Assembly: GCF_000336935.1 (NCBI RefSeq)
Contig: NZ_AOME01000077.1
Location: 1 to 60,438 of the forward strand
Length of the DNA: 60,438 bases
Source of the DNA: Halococcus salifodinae DSM 8989
GTDB lineage: Archaea > Halobacteriota > Halobacteria > Halobacteriales > Halococcaceae
Reading direction: 5' to 3'
In this document: positions 1 to 60,438 of the stretch, piece after piece
Numbering within the stretch: the stretch's first letter is position 1
Layout of the letters: every line of letters starts with the position of its first letter
Position numbers and translations under genes: made by a program
The notes under the pieces: model-generated
The model's input: the letters and a program-made list of their open reading frames with translations, nothing else
The model's database searches: none
Told to the model about the DNA's origin: nothing

Positions 1-7
1 CCATCAG

Positions 8-26
8 AGATGTGTATAAGAGACAG
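8..26 (+). other. Nextera/Tn5 mosaic-end adapter remnant
   Basis: These 19 bases match the Tn5 mosaic end used in Nextera library adapters exactly (AGATGTGTATAAGAGACAG). They are a sequencing artefact and not genomic DNA. Any reading frame through them, typically starting with the peptide MCIRDS, is spurious. The true genome sequence probably begins at about base 27. Confidence 0.97.
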
Positions 27-28
27 CG

Positions 29-70
29 CTCAACATCTTCAAGAACACGATTCCGCCGCTGTTCCTCTGA
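29..70 (+). CDS. possible 3' end of a truncated gene (unknown)
   Basis: Directly after the adapter one frame reads LNIFKNTIPPLFL and then TGA. This could be the last 13 codons of a gene cut off by the contig end. The peptide is hydrophobic, as at the end of a membrane protein, but is too short to identify. It may equally be chance. Confidence 0.25.
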   Translation, partial: LNIFKNTIPPLFL

Positions 71-114
71 TTCAGCGCGAACCGGCACACGCTCGGATCA
101 CACGAGTTCACGAG

Positions 115-453
115 CTATGGCTTGATGTAGGCGTAGCCCTCCGCTTGGAGGCGCGTCAGTTCGCCGACGCCCGCGGGGACGAGCTCCACGCCGTCGATGA
201 GGTCCTCGGTGGTCGTGTCGGTGCCCGCGATGGTGTTTTGGCATTGTTTGAACGTGACTCCGTACTCCATGAGCGTCTCGACGTGCTCGCGCTGTGGCGA
301 GTCCTCCCTGACCAGCGCGAGCCCGCCGCTGTTCGTGACCACTGCGATCGCGTCGAGATCGATCGAGCCGTCGTCGAGCAAGTTGGCGACGTTGTTCACG
401 ACCCGCTCGTGGAGGCCGGTGTCGTCGTTCGAGTGGTGGAAGACGGCTTTCAC
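115..453 (-). CDS. DsrE/DsrF-like family protein
   Basis: The 112-residue product begins MKAVFHHSND and has the alternating strand/helix pattern of the DsrE/F/H fold. The FHHSND start is typical of archaeal stand-alone DsrE-like proteins. Members of the fold act in sulfur relay when they carry a conserved cysteine. Here the only cysteine is in the FKQCQNT segment (residue about 76), the usual position. The start is GTG. The gene is followed by the truncated contig edge and lies 87 bases from the next gene on the same strand. A sulfurtransferase-related role is inferred; the substrate is unknown. Confidence 0.75.
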   Translation of the reverse strand: MKAVFHHSNDDTGLHERVVNNVANLLDDGSIDLDAIAVVTNSGGLALVREDSPQREHVETLMEYGVTFKQCQNTIAGTDTTTEDLIDGVELVPAGVGELTRLQAEGYAYIKP

Positions 454-540
454 GCACCCAGATAGCGTCGTCGGCGACTCAAACGATGCGGTTCGGCGTG
501 ACGAGCGCGGGTTCGACGGGGGTTGGCTCGGGTAGTTCTC

Positions 541-2139
541 TCACTTGACGGGCAATACGTCGGTCACGGTCCCGACGCCCTTGCTCTGGCCCTCGCGAAA
601 GACGAAGCGCTGGCCCTCCTCGACGAGGTAGGGTCGGAACTTGAACCGGATCGTCGTGGAGCCGGTGTCGCCGGGAAGAAGCTGGCCCTCGGCGGGGTGG
701 AACGCGGCGGCCTCGCTCACGGTTTCGAGATGGACGACCGGCTCGTAGCCGTCGTCGATCCGCGTCGGATGATTCAGCACCATTACGTCGGCCTCGAACT
801 CCCGGACGGGGTCGGGATCGGCCTCGCGTGGCAGGAGCACCATCCCGCGCTCGACGTCGGCCTCGCGGACGCCCTTCAGCGCGATGCCAACGATTCGTCC
901 GGCCTTCGCGCGGTCCACACGATGGTAGTGCATCTCGATCGAACGCGCCTCCACATCGTGAAAGGAGCCGTCGGGAAACGGGCCGAGCAGGAGTTCGTCG
1001 CCCGCCTCGACGGTGCCGGAGCGCACAGTACCAGAGGCGACCGCGCCGACGCCCGTGATCTTGTAGCTCCGGTCGACGTACATCGAGAATTCGCCCGTGC
1101 TCTCCCCGGTCTTCGGCAGGCGCTCGAACAGGTCGTCGAGCGTGCCCAGTCCTTCCATCGTGACCGCGCTCGTTCGGAGGACCGGCACGACACCACCACC
1201 GATCTCCTCGACCGCCGTGTCGACACCGTGACGCTCGACGCGGAGCGGTGTCTTGCCGACGTCTCGGAGCAGGCGCTCGACCTCGCGCTCGACTTCGAGG
1301 GCGCGCTCGCCGTCGACCATGTCCGCCTTCGTGATCGCGACCATCGTGGGGAGTTCGGTCGCGAGGAGGACGCCGAGATGCTCGCGGGTGGTCTTGGTGG
1401 GGCCGTCGTCGGCTGCCACCGTGAGGAGGCCGTAATCGAGTTTCTGGCCCACCAATCCCCTGATCGTGGTTCGGAGCCACGGCTCGTGGCCCACGGTGTC
1501 GACAAAGGAGATCAGCTTGTCGGCCGACTCGACCACCGCGGCGCGGTCGGTCTTCCGGTCGGGGTTGTCGGTTCGGATCGGCTCGCCATCGGTGAACCCG
1601 TAGACCGCATAGGAGAGATCCGCCGAGAGGCCGCGCTCGACCTCGTGAGGCTGGACATCGAGGAAGCTTCTCGTACTCCCCTCGCCGTCGTCCGGTTGGC
1701 CGGTGACGAGCGACCCGACCAGCGTACTCTTGCCATGGTCGACGTGACCTGCGGTGCCGACGACGATGTGACCGTCGTCCTCCAGCAGCGCGCCTTCTCT
1801 GACTGTGGCGACGCCGACGAGTCCGTCCTCGATCCCCCACGTGTCGACCGATTCGATGTGGGCGTCGGCCTCCTCGGCGAGCAAGGAGAGCACGTCTATC
1901 GACTCCGCGAAGTCGTCGTGGGGGATCCCCGCGAGCCCGCCGTCGTCGGTGACGCCCACCACGTACGTGGCCTCGCCGTCGCCCGAGAGCACCCGATGGC
2001 GGAGCTGTGCCGCGAGGCTTTCGAGCTTGCCGTCGGCGAGGTGGAGGTCCTTCGTGAGCCGTTCTTTGAACTCGACGCTGCCGCCCTCGCGCTCGCCCGC
2101 ATCGAGCGCCCGCTTGAGGACGGCCCGGTCGGGGGCCAT
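541..2139 (-). CDS. GTPBP1-like translational GTPase
   Basis: The product is 532 residues. An N-terminal alpha/beta domain of about 120 residues precedes a translation-factor GTPase domain. Visible motifs are G1 GHVDHGKS (131-138), G3 DTVGHE (214-219) and G4 TKAD (270-273). EF-Tu-like beta-barrel domains follow. This is the GTPBP1/GTPBP2-like branch common in haloarchaea, related to EF-1alpha; its role in translation or RNA surveillance is not established. I chose the ATG opening MAPDRAV because the codons upstream of it run into a dispersed repeat and are low in information. The next gene upstream on this strand is phosphoglycolate phosphatase, separated by the repeat-filled gap. Confidence 0.88.
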   Translation of the reverse strand: MAPDRAVLKRALDAGEREGGSVEFKERLTKDLHLADGKLESLAAQLRHRVLSGDGEATYVVGVTDDGGLAGIPHDDFAESIDVLSLLAEEADAHIESVDTWGIEDGLVGVATVREGALLEDDGHIVVGTAGHVDHGKSTLVGSLVTGQPDDGEGSTRSFLDVQPHEVERGLSADLSYAVYGFTDGEPIRTDNPDRKTDRAAVVESADKLISFVDTVGHEPWLRTTIRGLVGQKLDYGLLTVAADDGPTKTTREHLGVLLATELPTMVAITKADMVDGERALEVEREVERLLRDVGKTPLRVERHGVDTAVEEIGGGVVPVLRTSAVTMEGLGTLDDLFERLPKTGESTGEFSMYVDRSYKITGVGAVASGTVRSGTVEAGDELLLGPFPDGSFHDVEARSIEMHYHRVDRAKAGRIVGIALKGVREADVERGMVLLPREADPDPVREFEADVMVLNHPTRIDDGYEPVVHLETVSEAAAFHPAEGQLLPGDTGSTTIRFKFRPYLVEEGQRFVFREGQSKGVGTVTDVLPVK

Positions 2140-2250
2140 GTGTGATCGTAGCGTGCCGGGCGCAAAAGCCCTTCTCTCTGGTGTATGATGGCACGATTCA
2201 TGGTATTTGATCGGCAGAACGCTAGGCGAAGCTCGGCCATTGTTGATGGC

Positions 2251-2382
2251 TGTGGCGCGCGGGAGGGCGTCGGAGACGCCCGACTCGTGCGAGGGATGAC
2301 TGAGTGTAGCGAACGTAGTGAGCGAGCGAAGGAATCGGCTGGGGAGGGTGTGGCTCGCGGTTCTCATTTGTGTCGTGATTCG
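2251..2382 (+). repeat. dispersed repeat family A, copy 1
   Basis: This gap of about 300 bases between the GTPase start and the phosphatase stop carries a copy of an intergenic repeat that recurs three more times in the window. Shared landmarks are GTGGCGCGCGGGAGGGCG at one end and GGGGAGGGTGTGGC plus GCGGTTCTCATTTGTG at the other. Between them are short GAGCGAAGCGAGC-type palindromes. I see no gene or RNA in the rest of the gap. Confidence 0.8.
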
Positions 2383-2440
2383 TCCTCGGCGAATCAGCCG
2401 TCCCCGCCGGACGCTGTGGCGAGACTGCCGTTGCTGGATT

Positions 2441-3154
2441 TTATGAGGAAGATCGAACCGTCGAAAGTGCCTCTATGAACCCGTCGGCGTACGCCGCATC
2501 AGTCACCAGATCGGCCGCCTGCGTCGCTGCCTCGTCGGCGTTCGCCACCGCGAACGATCGCCCCACGACCTCGAACGTCGCGACGTCGTTCGCGGAGTCA
2601 CCGATCGCGACGAACTCCTCGGGATCGCGTCCGAGGCGGTCGGCGACGATCGAGAGCCCGCGGCCCTTGTCAACATCGGGTGAGACGACGTGGTACGCGA
2701 ACCCTGTGTCGACCACGTCGAGTCCGTATTCGACGGCGATCTCTCGGAGGGGGTCGAGGGGCGCGTCGCGACTCACCGCGATCTCGGTCTCGCGCCATCG
2801 ATTGACGAGATCGAGACTCCCCCAGCCGAGATCGTGGCCGGCGTCGCGGTAGGCCGCGGCGACGCGGTCGGCGGCCGTCCGATCGCCGTCGACGACGATA
2901 TCGTCGCGAGTCTCGGTATCGAGACAGACCACGCCGCCGTTTTCGGCGACGACGAGCGTCGCGAGACCGGCGAACTCACAGAGGGCGACCGGATAGGGAA
3001 GTGCCTTGCCGGTGGCGAGAACGACCGGTGCGGGCCACTCTCGGAGCGCGTCGAAGACTCGTGGATCGACGACTCGATTGCGATCGGTGAGGGTGCCGTC
3101 GATGTCGACCGCGAGGGGCGGTCGCGCCTCGGGAGCGGCGTCTGCGCGATTCAT
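2441..3154 (-). CDS. phosphoglycolate phosphatase, archaeal HAD type
   Basis: A 237-residue HAD-superfamily (subclass IIB, TA0175-like) phosphatase. Motif I is DIDGTLTD with D17 and D19 as nucleophile and acid/base, motif II is in VVLATGK (44-50), and motif IV is GDSAND (185-190), with a cap domain between. The family hydrolyses 2-phosphoglycolate to glycolate and phosphate, removing a by-product of DNA repair or carbon metabolism. Length is normal. It is on the same strand as the downstream GTPase but separated from it by repeat A, so probably transcribed alone. Confidence 0.85.
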   Translation of the reverse strand: MNRADAAPEARPPLAVDIDGTLTDRNRVVDPRVFDALREWPAPVVLATGKALPYPVALCEFAGLATLVVAENGGVVCLDTETRDDIVVDGDRTAADRVAAAYRDAGHDLGWGSLDLVNRWRETEIAVSRDAPLDPLREIAVEYGLDVVDTGFAYHVVSPDVDKGRGLSIVADRLGRDPEEFVAIGDSANDVATFEVVGRSFAVANADEAATQAADLVTDAAYADGFIEALSTVRSSS

Positions 3155-3231
3155 ACGTGACGTGGGCGAGCCGGGTGGTTACGGGTTCGGATCGCAGTGT
3201 GCGGCCGAGCGCTGGGACGCTCCTGCGGTCG

Positions 3232-3774
3232 TCAGTCCGAGAGGTGGTCGTAGGCGTTCTGTACTCGCTTGAACGCGCGCTCGCTGCCGTCGTCGGTATC
3301 GGGATGAACTTCCTTTACTTTCTCGCGGTATGCGGTTCTGACAGCCGCTTCGTCCGCACCCGGTTCGAGATCGAGGGCGCGGTACGCCGCCGCCGTGCTC
3401 GGGCCACGCCGGCGCTGCCCGCCGGCAGTCGCTCGTCGCCGACCGCCGGCATCGAAACCACCGTCGCTTCGCGGCCCGGTCCACTCCTCGCGCGGCCCCG
3501 CACCGAACCCGCCGGTCTCGGCGCGGCCGGTTCGTGTCGTTTGGCCGGCTCGCGTCGTTCGCTCGGTTCGTCGGGGACCCGCGGTGCGTGTCTGTCGGTA
3601 CACCCGCTCGCGGAGCCGACCACTCACGTGATACCAGAGGAAGTAGGTCACGGCCCCGAACGGAACCGCGAGTGCGAGCGCTACCGGACTGTAGACGAAG
3701 CCGAGCACCGTCGTGAAGACGGTCAGTCCGGCGAACACTCCGCCGAGCCCAACTACGAGCCCCGACCTAGTCAC
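3232..3774 (-). CDS. membrane-anchored J-domain protein
   Basis: A 180-residue protein read from a GTG start. Two hydrophobic segments (about 5-28 and 30-50) are followed by a long Arg/Gly/Thr-rich linker and a C-terminal J domain (about 128-180) with the HPD tripeptide at 157-159 that stimulates Hsp70 ATPase. It would recruit DnaK to the membrane. An open frame extends about 117 codons upstream, but that part overlaps the divergent zinc-finger gene and looks non-coding, so the start directly before the first hydrophobic segment was chosen. Confidence 0.78.
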   Translation of the reverse strand: MTRSGLVVGLGGVFAGLTVFTTVLGFVYSPVALALAVPFGAVTYFLWYHVSGRLRERVYRQTRTAGPRRTERTTRAGQTTRTGRAETGGFGAGPREEWTGPRSDGGFDAGGRRRATAGGQRRRGPSTAAAYRALDLEPGADEAAVRTAYREKVKEVHPDTDDGSERAFKRVQNAYDHLSD

Positions 3775-3846
3775 GACAGTGCTTGTGGCCCGAACGGCGT
3801 AAGTCTCCCGCCACAAGTTGAAGTTTCCTGATGACGAACCCCGGAT

Positions 3847-4050
3847 ATGAGCGTATCCGGGCTGTGTCAGGTCTGTGAGAGCGCCGAAGCGAGCCACACC
3901 TGCGATCAGTGCGGGCGGGCCGTCTGCGACCAGCACCACAACGACGCGTTCGGCCTCTGCCTCGACTGCTCGGCAGAAGCCGGCGGTGGTGGTGCCGAAA
4001 CCGATGACGGTCCTGGCCGGAGCGACGCTGGCGACGACGTTCGGTTCTGA
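3847..4050 (+). CDS. small HIT-like zinc-finger protein
   Basis: A 67-residue protein with regularly spaced Cys/His pairs: CQVC, CDQC, CDQHH and CLDC. The order is that of a HIT-type or B-box-like treble-clef finger binding two zinc ions. The tail is acidic and disordered. Such small zinc-finger proteins are numerous in haloarchaea and some regulate gene expression; this one has no assigned function. It is divergent from the J-domain gene. Confidence 0.75.
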   Translation: MSVSGLCQVCESAEASHTCDQCGRAVCDQHHNDAFGLCLDCSAEAGGGGAETDDGPGRSDAGDDVRF

Positions 4051-4082
4051 GTCCTGAAAGCGGCATGCAGTACGACGCCGTC

Positions 4083-4373
4083 TCAATCGCCGACGGCGTC
4101 GTGGTCGACGTACTGGCGCTCCCACTCGTGGCGGGCCGCGATCGCCGCCCGGCCCTGCTCGGTGACTGCGTAGAAGTTGGTGAGTTCGTTCTGCGACCCC
4201 TTCTCGACCAGCCCCTTTTCGACGAGCGTATCGAGGTTCGGGTAGAGTCGCCCCCGGTTGATGTCGTTGTCGTAGGCGTGCTGTAACTCCTCGCTAACAC
4301 CGAGCCCCTTCGGGTCGTCCATCCCCGCGATGACGTACAGGAGGTCGCGCTGAAACCCCGTGAGATCGTCCAT
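4083..4373 (-). CDS. PadR-family transcriptional regulator
   Basis: A 96-residue winged-helix protein containing LTGFQRDLLYVIAG, RLYPNLDTLVEKGLVEK and the C-terminal ANFYAVTEQGR-like wing (here LTNFYAVTEQGR). These are characteristic of PadR-type DNA-binding domains. In-frame ATGs occur at codons giving MMDD or MDD. The TATA box about 40 bases upstream excludes the earliest ATG, and MDDLTGF matches the usual family start. The nearest genes do not reveal its target. Confidence 0.85.
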   Translation of the reverse strand: MDDLTGFQRDLLYVIAGMDDPKGLGVSEELQHAYDNDINRGRLYPNLDTLVEKGLVEKGSQNELTNFYAVTEQGRAAIAARHEWERQYVDHDAVGD

Positions 4374-4408
4374 CATTGCTTCATCGGTTTCCACCACGAC
4401 TGCGAAGC

Positions 4409-4422
4409 ATCTTATATTTTCG
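4409..4422 (-). promoter_or_regulatory. TATA box of the PadR regulator gene
   Basis: On the minus strand the sequence reads AAAATATAAGATG in an otherwise GC-rich context. It ends about 37 bases before the chosen start codon, which fits a short-leader archaeal transcript. Confidence 0.6.
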
Positions 4423-4534
4423 TGCTTTATCGGAACTAATACTACGGACCTCGACGGATGGGCACAGCGTTATTGGACTTCCGGGTTCCCCCTCGACGAG
4501 CCCGGCACGTGCCTGCTTGTTCCGTGATACTCGT

Positions 4535-5359
4535 TCAGCGATGTTCGTTCAGCCGTCGCTTGAGTCGCTTCGCCGCCTCGCCAGCCGCCCGCGCGAACTC
4601 TTCGCCGCGATCCTTGCCGGCGAAGATGATTCCGCGTGAGGAGTTCACGAGCCCGACGCCATCGGCGAGGCCGTACTCGATCGCGGCTTCGACGTCCCCA
4701 CCCTGTGCGCCGACACCGGGGACGAGGAAGGGGAGGTCGGGAACGAGGTCGCGCACCGTTTCGAGCTCTTCGGGAGCGGTCGCACCGACCACGAGACCGA
4801 CGTTGCCGCGCTCGTTCCAGCCGTCGGCCAGCCGCGCGACCCGTTCGTAGAGGCGCTCGCCGTCGGCGAGCTCGCAGTTCTGGAGGTCCCTCCCACCAGG
4901 GTTCGAGGTCCGACAGAGCACGAACACGCCCGCCTCCTGGGAGAGAAACGGTTCGAGCGAATCCCGGCCGAGATAGGGGTTGACGGTGATCGCGTCGGCG
5001 GCCGTCTCGTTTGCCGCGTGCCCGCTGGCCGCATCGAGGTGGGTCGCGTACTGGCGGGCGGTGTTGCCGATGTCGGCACGCTTTGCGTCCAGGAGTACCG
5101 GAACGTCCTTGCCGTGGGCGTAGGCGACGGTTTCACGGAGCGCGCGCCAGCCGTCGGGGTCCTCGTAGAAGGCGGCGTTCGGCTTGTAGCACGCGGCGTG
5201 GTCGTGTGTCGCGTCGATGATCCGGCGGTTGAACGCCCACCGCGGCAGGTCGTGATCGTGGAGGTGATCGGGGAGTCGGTCGCGGTCGGGATCGAGCCCG
5301 ATCGAGAGCACGCTGTCGGTCGCGTCGATCCGGTCGGCGAGCCGGTCGAAAAATCCCAT
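4535..5359 (-). CDS. pyrF: orotidine 5'-phosphate decarboxylase
   Basis: A 274-residue type-2 (long) OMP decarboxylase catalysing the last step of UMP synthesis, OMP to UMP plus CO2. Diagnostic residues are the catalytic DAKRADIGNT (91-100) with its Asp-Lys-Asp set, SIGLDPD near the N-terminus, CYKPN with the phosphate/substrate lysine, and NSSRGI near the C-terminus. Length and start (MGFFDRL) are normal for haloarchaea. It is divergent from the HAD gene. Confidence 0.95.
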   Translation of the reverse strand: MGFFDRLADRIDATDSVLSIGLDPDRDRLPDHLHDHDLPRWAFNRRIIDATHDHAACYKPNAAFYEDPDGWRALRETVAYAHGKDVPVLLDAKRADIGNTARQYATHLDAASGHAANETAADAITVNPYLGRDSLEPFLSQEAGVFVLCRTSNPGGRDLQNCELADGERLYERVARLADGWNERGNVGLVVGATAPEELETVRDLVPDLPFLVPGVGAQGGDVEAAIEYGLADGVGLVNSSRGIIFAGKDRGEEFARAAGEAAKRLKRRLNEHR

Positions 5360-5439
5360 ACGCTCCGCTGTTCGTGACTGTGCAAGGACTTTCGGGTTCG
5401 TCTCGCCACACTCATGTGGGAAGCGGCCTACGGGTGAGT

Positions 5440-6096
5440 ATGACCATCAGGGCGGTCGCGTTCGATCTCGATTACACCCTCGCTGTCCCCGAACGCGACC
5501 GTCAGACGCTGCTCGACGAGGCGAGCGCGGCGGTCGACGGCCCCTCCCTCTCACGTGAGTCCTACCTCGACGCCCACCGCCGGAACCTCACGAACCGGAC
5601 TCGCGAACCCATCTTCGACGATCTGCTCACCGACCGCGAGACCGACGCCTCGGCAGGCGCGCTCGCGGACACCTACCGCGAGGCGATCACCGACGCGCTC
5701 GTACCGGTCGCAGGGGCGGAAGAGCTCGTCAGATCGCTCCGTGAGGAGTACCGCGTCGGCCTTCTCACCGACGGGCCGGTGTGCGCCCAGCAGGCGAAGC
5801 TCGACGCGCTCGGCTGGAACGACCTGTTCGATGCGGTCGTGATCACCGGCGATCTGGCGGCGGGAAAGCCGGACGACCGTGCGTTCCGGGCCGAACTCGA
5901 CGCGCTCGGGACGACCGCCGACGAGACGATCTACGTCGGTGACTCCGCCGAACTCGACATTGCCGGTGCGCGCGCTGCCGGCCTTCGGGCGATCCACGTC
6001 CTCGACAACGGCGAGTCGTCGCCGGCAGCCGACGCCACGATCGAGCGCGACGCGCTCGCCGAGCGACTGCCGGCGGTCGTCGCGGGATTCAACTGA
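5440..6096 (+). CDS. HAD-family hydrolase
   Basis: A 218-residue HAD hydrolase with DLDYT (D9, D11), motif II LLTDGP (108-113), the motif III lysine in AGKPDD (K143) and motif IV GDSAELD (167-173). The helical cap lies between motifs I and II, as in subfamily I enzymes. The substrate cannot be told from sequence. The start is the ATG directly before TIRAVAFDLD; upstream in-frame codons overlap the pyrF promoter. Its end overlaps the convergent DUF2240-like gene by 8 bases. Confidence 0.85.
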   Translation: MTIRAVAFDLDYTLAVPERDRQTLLDEASAAVDGPSLSRESYLDAHRRNLTNRTREPIFDDLLTDRETDASAGALADTYREAITDALVPVAGAEELVRSLREEYRVGLLTDGPVCAQQAKLDALGWNDLFDAVVITGDLAAGKPDDRAFRAELDALGTTADETIYVGDSAELDIAGARAAGLRAIHVLDNGESSPAADATIERDALAERLPAVVAGFN

Positions 6097-6553
6097 GCTC
6101 CAGCGATCCCGCGTCGAGATCGTCGAGTGCGCGCTCGGCCGCGTCGCTCACGTCGATATCTCGGCGGCGAGCGTACACCACTGCCGCGGCCTCGACGGTG
6201 ACGCCGAGCGAACTCTGCAACTGGTTGATTTCCGCGACCGCCTCGCGCTTCTCGACGCCGCTCGCGACCACCGTCTCGATCACCCGCTCGAAGGTCGACC
6301 GTTGCTGGAGGAGTTCCTCGCTCGGCACGAACTCCTCGGGGATCGTCACGTCTTCGGGCTCGAACGTCGGCACCAGCCCGTCGTCGGTCCGGTCGAGCAG
6401 TCCCTCGCCGACCGCGACATCGGCGAGCCGGGTGGCCTGCTCCGGCGAGAACCAGTCGCGGTCGAGCGAGAGCGCCACCACGAACTCGCTCTCGGCGAGG
6501 CGGGTCTCACCCTGCCCGACGAACGGTGCGGCGACCGCACTGCGGAGGCTCAC
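6089..6553 (-). CDS. DUF2240-like haloarchaeal protein
   Basis: A 154-residue protein with a winged-helix-like N-terminus (segments FSPEQATRLADVAVGEGLL and LVPTFEPEDVTIPEEF) and a long helical C-terminal half. The pattern matches the conserved archaeal family I recall as DUF2240; function unknown. It is divergent from ribosomal protein S8e and overlaps the HAD gene convergently. Confidence 0.65.
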   Translation of the reverse strand: MSLRSAVAAPFVGQGETRLAESEFVVALSLDRDWFSPEQATRLADVAVGEGLLDRTDDGLVPTFEPEDVTIPEEFVPSEELLQQRSTFERVIETVVASGVEKREAVAEINQLQSSLGVTVEAAAVVYARRRDIDVSDAAERALDDLDAGSLELS

Positions 6554-6603
6554 GACGAACCGGGGACGGGAACTCGCCTAAACCTGACGGTGCGGCATCG
6601 ATC

Positions 6604-6614
6604 GATTCAAGTAG
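6604..6614 (+). promoter_or_regulatory. TATA box of rps8e
   Basis: GATTCAAGTAG is centred about 27 bases before the S8e ATG, the spacing expected for a leaderless haloarchaeal transcript. Confidence 0.5.
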
Positions 6615-6635
6615 CGTGCTCGTCGGTGTTGGGGT

Positions 6636-7007
6636 ATGAAAGATCAGGGACGCTCGGTCCGGAAGCGCACTGGCGGACGACGACGGCCGATCCGCGGCAA
6701 GCGAAAACACGAACTCGGCAGCGAGGCCACCGAGACACAGGTCGGCGAGCAGGCCCTCAAAACCGTCGACGCGCGCGGCAACACCCAGAAGGTCCGTGCG
6801 ATCGCGACCGACAACGCGACCGTCGCGACCGACGACGGGACCACGCATGCAACGATCGAGGACGTCGCCGAGAACCCCGCGAACCCGAACTACGTCCGGC
6901 GAAACATCGTGACCAAGGGCGCGCTCATCGAGACCAGCGAGGGCCTCGCGCGCGTGACCTCCCGACCCGGCCAGGACGGTCAGGTCAACGCAGTCCTCGA
7001 AGAGTAA
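6636..7007 (+). CDS. rps8e: 30S ribosomal protein S8e
   Basis: A 123-residue eS8 protein with the basic RRRPIRGKRKHELG segment near the N-terminus and the NPNYVRRNIVTKGALIE core that mark the archaeal/eukaryotic eS8 family. It is a component of the small ribosomal subunit. Length is typical for archaea. It is transcribed alone and is followed within a few bases by a T-rich terminator. Confidence 0.95.
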   Translation: MKDQGRSVRKRTGGRRRPIRGKRKHELGSEATETQVGEQALKTVDARGNTQKVRAIATDNATVATDDGTTHATIEDVAENPANPNYVRRNIVTKGALIETSEGLARVTSRPGQDGQVNAVLEE

Positions 7008-7011
7008 CCGA

Positions 7012-7024
7012 CCTTTTCGTTTCT
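7012..7024 (+). terminator. T-rich terminator after rps8e
   Basis: CCTTTTCGTTTCT lies 5 bases past the stop codon. Archaeal termination uses such T-tracts; no stem-loop is needed. Confidence 0.5.
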
Positions 7025-7035
7025 GCGACGATTGG

Positions 7036-7390
7036 TGGCGCGGAGCGGTGCGGGCCTGGCGGATGAAGGGCGAGGGCGCGAGCGTCGCGAGCGCCCGAGG
7101 GCTTCAGCGGTGCTGTGCGGAGTGGTGGTGCGGTTTGCGGAGAGCGCTAGCAGTGTACCGCGAACGAGCCGTAGGCGAGTGAGCGGGCCGAGGAATCCCC
7201 CGAACGGAGTGAGGGGGTGACGCAGGCTTTTGATCCACATTTTGCGAGTAGAGAGGTTCCGAAGGAACCTCGTACCGTGCGAGCGGGCCATGCGCGGCGC
7301 TACGCGCCGCGATTCGAGGCGGCTCCGCCGCCTCGTGCGCCCGCGAGCAGAGAGCGAAGCGAACGAGCGACCGTAGCAAAAGGTGGGGAT
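7036..7390 (-). repeat. dispersed 3' repeat family B, copy 1
   Basis: Read on the minus strand, this begins directly after the AbrB-PhoU stop with an ACCTTTTGC tract. It then holds palindromes (arms GAGGCGGC, CGCGGCGC, GAGGTTCC) and the box CTCGCAAAATGTGGATCAAAA. Next come GTTCGCGGTACACTGCTAGC, CTCTCCGCAAACCGC, and the tail GCACAGCACCGC with CGCCCTTCATCCG. The same order of blocks recurs at other gene ends in this window. No gene is seen in the gap. Confidence 0.85.
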
Positions 7391-8386
7391 TTAGGGCTGC
7401 GGCGCGGCCTTCTGCATCGCGGTTTCGGCGATGTTCCCGCCGTAGTCGGCGCTCCGGGAGAGCGAGTCCACGACGAGGCCGAGCCGCTGGGCGCGCTCCG
7501 AATCACGGTCGCGGAGCAGGCAATCGACTTCGCGGGCGCGTTCGTCGATCTCGTCGATCGCGGACATCGCGTCGTTCGCGAGCCGAAGCGCGTCGTCGTC
7601 CTCGTCGGCGAGCAGCGCGTCCATCGCGGTCTCGATCACGTTTGCCGCCCCGTCGTGGAGTGCGGCGAGCGCCTCGCCGACGTCCTCCGAGACGCTCTCG
7701 ACGTCGCCGACGACCTCGGCGATCTTGGTCGCGTGGTCGGCAACCCGTTCGAGCTGGCGTGCGGCCGAGTGGTAGTCGAAACACGTCTCGCGGGACAGGC
7801 CGATCTCGGTCGCCGCGCTTGGACTCCGGAGCGCGGTCCGGAACACCCGTGCAGTCATGTACCATAGCCGGTCGACGTCGTCGTCGCGCTCGATCACGTC
7901 GGCTGCGAGGTCGGGGTCCCCCGTACTGAGCGCTTCGACCGCGTCGCCGAGCATGGTGAGTGAGACCAGCCGCATCCGCGTGATCGCGTTGTGGATCGAG
8001 AGCTCCGAGGAGTCGAGGAGATCCTGGAGACTGACCCGCTCGGAGGTCTCCTCGATGACTTCGAGTCCCACCAGTCCCTGGGTGGCCTCGCGGATGGTGC
8101 GGCGCTGGGCGGCGTCGACGCTCGCGGTCTCCAGGGTGATGACGTCGAACCCGTTGACGTACATCATCACGACGGCGCGCGTGAGCTCCGACCCTTCGAG
8201 GTCGGTGACGTCGAGCGTCCCCTCGGCCGTGGTCTCCTCGGTCCGCGGGGCGAGCAACAGCGACTCGTCCTCGGGATAAAACTCGACTTCGCTCCCGGCG
8301 CTGACGCCGTTGTCGGTCGCCCACGACTTCGGCAACGACACGGTGTACGTCGACCCGCCCGTGACCTGGACCTTGCGCGTCTCCAT
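7391..8386 (-). CDS. AbrB-PhoU fusion, phosphate regulator
   Basis: A 331-residue protein. Its N-terminal SpoVT/AbrB swapped-hairpin DNA-binding domain (METRKVQVTGGSTYTVSLPKSW region, about 1-45) is joined to two PhoU-like helical repeats (about 90-325) with the YHSAARQLERVADHATKIAE and LSRSADYGGNIAE signatures. Haloarchaeal members are thought to control phosphate-uptake genes. The gene is divergent from a stand-alone PhoU across an AT-rich region, so it may regulate that promoter. The chosen ATG lies about 28 bases from a TATA-like GATTTATT; an upstream in-frame start would lie at the TATA itself. Confidence 0.85.
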   Translation of the reverse strand: METRKVQVTGGSTYTVSLPKSWATDNGVSAGSEVEFYPEDESLLLAPRTEETTAEGTLDVTDLEGSELTRAVVMMYVNGFDVITLETASVDAAQRRTIREATQGLVGLEVIEETSERVSLQDLLDSSELSIHNAITRMRLVSLTMLGDAVEALSTGDPDLAADVIERDDDVDRLWYMTARVFRTALRSPSAATEIGLSRETCFDYHSAARQLERVADHATKIAEVVGDVESVSEDVGEALAALHDGAANVIETAMDALLADEDDDALRLANDAMSAIDEIDERAREVDCLLRDRDSERAQRLGLVVDSLSRSADYGGNIAETAMQKAAPQP

Positions 8387-8410
8387 AGCCGCCGATCTAC
8401 TCCCCTCGAC

Positions 8411-8570
8411 AATAAATCTATTCAAAAATATATAGCGACCGCAACTGGACGGGATCTCTCCATGAAATTCTGTCTCCTCTCCCTTGGTTGGGATACGGAG
8501 ACTCGATTCACACCTTCAGAAGCGTGTGGTGAAGACAGCGCGATAATAGTAGTGTATCGTAATATATAGG
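8411..8570. promoter_or_regulatory. AT-rich divergent promoter region, AbrB-PhoU / phoU
   Basis: Between the two divergent phosphate-control genes there are several TATA-like stretches: AATAAATC and AAAAATATATAG near the left gene, and TCGTAATATATAGG in the centre. The first is placed correctly for the AbrB-PhoU start on the minus strand. For phoU a later GTACATTACG (around 8614-8623) is better placed than the central one. The density of AT-rich motifs in GC-rich DNA suggests controlled expression. Confidence 0.5.
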
Positions 8571-8644
8571 CAGCAATAGTACTACCAATATTCGGTGCCA
8601 AATTCGTCGAAGGGTACATTACGTGGACGGTCCGACGGGGTGGT

Positions 8645-9316
8645 ATGCCCCGCGAGAGTTATCAGGAGCAGCTCGATACGCTTCGCGAGGACGTCCTCTA
8701 CATGAGCGAGATCGTCCTCGAACGTCTCCGGATGGGTCTCGACGCGCTCGCCCGCAAGGACGAGGCGGCCGCACAGGAGGTCATCGATGGCGACGCCGAG
8801 ATCAACCGGATGTATCTCGATCTCGAAGGCAGCTGTATCGATCTGTTCGCCCTCCAGCAGCCGGTTGCAGGCGACCTACGCTTCATCGCCTCCTCGTTCA
8901 AGGTCATCACCGATCTCGAACGCATCGCGGATCTCGCCACCAATCTCGGCGAGTACACTCTCCAGGCCGAACGCGACGTCTTCCCCGAGGTCGACATCCA
9001 AGGGATCGGTGATTACACCGTCGACATGGTCGAGAACGCCATGACCGCCTACGACGAGGAAGACATCGATGCCTGCTACGCCATCGACGAGCGCGACGAC
9101 AATCTCGACGACCGGTGTGAGCGCGCGTCGAGCGTCGTCGTCCGGGACCTGATCGAAACCCAACTCGACGCCGGCGAGAGCGTCGAGCAGATGATGGCTG
9201 ACGTCTCGCGACTCCTGCTCACGATCCGCGACCTCGAACGCATCGGCGATCACGCGGTCAACATCTCTGCACGGACGCTGTACATGGTCGAGAACGACGA
9301 CGAGCTCATCTACTGA
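8645..9316 (+). CDS. phoU: phosphate signalling protein PhoU
   Basis: A 223-residue protein made of two three-helix PhoU repeats. Each carries the E/D-rich metal-binding signature: DLERIADLATNLGEY in the first half and DLERIGDHAVNIS in the second. PhoU links phosphate transport to regulation. No pst genes are in the window, but a PiT transporter lies about 12 kb downstream and an AbrB-PhoU regulator is divergent. The start MPRESYQEQLD is the family norm. A repeat B element begins immediately after the stop. Confidence 0.93.
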   Translation: MPRESYQEQLDTLREDVLYMSEIVLERLRMGLDALARKDEAAAQEVIDGDAEINRMYLDLEGSCIDLFALQQPVAGDLRFIASSFKVITDLERIADLATNLGEYTLQAERDVFPEVDIQGIGDYTVDMVENAMTAYDEEDIDACYAIDERDDNLDDRCERASSVVVRDLIETQLDAGESVEQMMADVSRLLLTIRDLERIGDHAVNISARTLYMVENDDELIY

Positions 9317-9535
9317 ACGTTTTTACTTCGGGGGTTCGCGCGCTCGCTTCGCGCGCTCAACCCCTCGCAAAAGCGTTCATGAAAAACCCCGCTCGCTCCC
9401 TGCGGTCGCTTCGCGGTAGAACTACTAGCGACTACCGCAGGCCGCACCGCCACCTCCTCCGTACAGCACCGCCGAAGCCCTCGCCCACTCACTCCGAGCA
9501 CCCGCTCGCCCTTCATCCACCAGGAGAGCGTGCTC
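9317..9535 (+). repeat. dispersed 3' repeat family B, copy 2
   Basis: It starts at the phoU stop with ACGTTTTTACTTCGGGG. A palindrome (GCGCGCTCGCTTCGCGCGC), CCCCTCGCAAAAGCGTTCATGAAAAACC, a CGCGGTA...ACTAGC box, and the tail CAGCACCGCCGAAGCCCTCG with CGCCCTTCATCCACC follow. The order and orientation relative to the upstream gene are as in the other copies. The T-tract probably terminates phoU. Confidence 0.85.
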
Positions 9536-9584
9536 TCGTGAGCCTCGACTCACCCCGTTTGTCGAGACACCAGGAACCGCACCG

Positions 9585-10025
9585 CTACCGCCGGCCAAGG
9601 TCGTCGAGCACGACCGGATCGTAGAACGTCACGTCGTCTCGGAGCCGTTCGGGAGCCATCCACGTCGCCTCATAGGTCTCGTCGAGTTCCGGTTCGCGGC
9701 CCTCGAAGCTGTCGCGCTCGTACGGCCAGTCCTCGGCGATGTCGCCCTCGTACACCCGCCAGATTTCGTGGCCCTGCTCGCCGTCGAAGGTGAACACGTT
9801 CTCGTAGGTTCCAGTGGGGTTGACGTTCGTGAGTTCGACATCGAGTTCCTCGCGGAACTCACGGACGACCGATTTGCGGCTGTGTTCGCCGAACTCGACG
9901 CCACCGCCGATGAGCCGGTAGAACGGCTCGTCCTCGCCGGGTTCGTCGTCCTTCGAGACCAAAATTTCTCCGTTCTCTCGACGGACGGCCGCGAGTGCGA
10001 CCGGCCTGATGGCTCGCCAACTCAT
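9585..10025 (-). CDS. NUDIX hydrolase
   Basis: A 146-residue NUDIX-fold enzyme. The Nudix box runs from GGGVEFGEHS to VVREFREELDVEL, with all the metal-binding glutamates. Such enzymes hydrolyse nucleoside diphosphates linked to another moiety; the substrate here is unknown. The start MSWRAIRPVALAAV leads straight into the first strand. It is on the same strand as the CDC48 gene behind it, separated by a repeat B fragment. Confidence 0.85.
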   Translation of the reverse strand: MSWRAIRPVALAAVRRENGEILVSKDDEPGEDEPFYRLIGGGVEFGEHSRKSVVREFREELDVELTNVNPTGTYENVFTFDGEQGHEIWRVYEGDIAEDWPYERDSFEGREPELDETYEATWMAPERLRDDVTFYDPVVLDDLGRR

Positions 10026-10075
10026 AGGAAACGTGGAGAGCGGCGTCGGCCCGATAGCAGTTGCGGTTCGGCAGT

Positions 10076-10181
10076 GTGGTGTGGCTGCGGGGCGGTGCGG
10101 TCGCGGAGAAGGCTAGCAATCCCTACCGCGAGCGAACGCAGTGAACGAGCGACGGGGGTGAAGTAACAAAGTGGAGATCGG
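10076..10181 (-). repeat. dispersed 3' repeat family B, copy 3 (shortened)
   Basis: Read on the minus strand from the CDC48 stop it has ACTTTGTTACTTCACCCCC, then GTTCGCTCGCGGTAGGGATTGCTAGC, CTTCTCCGCGACCGC and CACCGCCCCGCAGCC. The middle A-tract box present in full copies is missing, so this is an internally deleted or minimal copy in the same gene-linked orientation. Confidence 0.75.
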
Positions 10182-12449
10182 CTATTGGAACGTCCGGCCG
10201 ACCTCGCGATCCTCGGCGGGTTCGCCGCTGTCGAAGCGTTCTTCGATTTCGTCGTAGCGTTCCCGAGTTTCCTCGGTCACGCTCGCGGTCACTTCCGAGA
10301 GCGCGTCCTCGAAGTGGCTCTCGTCGATCCGGACGTTACCGACGCTGCCGTCGATGTCCTCTGGGTCGACGCTCTCGATGAACTCCCGGGTCGCGGCCAT
10401 CGCGGCCTCGCGGGTGACGGCCTCGATGTCAGCGCCAACGTAGCCCTTCGTCCGGCGGGCGAGGTCGGCGAGGTCGATACCGTCGGCGAGGGGTTTGCCC
10501 CGCGTGTGGACCTCGAAGATCGCCTCGCGGGCGTCCTCGTCGGGCACCGGGACGTGGACGTGGCGATCCAGTCGGCCAGGCCGGAGGAGCGCGCTGTCGA
10601 TCAGGTCCGGTCGGTTGGAAGTGGCGATCACCACGACGTCCTCCAACTCTTCGAGCCCGTCGAGCTCGGTCAGGAGCTGGGAGACGACGCGCTCGCCGAC
10701 CCCGGAGTCGCCCATGTTGCGGCCGCGCTCGCCCGCGATCGAGTCGATCTCGTCGAAGAAGATCACCGTGGGAGCGTTCTCGCGTGCCTTGGAGAACACC
10801 TCGCGGACGCCTTTCTCCGACTCGCCGACGAACTTGTTGAGGAGTTCGGGACCCTTGATCGAGATGAAGTTCGACTCGGCCTCGTTCGCGACGGCCTTCG
10901 CGAGTAGGGTCTTGCCGGTGCCTGGCGGCCCGTACATCATCACGCCCTTCGCGGCGTTCATGTCCATCGCCTCGAACACCTCGGGGTAGTCGAGCGGCCA
11001 CTGGACGGTCTCGCGCAGGCGCTCTTTGGTGTCTCCGAGGCCGCCGACGCTCTCCCACGTCACGTCGGGCACCTCGACGAAGACCTCCCGGAGCGCGCTC
11101 GGCTCGATGCCCTTGAGCGCGCCCTTGACGTCTTCACGGGTGACCTGCATCGCTTCGAGCACCTCGGCGTCGACCTCCTCCTCGTCGAGGTCGAGTTCGG
11201 GCCGAATCCTCCGAAGGGCGTTCATCGCCGACTCCTTCGCGAGGCTCTCGATGTCCGATCCGACGAACCCGTGGGTGTTCTCTGCGTACTGGTCGAGATC
11301 GATATCGTCGGCCAGCGGCATCCCGCGGGTGTGGACCTGGAGGATCTCTTTCCTCCCTCCCTTGTCGGGCACACCGATCTCGATTTCCCTGTCGAACCGG
11401 CCGCCGCGCCGGAGCGCGGGATCGATCGCGTCCACGCGGTTGGTGGCGGCGATCACGGTGACTTGGCCGCGCTCTTCGAGCCCGTCCATCAGACTCAGCA
11501 GTTGGGCCACGACCCGGCGCTCGACGTCGCCGGAGGTTTCGTCGCGCTTCGGCGCGATCGAGTCGATCTCGTCGATGAAGATGATCGCGGGCTCGTTCTC
11601 TTCGGCCTCGTCGAACATCTCGCGGAGCTGTTCTTCGCTCTCGCCGTAGTACTTCGACATGATCTCCGGCCCGGAGATCGTCTCGAAGTGGGCGTCGATC
11701 TCGTTCGCGACCGCCTTCGCGATCAGCGTCTTCCCGGTGCCCGGCGGCCCGTGCAGGAGAACTCCCTTCGGCGGCTCGATCCCCAACTGCTGGAACAGTT
11801 CAGGGTGGCGCATCGGGAGCTCGATCATCTCGCGAACCTGTTCGAGCTCGCGGTCCAGCCCGCCAATATCCTCGTAGGTCACGGAGGGGGCGCTCGCGCC
11901 GCTGCCGCCGCCCGTAGCGTCGGAGACGATCTCCTCGGCGGGCTTCTCACTCACTTCGATCTCGGTGGTCTCCGCGACGATCACCGTTCCGTCGGGGTTC
12001 GTTTCGGCGACCTTCAGCGGGATGCGCTGGCCCGACCCACCCGAGAACGGGCCGAACCCGAGCGAGAACGGGATGGTCTGACCCTGGGTGATCGCCTGAC
12101 CCGAGAGCTTGTCCTGGATGTACGGTCCGACGTTCCCCCGGATGCGGAGGTTCTGGGGGAGCGCCACCGTCACGGACTGGGCGGGCTTGACGTCGGCCTT
12201 CTCGATCGTGACGTGATCGTCGATCCCGACCTGGGCCTCACTGCGGAGCTGGCCGTCGACTCGGATCACGTCGCGGCCCCCATCGTCGGGGTAGCCAGGC
12301 CAGACGCGCGCGATCGCGCGCCCTTCGCCGCTGTCGATCACGATGTAGTCGCCGTTTTCGAGGTCGAGCTCCTCCATCGCGGCCCGATCGACCGCCGCGA
12401 GGCCGCGGCCGGCGTCTTTCTGCTTCAGGGGTTTGACGGTGAGCTTCAT
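10182..12449 (-). CDS. cdc48: CDC48/VCP-type AAA ATPase (paralog 1)
   Basis: A 755-residue hexameric unfoldase feeding substrates to the proteasome. An N-domain (about 1-185) precedes D1 with Walker A GPPGTGKT (234-241) and Walker B FIDEID (291-296), then D2 with Walker A (507-514) and Walker B FFDEID (564-569). The C-terminal tail is long and acidic. The ATG overlaps the stop of the preceding small gene by ATGA, so the two are translationally coupled. A second, distinct CDC48 occurs at 43.5 kb. An RRGGRFDRE loop replaces the common RRPGRFDRE in D1. Confidence 0.95.
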
Positions 12450-12685
12450 CGTTCCACCTCGACAGTAAGCACGCCGTTGTTGATACCGGCTTCGACGGTC
12501 CCCGATTCCGGCACCTCGAACTCGGCCTGATCGTCGTCGCCCACGATCAGTACCGTGTTCCCGACGACGTCGACCGTCGTCTCACCGAGTCCGACATCAA
12601 CCGCGTACACCACCTGATCGTCGTACTCGTACCGCCGGAGTTCGCCGGTGTCGCGCTCGTCGAACTGCTGGAGCTTTGGTGTCAT
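12446..12685 (-). CDS. DUF7127-like small beta-rich protein, CDC48 partner
   Basis: A 79-residue protein predicted to be nearly all beta strand ([33 protein letters not shown]). This resembles a minimal Hsp20/CS domain; I recall the haloarchaeal family as DUF7127. It overlaps the CDC48 start by four bases and shares its promoter, so a role in substrate handling for CDC48 or in stress response is inferred. The start is fixed by a TATA box about 27 bases upstream. Confidence 0.75.
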
Positions 12686-12686
12686 C

Positions 12687-12701
12687 CTAACCCTTGGTTA
12701 G
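12687..12701. promoter_or_regulatory. palindrome at the CDC48 operon start site
   Basis: CTAACC-CTT-GGTTAG is a perfect 6-bp inverted repeat with a 3-base spacer. It lies between the TATA box and the ATG of the DUF7127-like gene and would cover the transcription start. This is a good position for a repressor operator. Confidence 0.5.
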
Positions 12702-12708
12702 TCCTTCT

Positions 12709-12721
12709 AATATATAAATGT
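12709..12721 (-). promoter_or_regulatory. TATA box of the CDC48 operon
   Basis: On the minus strand the DNA reads CATTTATATATTAG, a strong AT-rich box centred about 29 bases before the ATG. The transcript should be essentially leaderless. Confidence 0.7.
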
Positions 12722-12919
12722 ATTGCCCATGATCCCGGCACGTGGGTAGTCTACGAACCGATCGCTGGTATTGTGGTTCAGGTTGAAGAGTGGAGTCCCA
12801 GCGGCGAGGATCCCGGGAAACCTCAGCCCAATCGTCCGTCGTCGACGGTCGGTCCGGACGCGCTTCGTGGTGACCCGTTCTCGCCGACAGTATATGTGCG
12901 TCGCCGACGAACTCGGGGT

Positions 12920-13708
12920 ATGGAAACCGTTACCCACGGCGGCCGGACGACGGCCTACGAACGGGCGGGCGACGATCGTGATGGTGCGCGGGTGCTGTAC
13001 GTCCACGGCAGCGGGGCGGACAGGGAGATCTGGCGTGCCCAGTTGGACGAGGACACGCGGCCGGCGGTCGCGCTCGATCTGAGTGGCCACGGCGACTCCG
13101 AAGACGTCGACGCCGATCCGGGCTACGAGGCGCTCTCGGCGTACGCCGACGACGTGCTCGCAGTCGCCGACGCGACCGACGCCGAGATCCTCGTCGGTAA
13201 CTCGCTCGGCGGCGCGATCTGTCAGCATCTCGCGCTCGAACGCGACGCGTCGCCAGCGGGCCTCGTGCTCGCCGGGACCGGCGCGAAGCTCACCGTGATG
13301 GACGACCTGCGCGCGTGGCTCGACGAGGACTTCGACCGCGCCATCGAGTTCCTCCACGCCGAGGATCGACTGTTTCACGACACCGACCGTCCCGCAGTCG
13401 AGAGCTCGAAGGCCACGATGCGCGCGGTCGGCCAAGCGACCACTCGCCGGGACTTCGAGACCTGCCACCGGTTCGACGTCCGGGGGCAACTCGATGGGAT
13501 CGACGCACCCACACTCGCGATCTGTGGCGAACACGACGGACTGACCCCGCCGCGATACCACGAGTACCTCGCCGAGAACGTGCCGAACGCGACCGCCACC
13601 GTTCTCCCCGACGCCGCCCACCTCGCGATGATCGAGCAGCCGACGGCGTTCGACGACGCGATCGAGGGGTTCGTTCGGGAAATCGAAGACGAGATGCCTC
13701 GATCCTGA
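12920..13708 (+). CDS. alpha/beta-fold hydrolase
   Basis: A 262-residue alpha/beta hydrolase. The oxyanion-hole loop is VHGSGADREIW (28-38), the nucleophile elbow is GNSLGG with S95, the acid is probably in CGEHDGL, and the histidine is in DAAHLAMIEQP near the C-terminus. The complete triad suggests an active esterase or related enzyme; the substrate is unknown. The ATG before ETVTHGG was taken because upstream codons lie in promoter-like sequence. Confidence 0.88.
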   Translation: METVTHGGRTTAYERAGDDRDGARVLYVHGSGADREIWRAQLDEDTRPAVALDLSGHGDSEDVDADPGYEALSAYADDVLAVADATDAEILVGNSLGGAICQHLALERDASPAGLVLAGTGAKLTVMDDLRAWLDEDFDRAIEFLHAEDRLFHDTDRPAVESSKATMRAVGQATTRRDFETCHRFDVRGQLDGIDAPTLAICGEHDGLTPPRYHEYLAENVPNATATVLPDAAHLAMIEQPTAFDDAIEGFVREIEDEMPRS

Positions 13709-13744
13709 GGAAAGACCTATGTTCCCGCGCCCGGCTCGTGGATC

Positions 13745-14767
13745 GTGAACGCGTCCGTCGACCTGCTCCGGCTGCTCGCGCTCCCCGTGCTCGGCTGGGC
13801 TGCCGTCCGTGATCTGCGAACGCGCCGGGTGGCGAACCGGACGTGGCTGCCGCTCGTCGCCCTCGGTGGCGCGCTGCTCGCGTGGGAGGCGTGGACGATA
13901 TGGCACGGCGGCCTCGACGCCGAACGCCGACTGTTCGTCGTCCGCGTCGCCGTCAGCGTGGGCGTGATCGCCCCACTCGGCACCCTGTTCTGGTGGCTCG
14001 GCGCGTTCGGCGGCGCTGATGCGAAGGCGCTCGCCGCGGTCTGCCTGTGTTTTCCGACACCACCCTCGTATCTTCTCCCGACCTCACCGTCGCTCGTTCT
14101 CCCGTTCACGACCGTGAGCGGTGCGTTCGCCGTGACGATCCTCACGAACGCGGCGCTCGTCGGCGCGGTCTACCCGCTCTCACTTACCGCCCGGAACGCG
14201 CTCGCGGGACGAATCACGACGACGATGGCCGTGGGTCGGCCGATTTCGTGGGAGAGGATTCCCGCAATCCACGGCCGGCTGCTCGGGCGGGCGAACGGGC
14301 TCGATGCGGGCCTCGATCTCGACGCACTCCGGATGTATCTCGCGTGGCGTAACACGAGTCTCGCCGCGCTCCGCGCCGCACCTGCTGAAGGACGCGACCC
14401 CGAGAGCCTGCCGACGGAACCGAACGCGCCCGGCGACGGACGGATCGACGCCGCCACCGACGGCGGGCCGCGACACGGAGACAGCCGAGCGACTGAACCG
14501 GTCCGCGACGCAACGGCAAGCGATCGGGAGAGCGTACAGAATTCGGCCGACTCGTGGGGCGCAGCGGCGTTTTGTGACGACGTGGACGACGCCTACGGCG
14601 CGACCCCCGCCAACCTCCGTACGGCGCTCGACCACCTCACGACGGCGGAATCGGTGTGGATCTCGCCGGGCATCCCGTTTCTCGTCCCGCTGTTCGGCGG
14701 ACTCTGTCTCGCGCTGGCGTACGGCGATCTGCTCTACGCCGGGCTCGCGCTGCTCGGAGTGCTCTGA
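13745..14767 (+). CDS. pibD: archaeal prepilin/prearchaellin peptidase
   Basis: A 340-residue polytopic membrane aspartyl protease of family A24 (type III signal peptidase). The first catalytic aspartate is D23 in AAVRDLRTRRV and the second D92 in the GADAK motif (90-94). It cleaves class III signal peptides of archaellins and pilins at the cytoplasmic face. A cytoplasmic, poorly conserved insert (about 185-300, acidic and low complexity) precedes the last two membrane segments, making it longer than bacterial homologs. The start is GTG. No pilin genes are adjacent. Confidence 0.85.
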   Translation: MNASVDLLRLLALPVLGWAAVRDLRTRRVANRTWLPLVALGGALLAWEAWTIWHGGLDAERRLFVVRVAVSVGVIAPLGTLFWWLGAFGGADAKALAAVCLCFPTPPSYLLPTSPSLVLPFTTVSGAFAVTILTNAALVGAVYPLSLTARNALAGRITTTMAVGRPISWERIPAIHGRLLGRANGLDAGLDLDALRMYLAWRNTSLAALRAAPAEGRDPESLPTEPNAPGDGRIDAATDGGPRHGDSRATEPVRDATASDRESVQNSADSWGAAAFCDDVDDAYGATPANLRTALDHLTTAESVWISPGIPFLVPLFGGLCLALAYGDLLYAGLALLGVL

Positions 14768-14802
14768 GTCCACTCTCACGGAGCTCGCGGCGAAGGAGCG
14801 GA

Positions 14803-15483
14803 TCAGCGACGGACGCGCGCCACGAGCCGTTCGAGCAGTCCCCCCGAATCGGCGTCGTCCCAGAGCCCGAAGGCGTCGGCGATGTCGGCGTTTCGGCTGG
14901 CGACGATGTCCTCACGCTCGGGCGCGACGACCACGAGGTTGATCTCGTAGTGGCCGTGGTAGCCGTACTTCAGCAGGGTGCGGTCCGTGAACCCCTCGAC
15001 GAACGATCGGGTATCGGGGTCGATCGTGTCGGTCGCGATCGCGAACGTGAACTCGGTGCTGTAATGTTCCTCGTTCGGTGCGATCCACTCGTCGGCGAGC
15101 CTGTGACCGAGATCGACGAGGCGTTCGAGTTCCGCGACGTCGACCCGATCGGCCCGACGGACGAACAGGTGCTCGCCCGACTCGTGGTGGCCGTACGAGA
15201 GCGCCTCGTGGAAGAACTGTTTGTGGCTCTCGATGTGGAGTTCGCCGTAGAGCGTGAATCGCTCGCCACGGACGTGGCGATCACGATCGAGATCGTAGTT
15301 GAACAGCAGTCGATCGCTCACTCGATCCACGTACTCGTCGTCCCAGTCGGGAACGTCGGGATACGTGGCTGTGTCGGGTTCGGCTGCGGCATCGCTGGCG
15401 TCGTCCGCACCGTCCTCGGCGACGGCGTCCGTCGCGTCGGGTTCGATCCGTCCCGCCTCGCCGCCGTTCGCATCGGCGGTCAT
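14803..15483 (-). CDS. conserved haloarchaeal protein, unknown function
   Basis: A 226-residue protein. A disordered acidic N-terminus (about 45 residues) precedes an alpha/beta core with DRLLFNYDLDRD, FTLYGELHIESHKQFFHEALSYGHH and LKYGYHGHYEINLVVVAPE. The many histidines in the core could bind metal. I do not recognise a characterised family. It is convergent with pibD and divergent from the small gene that follows. Confidence 0.7.
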   Translation of the reverse strand: MTADANGGEAGRIEPDATDAVAEDGADDASDAAAEPDTATYPDVPDWDDEYVDRVSDRLLFNYDLDRDRHVRGERFTLYGELHIESHKQFFHEALSYGHHESGEHLFVRRADRVDVAELERLVDLGHRLADEWIAPNEEHYSTEFTFAIATDTIDPDTRSFVEGFTDRTLLKYGYHGHYEINLVVVAPEREDIVASRNADIADAFGLWDDADSGGLLERLVARVRR

Positions 15484-15642
15484 GGGTCGTGGTTTCGGGG
15501 CTCGCAGGGGCGGTCGTCGCTCGGCGTGACGTCGTCGGTGTCGAGAACGCGATAGCCCATGGCAGCGTCACGACGGGCGCGAGTAAAAGCGCACGGCCCA
15601 CACGAACGTTTAAGCGCCTGCTCGGCGTACCGGCGACCGACT

Positions 15643-15870
15643 ATGGGTGGAACTGACCGCGAGGCGTGTGGTCGGTGTGCCATGTCCTCCGTGACCGGCG
15701 TGGCCGCCGACGGACAGAGCGACGAGGACCGCGAGGCCGCGGACCCGTTCGCCGGCGCGCGCATCGAGCTCTCGGAGGACGAACTCCGGAGCGTGTCGCC
15801 CTCCGCGTGGCTCGGCGGGGCGAAGCGCCGGATCGACGCGGTGGCGACTCGTCTCACGTACGGGAAGTAG
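15643..15870 (+). CDS. small conserved protein, unknown function
   Basis: A 75-residue product beginning MGGTDREACGRCAMSS. The CxxC near the start is unpaired and the remainder is acidic, ending in a basic amphipathic helix (WLGGAKRRIDAVATRLTYGK). A CGTTTAAGCG box sits about 30 bases upstream of the ATG and supports the start. Function unknown. The next gene follows after 34 bases and may be co-transcribed. Confidence 0.6.
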   Translation: MGGTDREACGRCAMSSVTGVAADGQSDEDREAADPFAGARIELSEDELRSVSPSAWLGGAKRRIDAVATRLTYGK

Positions 15871-15904
15871 CCCGGTTCGACAAACACGAGGACCACAGGA
15901 CTCG

Positions 15905-16609
15905 ATGGAAGAGAGCATTTCAGGCTTCAAGATCCGGGGCGGATGGAACGACGCGGTCGAACACGGCGAGCGGATCACCCACGCGCTCGCCGAACTCGGG
16001 GCGGAGAGCGAGGCGTTCGAGGAGTGGGACGAGTGGCGACCCAAGAGCCACGAGCGCCTCGGCGAGGACGTCAACGAGAAGACCGCCGAGCAGGCGAGCA
16101 TCGAAGAGGGCGAGGGAGAGAAAGCCGGCAAAGAGCCGAACGAGGACCTCCTGAGTGCGGGCGAGAAGCTCAGCGAGTCCTACGACCGGCTCGACGATCC
16201 CGATGAGGCGGTCGACACGTGGAGCGAATCGCTCGACTACGTCGCGCGCGCGGCCGACTCCGCCGGCCGGAAGGCGGTTCGCACCGTCGAAGACACCGTC
16301 TACCGGAACGTGATGACCCAGGTCGCGCCGTACTACTTCGACAACGAGCTCGTGAGCGCGAACCTCCAGCGCTCGGGGCGCGCACGCGAGGGCGACGACG
16401 TGGGATACGCCTTCGAGGTCAACGTCAACGACGACGATCTCAAAGAGGAAGTCTCCGACCGGCTCGCCGAGTACGACGACGAGGTCGATCGGTGGCACGT
16501 CGACACCCCGAAGAACGTCGAGGCGCTCGAAGCCGCCGAGGGCGGCGAAGTGCCCGAGGAAACAGCGGCGTCCGATGCCGACTCGGACATCGACTTCACG
16601 GCGAACTGA
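15905..16609 (+). CDS. DUF5828-like haloarchaeal protein
   Basis: A 234-residue acidic, mainly helical protein with no membrane segments. The conserved-looking blocks are MEESISGFKIRGGWNDAVEHG at the start, a central TQVAPYYFDNELVSANLQR and a strand-rich YAFEVNVNDDDLK. I recall this haloarchaeal family as DUF5828, without a known function. It ends 6 bases before the convergent CNNM-type gene. Confidence 0.65.
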   Translation: MEESISGFKIRGGWNDAVEHGERITHALAELGAESEAFEEWDEWRPKSHERLGEDVNEKTAEQASIEEGEGEKAGKEPNEDLLSAGEKLSESYDRLDDPDEAVDTWSESLDYVARAADSAGRKAVRTVEDTVYRNVMTQVAPYYFDNELVSANLQRSGRAREGDDVGYAFEVNVNDDDLKEEVSDRLAEYDDEVDRWHVDTPKNVEALEAAEGGEVPEETAASDADSDIDFTAN

Positions 16610-16615
16610 CCCGAC

Positions 16616-18022
16616 TCAGTCCGTCTCGTCCGGCCCGCCATCGGTCTCGGCGGTCGCTTCGGCGTTCGTCTCGGTTTCGGGAAGCCGATGAACACGTGCG
16701 GCCGTGATCCGGGTGTCTTCGACGGATTCGACCGTGATCTCGACCCCATCGTAGGTGAGGCTCTCGCCAGCCTCGACTAGCCGACCCGCACGGTTGAAGA
16801 TGAACCCGGCGATGGTCTCGAACTCCTCGCCCTCGGGGAGGTCGATGTCGAGCGCCTCGTTGACCGCGTGGATGTTGACCTCGCCCTGAGCCACGAGCGT
16901 GTCGTCGTCGACGATCTCGATGGGTTCGTTCTCGCCGCCCTCCAATATCTCGCCCACGATCTCCTCGATCATGTCCTCGACCGAGACGATGCCCTCGGTG
17001 GTGCCGAACTCGTCGATCACGATCGCGATCCGGAGGCGGTCGGCGCGCATCTCACGGAGGAGGTCGTCGACGTTCTTCGACTCGGGGACGTGGAGGGTCG
17101 GCTGGATGAGGTCGTCGAGTTCGAGATCCGCGGACTCGCCGTAGTTCAGGTCCCGGACGAGATCGCGGATGTTGACGATCCCGATGACGTTGTCGAGGCT
17201 GCCCTCGTACACCGGAATCCGGGCGTGACCGCTCTGGACGCAGGTCTCGATCGCCTGCTCGACGGTGGATTCGGCGTCGATCGCGGTCACGTCGAGTCGG
17301 GGGGTCATCACTTCTTTCGCGATGGTGTTGTTGAAACGGAAGATGCGCTGGAGCATCTCGCGTTCGTCCGCTTCGATCACGCCCTCACGCTCGCCGGTCT
17401 CGATCATGTCCTCGATCTCCTCGCGGGTGACGTAGGAGGTCTCGATCGACGAGCGGCCACCGGTGATCCTGTTCACCATCTGTGTCAGATAGTAGAACAG
17501 CGTGATGAGCGGCCACAGCACCTTCTCGACGACCCGCAGCGGCGGGGCAACGCGCCGTGCCCACGACTCGGTGTTCTCGACGGCGTAGGATTTGGGCGCG
17601 CTCTCGCCGAACAGCAGAACGAGCGACGTGATACCGAACGACGAGACGAGCACCGCCGTGCCCGCGTCGAAGTAAAAGCCGACGATGGTCGTCGAGATGG
17701 ACGACATCGTGATGTTGACGAGGTTGTTACCCACCAGAATCGTCACGAGCAAGCGGTGGGGGTCCTCCTTGAGGGCCTTGACTGTCTGCGCGCCACGCTG
17801 GCCCTTCTCGATCATCGCGTCGAGGCGGTGGGCCGGCAGGGAGAACATCGCGATCTCCGAGGAGGAGAAAAACCCCGAGAAGCCGATCAGCACGAGGATC
17901 ATGAGCGCACCGATGCCGGCGAACGCCGTCTGGGAGAGCGAAATCCCGAGCACGTCCATCTGGATGGGAGTGACTGCTGGTATCGGCGCGGACGAAGCCG
18001 TCGTGAGTGGAAGTATGCCCAT
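16616..18022 (-). CDS. CNNM/CorC-type (hemolysin family) membrane protein
   Basis: A 468-residue protein with an N-terminal DUF21 domain of about four membrane segments (starting FAGIGALMILVLIGFSGFFSSSEIA), then a CBS pair (region EVMTPRLDVTAI to IEEIVGEI) and a C-terminal CorC/HlyC domain. Members export or regulate Mg2+/Co2+. The ATG giving MGILPLTT lies about 34 bases after a GTTTAATCC box, which argues against the longer frame. It is divergent from the glutaredoxin operon. Confidence 0.88.
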   Translation of the reverse strand: MGILPLTTASSAPIPAVTPIQMDVLGISLSQTAFAGIGALMILVLIGFSGFFSSSEIAMFSLPAHRLDAMIEKGQRGAQTVKALKEDPHRLLVTILVGNNLVNITMSSISTTIVGFYFDAGTAVLVSSFGITSLVLLFGESAPKSYAVENTESWARRVAPPLRVVEKVLWPLITLFYYLTQMVNRITGGRSSIETSYVTREEIEDMIETGEREGVIEADEREMLQRIFRFNNTIAKEVMTPRLDVTAIDAESTVEQAIETCVQSGHARIPVYEGSLDNVIGIVNIRDLVRDLNYGESADLELDDLIQPTLHVPESKNVDDLLREMRADRLRIAIVIDEFGTTEGIVSVEDMIEEIVGEILEGGENEPIEIVDDDTLVAQGEVNIHAVNEALDIDLPEGEEFETIAGFIFNRAGRLVEAGESLTYDGVEITVESVEDTRITAARVHRLPETETNAEATAETDGGPDETD

Positions 18023-18222
18023 AGCGACGTTGTGGTCTTGCCTGCCGGTCGGATTAAACGTTCGCATGGTCGATGCTGACAATCGGAGGGTGTTAGCCAC
18101 CCGAGGAGACACGAAACCGACCGATCGGACCGAACCGACGTGACTAGATCGATCGGAGTCCGACGGGTCGAGCGACGAGGAGAGGCGAAGGGCTTACGCG
18201 CGTCTCGCCCGAAGGATGGCGC

Positions 18223-18525
18223 ATGAGCACCGATGCAGCCAGCGGCACCGCGTCCGTCGAGGCAAGCGAGCCACTCACGCTCTACCGACTCCAGGCGTGT
18301 CCGTTCTGCGAGCGCGTCGTCCGCCGGCTGGACGAGCTCGGTGTCGACTACGAGTCGCAGTTCATCGAGCCGCTGCACTCCGAGCGCGACGTCGTGAAGC
18401 GCATCAGCGGCAAGCGCACCGTGCCGGCGATCGTCGATCCCAATACGGGAGTCACGATGTCCGAAAGCGCGAACATCGTGGCGTATCTCGACGGCACCTA
18501 CGGCGACGGGGAGGACGCGGCCTGA
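18223..18525 (+). CDS. glutaredoxin / GST N-terminal-domain protein
   Basis: A 100-residue thioredoxin-fold protein with the redox motif CPFC (C26-C29), the cis-proline segment KRTVPAIVDP and the SESANIVAYLDGTYG end. The fold matches the GST N-terminal/glutaredoxin class. It probably reduces disulfides using gamma-glutamylcysteine, the usual low-molecular-weight thiol of haloarchaea. Its stop overlaps the start of the redoxin gene (TGATG), so the two are coupled and probably work together. Confidence 0.85.
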   Translation: MSTDAASGTASVEASEPLTLYRLQACPFCERVVRRLDELGVDYESQFIEPLHSERDVVKRISGKRTVPAIVDPNTGVTMSESANIVAYLDGTYGDGEDAA

Positions 18526-19037
18526 TGGCAGCGCTCGACTTCGACGTGGTCGAACTCGACGCGGCGGACCATCCCACCGAGGGCGACGAAGCGCCCGATT
18601 TCGTCCGACCGCTCGTCGACGCCGAGGTGTGGAGCGACACCGCCCTCTCGGACGTGCTCGACGACGGACCGGCCGTTCTCGTCTTCCACCCGATGGACGG
18701 GGCGTTCCCCGCGACGTACGTCTGGAACGAGATCCGGGATCGAGGGTGGACCGACGAAATCGCGGTCGTCGGACTCTCGATCTCGACGCCGTACGCACAC
18801 AAGCGGCTGATCGCCGAGCGCGGGATCGACGCGCGGCTGTTTTCAGACCCGCAGAACGGCGTCGCCGAGCAGTACGGGATCGTAAACGACCTCGACGGAA
18901 TGGCCGGGATCACGGAGCCGCGGCCAGCCGTGTTCGTGATCGACGACGAGCGCACGGTCCGGTACGCGTGGGTCGCGAGCGAGTGGCCCGACTTCCCCGA
19001 CTACGACGACGTCGAGGCCGCGATCGACGCACTCTGA
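18525..19037 (+). CDS. peroxiredoxin-like protein without cysteines
   Basis: A 170-residue AhpC/TSA-fold protein. Core elements are EAPDFVRPLVDAEVW, AVLVFHPMDGAFPATYVWNE, DEIAVVGLSISTPYAHK and RPAVFVIDDERTVRYAWVA. At the position where peroxiredoxins have the peroxidatic cysteine there is AFPAT, and the whole protein contains no cysteine at all. It cannot use standard peroxiredoxin chemistry and may be a binding or regulatory partner of the glutaredoxin, whose gene it overlaps. Sua5 begins two bases after its stop. Confidence 0.75.
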   Translation: MAALDFDVVELDAADHPTEGDEAPDFVRPLVDAEVWSDTALSDVLDDGPAVLVFHPMDGAFPATYVWNEIRDRGWTDEIAVVGLSISTPYAHKRLIAERGIDARLFSDPQNGVAEQYGIVNDLDGMAGITEPRPAVFVIDDERTVRYAWVASEWPDFPDYDDVEAAIDAL

Positions 19038-19039
19038 AC

Positions 19040-19624
19040 GTGGTCGATCTCGCACGCGCCGCCACGGCGATCCGCGAGGGCGAGGTCGTGGTCTATCCGA
19101 CCGAGACGGTTTACGGCCTCGCCGCGGACGCGCTCTCGACGGCGGCGGTCGAGCGGGTGTTCGCCGTCAAGGGACGCGATCGGAGCAAGCCGATCTCGCT
19201 CGCGGTGCCCGACGTCGAGACGGCGGCGGAGTACACGCGGCCGACCGCACAGGAAAAACGGTTCATGGACGAATTCCTGCCCGGTCCGGTCACGGTGCTC
19301 GTCGAAGCGCGCGAGGCGGTCCCCGACGTACTGACTGCCGGTGGGGACCAGGTTGGCGTGCGCGTCCCCGACCATCCGACCGCACTCGCGTTCCTGCGAG
19401 AGGTCGCCCCGCTCACCGCAACCAGTGCGAACGTGAGCGGGAACCCGAGCGCCCGGCGGGCAGAGGCGGTCGACGCGGCGGTACGGGAGGCGAGCGCGGC
19501 CGTGATCGACGGTGGCGACGAACTCCCCGGCACCGAAAGCACCGTGGTCGACGTTGCCGAGAGGACGATTCACCGTCGCGGCGCGCGCGCCGACGAGATC
19601 GCGGCGTGGCTCGAACGGAAGTAA
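19040..19624 (+). CDS. sua5: L-threonylcarbamoyladenylate synthase
   Basis: A 194-residue YrdC/Sua5 domain protein making threonylcarbamoyl-AMP for tRNA t6A37 modification. Family features are VVYPTETVYGLAADA, VFAVKGRDRSKPISLAV, the ATP/threonine-binding TATSANVSGNPS and the ESTVVDV strand. It lacks the extra Sua5 C-terminal domain, so it is the short YrdC form. The start is GTG directly after the redoxin stop and the same frame is open far upstream, but translation from here gives the canonical N-terminus. Confidence 0.9.
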   Translation: MVDLARAATAIREGEVVVYPTETVYGLAADALSTAAVERVFAVKGRDRSKPISLAVPDVETAAEYTRPTAQEKRFMDEFLPGPVTVLVEAREAVPDVLTAGGDQVGVRVPDHPTALAFLREVAPLTATSANVSGNPSARRAEAVDAAVREASAAVIDGGDELPGTESTVVDVAERTIHRRGARADEIAAWLERK

Positions 19625-19641
19625 TCGAGTCCACGTAGTGA

Positions 19642-20298
19642 TCACCCGAGGCCGAGCAGCGAGCGCAGTGACCGGGTCTTCACGCCACACTCCTCGCGGT
19701 ACTCACAGGACTCGCATTTCGCGTCGTCGTCGAGGCGCGGCGGCGGTCCGTCGATCGATTCGAGCGTTCGGACTGCCCGTCGATAGGCCGCCTTCCGTCG
19801 GGTGGTGAGTTTTACATCCCTAATGATTCCGTGCGTCGGATACTCGACGAACGCACGCTCGACGGCGGTTTCACGTTCGAACGCGAGCGCCTTCGCGGCC
19901 GCGACGGCGTGAACGGTTTGAGGGTGCCAGACGCCGTTCTCGGGTGGGCTGCCGGCCGAGATCAGCGACGGGGTCGGCGTGTCGAGGTCGAGGATCTTGT
20001 GAGCGACACCTCGACACTCCTTGCCAGTGAGGAGCACGTCGCGCGAGTCAGGTCGGCAGAGTTCCTCGAACGCATCGAATCGGGCCTTCGCACACGAGAG
20101 ATTGCTCCGGTACTGAGTCGGTGTGACGGAAATCGGGTGACTCGTGAGGTCCGCGCTGTCGAGGAACGCGGGATACCGAAAGGCGAGATCGCGGCGCTCT
20201 TCGACCTCGGGTGGCGGTTCGCGATCGTCGTCCTGTTGTCGGTAGTAGCACTGTCGGGGGCAGTAGGCCGCCGTTCGGAGATCGCTGAACGCGTGCAT
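19642..20298 (-). CDS. solo Cas4-like (Dna2/RecB-type) protein
   Basis: A 218-residue protein with the cysteine arrangement of 4Fe-4S Cas4/AddB nucleases: C13 and C17 (TAAYCPRQCYYRQ) at the N-terminus and C195, C198, C204 (CESCEYREECG) at the C-terminus. The middle should carry a D...ExK nuclease centre, but the ExK strand is not evident: the segment reads PSLISAGSPPENGVW, as if degenerate or variant. No cas genes or CRISPR array are in the window. It probably acts, if at all, in DNA repair. Confidence 0.7.
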   Translation of the reverse strand: MHAFSDLRTAAYCPRQCYYRQQDDDREPPPEVEERRDLAFRYPAFLDSADLTSHPISVTPTQYRSNLSCAKARFDAFEELCRPDSRDVLLTGKECRGVAHKILDLDTPTPSLISAGSPPENGVWHPQTVHAVAAAKALAFERETAVERAFVEYPTHGIIRDVKLTTRRKAAYRRAVRTLESIDGPPPRLDDDAKCESCEYREECGVKTRSLRSLLGLG

Positions 20299-20389
20299 AC
20301 CGCGCGGTGGTCGCGGCTTCAGTCATAAACGCTCGCACGGCGGCTGCGTCGCGCGGCGGGGCGGTTGCGGGGGCGAGACAGTGCTGACC

Positions 20390-20560
20390 GCGGTAGCGGG
20401 GCGGTGGTAGTTGCGGTAGCGGGGCGGTGGTGGTTGCGGTAGCGGGGCGGTGGTGGTTGTGGTAGCGGGGCGGTGGTGGTTGCGGTAGCGGGGCGGTAGT
20501 AGTTGCGGTAGCGGGGCGGTGGTGGTTGCGGTAGCGGGGCGGTAGTAGTTGCGGTAGCGG
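20390..20560. repeat. 23-bp tandem repeat array (7.4 units)
   Basis: Seven consecutive copies of GCGGTAGCGGGGCGGTGGTGGTT, plus a final 10 bases, with only a few G/A or C/T differences between units. The unit resembles the reverse complement of the tail of repeat B (AACCACCACCGCxCCGC), which lies directly to the right. The array may therefore be a local amplification of that tail. It is not a CRISPR: there are no spacers. Confidence 0.92.
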
Positions 20561-20564
20561 AGGT

Positions 20565-20801
20565 GGTCGGTGGTCCTCGGTGGATCGAGGGCGAGGTGCG
20601 CGAGCGAACGGAGTGAGTGAGTAAGCCGAGGGCTCGGGCGGTGCTGTGCGGTGGTGGTTGCAGAGCGGTCGCGGAGAGCGCCAGCAGTCGTACCGCGAAC
20701 GAGCGCCGAAGGCGCGAGTGAGCGGGTGTTTTTAGTCCAGGTTTTTGGTCGGGGGTTGAGCGCGCCGCAGGCGCGCGATGCCCCCGTCTAAAAAAGTGGG
20801 T
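20565..20801 (-). repeat. dispersed 3' repeat family B, copy 4
   Basis: Read from the ferredoxin stop on the minus strand: ACCCACTTTTTTAGACGGGGG, a palindrome (GCGCGCCTGCGGCGCGC), CCGACCAAAAACCTGGACTAAAAACACC, a GCGCCTTCGGCGC hairpin, GTTCGCGGTACGACTGCTGGCG, CTCTCCGCGACCGC, GCACAGCACCGCCCGAGCCC and CGCCCTCGATCCACC. It is one of the most complete copies. Beyond it lie the 23-bp array and about 90 bases without any feature. Confidence 0.88.
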
Positions 20802-21191
20802 TTATATGACGCGGTTCTGGAGGTAATCGAGGTGTTTCGCGTTGTAGACGATCTGCACGGTGTCGGCGGCGGGGCTACCGATGCAGGTCAGGCGGACGTT
20901 GCGATCCTCGACCTCCTCGTCGCTGAGGATCTGCTGCATGTCCATGTCGATCTCACCCTCCGTGACGATGGCGGCGCAGTTCGCACACGCGCCTGCCCGA
21001 CACGAGAACGGCCAGTCGTAGCCCTGAGCCTCGGCGGCTTCGAGGATGTACTCGGACTCGTTGACGTCGAGGGAGCCGTAATCCTCCTCCCCGAGGTCGG
21101 CGTCTTCGGCCTTCTCGAAGAGGTCGTCGTCCTCGAGATCCCAGCCCTGGTCGTCGAACACTTCGTAGTTGACGTATTCTACGGTAGGCAT
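20802..21191 (-). CDS. fdx: haloarchaeal 2Fe-2S ferredoxin
   Basis: A 129-residue plant-type ferredoxin with the acidic N-terminal extension (about 1-40) typical of halophilic ferredoxins. The cluster ligands are C64, C69, C72 (CRAGACANC) and C103. It is the main electron acceptor of the 2-oxoacid:ferredoxin oxidoreductases. Length and cysteine positions match those known for Halobacterium. The ATG before [10 protein letters not shown] is the family start. It is transcribed alone and followed directly by repeat B. Confidence 0.95.
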
Positions 21192-21319
21192 CACGTCGGC
21201 GTTCTCGCCCCGGCTTGTTAGACCTTGCTGTTTCGGTGGCGTCGACGTGTTTCTCGGCACAAATGCAGGAACAATCGGGTGGAATCCACGGACCACATCG
21301 CCGACGGCACGGACCTCTC

Positions 21320-22525
21320 TCAGGAGAGCACGACGAACCGAAAGAGCAGAAACGAGGTGAGGGTCGCGATCGCCGGCACGAGGTTCTGCATGGCGATGAC
21401 GCGGGCGCTCGCCCCCGGTTTGAACAGATCCACCGCCGACTCGTCGTCAGCCGTCTCGTCGCCGATCGGGGCCGGCTTCGTCCCCGGATCGGGTGGACTC
21501 CCACCGCCGCCCACGGTCTGTCCGTCGGCGTCGGTGGCGAATGCGTCGACCGAGACGGCCGGCGATTCGCCCTGCCGGACGTCGGTGACGGTGACGGTTC
21601 GCGTGGCGCGCCCCCAGCCGAGCCCCACGATACTCATCGTGGAGATGATGACGACGCTGACGGGAATATCGAACCACGAGAGCAGCGTTACGAGCGTCGA
21701 ACTCACCATCGCCACGATCAGCGCCGCGAGCAGCGGCATTTCGGTGAGGTCGTTCCCCATCGTGTCCATGGTCCGTCGGCCGATCGTGAACGCTCCGAGG
21801 CCAACGGCGAGACCGGCAAGAATGATCCCCGGGCCGATGTCGATCGCTTCGGCCCCCACCAGCGGCGCGATCGCGTTCGCCGCGTTCGAGGTCCCCGCGC
21901 TGAACGCCGTATAGCAGGCGACGACGACGACGAGCAGCGTGCCGACGAGCTCTCGGACGGTGGTGTTCACGCCGAGCGTCGGTCGCGGCGGCGTCCGCGA
22001 GCGGTCGAGTTCGAGCAGCGAGCCTGCGGTCTGCTTGACGGCGAACAGCCGGTTCAAGTGGGGGTAGAAGTACCGGCCGATCACGCCGCTGACCCAGAAG
22101 GCGATCACGGGGGAGACGACCCACCACGAGACGATCTCGCCCATCGTCGTCCAGTTCAAGGTGTTCGTCGCGAGACCGAGGCCGGCGATCGAGCCGACGC
22201 CGGTCATCGAGGTCGACGCGGGGACGCCGACGACGTTGGCGAGAAAGAGCGCGAGACCGATGAAGAAGAGAACGACGATGCTGGCCACGAAGGTGAACTC
22301 GCTCGACGGCACGATCCGGCCACCCATCGTCCGGACGACACCGCGCCCGACCGTCCAGCCGCCGAGGAAGAAACACACCGTCATCAGCGCCGCCGCGCCC
22401 GTCGTCGAGATCGACTTCGACCCGACCGCCGGCCCGAACGCGACGCCGACGTTCGAGCCACCGATGTTGAACCCGACGAAGACCACGACACCGAGTCCAA
22501 CGAGCAGAAGCACCGAAAGCGCCAT
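21320..22525 (-). CDS. PiT-family inorganic phosphate transporter
   Basis: A 401-residue polytopic membrane protein with the duplicated PiT signature: [20 protein letters not shown] in the N-terminal half and [17 protein letters not shown] in the C-terminal half, separated by a cytoplasmic loop. About ten membrane segments are visible. It takes up phosphate with Na+ or H+. The ATG before [11 protein letters not shown] was chosen because the open frame continues into the hisA region. A disordered Gly/Asp/Pro segment precedes the last hydrophobic helix. Confidence 0.9.
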
Positions 22526-22654
22526 GCTCGATTCGAGTGGCGCTCGACATATAGTTCTTCCCAACCACAGGAGATCCATCTCATAAGTTATCGCCCCATC
22601 GAGCACGGCCGCGAGTTCCGGTGGGTTTAGGCTGTGACGACTCCGACCGCCACC

Positions 22655-23383
22655 ATGTTCTCCGGGTTCGAAGTGGTGCCTGCGGTCGACGTTCAGGACG
22701 GCGAGGTGGTCCAGCTCGTCGGCGGCGAGCGCAGTACTGGAAACGAGTACGGCGACCCGATCGATGCGGCCGAACGCTGGGTCGCGGCCGGCGCACGCAC
22801 TCTCCATCTCGTGGATCTCGACGGGGCGTTCGAGGGCGAGCGGGCGAACGCCGCTGCGATCGAACGGATCGTCGAGACGGTCGATATCCCTGTGCAGCTC
22901 GGCGGCGGCATCCGCACCGCCGCGGACGCGCGCGATCTGCTCGATCGCGGCGTCGACCGGGTGATCCTCGGGACGGCCGCGGTCGAGAACCCCGAACTCG
23001 TCGCGGAAATCAGCGAAACCCATCCGGGGAGCGTGGTGGTGAGTCTCGACGCCAAGGGTGGCGAGGTCGTGATCTCGGGCTGGACCGAAGGTACAGGCCT
23101 CGATCCAGCGACGGCGGCCGCGGAGTACGAGGACCGCGGAGCGGGCGCGATCCTGTTCACCGATGTCGACGTCGAGGGCCGTCTCGACGGCGTCCAGACC
23201 GATCCCGTCCGTCGGCTCGTCGATGCCGTCGAGATCCCTGTGGTGGCGAGCGGTGGCGTGGCGACGATCGACGACATCCGCGCGCTCCGCGATGCGGGTG
23301 CGAACGCCGCGGTGGTGGGCAGCGCGCTCTACGAGGGTCGGTTTACGCTCAACGACGCACTCGCGGCGATCGACGACGGCTAA
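22655..23383 (+). CDS. hisA: phosphoribosylformimino-AICAR isomerase
   Basis: A 242-residue TIM barrel of histidine synthesis. Catalytic aspartates are D12 (PAVDVQDG) and D132 (VVVSLDAKGG). Phosphate-binding loops are GGGIR (83-87) and the C-terminal VVASGGVAT. An in-frame GTG seven codons upstream exists, but a GGGTTTAGG box about 28 bases before this ATG supports the shorter start. hisB lies about 2.2 kb away, so the his genes are scattered as in other haloarchaea. Confidence 0.93.
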   Translation: MFSGFEVVPAVDVQDGEVVQLVGGERSTGNEYGDPIDAAERWVAAGARTLHLVDLDGAFEGERANAAAIERIVETVDIPVQLGGGIRTAADARDLLDRGVDRVILGTAAVENPELVAEISETHPGSVVVSLDAKGGEVVISGWTEGTGLDPATAAAEYEDRGAGAILFTDVDVEGRLDGVQTDPVRRLVDAVEIPVVASGGVATIDDIRALRDAGANAAVVGSALYEGRFTLNDALAAIDDG

Positions 23384-23569
23384 ATGACGATGGGGCTCGC
23401 TACGCGCCCCGGGCCACAGCCGTCCAGTACCCGATCCACGGACCGAGTGTAGTTGAGCGGACCGGGTAGTGTGTTCGCTCCGCGAAGCCGCACCCCTTAG
23501 TGATCGGTGATCCGATACACGGATGACCGTGCGAGAGAAGTGACAACGTCGCGTGAGCTTCTCAGTACC

Positions 23570-23944
23570 TTACTCGCGTGTTCGCGGCCCCTCGGATCGT
23601 TCCGTAGTTCCATCTTCTGTGTCTTCTGTGATCGAGTTAATCAGCCCTCCGCTGCCAGTCATATCACCCGTCTCAGTACTACTGGTCGAGGGTTGGACGG
23701 ATTGGATACCTTTCGCAACTCCATCAGCGATGACTTTATATCCAACACCAAGGAAACCTGCATAAAATATGACAGATCCTATGAGGAAGAATATAAACCC
23801 AATCAAAGTTGCAATGACGCTGTCGAGAGGAAGCAGCGCGAAGCCGATGGCGATAATGACGCCCCCACCGATAAACAGAACTACGAAGTATCCAAGGAGT
23901 GATACGCCATACCGGATACCTTCACGCACGTTTACTGCTGTCAT
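23570..23944 (-). CDS. small membrane protein in an AT-rich island
   Basis: A 124-residue protein with two long hydrophobic segments (about 12-37 and 42-72), a Gly-rich turn after them (GFLGVGYKVIADGVAKGI) and a polar, disordered C-terminal tail. The codon composition is clearly less GC-rich than its neighbours, and the flanks are AT-rich and carry a transposase relic, so recent acquisition is likely. No family recognised. Confidence 0.65.
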   Translation of the reverse strand: MTAVNVREGIRYGVSLLGYFVVLFIGGGVIIAIGFALLPLDSVIATLIGFIFFLIGSVIFYAGFLGVGYKVIADGVAKGIQSVQPSTSSTETGDMTGSGGLINSITEDTEDGTTERSEGPRTRE

Positions 23945-24038
23945 GTTGAAGTAGCAGAAGAGGTGAATATTAATAGTTTTCCCCCGGGATGGCAGTAACG
24001 TCCATCTGAGTTAGTTTTCTCAAAGATAAATAATCAGG

Positions 24039-24158
24039 TCATCTATCGGTAGTTGCTTCGTCAACGTGATTTGAGCAGTATCGGAACGGAGGAGTACGCC
24101 GTTTCAGCCTACGAAAGACACGCTCGGTACCGCTCTGACCCCAATAGTGTTCATCTCT
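24039..24158 (-). pseudogene. relic of an IS6-like transposase C-terminus
   Basis: On the minus strand one frame reads DEHYWGQSGTERVFRRLKRR and continues TPPFRYCSNHVDEATTDR before a stop. The ERVFRRLKRRT core and the following SHVD-like segment match the C-terminal end of haloarchaeal IS6-type DDE transposases as I recall them. The rest of the gene and the terminal repeats are missing, so this is a fragment. It lies in the AT-rich stretch next to the small membrane gene. Confidence 0.55.
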
Positions 24159-25412
24159 TTACAGCGTCACGCTCATTTTGGGCATGTCGAGAAATGCGTT
24201 CTCGTAGCCCTCGTGGCGGGCGACCTGGGGCGGCGTCGCGACCGAGATCGTGAGTCGGTCGCCCGGTTGTGCGCTCTCGACGCTCGCACCGTAGTGGTAG
24301 CCGAGGTCGGGATCGAGCGTGCGCTTCAGCGGCCCGTCGAAGACGGTGGTCCCGTCGCGTTTCAGTGTTGCCGAGAGCGCCATCGCGGGGAGCACTAAAC
24401 TGTTGTACGGCGTCCGCGCCGACACCGTGAGGTACGGACTACCGTCGTCGAGTGGGCTCTCGTCCGGAGACAGTCGGGTAACGAGAAACACCGCGTCGCC
24501 GCTCGTGGCACGACCGATGAACGCCCCACTCAGCTCGGATTTCGTCGGGGCGACCGCCGACGGGACTGTACTCGTCTCCATCGGTGCGATCGCGCCCGGC
24601 TCGCCGGCTCGTGGGGCCTTCGGCGAGACGACCTGCTCGCGCGTCGTCTGGGTGAACGAGAACTCGATCGTGACGCTCGCCGGCTCCGCGAACCGCCCAG
24701 CGAACGCCTCCGTCCGTCGGACCCCCGTTCCGCCCACGCTGAGCGTCGCGGTGTAGCTCCCGTCACCGGGCAGCGGGAAGTTCGCGCCGTAGTGAAACCC
24801 CATCCGCTGGGAGAGCATCGGATAGATCACTTCCTGGCCCACGAGGTCGCCATCCCGACTGATCTCGACCGAGAGCCCCGTGTCGGGCAGTACCGTCCCG
24901 GTTTCCGGGTCCCACACCACGCTCATGAGATGCAGCGAGTCACCCTGCTCGATGGGCTGTCTCGTGGTTTCTGCGCCGTCGACCGTCCAGAAGACGTGTG
25001 GAGCGGCGTACATCAGCGCGAACCGGTAGTCGCCAGCGATCGGCGTGGCGTCGGTCCCGTCGGTCGTTCTCGTCGCGGTGGTGTCGGCGGTCGTCGTGTT
25101 CGTCCGGCTCGCGCTGGTTATCGTGTCCGCTGCGTTCGTCCCGGTCCCGCCAGTCGTGCCGCCCGAAGCGCCCATAACTCCCCTGCCGACGACGTACATC
25201 GACTCCGCGAACGGCTGGACGTACACGCCGTGATCGCTTCCGTTGTCAGCACTGTCGGGGGCCGTGTCGTCGGATGCAGCAGTGGCCGATCCCGTCGACG
25301 TGGTTTCGGACGGTGACGAACTGTCCGGCTCACCGACGGATTCGATCGCCGAGCAGCCGGCGAGCGCGACCGACGAGGCGGCAGCGAGCCGAAGGTATCG
25401 TCGGCGCTCCAT
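24159..25412 (-). CDS. lipoprotein of the P19/Tp34-like iron-transport family
   Basis: A 417-residue secreted protein. The N-terminus [21 protein letters not shown] has a twin-arginine-like start and a lipobox cysteine, followed by a Ser/Thr/Asp-rich linker (about 25-120). Two related beta domains follow, with repeated FHYGA / YHYGA and SVEISRDG motifs rich in His and Met, like the periplasmic iron-transport proteins (P19/Tp34). It probably binds iron or copper outside the cell. The start is the ATG at the signal peptide; the longer frame runs antisense into hisB. Confidence 0.75.
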
Positions 25413-25541
25413 TCGACTCGCGTTGGTGACGAACGAAAATACCGGTTCTGGTTCGGCTGTCGACGGTCGTGGCAACCGGAGACAGCCACGATTCGACGGG
25501 CGGAGCACAACCGCCTTGTACGTCCGACTGTAGGTGAGCGC

Positions 25542-26126
25542 ATGACGCGGAGCGCGACTGTGACCCGCGAAACCGCCGAGACCACCGTTGAGATCTCGCT
25601 GACGATCGATGGCGACGGCGAGTCGACCGTCGAGACTGGGATCGGCTTCTTCGATCACATGCTCGCCTCGTTCGCGAAACACGGGCTGTTCGATCTCGAC
25701 GTGACCTGCGACGGCGATCTCCACATCGACGACCACCACACCGTCGAGGACGTCGCGATCACCCTCGGTGAGGCGTTCGACGAGGCGCTTGGCGATCGGG
25801 CAGGGATTCGACGGTTCGCCGACCGGAAGGTGCCACTCGACGAGGCGATCGGCAGCGTCGTGGTCGACGTTTCGGGCCGGCCGCTGTTCCGGTTCGACGG
25901 CACGTTCTCTCAGGATCGGGTCGGTGAGTTCACGAGCACGATGGCCGCCCACTTCTGTCGATCGCTCGCGATGAACGCCGGGCTGACTCTCCACGCCGGC
26001 GTCGAGGGCGAGAACGCCCACCACGAGATCGAGGCGCTGTTCAAAGCACTTGCACGCGCGCTGGACGACGCCACCCGTCCCGACGAGCGCCGTGAGGGCA
26101 CTCCAAGCACCAAGGGCGCGCTATAA
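25542..26126 (+). CDS. hisB: imidazoleglycerol-phosphate dehydratase
   Basis: A 194-residue two-repeat enzyme dehydrating IGP in histidine synthesis. Metal-binding motifs are GIGFFDHM (33-40) and DDHHTVED (63-70) in the first repeat and the [16 protein letters not shown] segment in the second. It is the monofunctional form without a phosphatase domain, as expected in archaea. It is divergent from the iron-transport lipoprotein gene and followed after 24 bases by a nucleotidyltransferase gene. Confidence 0.94.
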
Positions 26127-26150
26127 CGCCATCACGGAGAACGCGAACCG

Positions 26151-26552
26151 ATGAGCGAGCACACGGTCCATCTCGACGCGATCCGCGATCACCTCGAAGC
26201 CGTCATCGAGGATGCCGGAATCACGATCGAACTCGGCGTCGTCTTCGGCTCTCGGGTCCGCGGGACTGCGACCGAGGCGAGCGACACCGACCTGCTGCTC
26301 GTCGCAGCCGACTTCGCCGGCGTTCCCGGCTACCGACGTCCCGCGCCGATCCTCGAACGTTGGGAGCACGCTCGCTACGGCCCGGTCGACGTGCTCTGCT
26401 ATACGCCCGAAGAGTACAACGAGTTCCGCGAGCGCGACGAACGGACGCTGCCCGACAGAGCGCGCGCGGAGGGTATTGTTCTCCTCAGTGAGCCGAACGG
26501 CAGCGAGATTCACGCAGATCCGGCGGAGACGAAGGACGCTCGCCGGGAGTAG
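26151..26552 (+). CDS. MNT-type nucleotidyltransferase domain protein
   Basis: A 133-residue minimal nucleotidyltransferase with the polymerase-beta-like signature GSRVRGTATEASDTDLLLV (33-51), including D45 and D47 for metal binding. Such proteins are usually antitoxins paired with a HEPN toxin, but no HEPN gene is adjacent: hisB is upstream and an ACT regulator downstream. It may be a stand-alone adenylyltransferase. It is probably co-transcribed with hisB. Confidence 0.8.
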   Translation: MSEHTVHLDAIRDHLEAVIEDAGITIELGVVFGSRVRGTATEASDTDLLLVAADFAGVPGYRRPAPILERWEHARYGPVDVLCYTPEEYNEFRERDERTLPDRARAEGIVLLSEPNGSEIHADPAETKDARRE

Positions 26553-26604
26553 ACCGACTTAAGTCCCGGGAGGATGTTGTCGTGGACGATCACGAGTTCC
26601 GTCT

Positions 26605-27108
26605 ATGTTCGACGAAATCATGGAGAAGTTCGAGGGGAGTCCGAGCCAGCAGGCAGTCGTCAGGCTGCTGCTCGAACGTGGCTTCTCGGTCAACGCCGAC
26701 GGCCGGGTGGTCTCGGGTGGGATCGAGATCCCGAACACCCAGGTCGCCAGCGAGATCGGGGTCGATCGGCGTGTCGTGGACTCGACCACCGACGCACTGC
26801 TCGCGGACGACGAACTCCGTCCAATCTTCCGGAACATCTCCGCGGTCCCCAGTCTCAAGGATCTCGCGCCGGTGCTCGACCTCTCGGTGCTGACGGTGGC
26901 GGTCGCGGACGCCGAGCGGTCGGGGATCGTCGCGGTCGTCACCGGCGCGATCGCGGCCCACGATATCTCCGTTCGTCAGACCATCAGCGAGGACCCCGAG
27001 TTCACCGACGAACCCAGACTCTCGATCATCACCGACGAGCCGCTGCCCGGCGCAGTGCTGACCGAAATCCGCGAGTTCGATTTCGTCCGGAAGCTCGAAC
27101 TCGAATGA
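26605..27108 (+). CDS. HTH-ACT amino-acid-responsive regulator
   Basis: A 167-residue protein. The N-terminal winged-helix region (about 1-75; SPSQQAVVRLLLERGF and NTQVASEIGVDRRVVDSTTDAL) is joined to a C-terminal ACT-like domain (about 90-165; LSVLTVAVADAERSGIVAVVTGAIAAH). Archaeal relatives are annotated as amino-acid-binding regulators. Its stop overlaps the start of the YigZ gene (ATGA), indicating an operon. Confidence 0.8.
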   Translation: MFDEIMEKFEGSPSQQAVVRLLLERGFSVNADGRVVSGGIEIPNTQVASEIGVDRRVVDSTTDALLADDELRPIFRNISAVPSLKDLAPVLDLSVLTVAVADAERSGIVAVVTGAIAAHDISVRQTISEDPEFTDEPRLSIITDEPLPGAVLTEIREFDFVRKLELE

Positions 27109-27752
27109 GCGACGCGGCCGAGACCTACAGGACCGTCGCGGGGCGCGGCGAGGCAGCCTTCGAGGTCCAGGGATCGCGCTTTTTCGGTCACGTCGCCCCT
27201 GCCGACTCGGTCGACGCTGCGGAGGCGTTCGTCGCGGAGATTGAAGCAGAGTACGCGGACGCGACCCACAACGTGCCCGCCTACCGCGTCCGCGCCGATC
27301 CACTCAGAGAGTACGCGAGCGACGACGGCGAACCCGGTGGCTCGGCGGGCAAGCCGGCGCTGACGGTTTTAGAACGCGAGGAGCTCGAAAACGTCGTCGC
27401 GGTCGTCACACGCTACTACGGCGGGACCAACCTCGGGGTCGGCGGGCTGTCGCGGGCCTACGGCCGCGCGGTCAAGCTCGGAGTCGACGAGGCCGACATC
27501 GTCACGGAGGAGCCCCACGAGACCGTCTCGATCGTGGTCGAGTACGACGACTCGGGGACCGTCCGCGGGATCATCGAGGGGTCGGACGTCGAGTTCGAAG
27601 CGACGTACGGCGAACGAGTCGCGTTTCAGGTTCGTGTACCGGTGGCGGAACGCGACGCGCTCCGTGAGCGAGTGCTGAGCGCGACCAGCGGACGGGCGGC
27701 GATCGATACCGGCGACGAGAGTCAGGAGGACGGCCGAACGGACGGAGAATGA
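27105..27752 (+). CDS. YigZ/IMPACT-family protein
   Basis: A 215-residue protein. Its UPF0029/IMPACT N-terminal domain has SRFFGHVAPADSVDAAEAFV, the THNVPAYRV turn, DDGEPGGSAGKP and the hallmark VVTRYYGGTNLGVGGLSRAYG. A C-terminal YigZ domain follows. The eukaryotic IMPACT relative inhibits GCN2; the prokaryotic function is unclear. It is coupled by overlap to the ACT regulator, which suggests a link to amino-acid state. Confidence 0.88.
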   Translation: MSDAAETYRTVAGRGEAAFEVQGSRFFGHVAPADSVDAAEAFVAEIEAEYADATHNVPAYRVRADPLREYASDDGEPGGSAGKPALTVLEREELENVVAVVTRYYGGTNLGVGGLSRAYGRAVKLGVDEADIVTEEPHETVSIVVEYDDSGTVRGIIEGSDVEFEATYGERVAFQVRVPVAERDALRERVLSATSGRAAIDTGDESQEDGRTDGE

Positions 27753-27814
27753 CGAGGCTCGATGTTCGGTGAACCTCACCACGAATTCAGTCACGAGCTA
27801 CGTCGCGACCGCGA

Positions 27815-28060
27815 ATCCCGAGACAAATGAATGACCGTAGGCCACACCCTCCCCAGCCGATTCACTCGCTTCGTTCGCTTCGCTCACTCTGCTCGCTCAT
27901 CCACCGTCAGAGCTTCGCTCTGACGAGCCTGCGCTCGCGTTGCTCGCGCAGACCTCGCACGAGTCGCACGCCTCCGGCGTGCTCACGGGTCGCTCCGCTC
28001 CCCGTTCGCAGTCGAGGTGCTTACTACGTTCGCACCTCGCACCACTCCCGCACGCCAACG
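27815..28060 (-). repeat. dispersed repeat family A, copy 2
   Basis: Lies in a 412-base gap between the convergent YigZ and upp genes. On the plus strand it runs ACAAATGAATGACCGTAGGCCACACCCTCCCCAGCCGATTC, then a row of TTCGCTTCGCTC-type palindromes and CCGTCAGAGCTTCGCTCTGACG, and ends with CACCACTCCCGCACGCC. The other end of the gap (to 28164) shows no feature. Confidence 0.8.
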
Positions 28061-28164
28061 GCCGCCAAGAACAGATAGGGAGGCCATAGCTGCTCGGAGC
28101 AAGTCGGGTCTCCACTCGAAATCCAGAGGGGGGATTAGCGTCGAGACTCGTTGCAGGAGGACGC

Positions 28165-28839
28165 TTACTGCGTGCGGAACGCGCGGTCGCCTGCGTCGCC
28201 GAGACCAGGAACGATGAATCCGTCGTCGTCGAGACGATCGTCAATGCTGACCGTGAGGAGGTCGGCTTCGGGGAAGCGTTCGCCGACGCGGAGCAGTCCC
28301 GAGGGCGCGCTGACTGCGGAGAGCACGAACAGGTCCTCGGGCTCGGGTGCGTCCTTAAGGACGTGTTCCAGCACCCGACACATCGTACTCCCGGTGGCGA
28401 GCATCGGATCGGCGACGATCACGGTGTCGTCTTCGGTGATCTCGGGGAGTTTGGTGTAGTCGATCGTGATCGGGAACTCGCCGTCGGTCATCCCGGCTGA
28501 CTCGTCGCGGCCGGCGGAGATGACGCCCTGTTTCGCGCGTGGGAACGCCTTCAGGAGGCCTTCGACGAACGGCGTCGCCGCACGGAGCACGTTCACGATC
28601 ACCACGTCGTCGAGACCTTTGACGTGTTCGCCGGTGGTTTCGGCCAGCGGCGTCGTGATCGAGACGTACTCGGTCTCCATCGCGCCGTCGATGATCTCGT
28701 AGCCACAGATCCGACCGAGTTTCACCAGTCCTTTTCGGAAGGCGACCTGTTCGGTTTCGACGCTGCGGAGCCGTGAGAGCGTGTCTCGGGCGAGCGCGTG
28801 CGTGATGAGCGAAGCGGGATCGCGGTCCTCGATGGGCAT
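28165..28839 (-). CDS. upp: uracil phosphoribosyltransferase
   Basis: A 224-residue PRTase converting uracil and PRPP to UMP (pyrimidine salvage). The PRPP-binding loop is DPMLATGST (144-152), and the C-terminal uracil-binding [13 protein letters not shown] is intact. Length is normal. A TTTTATA box lies 20-30 bases before the ATG, so it has its own promoter although a small membrane gene sits just upstream on the same strand. Confidence 0.95.
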
Positions 28840-28861
28840 ACTGGACGAGTTCTCCCGAAGG

Positions 28862-28871
28862 GTATAAAATC
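28862..28871 (-). promoter_or_regulatory. TATA box of upp
   Basis: The minus strand reads GATTTTATACC, ending about 22 bases before the upp ATG; the centre-to-start distance fits a leaderless transcript. Confidence 0.55.
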
Positions 28872-28890
28872 ATCCGTCACGCGTCGCTCG

Positions 28891-29070
28891 TCACCGTAGA
28901 ACCGCGATATACGTGAGCATGGCCACCAGCAGGGTGGCGAGCCCAACCGTGGGCCACGAGAACGCGAGCAGCCCGACGACGGAGAGTCCCCACACCGCGA
29001 CGGCGCTGAACACCCCCGAGAGGAGGAGGTCCATGACGAGCAGCACCCGGATGTCACCCTGTGAGGCCAT
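28891..29070 (-). CDS. small two-helix membrane protein
   Basis: A 59-residue frame, MASQGDIRVLLVMDLLLSGV and onward, with two hydrophobic segments (about 9-25 and 27-57) and a short polar N-terminus. It ends 51 bases upstream of upp on the same strand. No family is recognised. Coding is supported by the clean hydrophobic pattern, an ATG, and the lack of any other feature in the gap. Confidence 0.55.
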   Translation of the reverse strand: MASQGDIRVLLVMDLLLSGVFSAVAVWGLSVVGLLAFSWPTVGLATLLVAMLTYIAVLR

Positions 29071-29188
29071 TCACCCGAGATGGTTGGCGCGCCGACTTAG
29101 TTCTGTTCCGTTCACCGATCCGTCATCGACGACTGAGAGCCGACACGGGCGGCGACAGGATGTAGACGGTCGAGCGCCAACGGCCGGC

Positions 29189-29509
29189 GTGAAGCTCACC
29201 AATCGCCACGGGACACCGGTCGACCCGGTGCCGTTTCTCGTGGTCGCGTCGTTCGCCTTCCTCGTGAGCTTCTCGTACGGTCCCATCTACTGCATGGCGC
29301 TCGGTCTCTCGCTACCGGCGGGGCTCGTCGTTTCGACGCTCGTGTTCTCGTTCAGTGCGGGAGCGGCCTATCACCGCTTCGTCAGCGCCGCGCGACCCGA
29401 GTTGGCGGGCGAGATTCCGGCCGAAGCGCGACTCGGGCGGCTGTTCTACGCGATCATCGTGGGGATCGCGCTGCTCGCGTTGCTGTCGCTGCCACTTTTA
29501 GTCCCGTGA
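29189..29509 (+). CDS. small three-helix membrane protein
   Basis: A 106-residue protein from a GTG start. Hydrophobic segments are at about 14-32, 36-56 and 88-106, with a conserved-looking FSYGPIYCMALGLSLPAGL. A polar loop carries the only long charged stretch. Function unknown. The following SRPBCC gene starts 14 bases later, so the two may form an operon, although a TTTTAG box within this gene could also serve that gene. Confidence 0.6.
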   Translation: MKLTNRHGTPVDPVPFLVVASFAFLVSFSYGPIYCMALGLSLPAGLVVSTLVFSFSAGAAYHRFVSAARPELAGEIPAEARLGRLFYAIIVGIALLALLSLPLLVP

Positions 29510-29523
29510 GCCGAACGGGGGGC

Positions 29524-29931
29524 ATGCGCGAAGTGGCGGCGTCGCGGTTCGTCCGAGCGACCCCGGCGGCGGTTGGGCGCGCGCTTACCCCGGCGTCGCT
29601 CGTGGAGTACGAGGGGAGTTTCACCGTCTACGAGGTGGAGGATACCGACGACGGCTGGCTCGTGATCGCCGGCTCCCGGGGTGTCGAGTTCGCGCTCGCG
29701 TTCGAGGCCCGCGAGGACGGTCTGGTGTACGAACAGCGCGGTGACGGTCCCTTGGAGGCGCTCGAAACCACGGTCACCTACCGCCCCGAAAACGAGGGCA
29801 CCCGCATCGAAATGACCTCCGGCGTGAGCGCTGGCCTCCCCCTCCCCGCACTCACCGACCGGGTGGCCGCGTGGAAGCGCCGCGGGGAACTCCGGCGCGC
29901 ACTCCGGCAGCTCGCGAACGCCATCGAGTGA
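29524..29931 (+). CDS. SRPBCC (START-like) family protein
   Basis: A 135-residue protein with the helix-grip order of polyketide-cyclase/START-like proteins: a first strand with REVAASRFVRATPAAVGRAL, central strands FTVYEVEDTDDGWLVIAG and EFALAFEAREDGLVYEQ, and a long C-terminal helix. It probably binds a hydrophobic ligand. The ATG was preferred over a GTG six codons upstream because a TTTTAG box lies about 27 bases before it. Confidence 0.7.
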   Translation: MREVAASRFVRATPAAVGRALTPASLVEYEGSFTVYEVEDTDDGWLVIAGSRGVEFALAFEAREDGLVYEQRGDGPLEALETTVTYRPENEGTRIEMTSGVSAGLPLPALTDRVAAWKRRGELRRALRQLANAIE

Positions 29932-30043
29932 GGATGGTTCGAGGCCGACCGCAGTTGGCGCACAGTTGGCGTGTGGATACGGTCGTGTGGAGACGGCACA
30001 CGATCACGCGCGGGTTTATGTCCATCACGATCGAATCAACGGT

Positions 30044-30268
30044 ATGGGTATCCTCGGCACGGTCAGCGAGATGCTGGAAGCGTCCTCGGAGTCCGCGAAC
30101 CGCGGCGGCGGGAAAGGCGACGGCTCGAAGGGCGCGTACTGGTGTCACGACTGCGACGAGCGGATCCGGGACGTCGACGTGGCGGGCGACGATCCACCGG
30201 ACTGCCCCGACTGCGAGGCAGCGATGGAGTTCGAACGCTCGCCCTCTTCGACCGGGTGTGCGTGTTGA
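30044..30268 (+). CDS. small zinc-ribbon protein
   Basis: A 74-residue protein with a short helix (GILGTVSEMLEAS), a Gly/Lys linker and a zinc ribbon formed by CHDC and CPDC, followed by a CAC end. A GGGTTTATG box about 30 bases upstream supports the start. Haloarchaeal zinc ribbons of this size are common, and their roles are mostly unknown. The next gene starts 94 bases later, after a short gap with CCGGACCACC direct repeats. Confidence 0.7.
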   Translation: MGILGTVSEMLEASSESANRGGGKGDGSKGAYWCHDCDERIRDVDVAGDDPPDCPDCEAAMEFERSPSSTGCAC

Positions 30269-30330
30269 GTCGAAGTCGGGAGCACTACCCGACTACCGGA
30301 CCACCAGACCACCGGACCGCAGTCGGCAGC

Positions 30331-30340
30331 GGTTTAAGTA
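30331..30340 (+). promoter_or_regulatory. TATA box before the Get3 operon
   Basis: GGTTTAAGTA is centred about 27 bases before the ATG of the 98-residue protein that precedes the Get3/ArsA gene. Confidence 0.55.
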
Positions 30341-30362
30341 GACGGGCGGCATGTGAGCACAC

Positions 30363-30659
30363 ATGACGCTCGCAGATCGGATCGCATCCTATCGGGACCT
30401 CATCGAGAAGTGGCTCCACGGCCTCTATCACGGGATGGTAGAGGGACCGGCGTTCGAGCTGATCGAGAAGGAAGCCGAGGACACCGATGATGTGTTCATG
30501 CTCGCGTGTTTCGCCGACGCGTTCGGCATCCCGAGCCCGATCTCGTACTACACCGCCGAGCTGCTCCCCTATCTCGCCGACGAGTTCGCCGGCTGGGAGC
30601 GCCGGCTCTGGGATCGCGGCACGCTCGTCGAGCGCAAGGGCCAGCAGTATCACTTCTGA
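30363..30659 (+). CDS. conserved small protein upstream of Get3-like ATPase
   Basis: A 98-residue, all-helical, acidic protein (LADRIASYRDLIEKWLHGLYHGM, then VFMLACFADAFGIPSPISYYTAELLPYLADEF). It has no membrane segment. It starts after a good TATA box and ends 14 bases before the Get3-like gene, so the pair is almost certainly an operon. It may be a partner or adaptor of the ATPase. The family is not recognised. Confidence 0.7.
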   Translation: MTLADRIASYRDLIEKWLHGLYHGMVEGPAFELIEKEAEDTDDVFMLACFADAFGIPSPISYYTAELLPYLADEFAGWERRLWDRGTLVERKGQQYHF

Positions 30660-30673
30660 AACTCGATAGCACT

Positions 30674-31645
30674 ATGGAGAAATTCGTCTTCTTCGGCGGC
30701 AAGGGTGGCGTCGGCAAGACCACGGTATCCAGCGCGTACGCACTCAAGTGTGCGCGCGAGGGGCTCGCCACGCTCGTGGTCTCGACCGACCCCGCCCACA
30801 GCACGTCGGACGTGTTCGACCAACCCTTCGGCGACGAGCCTCGTCCGGTCGAGGGCCACGATGGGCTCGACGCGATGGAGATCGATCCCGACGAGGCGGT
30901 CGACGACCATCTGATGGAGACCAAACGCGCGCTCGCCGATCAGGTCAGCCCCGCGATGGTCAACGAGATCGACAAGCAGATCGAGCTCGCCCACCAGACT
31001 CCCGGCGCGTACGAAGCCGCGCTGTTCGACCGGTTCATCGACGTGATGGAAAACGCCGATGAGTACGACCGCGTTGTGTTCGACACCGCCCCCACGGGTG
31101 GGGCGCTCCGCCTGCTCTCGCTGCCCGAGTTCCTCGAAGACTGGATCGACCGCCTCATCGAGAAGCGAACCACGAGTATCGACCTCTACGAGCGCGCGGC
31201 GATCGGCGACCGCGAGGCACGCCGGCAGCTCGACGACGACCCGATCATCGCGCGGCTGCGCGAACGCAAGGAGATGTTCGAGTTCGCGGGGCGGACGCTC
31301 CGCGAAGAGGCCACCTTCTACCTCGTGCTCAACCCCGACGAGCTCTCGATCCGCGAAACCGACGACGCGCTCGCCGACCTCGCGGAGTACGGTCTCGACG
31401 TCGGCGGCCTCGTCGTCAACCGGCTGACGCCCGAACCCGACGACGACGAACACGGCCGGGGCGGAACCTACCTCCGCGAACGGTGTGCGACCGAGCGCGA
31501 GCGCGTCGCCCGGATCCACGAGAAGTTCGCCCAGCCGGTGGTGGCGACCATCGAGACGCGCGTCGAGGAAGTCAAAGGCGACCTGCTCGACGAGGTCGCC
31601 GCCGAGCTCGAGATCGCGGCCGTGGCTACGGCCAGCGAGCAGTAA
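30674..31645 (+). CDS. Get3/ArsA-family ATPase
   Basis: A 323-residue deviant-Walker ATPase. The P-loop is GGKGGVGKT (8-16), switch I is STDPAHSTSDVF, and the A-loop/switch II is VVFDTAPTGGALRLL. It is the single-domain form typical of archaeal Get3 homologs and lacks the CxxC zinc motif of eukaryotic Get3. The likely role is targeting tail-anchored membrane proteins or a related chaperone task rather than arsenite export: no arsB or arsD is nearby. Confidence 0.9.
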   Translation: MEKFVFFGGKGGVGKTTVSSAYALKCAREGLATLVVSTDPAHSTSDVFDQPFGDEPRPVEGHDGLDAMEIDPDEAVDDHLMETKRALADQVSPAMVNEIDKQIELAHQTPGAYEAALFDRFIDVMENADEYDRVVFDTAPTGGALRLLSLPEFLEDWIDRLIEKRTTSIDLYERAAIGDREARRQLDDDPIIARLRERKEMFEFAGRTLREEATFYLVLNPDELSIRETDDALADLAEYGLDVGGLVVNRLTPEPDDDEHGRGGTYLRERCATERERVARIHEKFAQPVVATIETRVEEVKGDLLDEVAAELEIAAVATASEQ

Positions 31646-31700
31646 TCGACACGGTGGTTCACGCCACGCGCGGGAGCAATCGACGAAAAGCGGACCGTCC

Positions 31701-32291
31701 TCACTCGGAGATGAACTCGTTGTTCCGCCAGTCGACGCCCTTGCTCGCAGCCGGGCCTTCGGTGGGGTCCTCGACGACTTCGAGGGAGGCAGGGCGCTCC
31801 TCACCGTCGACGATCCGGGTGGCTTCGAGCTCCTCGTCGACCGCGGCGATCGCCGTCAGCGTGCCTTTCTCGGCGATGCGGGCGATTTCGCGAAGCACTT
31901 CGAACATCGAGTACTGGAGCGCGGTGTTCTGGAGAACGGTCTCGCGATCGCCCTTGAAACAGGCGTACTCGACGAGTTCAGAGGGCGGTGGTTCCTCGTC
32001 CTCGCCCGGGCCGCCGCCCCACTGGGGACCGCCAGGGTGGGGTGGCTGCTCGTCTTCGGGGAGTTCCTCGTAGACCCGGTTTTCGGTCACGCTGGCTTTG
32101 AGCTGGGCGGTCGGGGTGTACTTGCTGATGGAGTCGTCGGCGGCGACCGCACGAACGATCAGCGTGTTGTTCCGACGGGTGAAATCGATCGATTCGACGC
32201 CCTCGGGGAGATCAGGGTCCTCGAGGAACTCGTGGACGTCTTCGAGGGGCAGTTCGAGCGTGGAGTGAAGCTGGAATACGCAGTTGGTCAT
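31701..32291 (-). CDS. DUF7110-like haloarchaeal protein
   Basis: A 196-residue acidic protein. An N-terminal alpha/beta region (NCVFQLHSTLELPLEDVHEFLED, IDFTRRNNTLIVRAVAADD) is joined by a Pro/Gly/Glu linker to a helical C-terminal region (SMFEVLREIARIAEKGTLTAIAAVD). I recall similar haloarchaeal proteins as DUF7110; no function is known. It is convergent with the Get3 operon and near the glutaredoxin on the same strand. Confidence 0.65.
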   Translation of the reverse strand: MTNCVFQLHSTLELPLEDVHEFLEDPDLPEGVESIDFTRRNNTLIVRAVAADDSISKYTPTAQLKASVTENRVYEELPEDEQPPHPGGPQWGGGPGEDEEPPPSELVEYACFKGDRETVLQNTALQYSMFEVLREIARIAEKGTLTAIAAVDEELEATRIVDGEERPASLEVVEDPTEGPAASKGVDWRNNEFISE

Positions 32292-32384
32292 GGTGTTCCC
32301 GGCAGTCGGGCGTGCTGCCGACGCTGCCCGTCCGACGGAAAGTACGCACTCCGGACGTATATTCCCTGTCTTTCGGCCACGGAG

Positions 32385-32729
32385 TCACCCCGTTACAAGC
32401 GTCGTTTCGAGATCGCCCCGCTCGTCGAGTTCGGCGAGCACGTCGCTGCCGCCGACGAACTCGCCGTCGACGAACGTCTGCGGAGTCGTCTCCCACCCGC
32501 TGTGGCGTTCGAGCGCGACCCGATACTCGTCGAGCGATTCGAGTACGTCGACGGTTTCGAACTCCTCGCGATACTGGCCGATGAGCCCGAGCGCGCGGTC
32601 GGAGTAGCCACACTGGGGCATCAGCTCGTTTCCCTTCATGAAGAGGACGACCTCGTGCTCGTCGATGGCGGTGTCGACGCGTTCGTTGACCGCTTCCTGG
32701 TCGAGGTCGTCGCCGCGTTGAAACGCCAT
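32385..32729 (-). CDS. monothiol glutaredoxin
   Basis: A 114-residue Grx4/GrxD-type protein: VVLFMKGNELMPQCGYSDRA gives the monothiol active site CGYS (C40), a variant of the usual CGFS. The TTPQTFVDGEFVGGSDVLAEL cis-Pro/GG region is complete. Such proteins carry or transfer 2Fe-2S clusters. The 2Fe-2S ferredoxin gene just upstream on the same strand fits this. The ATG before AFQRGDDLDQ is preferred over the long upstream frame that overlaps the ferredoxin gene. Confidence 0.88.
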   Translation of the reverse strand: MAFQRGDDLDQEAVNERVDTAIDEHEVVLFMKGNELMPQCGYSDRALGLIGQYREEFETVDVLESLDEYRVALERHSGWETTPQTFVDGEFVGGSDVLAELDERGDLETTLVTG

Positions 32730-32914
32730 ACCCTTCCTACTCGCCGTCGCCACAAAGACGTGTCGCCGTCTGGATCGTGCTCGTCCCTCCAACGACCTCG
32801 TCAGTAGTGAGACCATCGAAGAAAACGACGTGCGCGACAAATTTCCCAAATATGAGCCGAACCGGTAGTCTGATTCGTGCCAGTGACCGAGTGGCACCGA
32901 CCAGCAGACGCTTT

Positions 32915-33244
32915 TCAATCGTCGGCTGACGCGGGCTCGCCGCCAGCGATGGCGTCGCCCTCGATGCTCGGCGGGTACTTCCCGCGGTCGAGTTTGAGAT
33001 CGGAAAGCGGACGGGCCATGCAGGTCAGCGCGTACCCTTCGGACTCTGTATCGGAGAGGCCGCGTGCCGCCGGCTGAGTCACCTCGCCGTCGAGGATCTC
33101 GGCCGAGCACGCGAGACACATCCCGACACGGCAGGAGTACTCCTGGGCGATCCCTTCCTCGATGCACCGACTCAGGATGGTCTCCTTCTCGGAGACGGTG
33201 ATCGATTCGCCGGTGCCCACGAACTCCACAGTATGATCGGTCAT
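32915..33244 (-). CDS. 2Fe-2S ferredoxin (second type)
   Basis: A 109-residue plant-type ferredoxin with ligands C38, C43, C46 (CRVGMCLAC) and C75. It lacks the acidic N-terminal extension of the main haloarchaeal ferredoxin in this window, and its C-terminal tail has KYPPSIEGD. A role as donor to a dedicated oxidoreductase is likely; the divergent geranylgeranyl reductase, a flavoenzyme that needs an electron donor, is a good candidate partner. Confidence 0.88.
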   Translation of the reverse strand: MTDHTVEFVGTGESITVSEKETILSRCIEEGIAQEYSCRVGMCLACSAEILDGEVTQPAARGLSDTESEGYALTCMARPLSDLKLDRGKYPPSIEGDAIAGGEPASADD

Positions 33245-33383
33245 ACCCGGTGTGCGTGGGGACCCGATAAAATCCTTTACCTCTCTCGTTGACGTTCTAC
33301 CCCACGACCGCGAGCGGACACCGGGAGAGCGACTGTCGGAACGTTGGAGAAGAGTTTTCCACCCGCCCCGCAACCACCCACCA

Positions 33384-34754
33384 ATGACGACCTACGAGCC
33401 GGACGTCGCCATCGTCGGCGCTGGCACCGGTGGCTGCTACGCCGCAGCGACGATCGAACGGGCGGGCTACGACGTCACGATCGTCGAACGGAAACCCGAA
33501 GCAGAGGCGGGGCACATCGCCTGCGGCGACGCGCTCAAGGGAGCCGACGCGTTCCCCGAGGCGATCCCGAAATCCGCGATCGAACCCGCCTTCACCAACA
33601 CCGACGTCGATCACGGCCGGTTCGAGATTCCTCAGGAGAACGCCGTCCTCGACATCCCAGTACCAGGAGAGCTCGCGGTCATCGACCGCCTGGAGTACGG
33701 GAAACTCATCATCGACGGGGCCGAGCGGGTGGGGACGGAGATCCACTACGACACGGTGGTCCAGGACGTGATCCAGAACGACGACGGCCGGGTGACGGGC
33801 CTGCGCGCCACCCGCCAGGGCGATCCCGTCGAGTACCGTGGCGACGTGGTGATCGACGCCGCCGGCGCGCTCTCGATCCTCCAGGACAAGGCCGATCTCG
33901 GCAACGCGACCTTCGACACCAACGTCAGCTACTCACAGTTTTCCTCTGCCTACCGCGAGGTTCTCGAAGTCGACGAACCCGTCGAATGGGACGACGCGCT
34001 CGTTCTCAAACCAACCGAGCGCGCCGCAGGCTATCTCTGGTACTTCCCGCGGACGAGTACTCAGATAAACGTCGGACTCGGGTTCCAGATGGCCGAGGAG
34101 CCGATGGAACTCGTCGACGCGCTCAAACGCGACCTCCGAACTCGACCGGAGTTCAAAAACGCGACCGTGGTCGACAAGCTCGGGGCCGCCCTCCCCACGC
34201 GCCGGCCGTACGACTCGGGGATCGCGCCGGGCTTCATGGCGATCGGCGACGCTGCGGGCCACGTCAACCCCACTACTGGTGGGGGAATCGCGGGCGCGGC
34301 CTACGCCGGCAAGTACGCGGGCGAGGCGGCGATCGAGGCGATCGAGACCGGCGACACGAGCGAGGCCGGCCTCTGGGAGTACAACGAGCGTGTGATGGAC
34401 CACTTCGGCGGGCGCTACGCCGCGCTCGACGTCTACAACATCCTCGTGGGCGCGACCGGCCTCAACGACCTGATGGGACTGCTCGCGACACTCCCCGCCG
34501 AGAAGCTCTCCGACGCGCTTTACTCGGGGAGCGCGAACGTCGGTCTCGCGCTCAAACTCCGGACCGCGATCAAGAGCTTCGGCCACTGGGGAACACTCTA
34601 CGATCTCTACGAGACGAAGGGCCAGGCCGACCGCCTGCTCGATCACTACGAGGAGTACCCCGATCATCCGAACGAGTTCGACGCGTGGCAGGCCCAGCGC
34701 GACGGCCTGATGGACGTCATCTACGCCACCACCGGCGCGGACGCGAAGTACTGA
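33384..34754 (+). CDS. geranylgeranyl reductase-family flavoprotein
   Basis: A 456-residue FAD protein with a Rossmann GAGTGGC motif (12-18), the DG-type FAD segment in FMAIGDAAGHVNPTTGGGI and the family motif YLWYFPR. It hydrogenates double bonds of isoprenoid chains of archaeal membrane lipids or quinones. Length is normal. It is divergent from the 2Fe-2S ferredoxin across about 140 bases, which suggests shared control. Confidence 0.88.
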   Translation: MTTYEPDVAIVGAGTGGCYAAATIERAGYDVTIVERKPEAEAGHIACGDALKGADAFPEAIPKSAIEPAFTNTDVDHGRFEIPQENAVLDIPVPGELAVIDRLEYGKLIIDGAERVGTEIHYDTVVQDVIQNDDGRVTGLRATRQGDPVEYRGDVVIDAAGALSILQDKADLGNATFDTNVSYSQFSSAYREVLEVDEPVEWDDALVLKPTERAAGYLWYFPRTSTQINVGLGFQMAEEPMELVDALKRDLRTRPEFKNATVVDKLGAALPTRRPYDSGIAPGFMAIGDAAGHVNPTTGGGIAGAAYAGKYAGEAAIEAIETGDTSEAGLWEYNERVMDHFGGRYAALDVYNILVGATGLNDLMGLLATLPAEKLSDALYSGSANVGLALKLRTAIKSFGHWGTLYDLYETKGQADRLLDHYEEYPDHPNEFDAWQAQRDGLMDVIYATTGADAKY

Positions 34755-34811
34755 TCGGGCGACCGGGGAGAGGAACCCACGAGAAGTAGGGTTCGGGTGT
34801 AATTCGTGCTG

Positions 34812-35003
34812 TCAGAAATCGGCCCGTGAGAGCCATTCGACGGCGGCGAGCACGAACCACAGCATCCAGATCGTGAACACGACGAGCCACGCGCCGTACT
34901 CGACGACTGGATGGGGAACGAGAACGTACGCCGACACGAGTACCGTCGTGGCGGCCGCGAGCGCGGTGAGGTTTCGACGGTTGAAACCGAGAATCGGGTG
35001 CAT
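34812..35003 (-). CDS. small two-helix membrane protein
   Basis: A 63-residue protein, MHPILGFNRRNLTALAAATT and onward, with two hydrophobic segments (about 12-30 and 36-56) ending EWLSRADF. Upstream in-frame codons (MVARRS) reach into the GINS gene end, so the second ATG was chosen. Function unknown. It may be the last gene of the priS-GINS transcription unit. Confidence 0.6.
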   Translation of the reverse strand: MHPILGFNRRNLTALAAATTVLVSAYVLVPHPVVEYGAWLVVFTIWMLWFVLAAVEWLSRADF

Positions 35004-35027
35004 CGATCGACGTGCTACCACAACCGC

Positions 35028-35975
35028 CTATTCGAGCTGTTCGGCCGCGTCGCGCTCTAGCAGCGGGGTCGCGTTCACCTCGGGAAGCGTGACCACGTCC
35101 TCGCTCGCGAGATGGTAGGTCCGCTCGTCGACGCCCATGATCTCGCCGACGTCGCGCGTGATCCGGACGGTCGTTCGGTCGGTGTCGTCGTCGTCGGTCG
35201 TCCGCTGGGCGGTTTCGCCGCCCGCGTCGTCAGCCCCGGCCGGCGCGCGATCGGGTTCGGTCGGCGGCTCGTCGGTCGGTGACTGGTCGTTCATCGATGC
35301 GTCGGCGGTCGTGTCCGCCGTGCTGCCCATCGCGTCGGCCGCGGTGACGCCACCCTCGGCCTCGCCCGGTGCTGTTCGTCCAGTTGTTCCGTCGACAGCC
35401 TCGACACCACCATCCGGTTCGGCGGTGCCGGCAGGCTCGACACCAGCGCCGGTTTCGGCGGGGCTCGAATCGTCGCTACCGGCTCCAGCAGCGCGAACCC
35501 CGTCGGTCGGAGCCGGGCCCGTCGTCCCGTCCGATGGGGTCGGCGAGTCGGTCTCGGCTTCGTCATCCGTGGCGGCCGCGTCGCCATCGCCGGCGAGCAC
35601 GTCGTCGAGGACGTGCGCGCGGTTCGACTCGATCGACTCGACGAGCGTCTCGAACAGTTCGCGCTCCTCGCTCGTGAGTCCGTCCTCGTCGGCTGGCATC
35701 CCGGCGGCGTCGAGGCTGGCGAGCTTGACGAGCTTGCCGACCCGGCGCTCGTAGATCGCTTCGGCGGTGTTCTCGGCGGTCTCGATGTCGTCGGTCAGCC
35801 GGCGGACCTCGGGCGCGGAGAACGGATCGTCGGCCGCGGCGGCCGCGCGCTCGCGTTCCGTGCGAAGCTCCTCGACGAACGCGCCCACCTCGGCGTAGAA
35901 CTCCTCACGGAGAAGCTGGAGGCTGTCCTTCTGACGCTCCTTGCTCCGTGTCGATTGGAGATCTCCGAGGTTCAT
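35028..35975 (-). CDS. GINS complex subunit, Gins51-like
   Basis: A 315-residue protein. The N-terminal GINS A-domain (about 1-125; MNLGDLQSTRSKERQKDSLQ and RRVGKLVKLASLDAAG) and a C-terminal small B-domain (about 265-315; TVRITRDVGEIMGVDERTYHL) are separated by a very long acidic, Gly/Thr-rich linker. GINS joins MCM and Cdc45/GAN in the replicative helicase. Its ATG overlaps the priS stop (ATGA), the conserved archaeal replication pair. Confidence 0.88.
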   Translation of the reverse strand: MNLGDLQSTRSKERQKDSLQLLREEFYAEVGAFVEELRTERERAAAAADDPFSAPEVRRLTDDIETAENTAEAIYERRVGKLVKLASLDAAGMPADEDGLTSEERELFETLVESIESNRAHVLDDVLAGDGDAAATDDEAETDSPTPSDGTTGPAPTDGVRAAGAGSDDSSPAETGAGVEPAGTAEPDGGVEAVDGTTGRTAPGEAEGGVTAADAMGSTADTTADASMNDQSPTDEPPTEPDRAPAGADDAGGETAQRTTDDDDTDRTTVRITRDVGEIMGVDERTYHLASEDVVTLPEVNATPLLERDAAEQLE

Positions 35976-37150
35976 TCTTCGCCCTTCTCGGCGTGGCCGC
36001 GTGCCATCAGGAACACGCCGACGTATTCACGGACCTCATGTCTGCCCGCCGGGAGTGTAAAGCTATCGCCGTCGAGTTCGATCAGATGTTCCTCGTCGAG
36101 CTCGATCGAAATTTCCTGACCGCGGAACGTCTCGGGAATCGTCTCAACGAGGGGATCGAACGCTTCGACGTGATCGCGATCGATCGGCGCGACACGGAGG
36201 CCGCTCCCGCCGTGGAGGCTGCCGGGCAGCCGGATCAGCCGGTTCGTGTCGGTCGTCACGGGCTCGTCGATCGGGGCGTTGTCCGCCGCGACGACTTCGG
36301 GAACCAGGCGCTGTGCGAGGCCGTAGAACGCGGGATGGACGTCGATGTTTCCTGTTTCGATCGACTCGTAGTTGGTGCGTGCGGCGCGCAGCGCGGCCTT
36401 GGCCTTCCCCTCGCCGATCCCGTCGAACTCGCGGAGACGAGCGATCGCCGCCTCGTCGTCCAGTTCCAGCAAGTCGTCGACGAACCCGAGGAGGTGGCGG
36501 TGTGCGCGCGCGCTCCACCCGCCTTCGGTTCGGAGCGTGCGCTTCTGAGCCGGACTCTTCCGCCCGGCGGTCCCGCCGACTGCTTCCGTGGCGATGAGGC
36601 CGTCGAGATCGAGCCCGATCCCGCGGACGTAGTCCACGATCTCACGTCGGGCGTCGCGCTCCAGGTCCTGAACTCCATCGTCGCGAACGTGGACGTGGTA
36701 TCCCCGACCGCCAGAGAAGACGATGTCGAGCTCCCGGAAATCGAAGTCGTCTTCGAGGAAGTCGAGCAGACGGAGGAGCGCGTCCTTGCACTTTCCGAGC
36801 ATCTCTGCATATGAGTCCTCGCCGAGCTCCACCGAGGGGAGATGGTCGGCGTCGAGGTCGAACACGAGATCCGACCCCTGCCAGTCCTTTTCGTCCATGC
36901 TCCCCGCAGCGGGCTCGTCGTATCGTCCCGCCGAGAAGTAGATATGGCGCGGGCGCTCACGCGCGAGGAAATCACCGAAGTCGCCGAGATCGAGGGTCGA
37001 CTTGTGCCGAACCATCGTGGTGCCCGGACTGGAGGTCCACGGGATGTACCCCCACTCGCGCGCGTCGGCGTCAGGCGGCGGCGTCGGCTCCGTCCGGCGG
37101 TAATGATCCCGGAACCGCCCTCGGAGGTACGCACGCGTGCGCTCTTCCAT
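35972..37150 (-). CDS. priS: DNA primase small (catalytic) subunit
   Basis: A 392-residue archaeo-eukaryotic primase. Catalytic carboxylates are D98 and D100 in LVFDLDADH, and the nucleotide-binding SGGRGYH motif is at 146-152. The C-terminal Arg/His-containing NRLIRLPGSLHGGSGL is intact. It synthesises RNA/DNA primers with PriL, which is not in the window. The ATG before EERTRAYLR is the family start. It is translationally coupled to GINS. Confidence 0.94.
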   Translation of the reverse strand: MEERTRAYLRGRFRDHYRRTEPTPPPDADAREWGYIPWTSSPGTTMVRHKSTLDLGDFGDFLARERPRHIYFSAGRYDEPAAGSMDEKDWQGSDLVFDLDADHLPSVELGEDSYAEMLGKCKDALLRLLDFLEDDFDFRELDIVFSGGRGYHVHVRDDGVQDLERDARREIVDYVRGIGLDLDGLIATEAVGGTAGRKSPAQKRTLRTEGGWSARAHRHLLGFVDDLLELDDEAAIARLREFDGIGEGKAKAALRAARTNYESIETGNIDVHPAFYGLAQRLVPEVVAADNAPIDEPVTTDTNRLIRLPGSLHGGSGLRVAPIDRDHVEAFDPLVETIPETFRGQEISIELDEEHLIELDGDSFTLPAGRHEVREYVGVFLMARGHAEKGEE

Positions 37151-37225
37151 CTGGCACTCCCGTTCGGGAAACGTCGGCAAAACGTTGCCGCCTCGTCCTC
37201 GAACGTTCGGTAGCGCGTCCGCGAC

Positions 37226-37546
37226 TCAGTCGATCGGCGGTCCGTTGACGAGTTCGTGGATCCCGACGACCAGCGCCGGCACGACGATCATGAAGATGTG
37301 TTCCTCGATCGGAATCCACAGAAACTCGACGCCGGTTCGGAGTGGAATTTCGAACACACCGACTTCGAGGGTGTACCAGTCCCAGAAGTATGCGAGGGGA
37401 TAGAGCGCAACGACGGTCCGCGCGGCGCGACGGAGTGCGTCGGTCACGAAAAGCAACCCGAGCGCGAGCGCGCCGAAGATCACCTCGGTCACGAGATACG
37501 TATAAGGACCGAAGACGCCGATGTCCGGCAGCAGATCCGGTAGCAT
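37226..37546 (-). CDS. lycopene cyclase domain protein
   Basis: A 106-residue membrane protein of three helices with the PIEEHIFM motif near the C-terminus. This motif corresponds to the PxE(E/D) active-site motif of heterodimeric-type carotenoid cyclases (CrtYc/CrtYd, CarR). Haloarchaeal CrtY normally has two such domains fused in about 240 residues, so this is a single half. It may form a homodimer or have another role. The start MLPDLLPDIGVFGPYTYL is the only sensible one. Confidence 0.75.
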   Translation of the reverse strand: MLPDLLPDIGVFGPYTYLVTEVIFGALALGLLFVTDALRRAARTVVALYPLAYFWDWYTLEVGVFEIPLRTGVEFLWIPIEEHIFMIVVPALVVGIHELVNGPPID

Positions 37547-37640
37547 TCGGTTTCGTAGGTCGCCGGGAACCAAATGCGTGGTGGGGGGTTTCGGCAAAGT
37601 GTTGATTACCCCCGGCAGCGAAGGTAGTGGAGTGAGTACG

Positions 37641-38783
37641 ATGGATATTGCCGACATCGCGACCCCGGACCACGCCGAGGTCACGAGCGACGAGCGTCTC
37701 GGGAAAGTGCGCGCGATCTTCGAGGAGCAGAACCCGCGCGGGATCATCGTCGTCGACGACGGCGAGTACGCCGGCGTGATAACCCAACGCGCGCTGATGC
37801 AGTCCCACGTCGAGGACTCGACGAAGGTGAGTGCGCTCGCCGACACGGCCCCCACCATCGAGCGCACGGCGGACGTTCGGGACGTCGCGCGGATGCTCGT
37901 CGAGGGCAACACCAAGGTCTCACCGGTGTTCGAGAACGACGAGCTCTGGGGGATCGTCACCGCCGACGCGATCCTGGAAGCGGTGCTCGAACACCTCGAC
38001 GCGCTCGTCGTCGACCAGATCCACACCGACGACGTCATCACCGTCACCGAGGACACCCAGGTCGGTCGGGCGATCAACCTCCTCCGCGAGCACGGCATCT
38101 CCCGACTCCCGGTCGAGAACGAGGCAGGCTACCTCACGGGGATGGTCACGACCCACGACCTCGTCGATTTCGTGGTGCGCAGCATGGACCAGCCCACCGA
38201 GGGCGACCGGTCGGGCGACTCCGAGCGGATGCTCGACATCCCGGTGTACGACATGATGAGTTCGCCTGTGGCGACGATCGAGGGCGAGTCGTCCGTCCGC
38301 GAGGCGGTCGACAGGATGCTCGAGAACGACTACAACGGCGTCGTGGTCACGCCACCGGAGGACGACCGGACGGTCGCCGGCGTCCTCACCAAGACCGACG
38401 TCCTCCGCGCGCTCAGCTACACCGAGGACGACCACATGGACGTCCAGATCACCAACATCGACCTGCTGGACACCATCTCTCGGGAGTCGATCCGCGAGTC
38501 GATCACCCAGGTGTCCGATAAGTACCAGGAGATGCAGGTCCAGCACGCTCACGTCCGCTTTCACAAGCACAAGGAGAAACTCCGGGGCACGCCGCTGATC
38601 CAGACCCAGATCCGCCTCCGGACGGATCAGGGTCAGGTCGCCGGCACCGGTGAGGGCTACGGCGCTGACAGCGCCTTTCGAGTCGCCCTCGACAAGCTCG
38701 AACGCAACGTCCTCGAACAGAAGGGGATCCGGAGCGACGCCGAACGCCAGGGCCAGCTCCTCCGGAAGCTCAATCAGATCTAG
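37641..38783 (+). CDS. CBS-domain protein with HPF-like C-terminal domain
   Basis: A 380-residue protein. Four CBS motifs in two pairs (about 1-275; for example VSALADTAPTIERTADVRDVA and VYDMMSSPVATIEGESSV) are followed by about 100 residues (ITNIDLLDTISRESIRESIT to VALDKLERNVLEQKG). The pattern of that tail, a helix, paired strands, HVRFHKHKE and a final helix, resembles the ribosome-hibernation factor fold (HPF/YfiA). CBS pairs usually sense adenine nucleotides. A ribosome-silencing role gated by energy charge is inferred. Repeat B starts right after its stop. Confidence 0.75.
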   Translation: MDIADIATPDHAEVTSDERLGKVRAIFEEQNPRGIIVVDDGEYAGVITQRALMQSHVEDSTKVSALADTAPTIERTADVRDVARMLVEGNTKVSPVFENDELWGIVTADAILEAVLEHLDALVVDQIHTDDVITVTEDTQVGRAINLLREHGISRLPVENEAGYLTGMVTTHDLVDFVVRSMDQPTEGDRSGDSERMLDIPVYDMMSSPVATIEGESSVREAVDRMLENDYNGVVVTPPEDDRTVAGVLTKTDVLRALSYTEDDHMDVQITNIDLLDTISRESIRESITQVSDKYQEMQVQHAHVRFHKHKEKLRGTPLIQTQIRLRTDQGQVAGTGEGYGADSAFRVALDKLERNVLEQKGIRSDAERQGQLLRKLNQI

Positions 38784-39118
38784 AGACCCACTTTTTTACT
38801 CCTCGGGTGCGCTCGCTGCGCTCGCGCACCGCTCGTCGCAAAAACCTGGACTAAAAACCCCCGCGAACGAGCGCCGACGGCGCTCGTTCGCGGTACATCC
38901 ACTAGCCTTCTCCGCAACCGCCCCGCACAGCACCGCCCGAGCCCTCGCTCCCTTCGGTCGCTCGCCCTCGATCCGCCGAGGACCGCCCGCAACCGCACGA
39001 CAAACCGCAACCGCGCCGCCGAAGCCCTCGGGCGCTCGTTCACTTCGTTCACTCGCGCCCTCGCCCTTCATCCACCGAGGGCCGCACCGCCACCGCACCG
39101 CATCCGCCTCCGCAGCCG
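38784..39118 (+). repeat. dispersed 3' repeat family B, copy 5
   Basis: From the CBS gene stop: ACCCACTTTTTTACTCCTCGGG, a palindrome (GTGCGCTCGCTGCGCTCGCGCAC), CGTCGCAAAAACCTGGACTAAAAACC, a hairpin around CGAACGAGCGCCGACGGCGCTCGTTCG, CGCGGTACATCCACTAGCC, TTCTCCGCAACCGCC, GCACAGCACCGCCCGAGCCC and CGCCCTCGATCCGCCGAGG. A second copy of the tail follows (CGCCGCCGAAGCCCTCGG to CTTCATCCACCGAGG). It fills the gap to radB, whose end it faces. Confidence 0.88.
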
Positions 39119-39814
39119 CTACACGTCCTCCTCGACGCCTTCGAGTCCCGTATCGGTGATCGCGAACCGAACGGTGTCGCCGGCAGCCTTCGCGGGATGC
39201 TTTTCGAGCGTCGCGCGGCGATTCCCCGCTCTGAACCGTTCGAGCCGGACGATCACGCCGGTCAGGTGGGCGAGCGTGTGACCGCCGAGTGGCCGCGCGC
39301 GACCGGAGTCGGACTCGGGATCGGAGAACACCTGATTCGTGACGAGCACCGCGAGATCGTGCCGGCGCGCGAGCCCGAGCAGGTGGGTGAGCTGACGACC
39401 CACTCGTCGAAGCGTCTCGCCGCTGTCCTCGGTGGTGCGCTCCAGGCGGTAGAACCCCGTCGCACTGTCGAGCACGATCAGCGACGCGCGCTCGGCGAGC
39501 TGTTCTGCGTCCCGAACCGCCTCCTCCTGCTCGCCGAAATCCAGCGCCTCGGAGACCACGATCCGCGAGGAGAGGTCGCCGAGATCGGCATCGCGCGCCC
39601 CCGCGATCTGCTCGAACCGCTCGGCCGAGAGTCCCTCGGTATCGAGATAGCAGACGGTCCCGCCGTCGGCGGCGACATCGACCGCCGCCGACAGCGCGAT
39701 GTTCGTCTTGCCGGCCGCCGGCGTGCCGTACACCTGTGTGATGGCCCCGCGCGACAGGCCGCCGCCGAGGAGCTCGTCGATGGTCGCACAGCCCGTCGAG
39801 ATCGGATCGCTCAC
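39119..39814 (-). CDS. radB: RecA-family repair protein RadB
   Basis: A 231-residue single-domain RecA-fold protein: PISTGCATIDELLGGGL, Walker A GTPAAGKT (30-37), Walker B LIVLDSATG, and the AVLVTNQVFSD loop. It lacks the N-terminal HhH domain of RadA, as RadB should. An ATG 18 codons upstream (MTDEADGF) is also possible, but the GTG before SDPISTG matches the family start and lies about 27 bases after a T-rich TATA-like stretch. It assists RadA in recombination. Confidence 0.9.
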   Translation of the reverse strand: MSDPISTGCATIDELLGGGLSRGAITQVYGTPAAGKTNIALSAAVDVAADGGTVCYLDTEGLSAERFEQIAGARDADLGDLSSRIVVSEALDFGEQEEAVRDAEQLAERASLIVLDSATGFYRLERTTEDSGETLRRVGRQLTHLLGLARRHDLAVLVTNQVFSDPESDSGRARPLGGHTLAHLTGVIVRLERFRAGNRRATLEKHPAKAAGDTVRFAITDTGLEGVEEDV

Positions 39815-39933
39815 ACCCTCGATTCGCACCTGCCGAACAAAAATGAACCCATCGGCCTCGTCGGTCATCCCACCTTCCCCCAGCCACGCTACCCGGGTGA
39901 GCGTTTAATTGCGCCGGGTGCGAACACCGGAGA

Positions 39934-40665
39934 GTGATCGTCGTCGCCACCGAGGATTTCGAGGTCTACCACGGGGTCGTCACCGACCTCCGGGAGCGCG
40001 GGGTCGAGTTCACTACCGTCGAACCCGGCGACGCGATCCCCGAGCGGGCGCGCGTACTCGTCGCCAGTTCGGACGACGAGTTCGAACTCGATACGGATAC
40101 CGACATCGAGCGCGTCGAGGCAGATCCGGAGGAGCCGCGCCGGGCAGTCGATAGAGCGCTCGCGACGCTGCGCGACGGCGGCCAAACGATCATCGGCGTC
40201 GATCCAGGCGAACGCCCCGGGATCGCGGTGCTCTCGGGTGAAAGCGTCGTCGCGGCGTTTCACGTCCCCCTCGCCGACGCCGCGGGTGTCATCGCCGACG
40301 AGATCGACGAAGCGACCGATCCCGTGGTCCGGATCGGCGACGGCGCACGACTCAAAGGGGCCGCGCTCATCGACGACCTCGATACACCCGTCGAGCTGGT
40401 CGACGAGACCGGGACCACGCCCTACCTCGGCACCGGCGCGCGCGGGATGGGCGACGTGCTCGCCGCCGTCAACATCGCGCGGCGCTCGGGCGATCGGATC
40501 AGGGAGCGCACCGTCGAACCCACCGTCGGCGAACTCGACGTGATCAAAGCCCGCTCACGCGAGCAGTCAGAGGGCAACCGGGAGATCGACGAGGGACTCG
40601 CCCGACAGGTTGCGGCGGGCGAACTGACGATCAAGGAGGCGCTCGCGGAACACCGGAACCGATGA
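39934..40665 (+). CDS. predicted RNase H-fold (RuvC-like) nuclease
   Basis: A 243-residue protein. The N-terminal 80 residues form a small alpha/beta domain. The rest begins TIIGVDPGERPGIAVL, as in RuvC-like RNase H folds, and carries acidic residues at the expected places: D90, D136 (VRIGDGAR), E154/D157/E158 (VELVDET) and D174 (GMGDVLAAVNIA). A Holliday-junction or other nuclease activity is inferred. The start is GTG, with GTTTAATTG about 30 bases upstream. It is divergent from radB and coupled by overlap to the NUDIX gene. Confidence 0.7.
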   Translation: MIVVATEDFEVYHGVVTDLRERGVEFTTVEPGDAIPERARVLVASSDDEFELDTDTDIERVEADPEEPRRAVDRALATLRDGGQTIIGVDPGERPGIAVLSGESVVAAFHVPLADAAGVIADEIDEATDPVVRIGDGARLKGAALIDDLDTPVELVDETGTTPYLGTGARGMGDVLAAVNIARRSGDRIRERTVEPTVGELDVIKARSREQSEGNREIDEGLARQVAAGELTIKEALAEHRNR

Positions 40666-41273
40666 CCGACGACGAAAGCGTGGACATCCTACCGTTGCTC
40701 GACGAACTTCGAGCCATCGGACAGAACGGGCTGATGGACGCCGACAGCCCCTACGACCGGGAACGAAACGAACGACTTCTCGAACTCGCGAGCGAGTATT
40801 ACGGGAAGACGATCGACGTGCCGCCGGCGGAGGTCCAGGATCGACTAGAGAAGGAACTCGGCTACGCTACGGCGAAGGTCGGCGCAGGGGCGGCTGTTTT
40901 CAACGACGACGGAAAGATACTGCTGGTGAAACGCGCAGATAACCGAAAATGGGGGTTTCCAGCTGGTGGAGTCGAACCGAACGAATCGGCCGCCGAGGCC
41001 GCAGTGCGCGAAACCAAAGAAGAGGCCGGGGTTGACGTACGAGTCGACGAACTGATCGGAGTGTCTCACAGGGAAGCAGGCAAATCGAGTCCGCACTCGA
41101 TCATTCACCTTCAGTATCTCTGCGAGCGAACGGATGGGAGACTCCAGCCGTCACACGAAACCGAGGACGTGCGATACTGGGACATCGACGACGTTCCAGT
41201 TTGGCATCCCGGCTCTCGAAAGCTGGCGACCGACGCATACGAACTGTGGTCCGAGATGAACGAGAAGCAGTAG
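40662..41273 (+). CDS. NUDIX hydrolase with N-terminal helical domain
   Basis: A 203-residue protein. Residues about 1-65 form a helical NUDIX-N domain (ILPLLDELRAIGQNGL, YDRERNERLLELASEYYG) followed by a NUDIX domain with box GGVEPNESAAEAAVRETKEEAGV. Relatives hydrolyse ADP-ribose or nucleoside diphosphate sugars. Its ATG overlaps the stop of the RNase H-fold gene (ATGA), so the two form an operon. Confidence 0.85.
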   Translation: MTDDESVDILPLLDELRAIGQNGLMDADSPYDRERNERLLELASEYYGKTIDVPPAEVQDRLEKELGYATAKVGAGAAVFNDDGKILLVKRADNRKWGFPAGGVEPNESAAEAAVRETKEEAGVDVRVDELIGVSHREAGKSSPHSIIHLQYLCERTDGRLQPSHETEDVRYWDIDDVPVWHPGSRKLATDAYELWSEMNEKQ

Positions 41274-41279
41274 CGCGTC

Positions 41280-42107
41280 TCACTTGTCGGAGCGGATCGC
41301 GTCTCGAACCGGAGATAGCTCGATTCCGGTGAGGTCCGTGAGCCGTTCGGCGACGAGCGAGAGGTCCGGTGGCACGTCCATATCGCTGGGAATCACCGTC
41401 GACACGATGGAATCCGGTGAAATCCCGAGGCCCTGCATGCCGTCACAGTGGAAGCGATAGACGCTCGTTCGCGGTCCGCCAGCGTGAACGACGCCCACGT
41501 AGTCGTCGGCCGCGAGCGTCCGGATCGCCGCCGCGAGTTCTGAGACCGCGATCGGGCTCTTGTACATGTCGTCGAAGTATTCGATCGGAACGTTCGCTTG
41601 GAGGCGCTCGCGAGTATCGGCGAGGCGCGGATCGAGTTCGCCCCGCGAGAAGCCGAACACGTAGCCCGGTCGGACGATACAGTAATCTCCGTGAATACGT
41701 CGAACCACGTCCTCGAACGCAACGAGTCGACGACCGTACTCGGTGGTCGGCCGTCGGTCGTCGTCCTCGGCGTACCGGCCATCGACTCCCTCGAACACGG
41801 AATCGCTGGACACGTAGATGAATCGTTGGTCCCTACAGTCGTCGAGAACGCGTGCGGCGGCCCGCTCGAACGCTTCGATGGGTTGGTCGTAGCCGTGTTC
41901 GACCGTCGCGGCGAAGACCACCGTCTCGATGTCGTGGTCGTCGAGCAGCGGCGCGAGGTCGTCGGTCCAGAAATCGAACGCGATCGGGGCGTGCGAAACG
42001 GCCTGGCGGTGGTGTGTCGCGACGACACGCTCACTGCCCCGTTCCAGCGCGGCAACGACTTCGCCACCGACGAACCCGCTCCCGCCGACCACGAGCGTTC
42101 CACTCAT
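41280..42107 (-). CDS. SDR-family sugar-nucleotide reductase (RmlD-like)
   Basis: A 275-residue Rossmann-fold protein of the extended SDR / RmlD type: GGSGFVGGEV cofactor loop at the N-terminus, VVFAATVEHG, a FIYVSSDSVFEG strand with the catalytic Ser, and a TTEYGRRLVAFED YxxxK-type pair. It resembles dTDP-4-dehydrorhamnose reductases. Its ATG overlaps the larC stop, so it is translated with LarC. No other sugar-nucleotide genes are near, so the substrate is open. Confidence 0.8.
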   Translation of the reverse strand: MSGTLVVGGSGFVGGEVVAALERGSERVVATHHRQAVSHAPIAFDFWTDDLAPLLDDHDIETVVFAATVEHGYDQPIEAFERAAARVLDDCRDQRFIYVSSDSVFEGVDGRYAEDDDRRPTTEYGRRLVAFEDVVRRIHGDYCIVRPGYVFGFSRGELDPRLADTRERLQANVPIEYFDDMYKSPIAVSELAAAIRTLAADDYVGVVHAGGPRTSVYRFHCDGMQGLGISPDSIVSTVIPSDMDVPPDLSLVAERLTDLTGIELSPVRDAIRSDK

Positions 42108-43393
42108 TTCCGAACGTTCGCTTCCGCCAGACGCACGACCTCCCGCACCGCCACGTCCGCCTCGGCCGCGACCGCAGCCGCGTCGTCGTACTCGGCGCTC
42201 ACATCGTACACCTCGCCCGCGGCATCGCTCGCGATCTTCACGTCGACCTCGTACTCGCTGCCATCGATCCCGACGGCGGCGGTTTCGAACTCGCGCGAAG
42301 CGATCCAGCGGTGGCGCGCGCCGGTCTCGCGCACTCCCAGCGTCCCCGTCTCGACCGCGAGCCGCCGGGCCACGCGTTCGACATCCTCGGGTTTGACGAT
42401 CACCTTCACGAGATGGCCCGGACGGGACTTCTTCATCGTGGTCGGCACCACCGACACGTCGCGCGCGCCCGCTGCTCGCAGGCTCTCGTGGAGGCCGCCG
42501 AGCACCTCGGGCGTGGCGTCGTCGAGGTTCGTTTCGAGCACCCGAATCCCGTCCTCGATCAGCTCGCCCTCGCCGTCGCCGACGAGCGCGCGGAGCACGT
42601 TCGGGTGCTCGGGGAAGTCGTGATCGCCCGCACCGTAGCCCGATGTATCGACTTGAAGCGTGGGGAGTTGCTCTGCCCCCTCGGCGACGTGGGCGAGGAT
42701 CGCCGCGCCCGTCGGCGTGAGGAGTTCGGTCTCGACCGGGCCACCTCGGAGCGACCACGCGGCGCGTCCTGCGACCTCGACGACCGCGGGGGTCGGCACT
42801 GGATACGTCCCGTGGCTCATCGTGACTTCGCCGCCGCCGGTCGCGAGCGGCGTGGTCACGACACGCTCGACGTCGAGATCGTCGAGTAAGAGCGACGCGC
42901 CGACGACGTCAGCGATGGCGTCGTCAGCGCCGACCTCGTGGAAGTGCGTATCGTCGAGGTCGGTGCCGTGGACCGCCGCCTCAGCGCAGCCAAGGACCTC
43001 GAAGATCACGAGCGCGTCGGCCGCGACGCCAGATGAGAGCGACATCGACTCGACGAGATCGACGACCTCAGGGTAGCTCCGCGAAGGACCCGCTCCCTCC
43101 GCGTGGGTGTGATCGTGGCCGTTCGCGTGGTTGTGGTCGTGATCGTGACGATGGTCGTGGTGTCCGTGGCCGTCGTCCGCGTCGTGATCGTCGCGTTCGT
43201 CGTCAGCGTCGAGAAGCACGTCGACCGTGGTCGCACGAATGCCGTTTTTCGTCGTCTCGTCGGTCGCGTACCGAACGTCGAGCGCATCCTCGACCGGCCT
43301 CAGCACGTCCGGATCCGCGCCGGCGGCGAGCAGCGCCCCGCAGAGCATGTCGCCGCTCGCTCCCATTCGCCCGTCGAAAGCCAGCGTTCGCAT
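42104..43393 (-). CDS. larC: nickel-pincer cofactor synthesis protein LarC
   Basis: A 429-residue protein that inserts nickel into the pyridinium dithiodicarboxylate precursor used by lactate racemase. It starts MRTLAFDGRMGASGDMLCGAL, has a His/Asp-rich metal-storage insert (about 72-98, with HGHHDHRHDHDHNH), then FHEVGADDAIADVVG and a C-terminal ferredoxin-like domain. No larA, larB or larE is in the window. It lies upstream of, and overlaps, the SDR gene. Confidence 0.92.
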   Translation of the reverse strand: MRTLAFDGRMGASGDMLCGALLAAGADPDVLRPVEDALDVRYATDETTKNGIRATTVDVLLDADDERDDHDADDGHGHHDHRHDHDHNHANGHDHTHAEGAGPSRSYPEVVDLVESMSLSSGVAADALVIFEVLGCAEAAVHGTDLDDTHFHEVGADDAIADVVGASLLLDDLDVERVVTTPLATGGGEVTMSHGTYPVPTPAVVEVAGRAAWSLRGGPVETELLTPTGAAILAHVAEGAEQLPTLQVDTSGYGAGDHDFPEHPNVLRALVGDGEGELIEDGIRVLETNLDDATPEVLGGLHESLRAAGARDVSVVPTTMKKSRPGHLVKVIVKPEDVERVARRLAVETGTLGVRETGARHRWIASREFETAAVGIDGSEYEVDVKIASDAAGEVYDVSAEYDDAAAVAAEADVAVREVVRLAEANVRK

Positions 43394-43530
43394 ACCCGAA
43401 CGCGGTCGGCTGGGGCGAAAAAGCACCCGGTCGTTCGTCCCCCTCCCGGCGTTCTCGAACCGGCTCGCGGTGGAGGCAAAAGGCATAACTCCGCCAGCGA
43501 CGGAGTACGAGGTATCCCCGTGGTCCAGTC

Positions 43531-45756
43531 ATGAATGAAGTCCAACTGGAAGTGGCGAAGGCGTACCCGAACGACTCGGGCCGTGGCATCGCCCGGTTAG
43601 ATCCCGATACCCTCCTGCATCTCAAACTCTCACCCGGCGACATCATCGAGATCGAGGGCGGCGACACCACCGCCGCGAAAGTCTGGCGTGCGGACCGTCA
43701 GGACTGGAACACGGACACCGTCCGCATCGACGGTTTCACCCGTCAGAACGCCGATATCGGTATCGGCGAGCGCGTCGAGATCCGAAAGGCCGACGAGCGA
43801 AAGGCCGACAAGCTGGTGCTCGCACCGCCCGAGGAGGCCTCCGTCCAGTTCGGTAGCGATGCTGCCGGAATGGTCAAGCGCCAGATCCTGAAGCGGCCGG
43901 TAGTCGAGCGCGACATCGTCCCCGTCATGTCGAGCACGAACCATCCGTTCATGCGCTCGCCCGGCCAGGCGATCCCGTTGATCGCGGTCGAGACCGAGCC
44001 CGACGGCGTGGCGCTCGTCACCGAGGACACCGAGGTCGAGCTGCGCGAGGAACCCATCTCGGGGTTCGAGAAAACGGGTGGAGGAATCACCTACGAGGAC
44101 ATTGGCGGACTGGGCAGCGAGATCCAGCGGGTGCGCGAGATGGTCGAGCTCCCGATGAAACACCCCCAGGTGTTCCAGAAGCTCGGGATCGAGCCGCCCC
44201 AGGGGGTGTTGCTCCACGGACCGCCCGGCACTGGAAAAACGCTGCTCGCGAAGGCGGTCGCGAACGAAACCTCGGCGAGTTTCTTCTCGATCGCCGGCCC
44301 GGAGATCATCTCGAAGTACTACGGCGAGTCCGAACAGCAGCTCCGGGAGATCTTCGAGGACGCCACCGAGGAGTCGCCCGCGATCATCTTCATCGACGAG
44401 CTCGACTCGATCGCGCCGAAACGCGAGGACGTCACTGGCGAGGTCGAGCGGCGCGTCGTCGCCCAGCTCCTGACGATGATGGACGGGCTCGAAAGTCGAG
44501 GTCAGGTCATCGTGATCGCCGCGACCAACCGCGTCGACTCGGTCGATCCCGCGCTCCGACGGCCCGGTCGATTCGACCGTGAGATCGAAATTGGAGTACC
44601 CGACGAGCGCGGGAGGGAAGAGATCCTCCAGATCCACACGCGCGGGATGCCGCTGAGCGACGACGTCAATCTCGCGAACCTCGCCGACGAGACCCACGGG
44701 TTCGTCGGAGCCGACATCGAGAGCCTCACGAAGGAGTCGGCGATGAAGGCGCTGCGGCGGTATCTCCCCGAGATCGACCTCGACGAGGAGGACGTGCCGC
44801 CGTCGCTGATCGACCGGATGATCATCAAGCGCGACGACTTCGACGGGGCCCTGAACGAGGTGTCGCCGAGTGCGATGCGGGAGGTGCTCGTCGAACTCCC
44901 GAAGATCTCGTGGGACGACGTCGGCGGGCTCGACGACGCGAAAGGTGAGGTGAAAGAAGCCGTGGAGTGGCCGCTGTCGAGCCCCGAGCGGTTCAGCCGG
45001 CTGGGGATCGAACCGCCCTCGGGGGTGTTGCTCTACGGGCCGCCCGGGACGGGGAAGACCCTGATGGCGAAGGCGGTCGCGAACGAGACCAACGCCAACT
45101 TCATCTCGGTGCGGGGCCCGCAGTTGTTGTCGAAGTGGGTCGGCGAGTCGGAGAAAGCGATCCGCCAGACGTTCCGGAAGGCGCGGCAGGTCTCACCAAC
45201 AGTAATCTTCTTCGACGAACTCGACAGTTTGGCACCGAGTCGGGGTGGCGACGTCGGCTCCAACGTTTCGGAGCGAGTAGTCAATCAGCTCCTCACGGAG
45301 CTCGACGGGCTGGAGGACATGAAGAACGTGATGGTGATCGGCGCGACCAACCGGCCGGACATGATCGATCCCGCGCTGATCCGGTCGGGCCGGTTCGACC
45401 GGCTCGTGATGGTCGGCCAGCCCGACGTCGAGGGCCGCGAGCAGATCCTCGGGATCCACACCGACGATACGCCGCTCACGGCGGACGTGAGCCTGCGAGA
45501 GATGGCCGAGATCACCGATGGCTACGTCGGATCGGATCTCGAATCCATCGCGCGCGAGGCCGCGATCCACGCGCTTCGTGACGATCCAGAGGCCGAGACC
45601 GTGGCGATGCGCCATTTCCGGGCAGCGCTCGAATCGGTCCGACCAACGATCACCGAGGACATCCTCGACTACTACGACCGGATGGAAGACGAGTTCAAGG
45701 GCGGTGGGGCCGACACCGCCCAGGATCGGGGCGGCAGCCGGATCGGCTTCCGATGA
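43531..45756 (+). CDS. cdc48: CDC48/VCP-type AAA ATPase (paralog 2)
   Basis: A 741-residue two-ring AAA unfoldase. N-domain about 1-185 ([21 protein letters not shown]), D1 Walker A GPPGTGKT (230-237) with IFIDELDS, D2 Walker A (503-510) with IFFDELDS, arginine-finger segments RRPGRFDRE and RSGRFDRL. It differs from paralog 1 throughout the N-domain, so it is an old duplication and not a recent copy. It has no small partner gene overlapping its start. Repeat B follows its stop. Confidence 0.95.
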
Positions 45757-46090
45757 ACTTTTTGCGACGGTCGCGCCCCTGACGAGGCGCTCCCTCGCAA
45801 AACCTTCACTGAAACCGCGGCTCCTTCCCGGTGTTCTTGCGAGCGAAGCGAACGAAAGCTCGGGGTCGTTCGAAAGGCGCTTCGTACCTTTCGTGGTGAC
45901 GAGAAAGCGGACTCTTTTCGAACCACGCACAGCGCGTGCTCCAGCGTTCGTACGCCTCGCCCTTCAGCCGCTGTCAGAGAAATCTCCGACAAGCCTCGTG
46001 CTCGTTTCACTCACACGAGACGCCAGGAGAGCTTCGCTCTCTTGAGCCTCGACTCAGTTCGTTCGTCGAGACGCCAGGACTGCACCGTCA
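45757..46090 (+). repeat. dispersed 3' repeat family B, copy 6 (divergent)
   Basis: From the CDC48 stop: AACTTTTTGCGACGG, a GACGAGGCGC palindrome region, CCCTCGCAAAACCTTCACTGAAACCGC, then several hairpins (CGAAAGGCGCTTCGTACCTTTCG, GAGAGCTTCGCTCTC) and CGCCTCGCCCTTCAGCCGC. The first blocks match other copies; the GGTA/CTAGC box is not recognisable. No gene is seen in this stretch. Confidence 0.65.
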
Positions 46091-46105
46091 CTCACGAGGA
46101 CAGCG

Positions 46106-46486
46106 CTACCGGGTAGACCGCATACGGTCACGATACTCCTCCGGTGTTGGCCGAAAGACGCCGAAGACGAAACGATTACAGGCGGTACCAACACCGAGAC
46201 CGACCATCACGATCGCGATGACACCGGGGACGAACGCGTTGCTGGCTCCTACCACGCCGAGCGCGGCGATGCCGACGAGAGCCACGACAGTCGCTATCCA
46301 CAGGCCGGCACGACTGCGCTCCGCTGCCGCGCTCAGGACGCCTGTCGCGATGGCGACGGTAACGCCAACTCACCAGTATTCGGCCGAGAACCCGATCGTC
46401 GCCCCCATCATGAGACCGAGACCGATGGATGTGACTGCGATCATTGCCCCCATGCCGACGATTTTTCGATCGACGCGATGCTCCAT
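46106..46486 (-). pseudogene. membrane protein gene interrupted by an in-frame TGA
   Basis: One frame of 127 codons from ATG to TAG encodes a four-helix membrane protein (MEHRVDRKIVGMGAMIAVTS at the start, RPTPEEYRDRMRSTR at the end) but is broken by TGA at codon 39, after AEYW. Downstream codons continue the hydrophobic pattern without another stop. This is a nonsense mutation or a base-call error (TGG to TGA). A promoter-like palindrome TACCATTTGGTA lies about 27 bases upstream. Confidence 0.6.
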
Positions 46487-46610
46487 ATTGATACCAAACA
46501 CATCTACGTAATACCATTTGGTACAGAAGCCACGGAAAAACTCGACCAAACAGCGGTCACTGCCACAGCATCGTTACTGCCCTTCAGTCGAAACCGTGGA
46601 TTCGGTCCGT

Positions 46611-47888
46611 CTACGACTTCTGCTCGGCGATCTCCAGTATTGAGTCGGTGAGCACGTCGACGCCGATCGCGATCGACGCCTCGTCGACGTCGAACGTCGC
46701 GGTGTGATGTCCACCGGGATGGTCGGTGCCGACGCCGACGTAGGCCGCGTGGCCACCGTTCTCTTGAACGCGCTGCATCAGATAGGTCGCGTCCTCGCTC
46801 CCGCCGAGGTCGTCGCGCTCGGTCGGCGTGTCGACAGCGTCGTTCCGGGTCGCCGCGTCGAACACGACGTCGACGAGTGCCTGATCGCTCGTCGCGCTCG
46901 GGGCCTCGCCTACCGTCGAGAGATCGACCGAACAGCCGTGCATCGCGGCGGCGCTGTCGAGCACGCGCTCGGCGCGCTCGCGGGTGTACTCCATCAGCTC
47001 GGTGGTCTCGCCCCGTACCTCGCCCTCGATGAACGCCGCTTCGGGGATGATGTTGGTCGCGGTGCCGCCGCCGACCATCCCGGCGTTGACGCGTGTGGGA
47101 CCGTCTTCGTGACGCGGGATCGCGTAGAGATTCTGGATCGTGGTGGCCATCGCCTGAACCGCGTTCTCGCCTGCGTTCGGCTTGCCACCGGCGTGGGCGG
47201 GCGTGCCGGCGAAATCGGCCCGAAAGTGATGCACTGCGAGGAAGCCACCGACGCCCGCGACGACCTCGCCAGTGGGGTGGTCGAGTCCGACGTGAACGGC
47301 GAGCAGAGCGTCGACGTCGTCGAGGTGCCCGCTTTTCGCCATCGGCTTGCCGCCCGCGACCATCTCCTCGCCCGGCTGGAAGAACAGCTTGAACGTGCCC
47401 TCGAAGTCGCTTTCCGCCACCGCTTCGAGCACTCCGATCCCGATGGTCGCGTGGGCGTCGTGCCCGCAGGCGTGCATCCCCTCCGTCTCGGAACGGAACC
47501 CCTCCCGCACCGGCGCGTGGTCGTCGTCGGTGGCCTCCTCGCGGAGCAGCCCGTCGATATCGACCCGGAGCCCCACGGTGGGTCCCTCACCCCGTTCGAG
47601 GACGGCGATAGCTCCGGTGTAACCTCCCTCGGTTCGTTCGAGGACGTCCTCGCGCGCGCCGACCTCGCGGGCGCGGTCGTGCCAGCGCCGGAGTTCGTCG
47701 TCGTCCGGGACCGCGTTCCGCTCGCCGTCGGCGAGTACTTCCGGTCCAACGAGAAGCTCGTCGACACCGATCCGTTCGCACTCCTCGACGATCCGTGAGG
47801 TGGTGTAGAACTCGCGCCACGCAGGCTCGGGGTGGCGGTGGAGATCGCGTCGCAGCTGGATCAGGTCGTCGTGTCGCTGTTGCTGCAT
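46611..47888 (-). CDS. M20-family amidohydrolase
   Basis: A 425-residue metal-dependent aminoacylase/carboxypeptidase. Metal ligands appear in GLRVDIDGL, MHACGHDAH, FFQPGEEMVAGG and, late, HHTATFDVDE. The dimerisation domain begins FRADFAGTPAHAGGKPNAGENAV. The closest pattern is AbgB or IAA-amino-acid hydrolase-like; the substrate is an N-acyl or amide amino acid. Length is normal. It is convergent with nothing close and is flanked on the left by a broken gene. Confidence 0.88.
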   Translation of the reverse strand: MQQQRHDDLIQLRRDLHRHPEPAWREFYTTSRIVEECERIGVDELLVGPEVLADGERNAVPDDDELRRWHDRAREVGAREDVLERTEGGYTGAIAVLERGEGPTVGLRVDIDGLLREEATDDDHAPVREGFRSETEGMHACGHDAHATIGIGVLEAVAESDFEGTFKLFFQPGEEMVAGGKPMAKSGHLDDVDALLAVHVGLDHPTGEVVAGVGGFLAVHHFRADFAGTPAHAGGKPNAGENAVQAMATTIQNLYAIPRHEDGPTRVNAGMVGGGTATNIIPEAAFIEGEVRGETTELMEYTRERAERVLDSAAAMHGCSVDLSTVGEAPSATSDQALVDVVFDAATRNDAVDTPTERDDLGGSEDATYLMQRVQENGGHAAYVGVGTDHPGGHHTATFDVDEASIAIGVDVLTDSILEIAEQKS

Positions 47889-48034
47889 GGTGGGCGCTCA
47901 CGGGCCGGAAGGTTATACTGTGGGGTGGGAGCAGTGATAACCTGTTTTGGTCCCGAGGCGACCGGAGCCACTCCAACCCCGTTCGAAGTTGGAGAAGACT
48001 TGTACTCGTACCCATCGCCGCACTGACAACCCCG

Positions 48035-48103
48035 ATGTCAGCCATCGAGATGGACAACTTCACCAAGCAGTACGGTGACGTGATCGCCGTCGGCCAGTGG
48101 TGA
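48035..48103 (+). pseudogene. relic of an ABC transporter ATPase (N-terminus)
   Basis: MSAIEMDNFTKQYGDVIAVG followed by QW and TGA is the standard opening of an ABC-2 ATPase (beta strand and the aromatic A-loop tyrosine) cut off before the Walker A. The next bases belong to a permease remnant, so most of the ATPase has been deleted. Confidence 0.6.
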
Positions 48104-48443
48104 TCGTGGCGTTCGTCGTCTTTCGAGTGGGACGGCCCGCGATCCAGCATCTCGGACTTCAGGGGCTGGAGGAGCCGTACCCCGCCCGGAGTGGTTCTTC
48201 TGGGTCGGTCGGTCGAACCCCATCAATGCCTACGTGAAGCTCACGACGCTGTTCGCGGAGTTCGAGAACGGCCATCCGCTCATCTCGACGCCTGGCGGAC
48301 GGTTTAGTTCCTTTTCGACGGCTGAGATGGCGGTGAACACTACTGCGACCTCCCACTGGTTCGCCGCGGTCGTTTTGCTCGTGTGGACGGTCCTCGCGGC
48401 GATCGCCGGACTGCTCTACTTTCGCGAGCACGACATTCCCTGA
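48097..48443 (+). pseudogene. relic of an ABC-2 permease (C-terminus)
   Basis: After the ATPase stub, one frame gives a hydrophobic VVIVAFVVFRVGR. A shifted frame then gives WFFWVGRSNPINAYVKL, a polar loop, and a final membrane helix (FAAVVLLVWTVLAAIAGLLY) ending in a typical FREHDIP. This is how haloarchaeal ABC-2 permeases end. At least one frameshift and a large internal deletion are needed to explain it, so the transporter is dead. Confidence 0.6.
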
Positions 48444-48477
48444 ACTGTGATTTTCCACCGCCTGCTCGTCGCGTTCG

Positions 48478-48804
48478 TCAGCTCGAATTCGCCGACCGGA
48501 TCCGTTCGATCTCGACTTCGGCGTGGATCCCGGCGGGGAACCCGTCCGCGACCGATCGGGCGAACTCGTCGTGACCGACGATCTCGATCGAGCGGGCGTA
48601 GACGGTGTAGGTCCAGTCCTCGAAGCGGCCACCGTGGGCTGAGAGGTGTTTCGACTGGGGGACGCGACGCTCGGCGAGTGGGTCGGGATGGGGCCCGTTG
48701 AACTCCACGCCCTTGCGCGCGGCGGCCGTCTTGATATCGGCGATCTCCCGATCGAGCGCGCCTCGGTCGCCGCTCGTGAGTCTGAGTTTCGTGACGAAGG
48801 GCAT
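48478..48804 (-). CDS. uS10-family ribosomal protein paralog
   Basis: A 108-residue protein with the uS10 fold pattern: VTKLRLTSGDRGALDREIADI, HGGRFEDWTYTVYARSIEIVG, IHAEVEIERI. The sequence differs from the regular archaeal S10, which begins with a different helix-strand segment, so this is a second uS10/mL48-like member. It could be an alternative ribosomal subunit or an off-ribosome factor. It is divergent from the Ap4A-type NUDIX gene. Confidence 0.75.
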   Translation of the reverse strand: MPFVTKLRLTSGDRGALDREIADIKTAAARKGVEFNGPHPDPLAERRVPQSKHLSAHGGRFEDWTYTVYARSIEIVGHDEFARSVADGFPAGIHAEVEIERIRSANSS

Positions 48805-48933
48805 GGTAATCGTGTCTCGTCACTCGCCAGTCCGCGGGTAAAAACCTACAGTTCCTGTTCGACCCTTCCCGGCCGATCGGCACACCCCGCAGAAAAGCAC
48901 CGCAGGATTCCATCGGCGTGCCGAAGCAGCAAC

Positions 48934-48942
48934 CAATTAAAC
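48934..48942 (+). promoter_or_regulatory. TATA box of the Ap4A-type NUDIX gene
   Basis: CAATTAAAC is centred about 26 bases before the ATG, consistent with a leaderless transcript. Confidence 0.5.
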
Positions 48943-48963
48943 GCCGACCGTGTACAGCACGCA

Positions 48964-49389
48964 ATGGCAGTCGAAGCGACGAGCGCGGGGGCTATCCTCT
49001 TCCGTGACACGAGAGGCCGCCGCGAGTACCTGCTCCTCAAGAGCCGCCCCGGGGACTGGGAGTTCCCCAAAGGCGGCGTCGAAGGGAGCGAAGAACTCCA
49101 ACAGACCGCGATCCGCGAGGTCGGCGAAGAGGCCGGAATCACCGATTTCCGCCTCCTCAACGGCTTCCGCCGCGAGTACAACTACGTGTTCCAGGCCGGT
49201 GGCGAGACGATCCACAAAACCGTCCACCTGTTCATCGCCGAATCCCAGGAGGCGAGCGCCGAGCTCTCCCACGAACACCGAGATCACCAGTGGCGCGACT
49301 ACGAACAGGCCATCAACACCATCACCCAGGACGGCCCGCGCGACATCTTCCGGGAGGCTCACGACTTCCTCGACGACGAGGGGTACTGA
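48964..49389 (+). CDS. Ap4A hydrolase-type NUDIX protein
   Basis: A 141-residue NUDIX enzyme with ATSAGAILFRDTRG, the YLLLKSRPGDWEFPKGGVEGSE strand and box, and REVGEEAGI. The WxFPKGxxExGE form is the signature of bis(5'-nucleosyl)-tetraphosphatases. It probably degrades Ap4A or caps. It is transcribed alone and is followed by a GTGTTTTTGG T-tract and repeat A. Confidence 0.88.
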   Translation: MAVEATSAGAILFRDTRGRREYLLLKSRPGDWEFPKGGVEGSEELQQTAIREVGEEAGITDFRLLNGFRREYNYVFQAGGETIHKTVHLFIAESQEASAELSHEHRDHQWRDYEQAINTITQDGPRDIFREAHDFLDDEGY

Positions 49390-49420
49390 CCACTCGTCCG
49401 CCGATTGTGTTTTTGGCTGA

Positions 49421-49597
49421 GGCGGTGGCGCGCGGGAGGGCGCGAAGCGCCCGACCCGCGCGAGGTCTGCACGAGAAATCGAGTGCAGGCTCGTCAGAGC
49501 GGAGCTCTGACGGTGGATGAGTGACGCGAGCAGCGCGAGCGGAGCGAATCGGTTGGGGAGGCGTGTGGCTTGCGGTTCTCATTTGTGCCGGGATTAG
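49421..49597 (+). repeat. dispersed repeat family A, copy 3
   Basis: GGTGGCGCGCGGGAGGGCG, a GGCGCGAAGCGCC hairpin, GCGCGAGGTCTGCACGAG, the long palindrome GTCAGAGCGGAGCTCTGAC, GCGAGCAGCGCGAGC, then GGTTGGGGAGGCGTGTGGC and GCGGTTCTCATTTGTG. A T-tract (49408-49414) between the NUDIX stop and the repeat probably ends transcription. From 49598 to the next gene nothing else is seen. Confidence 0.82.
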
Positions 49598-49723
49598 TCA
49601 CCGAACGATCGGACTCCGTCGTCAGATCACAGGATCGATGAAATCAACGTGAAACGAGACGAATGAATGATTGTGGGCCGTAGGAACCGAACGGCTTAGT
49701 CGCCACACGACGCACCCTCCGAA

Positions 49724-50797
49724 GTGACGCAGAGCGCCGAGAGCGAGTTCGAGTTCGAACTCCGGGTGTGCGCGTGGGCCGAGCGCAACTGGCCGCCGGG
49801 CGGACAGCACGATCCCGACACCATGGCGATCGTGGCGCGCCAGCTCGGCACGAAACACCGACGATGGGACACCGTGATCGTCGAGGCAAGTCGTGAAAAG
49901 CTCGAAACGCGCGCCCGATTCGGCTCCACGCGGCTCGATTCGGATCTCCTCGGCGTCGTTCGGCACGCACCCACCGAGTGGACGTGGTATCGCGATGCGC
50001 TCCCCGAGCCCGACTATCCGTGGCGGTACGTCCGCGAAGCGGTCCACCGTGCGGCCGATCGCGGGATTCTCGAAACCCGCCAGCAGGGAAACCGGATCGA
50101 ACTCCGGCGAAAGTGGACCTACCCCGACTGGGTCGAGCGCGTGATCGCGATCGAGAACAAACCCGACCTCACCGCGAGCGCCGCGCGCGCCCTCGCGGGC
50201 CAGATCGAACACGACGTCGCACTCGGCCTCGCCGACGAGGTCTGGGTCGCCACCGCCGCGACCGACGACGCGATCGAACCCGTCCTCCTCGAAGATTTCC
50301 CGGTCGAGGCGGGCGTGCTGGTTCTCGGTGGGGGTTCGACTGACGACGACGCGAGCGTCGCGTGGCATCCCCGAACGCTCGCGGTCGACAAGCCGGGGAC
50401 GCGGATCACGGAGCGGCCGACGGGTGGGACCCACGATCAGTCGGCCGCGCGCTTCGAGTACGCGAGCCCCGAGTGGAAACGCGACAAGCGGCTCGCGATC
50501 GCCGAGCGCGCGTACGAGCGCGGCTGGCGGTCGTACGTCGACACGATGCGACCCGACTGTCGCCATTTCGAACTGCGCCGTGACGCGCGCAACGGGAATC
50601 GGGACGTGCTGCCGTGGTGTGCGGCGAAGGAGCGCCGACAGACCGCGGCCGAGTGTGCGGGGTCGTGTTCGGCGTTCGAGCCCGAACCCCCCGGCTGGCG
50701 CGCTGCGGGCTGGCCGATCGAGGGCGGGCCAGGCAGCGCCGTGAAGCGATTGCTGGCGCGGCGACGCGACCGACGACGACCTGACGCGACGGAGTAA
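49724..50797 (+). CDS. predicted nuclease-like protein (DUF5787-type)
   Basis: A 357-residue protein. A helical N-terminal part (WAERNWPPGG, MAIVARQLGTKHRRWDTVIVE) leads into a PD-(D/E)xK-like centre with D49 and the E144-N-K146 strand RVIAIENKPDLT, and a long helix. The C-terminal 80 residues carry a cysteine set (DCRHFEL, WCAAKE, CAGSC) resembling the Fe-S or zinc clusters of Cas4/AddB proteins. I recall the haloarchaeal family as DUF5787, function unknown. The start is GTG. Confidence 0.65.
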   Translation: MTQSAESEFEFELRVCAWAERNWPPGGQHDPDTMAIVARQLGTKHRRWDTVIVEASREKLETRARFGSTRLDSDLLGVVRHAPTEWTWYRDALPEPDYPWRYVREAVHRAADRGILETRQQGNRIELRRKWTYPDWVERVIAIENKPDLTASAARALAGQIEHDVALGLADEVWVATAATDDAIEPVLLEDFPVEAGVLVLGGGSTDDDASVAWHPRTLAVDKPGTRITERPTGGTHDQSAARFEYASPEWKRDKRLAIAERAYERGWRSYVDTMRPDCRHFELRRDARNGNRDVLPWCAAKERRQTAAECAGSCSAFEPEPPGWRAAGWPIEGGPGSAVKRLLARRRDRRRPDATE

Positions 50798-51316
50798 CTA
50801 CTCGTCGTCGATCGCTTCGACCGAGACTGCGTCGCGTTCGACTGCCAGCCGGAAGGTCGGCACCGTCCGCTGGACCACCTCGACGCATCCCCGACGTTCG
50901 AGACCGCGGAGTGCCGAGCGCACGTCGTCGGCAGTGAGATCGTCGTCGGTCGAACCTCCCGCTCCGTCCACGTCGGCCGCAGCGTCGCGGAGCTTGTGAA
51001 GCACCGAGACCACGCTCTCGGCGCGCTCGTCGTGGTCGGCGACGACTCCGAACGCCCGATGTTGGAGGGCGGGAACGCGAACGGTTCGCGGACCGTCCTC
51101 GTCGGGTTCTTCGCCGACCAGCGTCGCGGCGTCGGCGGTCGCGCGGATCAGACTGTTCTCGTCGCGGTAGTAGTGATCGGCGAGTTCGTTTTCGAGGTAC
51201 TGGTGGACCTCGCTACCGCCGTCCATCCCCCACCGTTCGGCGAGCTCGGCGTTTTTCGTCGGCTGGAGTGCGACCACGTCTTCGAGACGCGCCGTCGCCT
51301 CGTCGGAGAGCCCCAT
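50798..51316 (-). CDS. DUF5797-like winged-helix protein
   Basis: A 172-residue protein. The N-terminal helical part MGLSDEATARLEDVVALQPTKNAELAERWG looks like a winged helix-turn-helix, and a C-terminal second one (LTADDVRSALRGLERRGCVEVV) follows an acidic linker. I recall the family as DUF5797. Its stop directly abuts the convergent nuclease-like gene. A CCGATATACCGG box upstream of the ATG is a likely TATA and is itself a small palindrome. Confidence 0.65.
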   Translation of the reverse strand: MGLSDEATARLEDVVALQPTKNAELAERWGMDGGSEVHQYLENELADHYYRDENSLIRATADAATLVGEEPDEDGPRTVRVPALQHRAFGVVADHDERAESVVSVLHKLRDAAADVDGAGGSTDDDLTADDVRSALRGLERRGCVEVVQRTVPTFRLAVERDAVSVEAIDDE

Positions 51317-51567
51317 CGAACGTGGTGTAGACCAACCCGGTATATCGGCTTTCCGGACTCCGCCGGAGGCGTGCTGCCCTCGTCGCCCTCGCTGCCCGGC
51401 TCGGCTGCCGATGTCCGTTACTGTCCGGTGAATCCGCCTGCTCCGAGGGTGCGTGACAGTCGCATGCGAACAGTAAGGTTACAAGCGTGCGGCCCCAGAA
51501 ACAGCCACGAGAACGAGTCGGCGAGCGTCTCCGATGTCGGCCCGTTACCCACGCTAGCCTACAATCC

Positions 51568-52560
51568 ATGACGGATGCGAACACCGACACAGAGCCCGGC
51601 CGAGTCGAGACGACACAGCCAGAAACCCCACGCCAACTGTCGATCGACGAGGTCGGCGACCTCGCCCGAACCGTCATCCAGAACACCGAGCAGGTGATCG
51701 TCGGCAGCCACGACGCGATCGAACACATCGTGACCGCGATGTTGGGCCGCGGCCACGTCCTGTTGGAGGACGTTCCCGGCGTCGGGAAAACGATGCTCGC
51801 GCGCGCGATCGCGCGCTCGTTCGAGAGCTCCTTCTCGCGCATCCAGTTCACTCCCGATCTACTTCCCTCCGACGTCACCGGCACCAACGTCTTCAACCAG
51901 AAAACACGGGAGTTCGACTTCCGTCCCGGCCCCATCTTCGCCAACGTCGTGCTCGGCGACGAGATCAACCGTGCGCCGCCGAAGACCCAGAGCGCGCTCC
52001 TCGAAGCGATGGAGGAGACCCAGGTCACCGTCGATGGCACCACTCACGCGCTCGAACAACCGTTCACCGTGATCGCCACCCAGAACGCCATCGAACGGGG
52101 TCGCACCTACGAGCTTCCGGTCGCCGAGGTCGACCGGTTCATGAAACGTCTCGAACTCGGCTACCCCGAGCCCGACGCCGAGTCGGCGATGCTCGATAGA
52201 ACTGTGGGAACGCATCCGATCGACCGTCTCGAACCGGTCGCGACCCTCGAGCAGCTCCGCGGTGCGCGCGCCACGGTCGGCGAGGTCACGGTCGAAGCAC
52301 CGATCCGCCAGTACGTCACGCGGCTCGCCAACCACACCCGCGAGCGGGCCGAACTCGGGGTCAGTCCTCGAGGATCGCTCTCGCTCCTCCGGGCAGCCCA
52401 GGCACGGGCCGCGCTCGACGGCCGCGGGTACGTGATCCCCGACGACATCCAGCACGAGGCCGCGGTGACACTCGCTCATCGGATCCGGCCGGCGTCGGGA
52501 ACCGATCGAACCGGCGCGGACGTGATCAGGGCGGCGCTGTCGTCGGTCCGGGTCGAATGA
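51568..52560 (+). CDS. MoxR-family AAA ATPase
   Basis: A 330-residue AAA+ ATPase with Walker A VPGVGKTM (GVGKT 71-75), the LPSDVTGTNVFNQ loop, Walker B VVLGDEINRAPPKTQSALLEAMEE, and the C-terminal lid domain. MoxR proteins act as chaperones that insert cofactors or activate partner proteins, commonly encoded next to DUF58 and transglutaminase genes as here. Its stop overlaps the DUF58 start, so the three genes form one operon. Confidence 0.92.
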   Translation: MTDANTDTEPGRVETTQPETPRQLSIDEVGDLARTVIQNTEQVIVGSHDAIEHIVTAMLGRGHVLLEDVPGVGKTMLARAIARSFESSFSRIQFTPDLLPSDVTGTNVFNQKTREFDFRPGPIFANVVLGDEINRAPPKTQSALLEAMEETQVTVDGTTHALEQPFTVIATQNAIERGRTYELPVAEVDRFMKRLELGYPEPDAESAMLDRTVGTHPIDRLEPVATLEQLRGARATVGEVTVEAPIRQYVTRLANHTRERAELGVSPRGSLSLLRAAQARAALDGRGYVIPDDIQHEAAVTLAHRIRPASGTDRTGADVIRAALSSVRVE

Positions 52561-53540
52561 GACCGACTCGCCGGGCGATCGTGCTCGCCGGCGTGTGTGC
52601 GCTCGCAGTCTGGCTCGCCGCGACGTTCGGCGCGCGCTCGCTCAACGCGGTCGTGGTCCCCGGAGTGGTCGCGCTCGCTGCCGGCGCGGTCCAGCTCCGA
52701 CTCGCCGATCGGCCGACGATCGACCGACACCAGCCGGCGGCAGGCTTTCCCGGCGAATCACGAACCATTCGCGTCGACATCGACGCCGACGACGCGCTGA
52801 CCGCACGGATCGAGGAGGTCGTCGACGATGGGCTCGGGGCCGATTTCTCGCCTGCAAGGCGGGCGTTGCCGGCAACCCTCGAATACGACATCGAACTGGC
52901 GGAGCGTGGCGAACATCGATTGGGACCGCTCACGCTCACGGCGACGGACGTTCTCGGACTGTTCACGAGGGAGTTCACGTACGCCAAACGCACGCCGGTG
53001 CTCGTCTACCCCGAGTGTTACCGGCTCGCTGGCATGAACGAGGCGTTCGGCGGACACGACCCGTTCGACGACCGCGAGGCGTTCGACGAACTCCGGGAGT
53101 ACGTCCCGGGCGACAGTCTCAGGGACGTCCACTGGAAGTCGAGCGCGAAGCGCGACGATCTCGTGGTGATGGAGTTCGACAGCGCGGCCGACGCGAGCGA
53201 GGTCACCGTCGCTGCCGAGGCGGTGGCCGGCTACGACGACGCGATGGCGGCGGCGGCGGCCAGCATCGTCACCCACCTCCTCGACGCCGGCTTCGCGATC
53301 GAGCTGGTGTATCCGGGCGGACGGATCGAGCAGGCGGGCGGCGACCCACAGCGCGAGCGGGTGTTGCGCACGCTCGCCCGTGCCGGACCGGGTCGGGTCG
53401 AGGCGAGCGATGCCGACATCCACGTACTCGCTGACGCGGGCGGTACCCACGTGACCGTCGCGGATCGCGAGACGCCGTTCGACCGACTGACCGGCGGGCG
53501 GCCGACGCCCGCGGCCGCCGACGGGGGGCGTCGATCGTGA
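52557..53540 (+). CDS. DUF58 (vWA-like) membrane protein
   Basis: A 327-residue protein. Two N-terminal membrane helices (about 8-45) are followed by beta domains and the DUF58 core: FDELREYVPGDSLRDVHWKSSAKRDDLVVMEFDS. That core belongs to a vWA-like fold. It is the usual companion of MoxR. The gene overlaps both neighbours by four bases and is the middle gene of the operon. Function is inferred as part of a surface-protein or cell-envelope processing complex. Confidence 0.9.
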   Translation: MRPTRRAIVLAGVCALAVWLAATFGARSLNAVVVPGVVALAAGAVQLRLADRPTIDRHQPAAGFPGESRTIRVDIDADDALTARIEEVVDDGLGADFSPARRALPATLEYDIELAERGEHRLGPLTLTATDVLGLFTREFTYAKRTPVLVYPECYRLAGMNEAFGGHDPFDDREAFDELREYVPGDSLRDVHWKSSAKRDDLVVMEFDSAADASEVTVAAEAVAGYDDAMAAAAASIVTHLLDAGFAIELVYPGGRIEQAGGDPQRERVLRTLARAGPGRVEASDADIHVLADAGGTHVTVADRETPFDRLTGGRPTPAAADGGRRS

Positions 53541-55804
53541 GCACGACCGCCCGATCCACGCTGACGGATCGATCGTCGTGGTTCGCCGGTGGCGCGCGGC
53601 GCGGACTCGCGCTCGGTGCGGCGGGGCTGCTCATCGCCTCGTTTCTCACCGTCTGTTTTCACGTGACCGACGTGGCCGGCGGGAGCGACCGACTCGTGCT
53701 GTTCGTGGTCGCGGGGTTCGTCGCGGCGACGCTGCTCGCGCGCTTCCTGCCGGCCGTGCTGGCGCTCGTGATCGCGGCGGCGCTGTTCGCGGTCGGTCTC
53801 TGGAGCTACGTCCTCGCGGTGCCGAACGGTGAACTCCTGCTCCGGTCGCTCGGCGCGGTGCGCGCCGACGTGCTCGCGCTCCTGACCGGTCTCTCGATCC
53901 TCCAGATCACGGAAGCAGGCATCTGGGCTGCGGGGTTCGCGCCCGCACCGGTCTTCCTGACGTGGTACTTCGCGCTCCGGCGGCGGTACGTCGCCGCGGC
54001 GGTCGTCGGCGGCGCGGCGCTCGGCTTCTTCGTGCTGACCGGCGATGCAGGCGTCCTCGTGGTGCTCGCTGGCGTCGCGGGGGCAGCGGGCGTCGTGGGT
54101 TTCGGCGAACTCGAACGCTACGAGGGTCGATCGGGCCACGTCGAGGTGCTCGTGATCGTCCTCGCCGCGATGATCGTGCTCGCGCCGCTCGTGAGCATCG
54201 TCCCCGGCGGCGCGTCCGACCCGCTAGTGCCCTCGGGCGGCGGTAGTGGTGGCGCGAGCACCGTCGAGGGGAGCCTGCTGGCAGCCGACGATCAGGTCGG
54301 GATCCAGGGATCGATCTCGCTCTCACCCGAAGTACGGTTCACCGTCGAGAGCAGTGAGGGGAGCTACTGGCGTGCGGCGGCCTACGACCGCTACACCGGC
54401 GGGAGCTGGGTTCGGACCGACGACACCCGATCCTACGATGGCTCGATCGCCGGCCCGCCGGGCAACACCACGACGGTAGAGCAGACGTTCACGGCCGAAA
54501 CCTCGATCGGCGTGATGCCCGCGGCGTGGAAACCGACCCGGATCTCGGGCGATTCGGCCGACGACGCGAGTGTGACCAACCTCGACGGGCTCCAGCCCGG
54601 GAACGCGTTCGAATCGGGTGACAGCTACTCCGTCGTGAGCCAGCAGCCGACCACGACGCCCGACGAACTCCGCACGGCGGGGCAGAACTACTCCGAGGAT
54701 CTGCTGGAGCGCTACACCACCCTGCCGGGGAGCACGCCCGATCGGGTCGAACGCCGGACCGATCAGATCACGGCGAACGCCGACAACCCCTACGACACCG
54801 CACGGACCGTCGAGCGCTGGCTCGAACGGACGAAGGGCTACTCGCTCAACGTCAGCCGGCCCGACGGCAACATCGGCGACGCGTTCCTCTTCGAGATGGA
54901 GCGGGGATACTGCGTCTACTTCGCGACCTCGATGGTCACGATGCTTCGTAGTCAGGACATCCCGGCACGGTTCGTAACGGGCTACACCGAGGGCCAGCGC
55001 GTCGCCGAGGACGAGTGGGTCGTCCGAGGCTACGACAGTCACGCGTGGGTCGAGGTCTACTTCCCCGACGTGGGCTGGATCCAGTTCGATCCCACGCCCG
55101 GTGGCCCACGGACCGCAACCGAGGACACCTCCCTCGAAGACGCGCGCGCCAACAACACCACCGATGTCGACACCAGCGGCTCGGCCGACGGCGAGTGGAC
55201 TCCGACGCCGACCGCGACGCCGATCGGTGGAGAGAACGACTCCGAGGCTGCCGACGCCGCTGACGGACAGCGTGGATTGCAGGGACTCGCAGAGGATGGT
55301 GCTACCGGTGTGAACGGAACGATAACTCCGCCGCCGGTGGCCCAAGGGGGCGCTGCAGCGGCGAACGGTACGCCAGGCGGCGACTCGTCGGGCTCGGGAC
55401 CGAGTCTCCCCTCGCCGACACGCGAACAGTGGGCGTTCGGGCTGGTCGCACTCGCGGGGCTCGCCGCGGGCGCACGGCGGAGCGACGCCGCCGAGCGCAC
55501 CTACCGCGAACTCTGGCTGCGCTACCTGCCCGACGACTCGCCGGCCGTCGAGGTCGAGGCCGCGTTCGAACGCCTCGAATACCTGCTCGGACAGCGCTAT
55601 CGGGCCCGGCGCTCGGGTGAGACGCCACGCGAGTATCTCGCCGCCGTGGGGGCGGACGACCGCGCAGCGCGCGTCGGGGAGCTGTTCGAGCACGCTCGGT
55701 ACGCCGGCTCGGCGACCCAGGCCGAGGCCGACGAGGCGGCCGAGCTGGTCCGTGCTCTCGTCGGGGAGCGCACACCCGTTCTGGGTCGGTTCCGGCGATC
55801 GTAA
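53537..55804 (+). CDS. membrane transglutaminase-like protein with DUF4129-type tail
   Basis: A 755-residue protein. About six membrane helices (1-240) are followed by an extracellular domain, a transglutaminase-like protease core with catalytic C459 (GYCVYF), H502 (DSHAWVEVYF) and D518 (QFDPTPG), a Ser/Thr/Gly/Pro-rich spacer, one more hydrophobic helix (about 633-650) and a C-terminal DUF4129-like domain (RYRARRSGETPREYLA). The complete triad suggests peptide-bond cleavage or cross-linking at the cell surface. It ends the MoxR operon. Confidence 0.9.
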   Translation: MSTTARSTLTDRSSWFAGGARRGLALGAAGLLIASFLTVCFHVTDVAGGSDRLVLFVVAGFVAATLLARFLPAVLALVIAAALFAVGLWSYVLAVPNGELLLRSLGAVRADVLALLTGLSILQITEAGIWAAGFAPAPVFLTWYFALRRRYVAAAVVGGAALGFFVLTGDAGVLVVLAGVAGAAGVVGFGELERYEGRSGHVEVLVIVLAAMIVLAPLVSIVPGGASDPLVPSGGGSGGASTVEGSLLAADDQVGIQGSISLSPEVRFTVESSEGSYWRAAAYDRYTGGSWVRTDDTRSYDGSIAGPPGNTTTVEQTFTAETSIGVMPAAWKPTRISGDSADDASVTNLDGLQPGNAFESGDSYSVVSQQPTTTPDELRTAGQNYSEDLLERYTTLPGSTPDRVERRTDQITANADNPYDTARTVERWLERTKGYSLNVSRPDGNIGDAFLFEMERGYCVYFATSMVTMLRSQDIPARFVTGYTEGQRVAEDEWVVRGYDSHAWVEVYFPDVGWIQFDPTPGGPRTATEDTSLEDARANNTTDVDTSGSADGEWTPTPTATPIGGENDSEAADAADGQRGLQGLAEDGATGVNGTITPPPVAQGGAAAANGTPGGDSSGSGPSLPSPTREQWAFGLVALAGLAAGARRSDAAERTYRELWLRYLPDDSPAVEVEAAFERLEYLLGQRYRARRSGETPREYLAAVGADDRAARVGELFEHARYAGSATQAEADEAAELVRALVGERTPVLGRFRRS

Positions 55805-55840
55805 CCGCTCACGGCCGCGCCAGCCGGCGAGCGGTCCCGA

Positions 55841-56171
<331 letters not shown>

Positions 56172-56510
56172 AACCCACCTTTTTACTTCGGGGTGGTTCG
56201 AAAATCGCTACGCGATTTTCGTCAGTGCAAGAAATCGAAGATTTCTTGCTTGCAATCAGAACGCTTCGCGTTCTGATGACATCACGAGACGGCGAAGCCG
56301 TCTCGAACGAGTTCGCGCCCTTCGGGCGCTCAACCCCTCGTAAAAATCTGGACCAAAAACACCCGCGAGCGCCCGTCAGGGCGCTCACGGTAGACCTACT
56401 AGCCTTTTCTCCAACAACACAGCGCCGCCGAAGCCCTCGCTCACTCCGTTCGCTCGCCCTTCATCCGCCAGGCCCGCACCGCCACCGTCAACCAACTGTC
56501 GTTTCGGAGT
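56172..56510 (+). repeat. dispersed 3' repeat family B, copy 7, with hairpin ladder
   Basis: From the eIF1 stop: ACCCACCTTTTTACTTCGGGG, then five successive perfect hairpins (see findings), CTCAACCCCTCGTAAAAATC, TGGACCAAAAACACCCGCGA, a GAGCGCCCGTCAGGGCGCTC hairpin, CACGGTAGACCTACTAGCC, TTTTCTCCAACAACAC, AGCGCCGCCGAAGCCCTCG and CGCCCTTCATCCGCC. It is a complete copy with an expanded variable zone. The gap to the next gene holds nothing else. Confidence 0.9.
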
Positions 56511-56570
56511 GACGACAGCGGCGGTGGGGTGTAGCCGAACAGTTATGTTCACGGAAACAGAACGAAGGAT

Positions 56571-56945
56571 ATGTTCAGTCGTCGAACGAAGGCTCGTCTC
56601 TCCTTCCTCAGTAACGTGCTCCTCCTCCCGATCATATATCGATTCATCCGATGGCGTCGTGCTGCCGGCGACGACGAGTCGCTCTCGTTGGTTCCCCAAT
56701 GGTTCCTTGCAGGGGTGGGATACCAGGCTGCGTACTACTGGGCCTACGATCACGACTTCGGAGCCATCCGAACGAGTCGCTGGCGTCGGACGCTTTTCTC
56801 GGGTGTTCAGTCCACACTCATGTCGAAGCTGTTCTCCCTGTCGGAGGGTGGCCGTCTCAGCTTCTTGTTCGGGGGAAACGTTGGGGCAGTTGTCTACCGG
56901 CTCTGGTACGGCGTGCTTCGACCGCTACCAGGCTCCGACGAGTGA
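56571..56945 (+). CDS. hypothetical protein
   Basis: A 124-residue protein with a basic N-terminus (MFSRRTKARLSFLSNVLLL), a hydrophobic stretch (about 12-25), aromatic-rich WFLAGVGYQAAYYWAYDHDFG and LFGGNVGAVVYRLWYG. It may be peripheral or weakly membrane-bound. The composition is less acidic and less GC-rich than its neighbours, which hints at foreign origin or poor coding support. No family recognised. Confidence 0.55.
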   Translation: MFSRRTKARLSFLSNVLLLPIIYRFIRWRRAAGDDESLSLVPQWFLAGVGYQAAYYWAYDHDFGAIRTSRWRRTLFSGVQSTLMSKLFSLSEGGRLSFLFGGNVGAVVYRLWYGVLRPLPGSDE

Positions 56946-56960
56946 GATCGGCAACTGCCA

Positions 56961-57344
56961 CTAAAACGGGGCGTCGGTGGCCGTTTCGTCGGCAGTCGGC
57001 GCGCCGCTGGCTGCCGTTCCATCGTCGACGGCCGCTTCGAGATCGCCGTCCCATGCGTCGAGACCGCCGGCGAGGCTCTGTATCGCGGCGTCGTCGGTGC
57101 TTTCGGCGGACTGGAAGAGCCACGCGGCCTTGAGGCTCGCCTTGCCGTGCGGGCAGACCGTCACGATCCGATCGGCGTCGCCGAACTCCTCGACTCGCTG
57201 CGGGAGTTCCTCGAAAGGAACGTTTTCGCTGCCGGGGATATGACCGTGTGAAAACGCTGCCGCCGTCCGGATGTCGACGACTGCGACCGACTCGTCGGCG
57301 TCGAGAAGCCCGGCGAGTTCGTCGGGCACGATTTCTTCATCCAT
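56961..57344 (-). CDS. rhodanese-domain protein
   Basis: A 127-residue single rhodanese domain: VAVVDIRTAAAFSHGHIPGSENVP and the active-site loop CPHGKAS with C64, which would carry the persulfide. A disordered Ala/Thr/Asp tail follows. Sulfur transfer to an unknown acceptor is inferred. The gene lies downstream of the tandem NUDIX genes on the same strand, with a 69-base gap. Confidence 0.85.
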   Translation of the reverse strand: MDEEIVPDELAGLLDADESVAVVDIRTAAAFSHGHIPGSENVPFEELPQRVEEFGDADRIVTVCPHGKASLKAAWLFQSAESTDDAAIQSLAGGLDAWDGDLEAAVDDGTAASGAPTADETATDAPF

Positions 57345-57413
57345 CGATACATGTGATTGGTCAGCGAGCCCTAAACACCCAGCGACTCCGGTAGATCGGT
57401 TCGACGCGTCGAC

Positions 57414-57971
57414 TTAGAGCAGCCCGTCCTCGCGGGCGAGCAGAAGCGGCGTGAGCGCGAGTCCGTTGACGGCATCGCGTGAACGAATGACGTCGAGGAC
57501 CTCATCGACCGGGGCGGTCGTGGTCTCGATGACCTCGCCATCGTCGGGTTCCGGCGTCCCCGGTTCGAGGCCCGTGGCCAGAAACACGTGGCGAACGTAG
57601 CGGGTCCATCCGGAGGGGACGTACGACTCGACGTGCGAGACTTCACCGACACGATAGCCCGTCTCCTCGCGGAGTTCGCGGCGTGCGGCCGCGGCCGGCT
57701 CTTCGCCGTCTTCGATCCCGCCTGCTGGGAGTCCGATCGTGTGCGTTCGGAGGCGCGGACGGTACTGCTCGACGAGAACGAGTTCATTGTCGTCCGTGAC
57801 GGCGAGGACGATCGCAGCGTCCGAGGGGTTCAGCCAGTAGTAATTCGCCTGCTGACCGTCGGGTCGCTCGACGACATCGTAGCCCGCCTCGAAAAACGGT
57901 GTTTCCCACGCGACGACGGCCTCGTGGACCGGCCAGTCAGGGTCGGATCGCTCCCACGGCTCGGTCGTCAC
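57414..57971 (-). CDS. NUDIX hydrolase (tandem paralog 1)
   Basis: A 185-residue NUDIX enzyme of the ADP-ribose-pyrophosphatase type: YDVVERPDGQQANYYWL, LVLVEQYRPRLRTHTIGLPAGGIEDGEEPAAAARRELREETGY. Its GTG start overlaps the stop of the second NUDIX gene (GTGA), so they are coupled. Both end in the same LLLAREDGLL, evidence of tandem duplication. Confidence 0.85.
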   Translation of the reverse strand: MTTEPWERSDPDWPVHEAVVAWETPFFEAGYDVVERPDGQQANYYWLNPSDAAIVLAVTDDNELVLVEQYRPRLRTHTIGLPAGGIEDGEEPAAAARRELREETGYRVGEVSHVESYVPSGWTRYVRHVFLATGLEPGTPEPDDGEVIETTTAPVDEVLDVIRSRDAVNGLALTPLLLAREDGLL

Positions 57972-58510
57972 AACAGCCCGTCCTCGCGGGCGAGCAGGAG
58001 CCCCTCGATCGTGGCGTCGTTCGCTGGCTCCGCACGCGCGACCGCGAGCGCCTCGTCGACCGGGATCGACGTGACAGTGAGGAACTCGTTGTCGTCGAGG
58101 TCGCGCTCGGTGGGTGTCAGTCCCTCGGCGAACGCGATCGCCCGGCGGTGGCGGAGCACGCCCGTCGCGACCCAGAACTCCTCCAGGATCGAGACGCCGG
58201 CAGGATCGAACCCGGTCTCCTCTCGGAGTTCGCGTGCGGCGGCCGTGCTCGCGGATTCGCCGTCCTCGACGATTCCGGCAGGGAGTTCGAGGCACTGCTC
58301 GCCGATCGCGGGGCGGTACTGGTCGACGAAAACGATCTCGTCGTCGGCGAGTGCGACCACGACCACTGCCGGCGGGAGTTCGGCCCAGTAGTATTTTTTC
58401 GTACTGCCGTCGGGCTGTTCGACCAGATCGTACCCGCCGGTGTACCAACCGGTCTCGTACTCTACGACGGACTCGACGACCGGCCAATCGTGCTCCGCGC
58501 GCTCGCTCAT
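57968..58510 (-). CDS. NUDIX hydrolase (tandem paralog 2)
   Basis: A 180-residue NUDIX enzyme with YDLVEQPDGSTKKYYWAEL, IVFVDQYRPAIGEQCLELPAGIVEDGESASTAAARELREETGF. It has the same layout and the same C-terminal LLLAREDGLL as its neighbour but has diverged in the substrate-binding parts. It probably splits ADP-ribose or a related NDP-X. It is the first gene of the pair. Confidence 0.87.
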   Translation of the reverse strand: MSERAEHDWPVVESVVEYETGWYTGGYDLVEQPDGSTKKYYWAELPPAVVVVALADDEIVFVDQYRPAIGEQCLELPAGIVEDGESASTAAARELREETGFDPAGVSILEEFWVATGVLRHRRAIAFAEGLTPTERDLDDNEFLTVTSIPVDEALAVARAEPANDATIEGLLLAREDGLL

Positions 58511-58650
58511 GGCCCACCCTGCGTTCGGGGGGCGCTAAACGATGACGTTCCCGGTCAGCGCGAGTGTCGAATCGGACCGTATACTCTCGAACGGACGGGT
58601 CTGAACGGTATACTCGTCGTACTCGGTGATGATTACTGACTCCTCCAGGC

Positions 58651-58820
58651 GAATCACGTCGCAAACGAGAACCGCAGGCCACACCCTCCCCAACCGATTC
58701 GCTCACTCGCTTCGCTCGTTCGCTCATCCACCGTCAGAGCTCCGCTCTGACGAGCCTGCACTCGCTCCGCTCGTACAGACCTCGCGCGCGAGTCGCGCAC
58801 TTCGTGCGCTCCCGCGCGCC
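58651..58820 (-). repeat. dispersed repeat family A, copy 4
   Basis: On the plus strand: GAATCACGTCGCAAACGAGAACCGCAGGCCACACCC, CCAACCGATTCGCTCACTCGC, a TTCGCTCGTTCGCTC series, CCGTCAGAGCTCCGCTCTGACG, CTCGCTCCGCTCG and GCGCACTTCGTGCGCTCCCGCGCGCC. The 140 bases between it and the NUDIX start hold no recognisable feature. Confidence 0.82.
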
Positions 58821-58858
58821 GACCGCACCCGGAACCTGGCGGTTTCCGTCCTGGTGCT

Positions 58859-59275
58859 TCAGAGTTCATCACGGTAGAGCCGCCCGAACGCCTGTCTACG
58901 GAGGGTTTCGATCGCTGCGCGTTCCTCGTCGGCGAACGTTGCGGCCACGGCGCGGTCGGCGAACGGGGCGGCGTGCCACGCCACGCGGTCGACGTTCTCG
59001 TTGCCGGCGACCGTCGCCTCGTAGTCGGGATGGTCCTCGCGCCACGCATCGAACTCCTCGCGCGAGCCGACGTGGACTTCGAGCGACGTGGCGAACAGCG
59101 CGTTCCGCGCGCGCTCTACCACCTCGCCCGTCACCCGCTCGTCGTATTCGTCCTTGGGGAACTCCATCGCGGTCGCCACCTCCCGGACCACCGTTTGAGC
59201 GGTCGGCCCGAGCGCGTCGAACCGCTCTCTCGCTTCCGTGGCCGTTTCCGGCGCAAACCGCCCCTCGGTGTGCAT
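58859..59275 (-). CDS. DUF5809-like haloarchaeal protein
   Basis: A 138-residue mainly helical protein: MHTEGRFAPETATEARERFD, then AREVATAMEFPKDEYDERV-like (here TVVREVATAMEFPKDEYDERV), LEVHVGSREEFDAWREDHPDYE and VAWHAAPFADRAVAATFADEERAA. I recall this family as DUF5809, often beside a C2H2-finger gene as here. Function unknown. It follows that gene on the same strand after 24 bases, so they form an operon. Confidence 0.7.
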   Translation of the reverse strand: MHTEGRFAPETATEARERFDALGPTAQTVVREVATAMEFPKDEYDERVTGEVVERARNALFATSLEVHVGSREEFDAWREDHPDYEATVAGNENVDRVAWHAAPFADRAVAATFADEERAAIETLRRQAFGRLYRDEL

Positions 59276-59299
59276 GGCGGCGGTTCGACCGGCGAACAG

Positions 59300-59791
59300 T
59301 TACCCGTTTTCGTCTCCGCTCGCGTCCGCTGTGTCGTCGGCCACGTCGCGATCGTCGGTTGTGTCGACCGCGTCAGAAACGTCGTCCGATTCGTTCGCCT
59401 GTCGCGTCATCTCACGTGCCTTCTCGACGGCTGTGGCGGTTTCGGGGTCGAGATCCTTCCCGCCACGTGCACCTGGTCCCCTGGTTTGTGACGGTTCCCG
59501 CTCGTGACGATCCTCCTCGAAGAGTTCGCCCGGGCGAGGGTCGTCGCTGCCGTGGTCACGGTGGTCGTGGCCGGTCGTGTCCTCGAACACCTGCGGGTAT
59601 TCGGCTGATTCGGCGTGTTCGACCACGCGGTCGGCGAGGTCGTTTTCGCCGGCGTCGGCCCACCCGGGAGCGTGGTCGTCGAGCCACGCCTCGTGGTCCT
59701 CGTCGCCGAGCATCGCGGTGAACGCGAGATGGTTGGCGAGGTGGCGCGCGTCGGCCTGTGGCGTCTCGCAGACCGGACAGGCGTATCCCAT
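59300..59791 (-). CDS. C2H2-type zinc-finger protein (DUF5810-like)
   Basis: A 163-residue protein with one N-terminal C2H2 finger, C5, C8, H17 and H21 (YACPVCETPQADARHLANHLA). A helical segment follows, then a long acidic, His/Asp-rich disordered tail. Single C2H2 fingers are common in haloarchaea and may bind RNA, DNA or protein. It is paired with the DUF5809-like gene. Confidence 0.75.
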   Translation of the reverse strand: MGYACPVCETPQADARHLANHLAFTAMLGDEDHEAWLDDHAPGWADAGENDLADRVVEHAESAEYPQVFEDTTGHDHRDHGSDDPRPGELFEEDRHEREPSQTRGPGARGGKDLDPETATAVEKAREMTRQANESDDVSDAVDTTDDRDVADDTADASGDENG

Positions 59792-59845
59792 ACCGATCCG
59801 ACGCGCTCCACGCGTTTCTATCCCGCGTCCGACGGTCGATATCGT

Positions 59846-60280
59846 CTACGACCCGTCCGCGTCGAGCGGCTCGCCACACCATTGACAGAAGTCGAACTCG
59901 CTGTCGGCCTCGCGGCCACAGTGTGGACACTGGCGTTCGCTCGTATCGTCTTCCTCGGCCGTCACAGCCGACGCAGCCCGACGGTTGCGCCGGCGTGCGA
60001 GCCGGTAAGCGTCGATCGTGCTGAGCACGGACAGAACGAGGATGGCGACGCTGGCCGCCGTCGGCAGCGCCCGACTGGCCGCCAGGATCGCCTCGACCGA
60101 GATCTCGCCCGATTCCGGGATGGCAGAATTTGGCACCGAGAGTGCGGTGGTCGCGAACACCAGCCCGAACCACAGCAGCGCCCGGAACCCCTTTCGAAGA
60201 TAGAGATGCCCGGCTCCGGGGTACAGCAGCGCCAGTGCAACCGCGAGCCACGTCCGTTTTTCCGAACGCTGTCGACCCAT
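59846..60280 (-). CDS. membrane protein with C-terminal zinc ribbon
   Basis: A 144-residue protein. The N-terminal part WLAVALALLYPGAGHLYLRKGFRALLWFGLVF is a TM2/GlyGly-like hairpin (about 11-48), a third hydrophobic segment is at about 72-92, and a double-CxxC zinc ribbon ends the protein (C118, C121, C132, C135: CPHC and CQWC). I recall relatives labelled DUF7575. Function unknown. It starts 54 bases upstream of the zinc-finger gene on the same strand. Confidence 0.78.
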   Translation of the reverse strand: MGRQRSEKRTWLAVALALLYPGAGHLYLRKGFRALLWFGLVFATTALSVPNSAIPESGEISVEAILAASRALPTAASVAILVLSVLSTIDAYRLARRRNRRAASAVTAEEDDTSERQCPHCGREADSEFDFCQWCGEPLDADGS

Positions 60281-60416
60281 CGTCCTCCGTTGCTGGTGTG
60301 GGGTCGTTAGTTTTCGGGTCTCGATCGGACTGCATCACGCAGGCCGTCATCGATATGCGGCCAGCGAACCCCGCTCGATCACAGTGGGTTTCCCGACGGC
60401 TGCGGTAGGGGAGTGT

Positions 60417-60438
60417 ATGACCGACGACGGCGGGTGGG
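60417..60438 (+). CDS. possible start of a gene cut by the window end
   Basis: ATGACCGACGACGGCGGGTGGG reads MTDDGGW, an acidic start common in haloarchaea, but only seven codons are in view. No TATA box of good quality is seen before it. Confidence 0.2.

Follow-up and report, generated by a model that had tools for sequence, protein, structure and literature searches.

The window, i.e., the whole analyzed stretch of 60,438 nucleotides from Halococcus salifodinae DSM 8989, carries an eIF1/SUI1 gene whose closest named relatives belong to H. thailandensis and H. morrhuae. A ladder of hairpins begins 23 bases past its stop codon, downstream of a T5 tract. The earlier note had described it as five perfect inverted repeats, and all five are present. 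The features of this region, together with a related site elsewhere in the window, are as follows.

55878–56171, + strand: eIF1/SUI1 gene (97-aa ORF), upstream of the ladder and outside the element; present in all 10 Halococcus genomes searched
56178–56193, + strand: left edge, CCTTTTTACTTCGGGG, of an intergenic repeat of Halococcus that hosts the element (host repeat); it includes a terminator-like T5 tract right after the gene, and the block also follows other genes, both in this genome and in further Halococcus genomes
56194–56310, + strand: four-hairpin insert of 117 bp, type A with unit B within it, delimited by the interior lengths of host sites and by linkers and lengths
56194–56224, + strand: left part of type A (TGGTT, hairpin 1, TCA)
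56199–56221: hairpin 1, stem 10 bp, loop TAC
56225–56281, + strand: unit B, 57 bp, hairpins 2 and 3 joined by TTGCA, within the TCA|TCA linker of A; A-only copies have TCATCA there, and A+B sites are longer than A sites by exactly 57 bp
56227–56249: hairpin 2, stem 10 bp, loop GAA
56255–56277: hairpin 3, stem 10 bp, loop TTC
56282–56310, + strand: right part of type A (TCA, hairpin 4, AACGA)
56285–56305: hairpin 4, stem 9 bp, loop GAA
56311–56345, + strand: host hairpin (hairpin 5) and right edge of the host repeat, CAACCCCTCG, also seen in an element-free copy in the same genome (L062)
56315–56329: hairpin 5, stem 6 bp, loop TTC
56363–56390, + strand: additional 12-bp hairpin, imperfect, within the right-hand part of the host repeat, a part that recurs across the genome
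9320–9374, + strand: empty copy of the host repeat, TTTTTACTTCGGGGGTTCGCGCGC..CAACCCCTCGCAAAA, with no ladder

The five hairpins are genuine and lie far outside what chance would produce. Compared with dinucleotide shuffles, the ladder region folded with z-scores of −8.8 (RNA) and of −9.4 and −8.1 (the two DNA strands), and none of 200 shuffles folded as well. Perfect stems of at least 8 bp with a 3-nt loop occur 13 times in the 60-kb window, against approximately two expected from order-3 random sequences. As previously noted, the stems differ and the size and loops are common; the accompanying statement that four loops are TTC or GAA holds only when hairpin 5 is counted, hairpin 1 having the loop TAC. 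The suggested UUCG loop core has to be abandoned: the loops are of the 3-nt form C(UUC)G, not C(UUCG)G, and the triloops obtained in folding rule out UUCG tetraloops. An assembly error at the site is contradicted by two more near-identical copies on other contigs and by ladders with other stems in other genomes. The property overlooked so far is that the linkers are fixed: GTGGTT, TCATCA, TTGCA, GACATCA and AACGAC.

It should be mentioned that the window contains other repeats. Another dispersed hairpin, CGTCAGAGC-nnn-GCTCTGACG, with a fixed stem and a changing loop, stands singly at 27905–27925, 49492–49512 and 58732–58752 (loops TTC, GGA and TCC, respectively), and an intergenic tandem array of ~26-bp units like GGTAGCGGGGCGGTGGTGGTTGC occupies positions 20395–20560.

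Both flanks of the ladder belong to the host repeat. In the empty copy L062, GGGG is followed directly by the same hairpin, GTTCGCGCCCTTCGGGCGCTCAACCCC, and the junction exactly matches both window flanks. In total, 13 host sites of the form TTTTTACTKCGGGG..CAACCCC were compared, and they fall into three classes by interior length: 20–28 nt (empty, n = 8), 80–82 nt (A, n = 2) and 137–139 nt (A+B, n = 3), with steps of 60 and 57 nt between the classes. Thus, hairpins are gained as pairs, 60 bp and then 57 bp, and not singly as had been envisaged. Within its own genome, the 251-bp ladder region is matched 43 times, and two of these matches, on other contigs, span almost its full length. At the same eIF1 site, eight of the 10 Halococcus genomes contain the common intergenic repeat with variable hairpins and two lack it; the ladder is found there only in the genome studied here.

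The whole intergenic repeat of Halococcus is ~400 bp long and present in dozens of copies per genome; in the window it lies at 56178–56500, at 9320–9600 and, on the minus strand, near 20780–20600. Its conserved blocks are TTTTTACTTCGGGG, CAACCCCTCG, GGACCAAAAACACC, CACAGCACCGCCGAAGCCCTCG and CCCTTCATCCGCCAGG. A different double-hairpin unit, CCAGG[AGAGC..]..[GCGGTCGC..]ACGCCAGG, was observed downstream of eIF1 (L042), where it is filled in one species; the window is empty for this unit at 56470–56500, and a GCCAGG direct repeat is apparently associated with the unit. Four loci (L039, L043, L045 and L013) carry a third double-hairpin unit, whose stems vary and whose linkers, TCTGCTC[..]TCGCACGGTA[CGAGGGAC..]CTACTCGC, are fixed.

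The commoner form of the inserted element, type A, is a 60-bp double-hairpin repeat, TGGTT[stem]TCATCA[stem]AACGA, with the consensus including flanks GTGGTT[CGA..TCG]TCATCA[CGA..TCG]AACGAC. Its terminal inverted repeats, TGGTT..AACGA, are short, slightly imperfect (4/5 complementary) and fixed in 67 copies. The preceding base is G in 58 of these copies and the following base is C in 63; both may be target DNA rather than part of the element. The four-hairpin form is 110–120 bp long, and eight distinct ladders of this kind were revealed in four Halococcus genomes and one Halomicrobium urmianum plasmid. Among their 32 hairpins 28 are perfect and four have a single mismatch; the linkers are identical or nearly so and the stems differ, the H. 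urmianum ladder having four other stems. The evidence that B moves on its own is weaker than that for A, and no movement was observed from one strain to another within a species.

Insertion of type A was also observed outside Halococcus. A plasmid of Haladaptatus sp. DYSN1 is filled at TTCAAACG|CGACAA, where Halorussus salilacus and Natronococcus occultus are uninterrupted, and a plasmid of Natribaculum longum is filled at CCTG|CGTTGC, where Natrinema sp. SYSU A 869 is uninterrupted and Natronomonas pharaonis is empty with a slightly different right flank. Both inserts are 60 bp long, with neither duplication nor deletion; since the empty sites are copies of dispersed repeats, these comparisons are paralogous as well as orthologous. 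Two further insertions interrupt tnpB-like reading frames, whose flanks rejoin without duplication, and no target duplication was found over the 67 type A copies. At one locus (L217, 1380–1700), the 3′ part of a tnpB ORF holds an in-frame type A insertion, and an element with the linker TGATCA lies just downstream. Some copies sit in the loop of the palindrome CCTCGGGG-TCAAG-CCCCGAGG, as found near TnpB genes, and several insertions into IS605-type palindromes are clear (L207, L209, L224 and L256). When all flanks were considered, hairpins surrounded 4 of 67 insertions against 1.3 by shuffling, a weak test in which individual shuffles gave up to five. The target is mostly a G|C step, often in or beside a hairpin, the preference for hairpins being clear in single cases. 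Overall, there is hardly any doubt that a dispersed element has been inserted downstream of eIF1.

The distribution of type A was studied with a linker-only pattern, with the reversed pattern as a control. All 10 Halococcus genomes contained it (83 copies), as did 227 of 392 genomes and 68 of 95 genera of Halobacteriales, and it matched 33 haloarchaeal plasmids. The control gave no matches among the same 392 genomes, and type A was absent from the 242 other genomes of the phylum. Unit B with the TTGCA linker is rarer (eight of 195 genomes in five genera, searched with a pattern in which the B stem is partly fixed). Three viral matches lacked hairpins and are attributable to chance, so that a viral origin was rejected. 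In the literature, the matches listed for the motif string comprised only primers and chance matches.

The linkers are almost invariant, and the stems differ on both arms yet remain Watson–Crick paired. Among 48 elements selected for no more than two mismatches in each hairpin, a cut-off that favors paired stems, stem pairs 4–9 were variable and nevertheless 92–100% Watson–Crick in both strand senses; pairs 1–3 are partly dictated by the search pattern. The suggestion that palindromes are kept perfect regardless of their sequence is borne out, both arms changing jointly between copies and between genera. The loops occur as reverse-complement pairs (GAA/TTC and GGA/TCC), and the counts of loops and of their reverse complements are correlated (r = 0.92). 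In the copies on contigs C77 and C70, hairpin 2 has one and the same stem, with the loops GAA and TTC, respectively. Equal stems in both hairpins of one element were not found (0 against 2.4 expected), a difference that is not significant (P = 0.06).

Template switching is known to homogenize arms and to invert spacers, including gaa to ttc, in yeast (PMC8604942), and to create and maintain stems (PMC8794818). Insertion, lack of duplication, nesting, distribution and paired stem change are established. The ladder is probably a non-autonomous small mobile DNA repeat, SMR-A/REPIN-like, which would be recognized by its DNA hairpin structure and whose stems are probably kept perfect by template switching. 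As fixed linkers are combined with free but paired stems, we infer that folded DNA is what is recognized, and mobility based on structure appears likely. In the proposed mechanism, a trans-acting enzyme would recognize folded DNA hairpins and linkers, not the stem sequence. The element is inserted without target duplication, here at the foot of the host-repeat hairpin of Halococcus, and unit B sitting in the linker of A gives the four-hairpin form. Template switching between arms at replication would keep the stems perfect and flip the loops. We lean slightly toward this mode of stem upkeep; the paired stem change could alternatively come from selection for structure without template switching. 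More tentatively, one may imagine an order-wide class of archaeal mobile DNA in which folded hairpins and fixed linkers are recognized, the stem is free, a non-Y1 enzyme acts and template switching keeps stems and flips loops, a generalization that at present looks rather doubtful.

Three other explanations were weighed. The earlier note had proposed a 3′-UTR ladder that blocks exonucleases; more generally, the hairpins could form a functional RNA selected for stabilizing or terminating mRNA, with compensatory stem changes. The strong RNA folding, the paired stem changes and the mostly intergenic location of the copies, often between convergent genes, agree with such a role. However, the ladder lies behind a T5 tract, and copies of these elements occur between genes in either orientation, on plasmids and within tnpB, all of which speaks against a dedicated exonuclease block. 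The dispersed copies rule out a one-off ladder of the eIF1 3′-UTR, and only this species of 10 has a ladder at eIF1. With a rough gene finder, 16 of the 48 elements were placed between convergent, 22 between codirectional and four between divergent genes, and four were inside predicted reading frames; the codirectional copies show no preference of orientation (12 to 10). An excess of G.U is absent: mismatches were G.T in 12 and A.C in 10 cases in one set, compared with 5 G.T and 9 A.C in a second set that overlaps with it, so that wobble on the element strand is not favored in this small test, which assumes that strand to be the RNA. No RNA-strand bias was found among type A copies, and Rfam 15 gave no family match above the gathering score. 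We therefore regard a functional RNA as improbable.

It is also unlikely that the hairpins are decayed or core-deleted IS200/IS605 ends (PATEs) moved in trans by a Y1 TnpA. Haloquadratum has PATEs with near-terminal palindromes (PMC3119063), target duplication is absent, type A occurs within IS605-type palindromes and tnpB, and one B-type pair lies ~120 bp from a tnpA (L245), all of which would fit. On the other hand, type A behaves as an insertion into IS605-type elements, and the TnpA and TnpB loci of its own genome, which has four Y1_Tnp genes, terminate in different hairpins that lack the linkers of A and B; when these transposon ends were compared, the terminal repeats of type A were not found at them, and IS605 ends were rejected as the source. 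Moreover, no Y1 transposase was detected in copy-rich genomes with 17, 14, 13, 11 and 10 type A copies, and genomes with 10 and nine Y1 genes have no copy. A Y1 transposase as a needed partner was rejected as well, because gene and element counts, compared by eye from two tables, do not run in parallel. Finally, in a scenario without mobility, recombination or gene conversion would spread host repeats together with hairpins, and template switching would make and edit palindromes in place. The 98% identity of the copies on contigs C77 and C15 over 186 bp of ladder and host repeat is as expected from conversion, and perfect stems with inverted loops fit template switching; but a 60-bp unit with fixed ends and clean junctions in plasmids, tnpB and different palindromes makes this scenario very unlikely.

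To return to the proposed mobile repeat, it offers a natural set of hairpins whose joints stay fixed as the stems drift, which makes the role of template switching in pairing measurable. It also calls for caution, as paired stem change alone is no proof of a functional RNA.

Comparison with known systems reveals likenesses to several of them. MITEs carry the ends of a known transposase and usually show target duplication; type A inserts without it. Haloarchaeal PATEs share palindromes and the lack of target duplication and transposase with type A, but the IS605-type ends of this genome are other hairpins, and type A inserts into such elements. Double-hairpin elements that are dispersed and thought to be mobile also occur in the mitochondria of the fungus Allomyces. 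Repetitive hairpin elements of sponge mitochondrial DNA are likewise dispersed, thought to be mobile and found one beside or in another, with conserved stems and varying loops (PMC2800124); type A, by contrast, has variable stems and fixed linkers. REPINs are inverted REP doublets with a GT[AG]G tag, moved by RAYT, and archaea were reported to have only TnpA subclass 1.1 and no RAYT (PMC6006769). As in bacterial REPIN/BIME, two inverted hairpins form the unit of type A, and the element is extragenic and non-autonomous. The tag before the hairpin resembles GT[AG]G in part, being GTGG on one side and GTCG on the other, and its first G may be target DNA. Unlike REPIN/BIME, the stem sequences are not conserved, and a cognate RAYT-type gene is missing in that not a single Y1_Tnp is present in several copy-rich genomes.

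The nearest system in behavior is SMR-A of Haloquadratum walsbyi (HqIRS42, HqIRS43 and HqIRS55), which is ~110 bp long, has terminal inverted repeats, no transposase and no target duplication, and is inserted in near-terminal palindromes of IS605-type elements; SMR types are reported to be >95% conserved (PMC3119063). The element described here is also short, without a transposase, has inverted ends and inserts without duplication, in several clear cases in IS605-type palindromes. Its four-hairpin form is 110–120 bp long. It differs in that the commoner type A alone has 60 bp, is order-wide and combines free stems with fixed linkers; the type A pattern had no match in the one Haloquadratum genome searched (J07HQX50). 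We place it among the small mobile repeats as a new variant and, because SMR-A was compared by description and not by sequence, not as a proven SMR-A member. Haloarchaeal small mobile repeats were previously described from one species, and their movement was termed enigmatic; here, the mobilizer becomes searchable and testable through a family whose ends and empty sites are known exactly, which occurs in nested forms and has hundreds of copies throughout an order.
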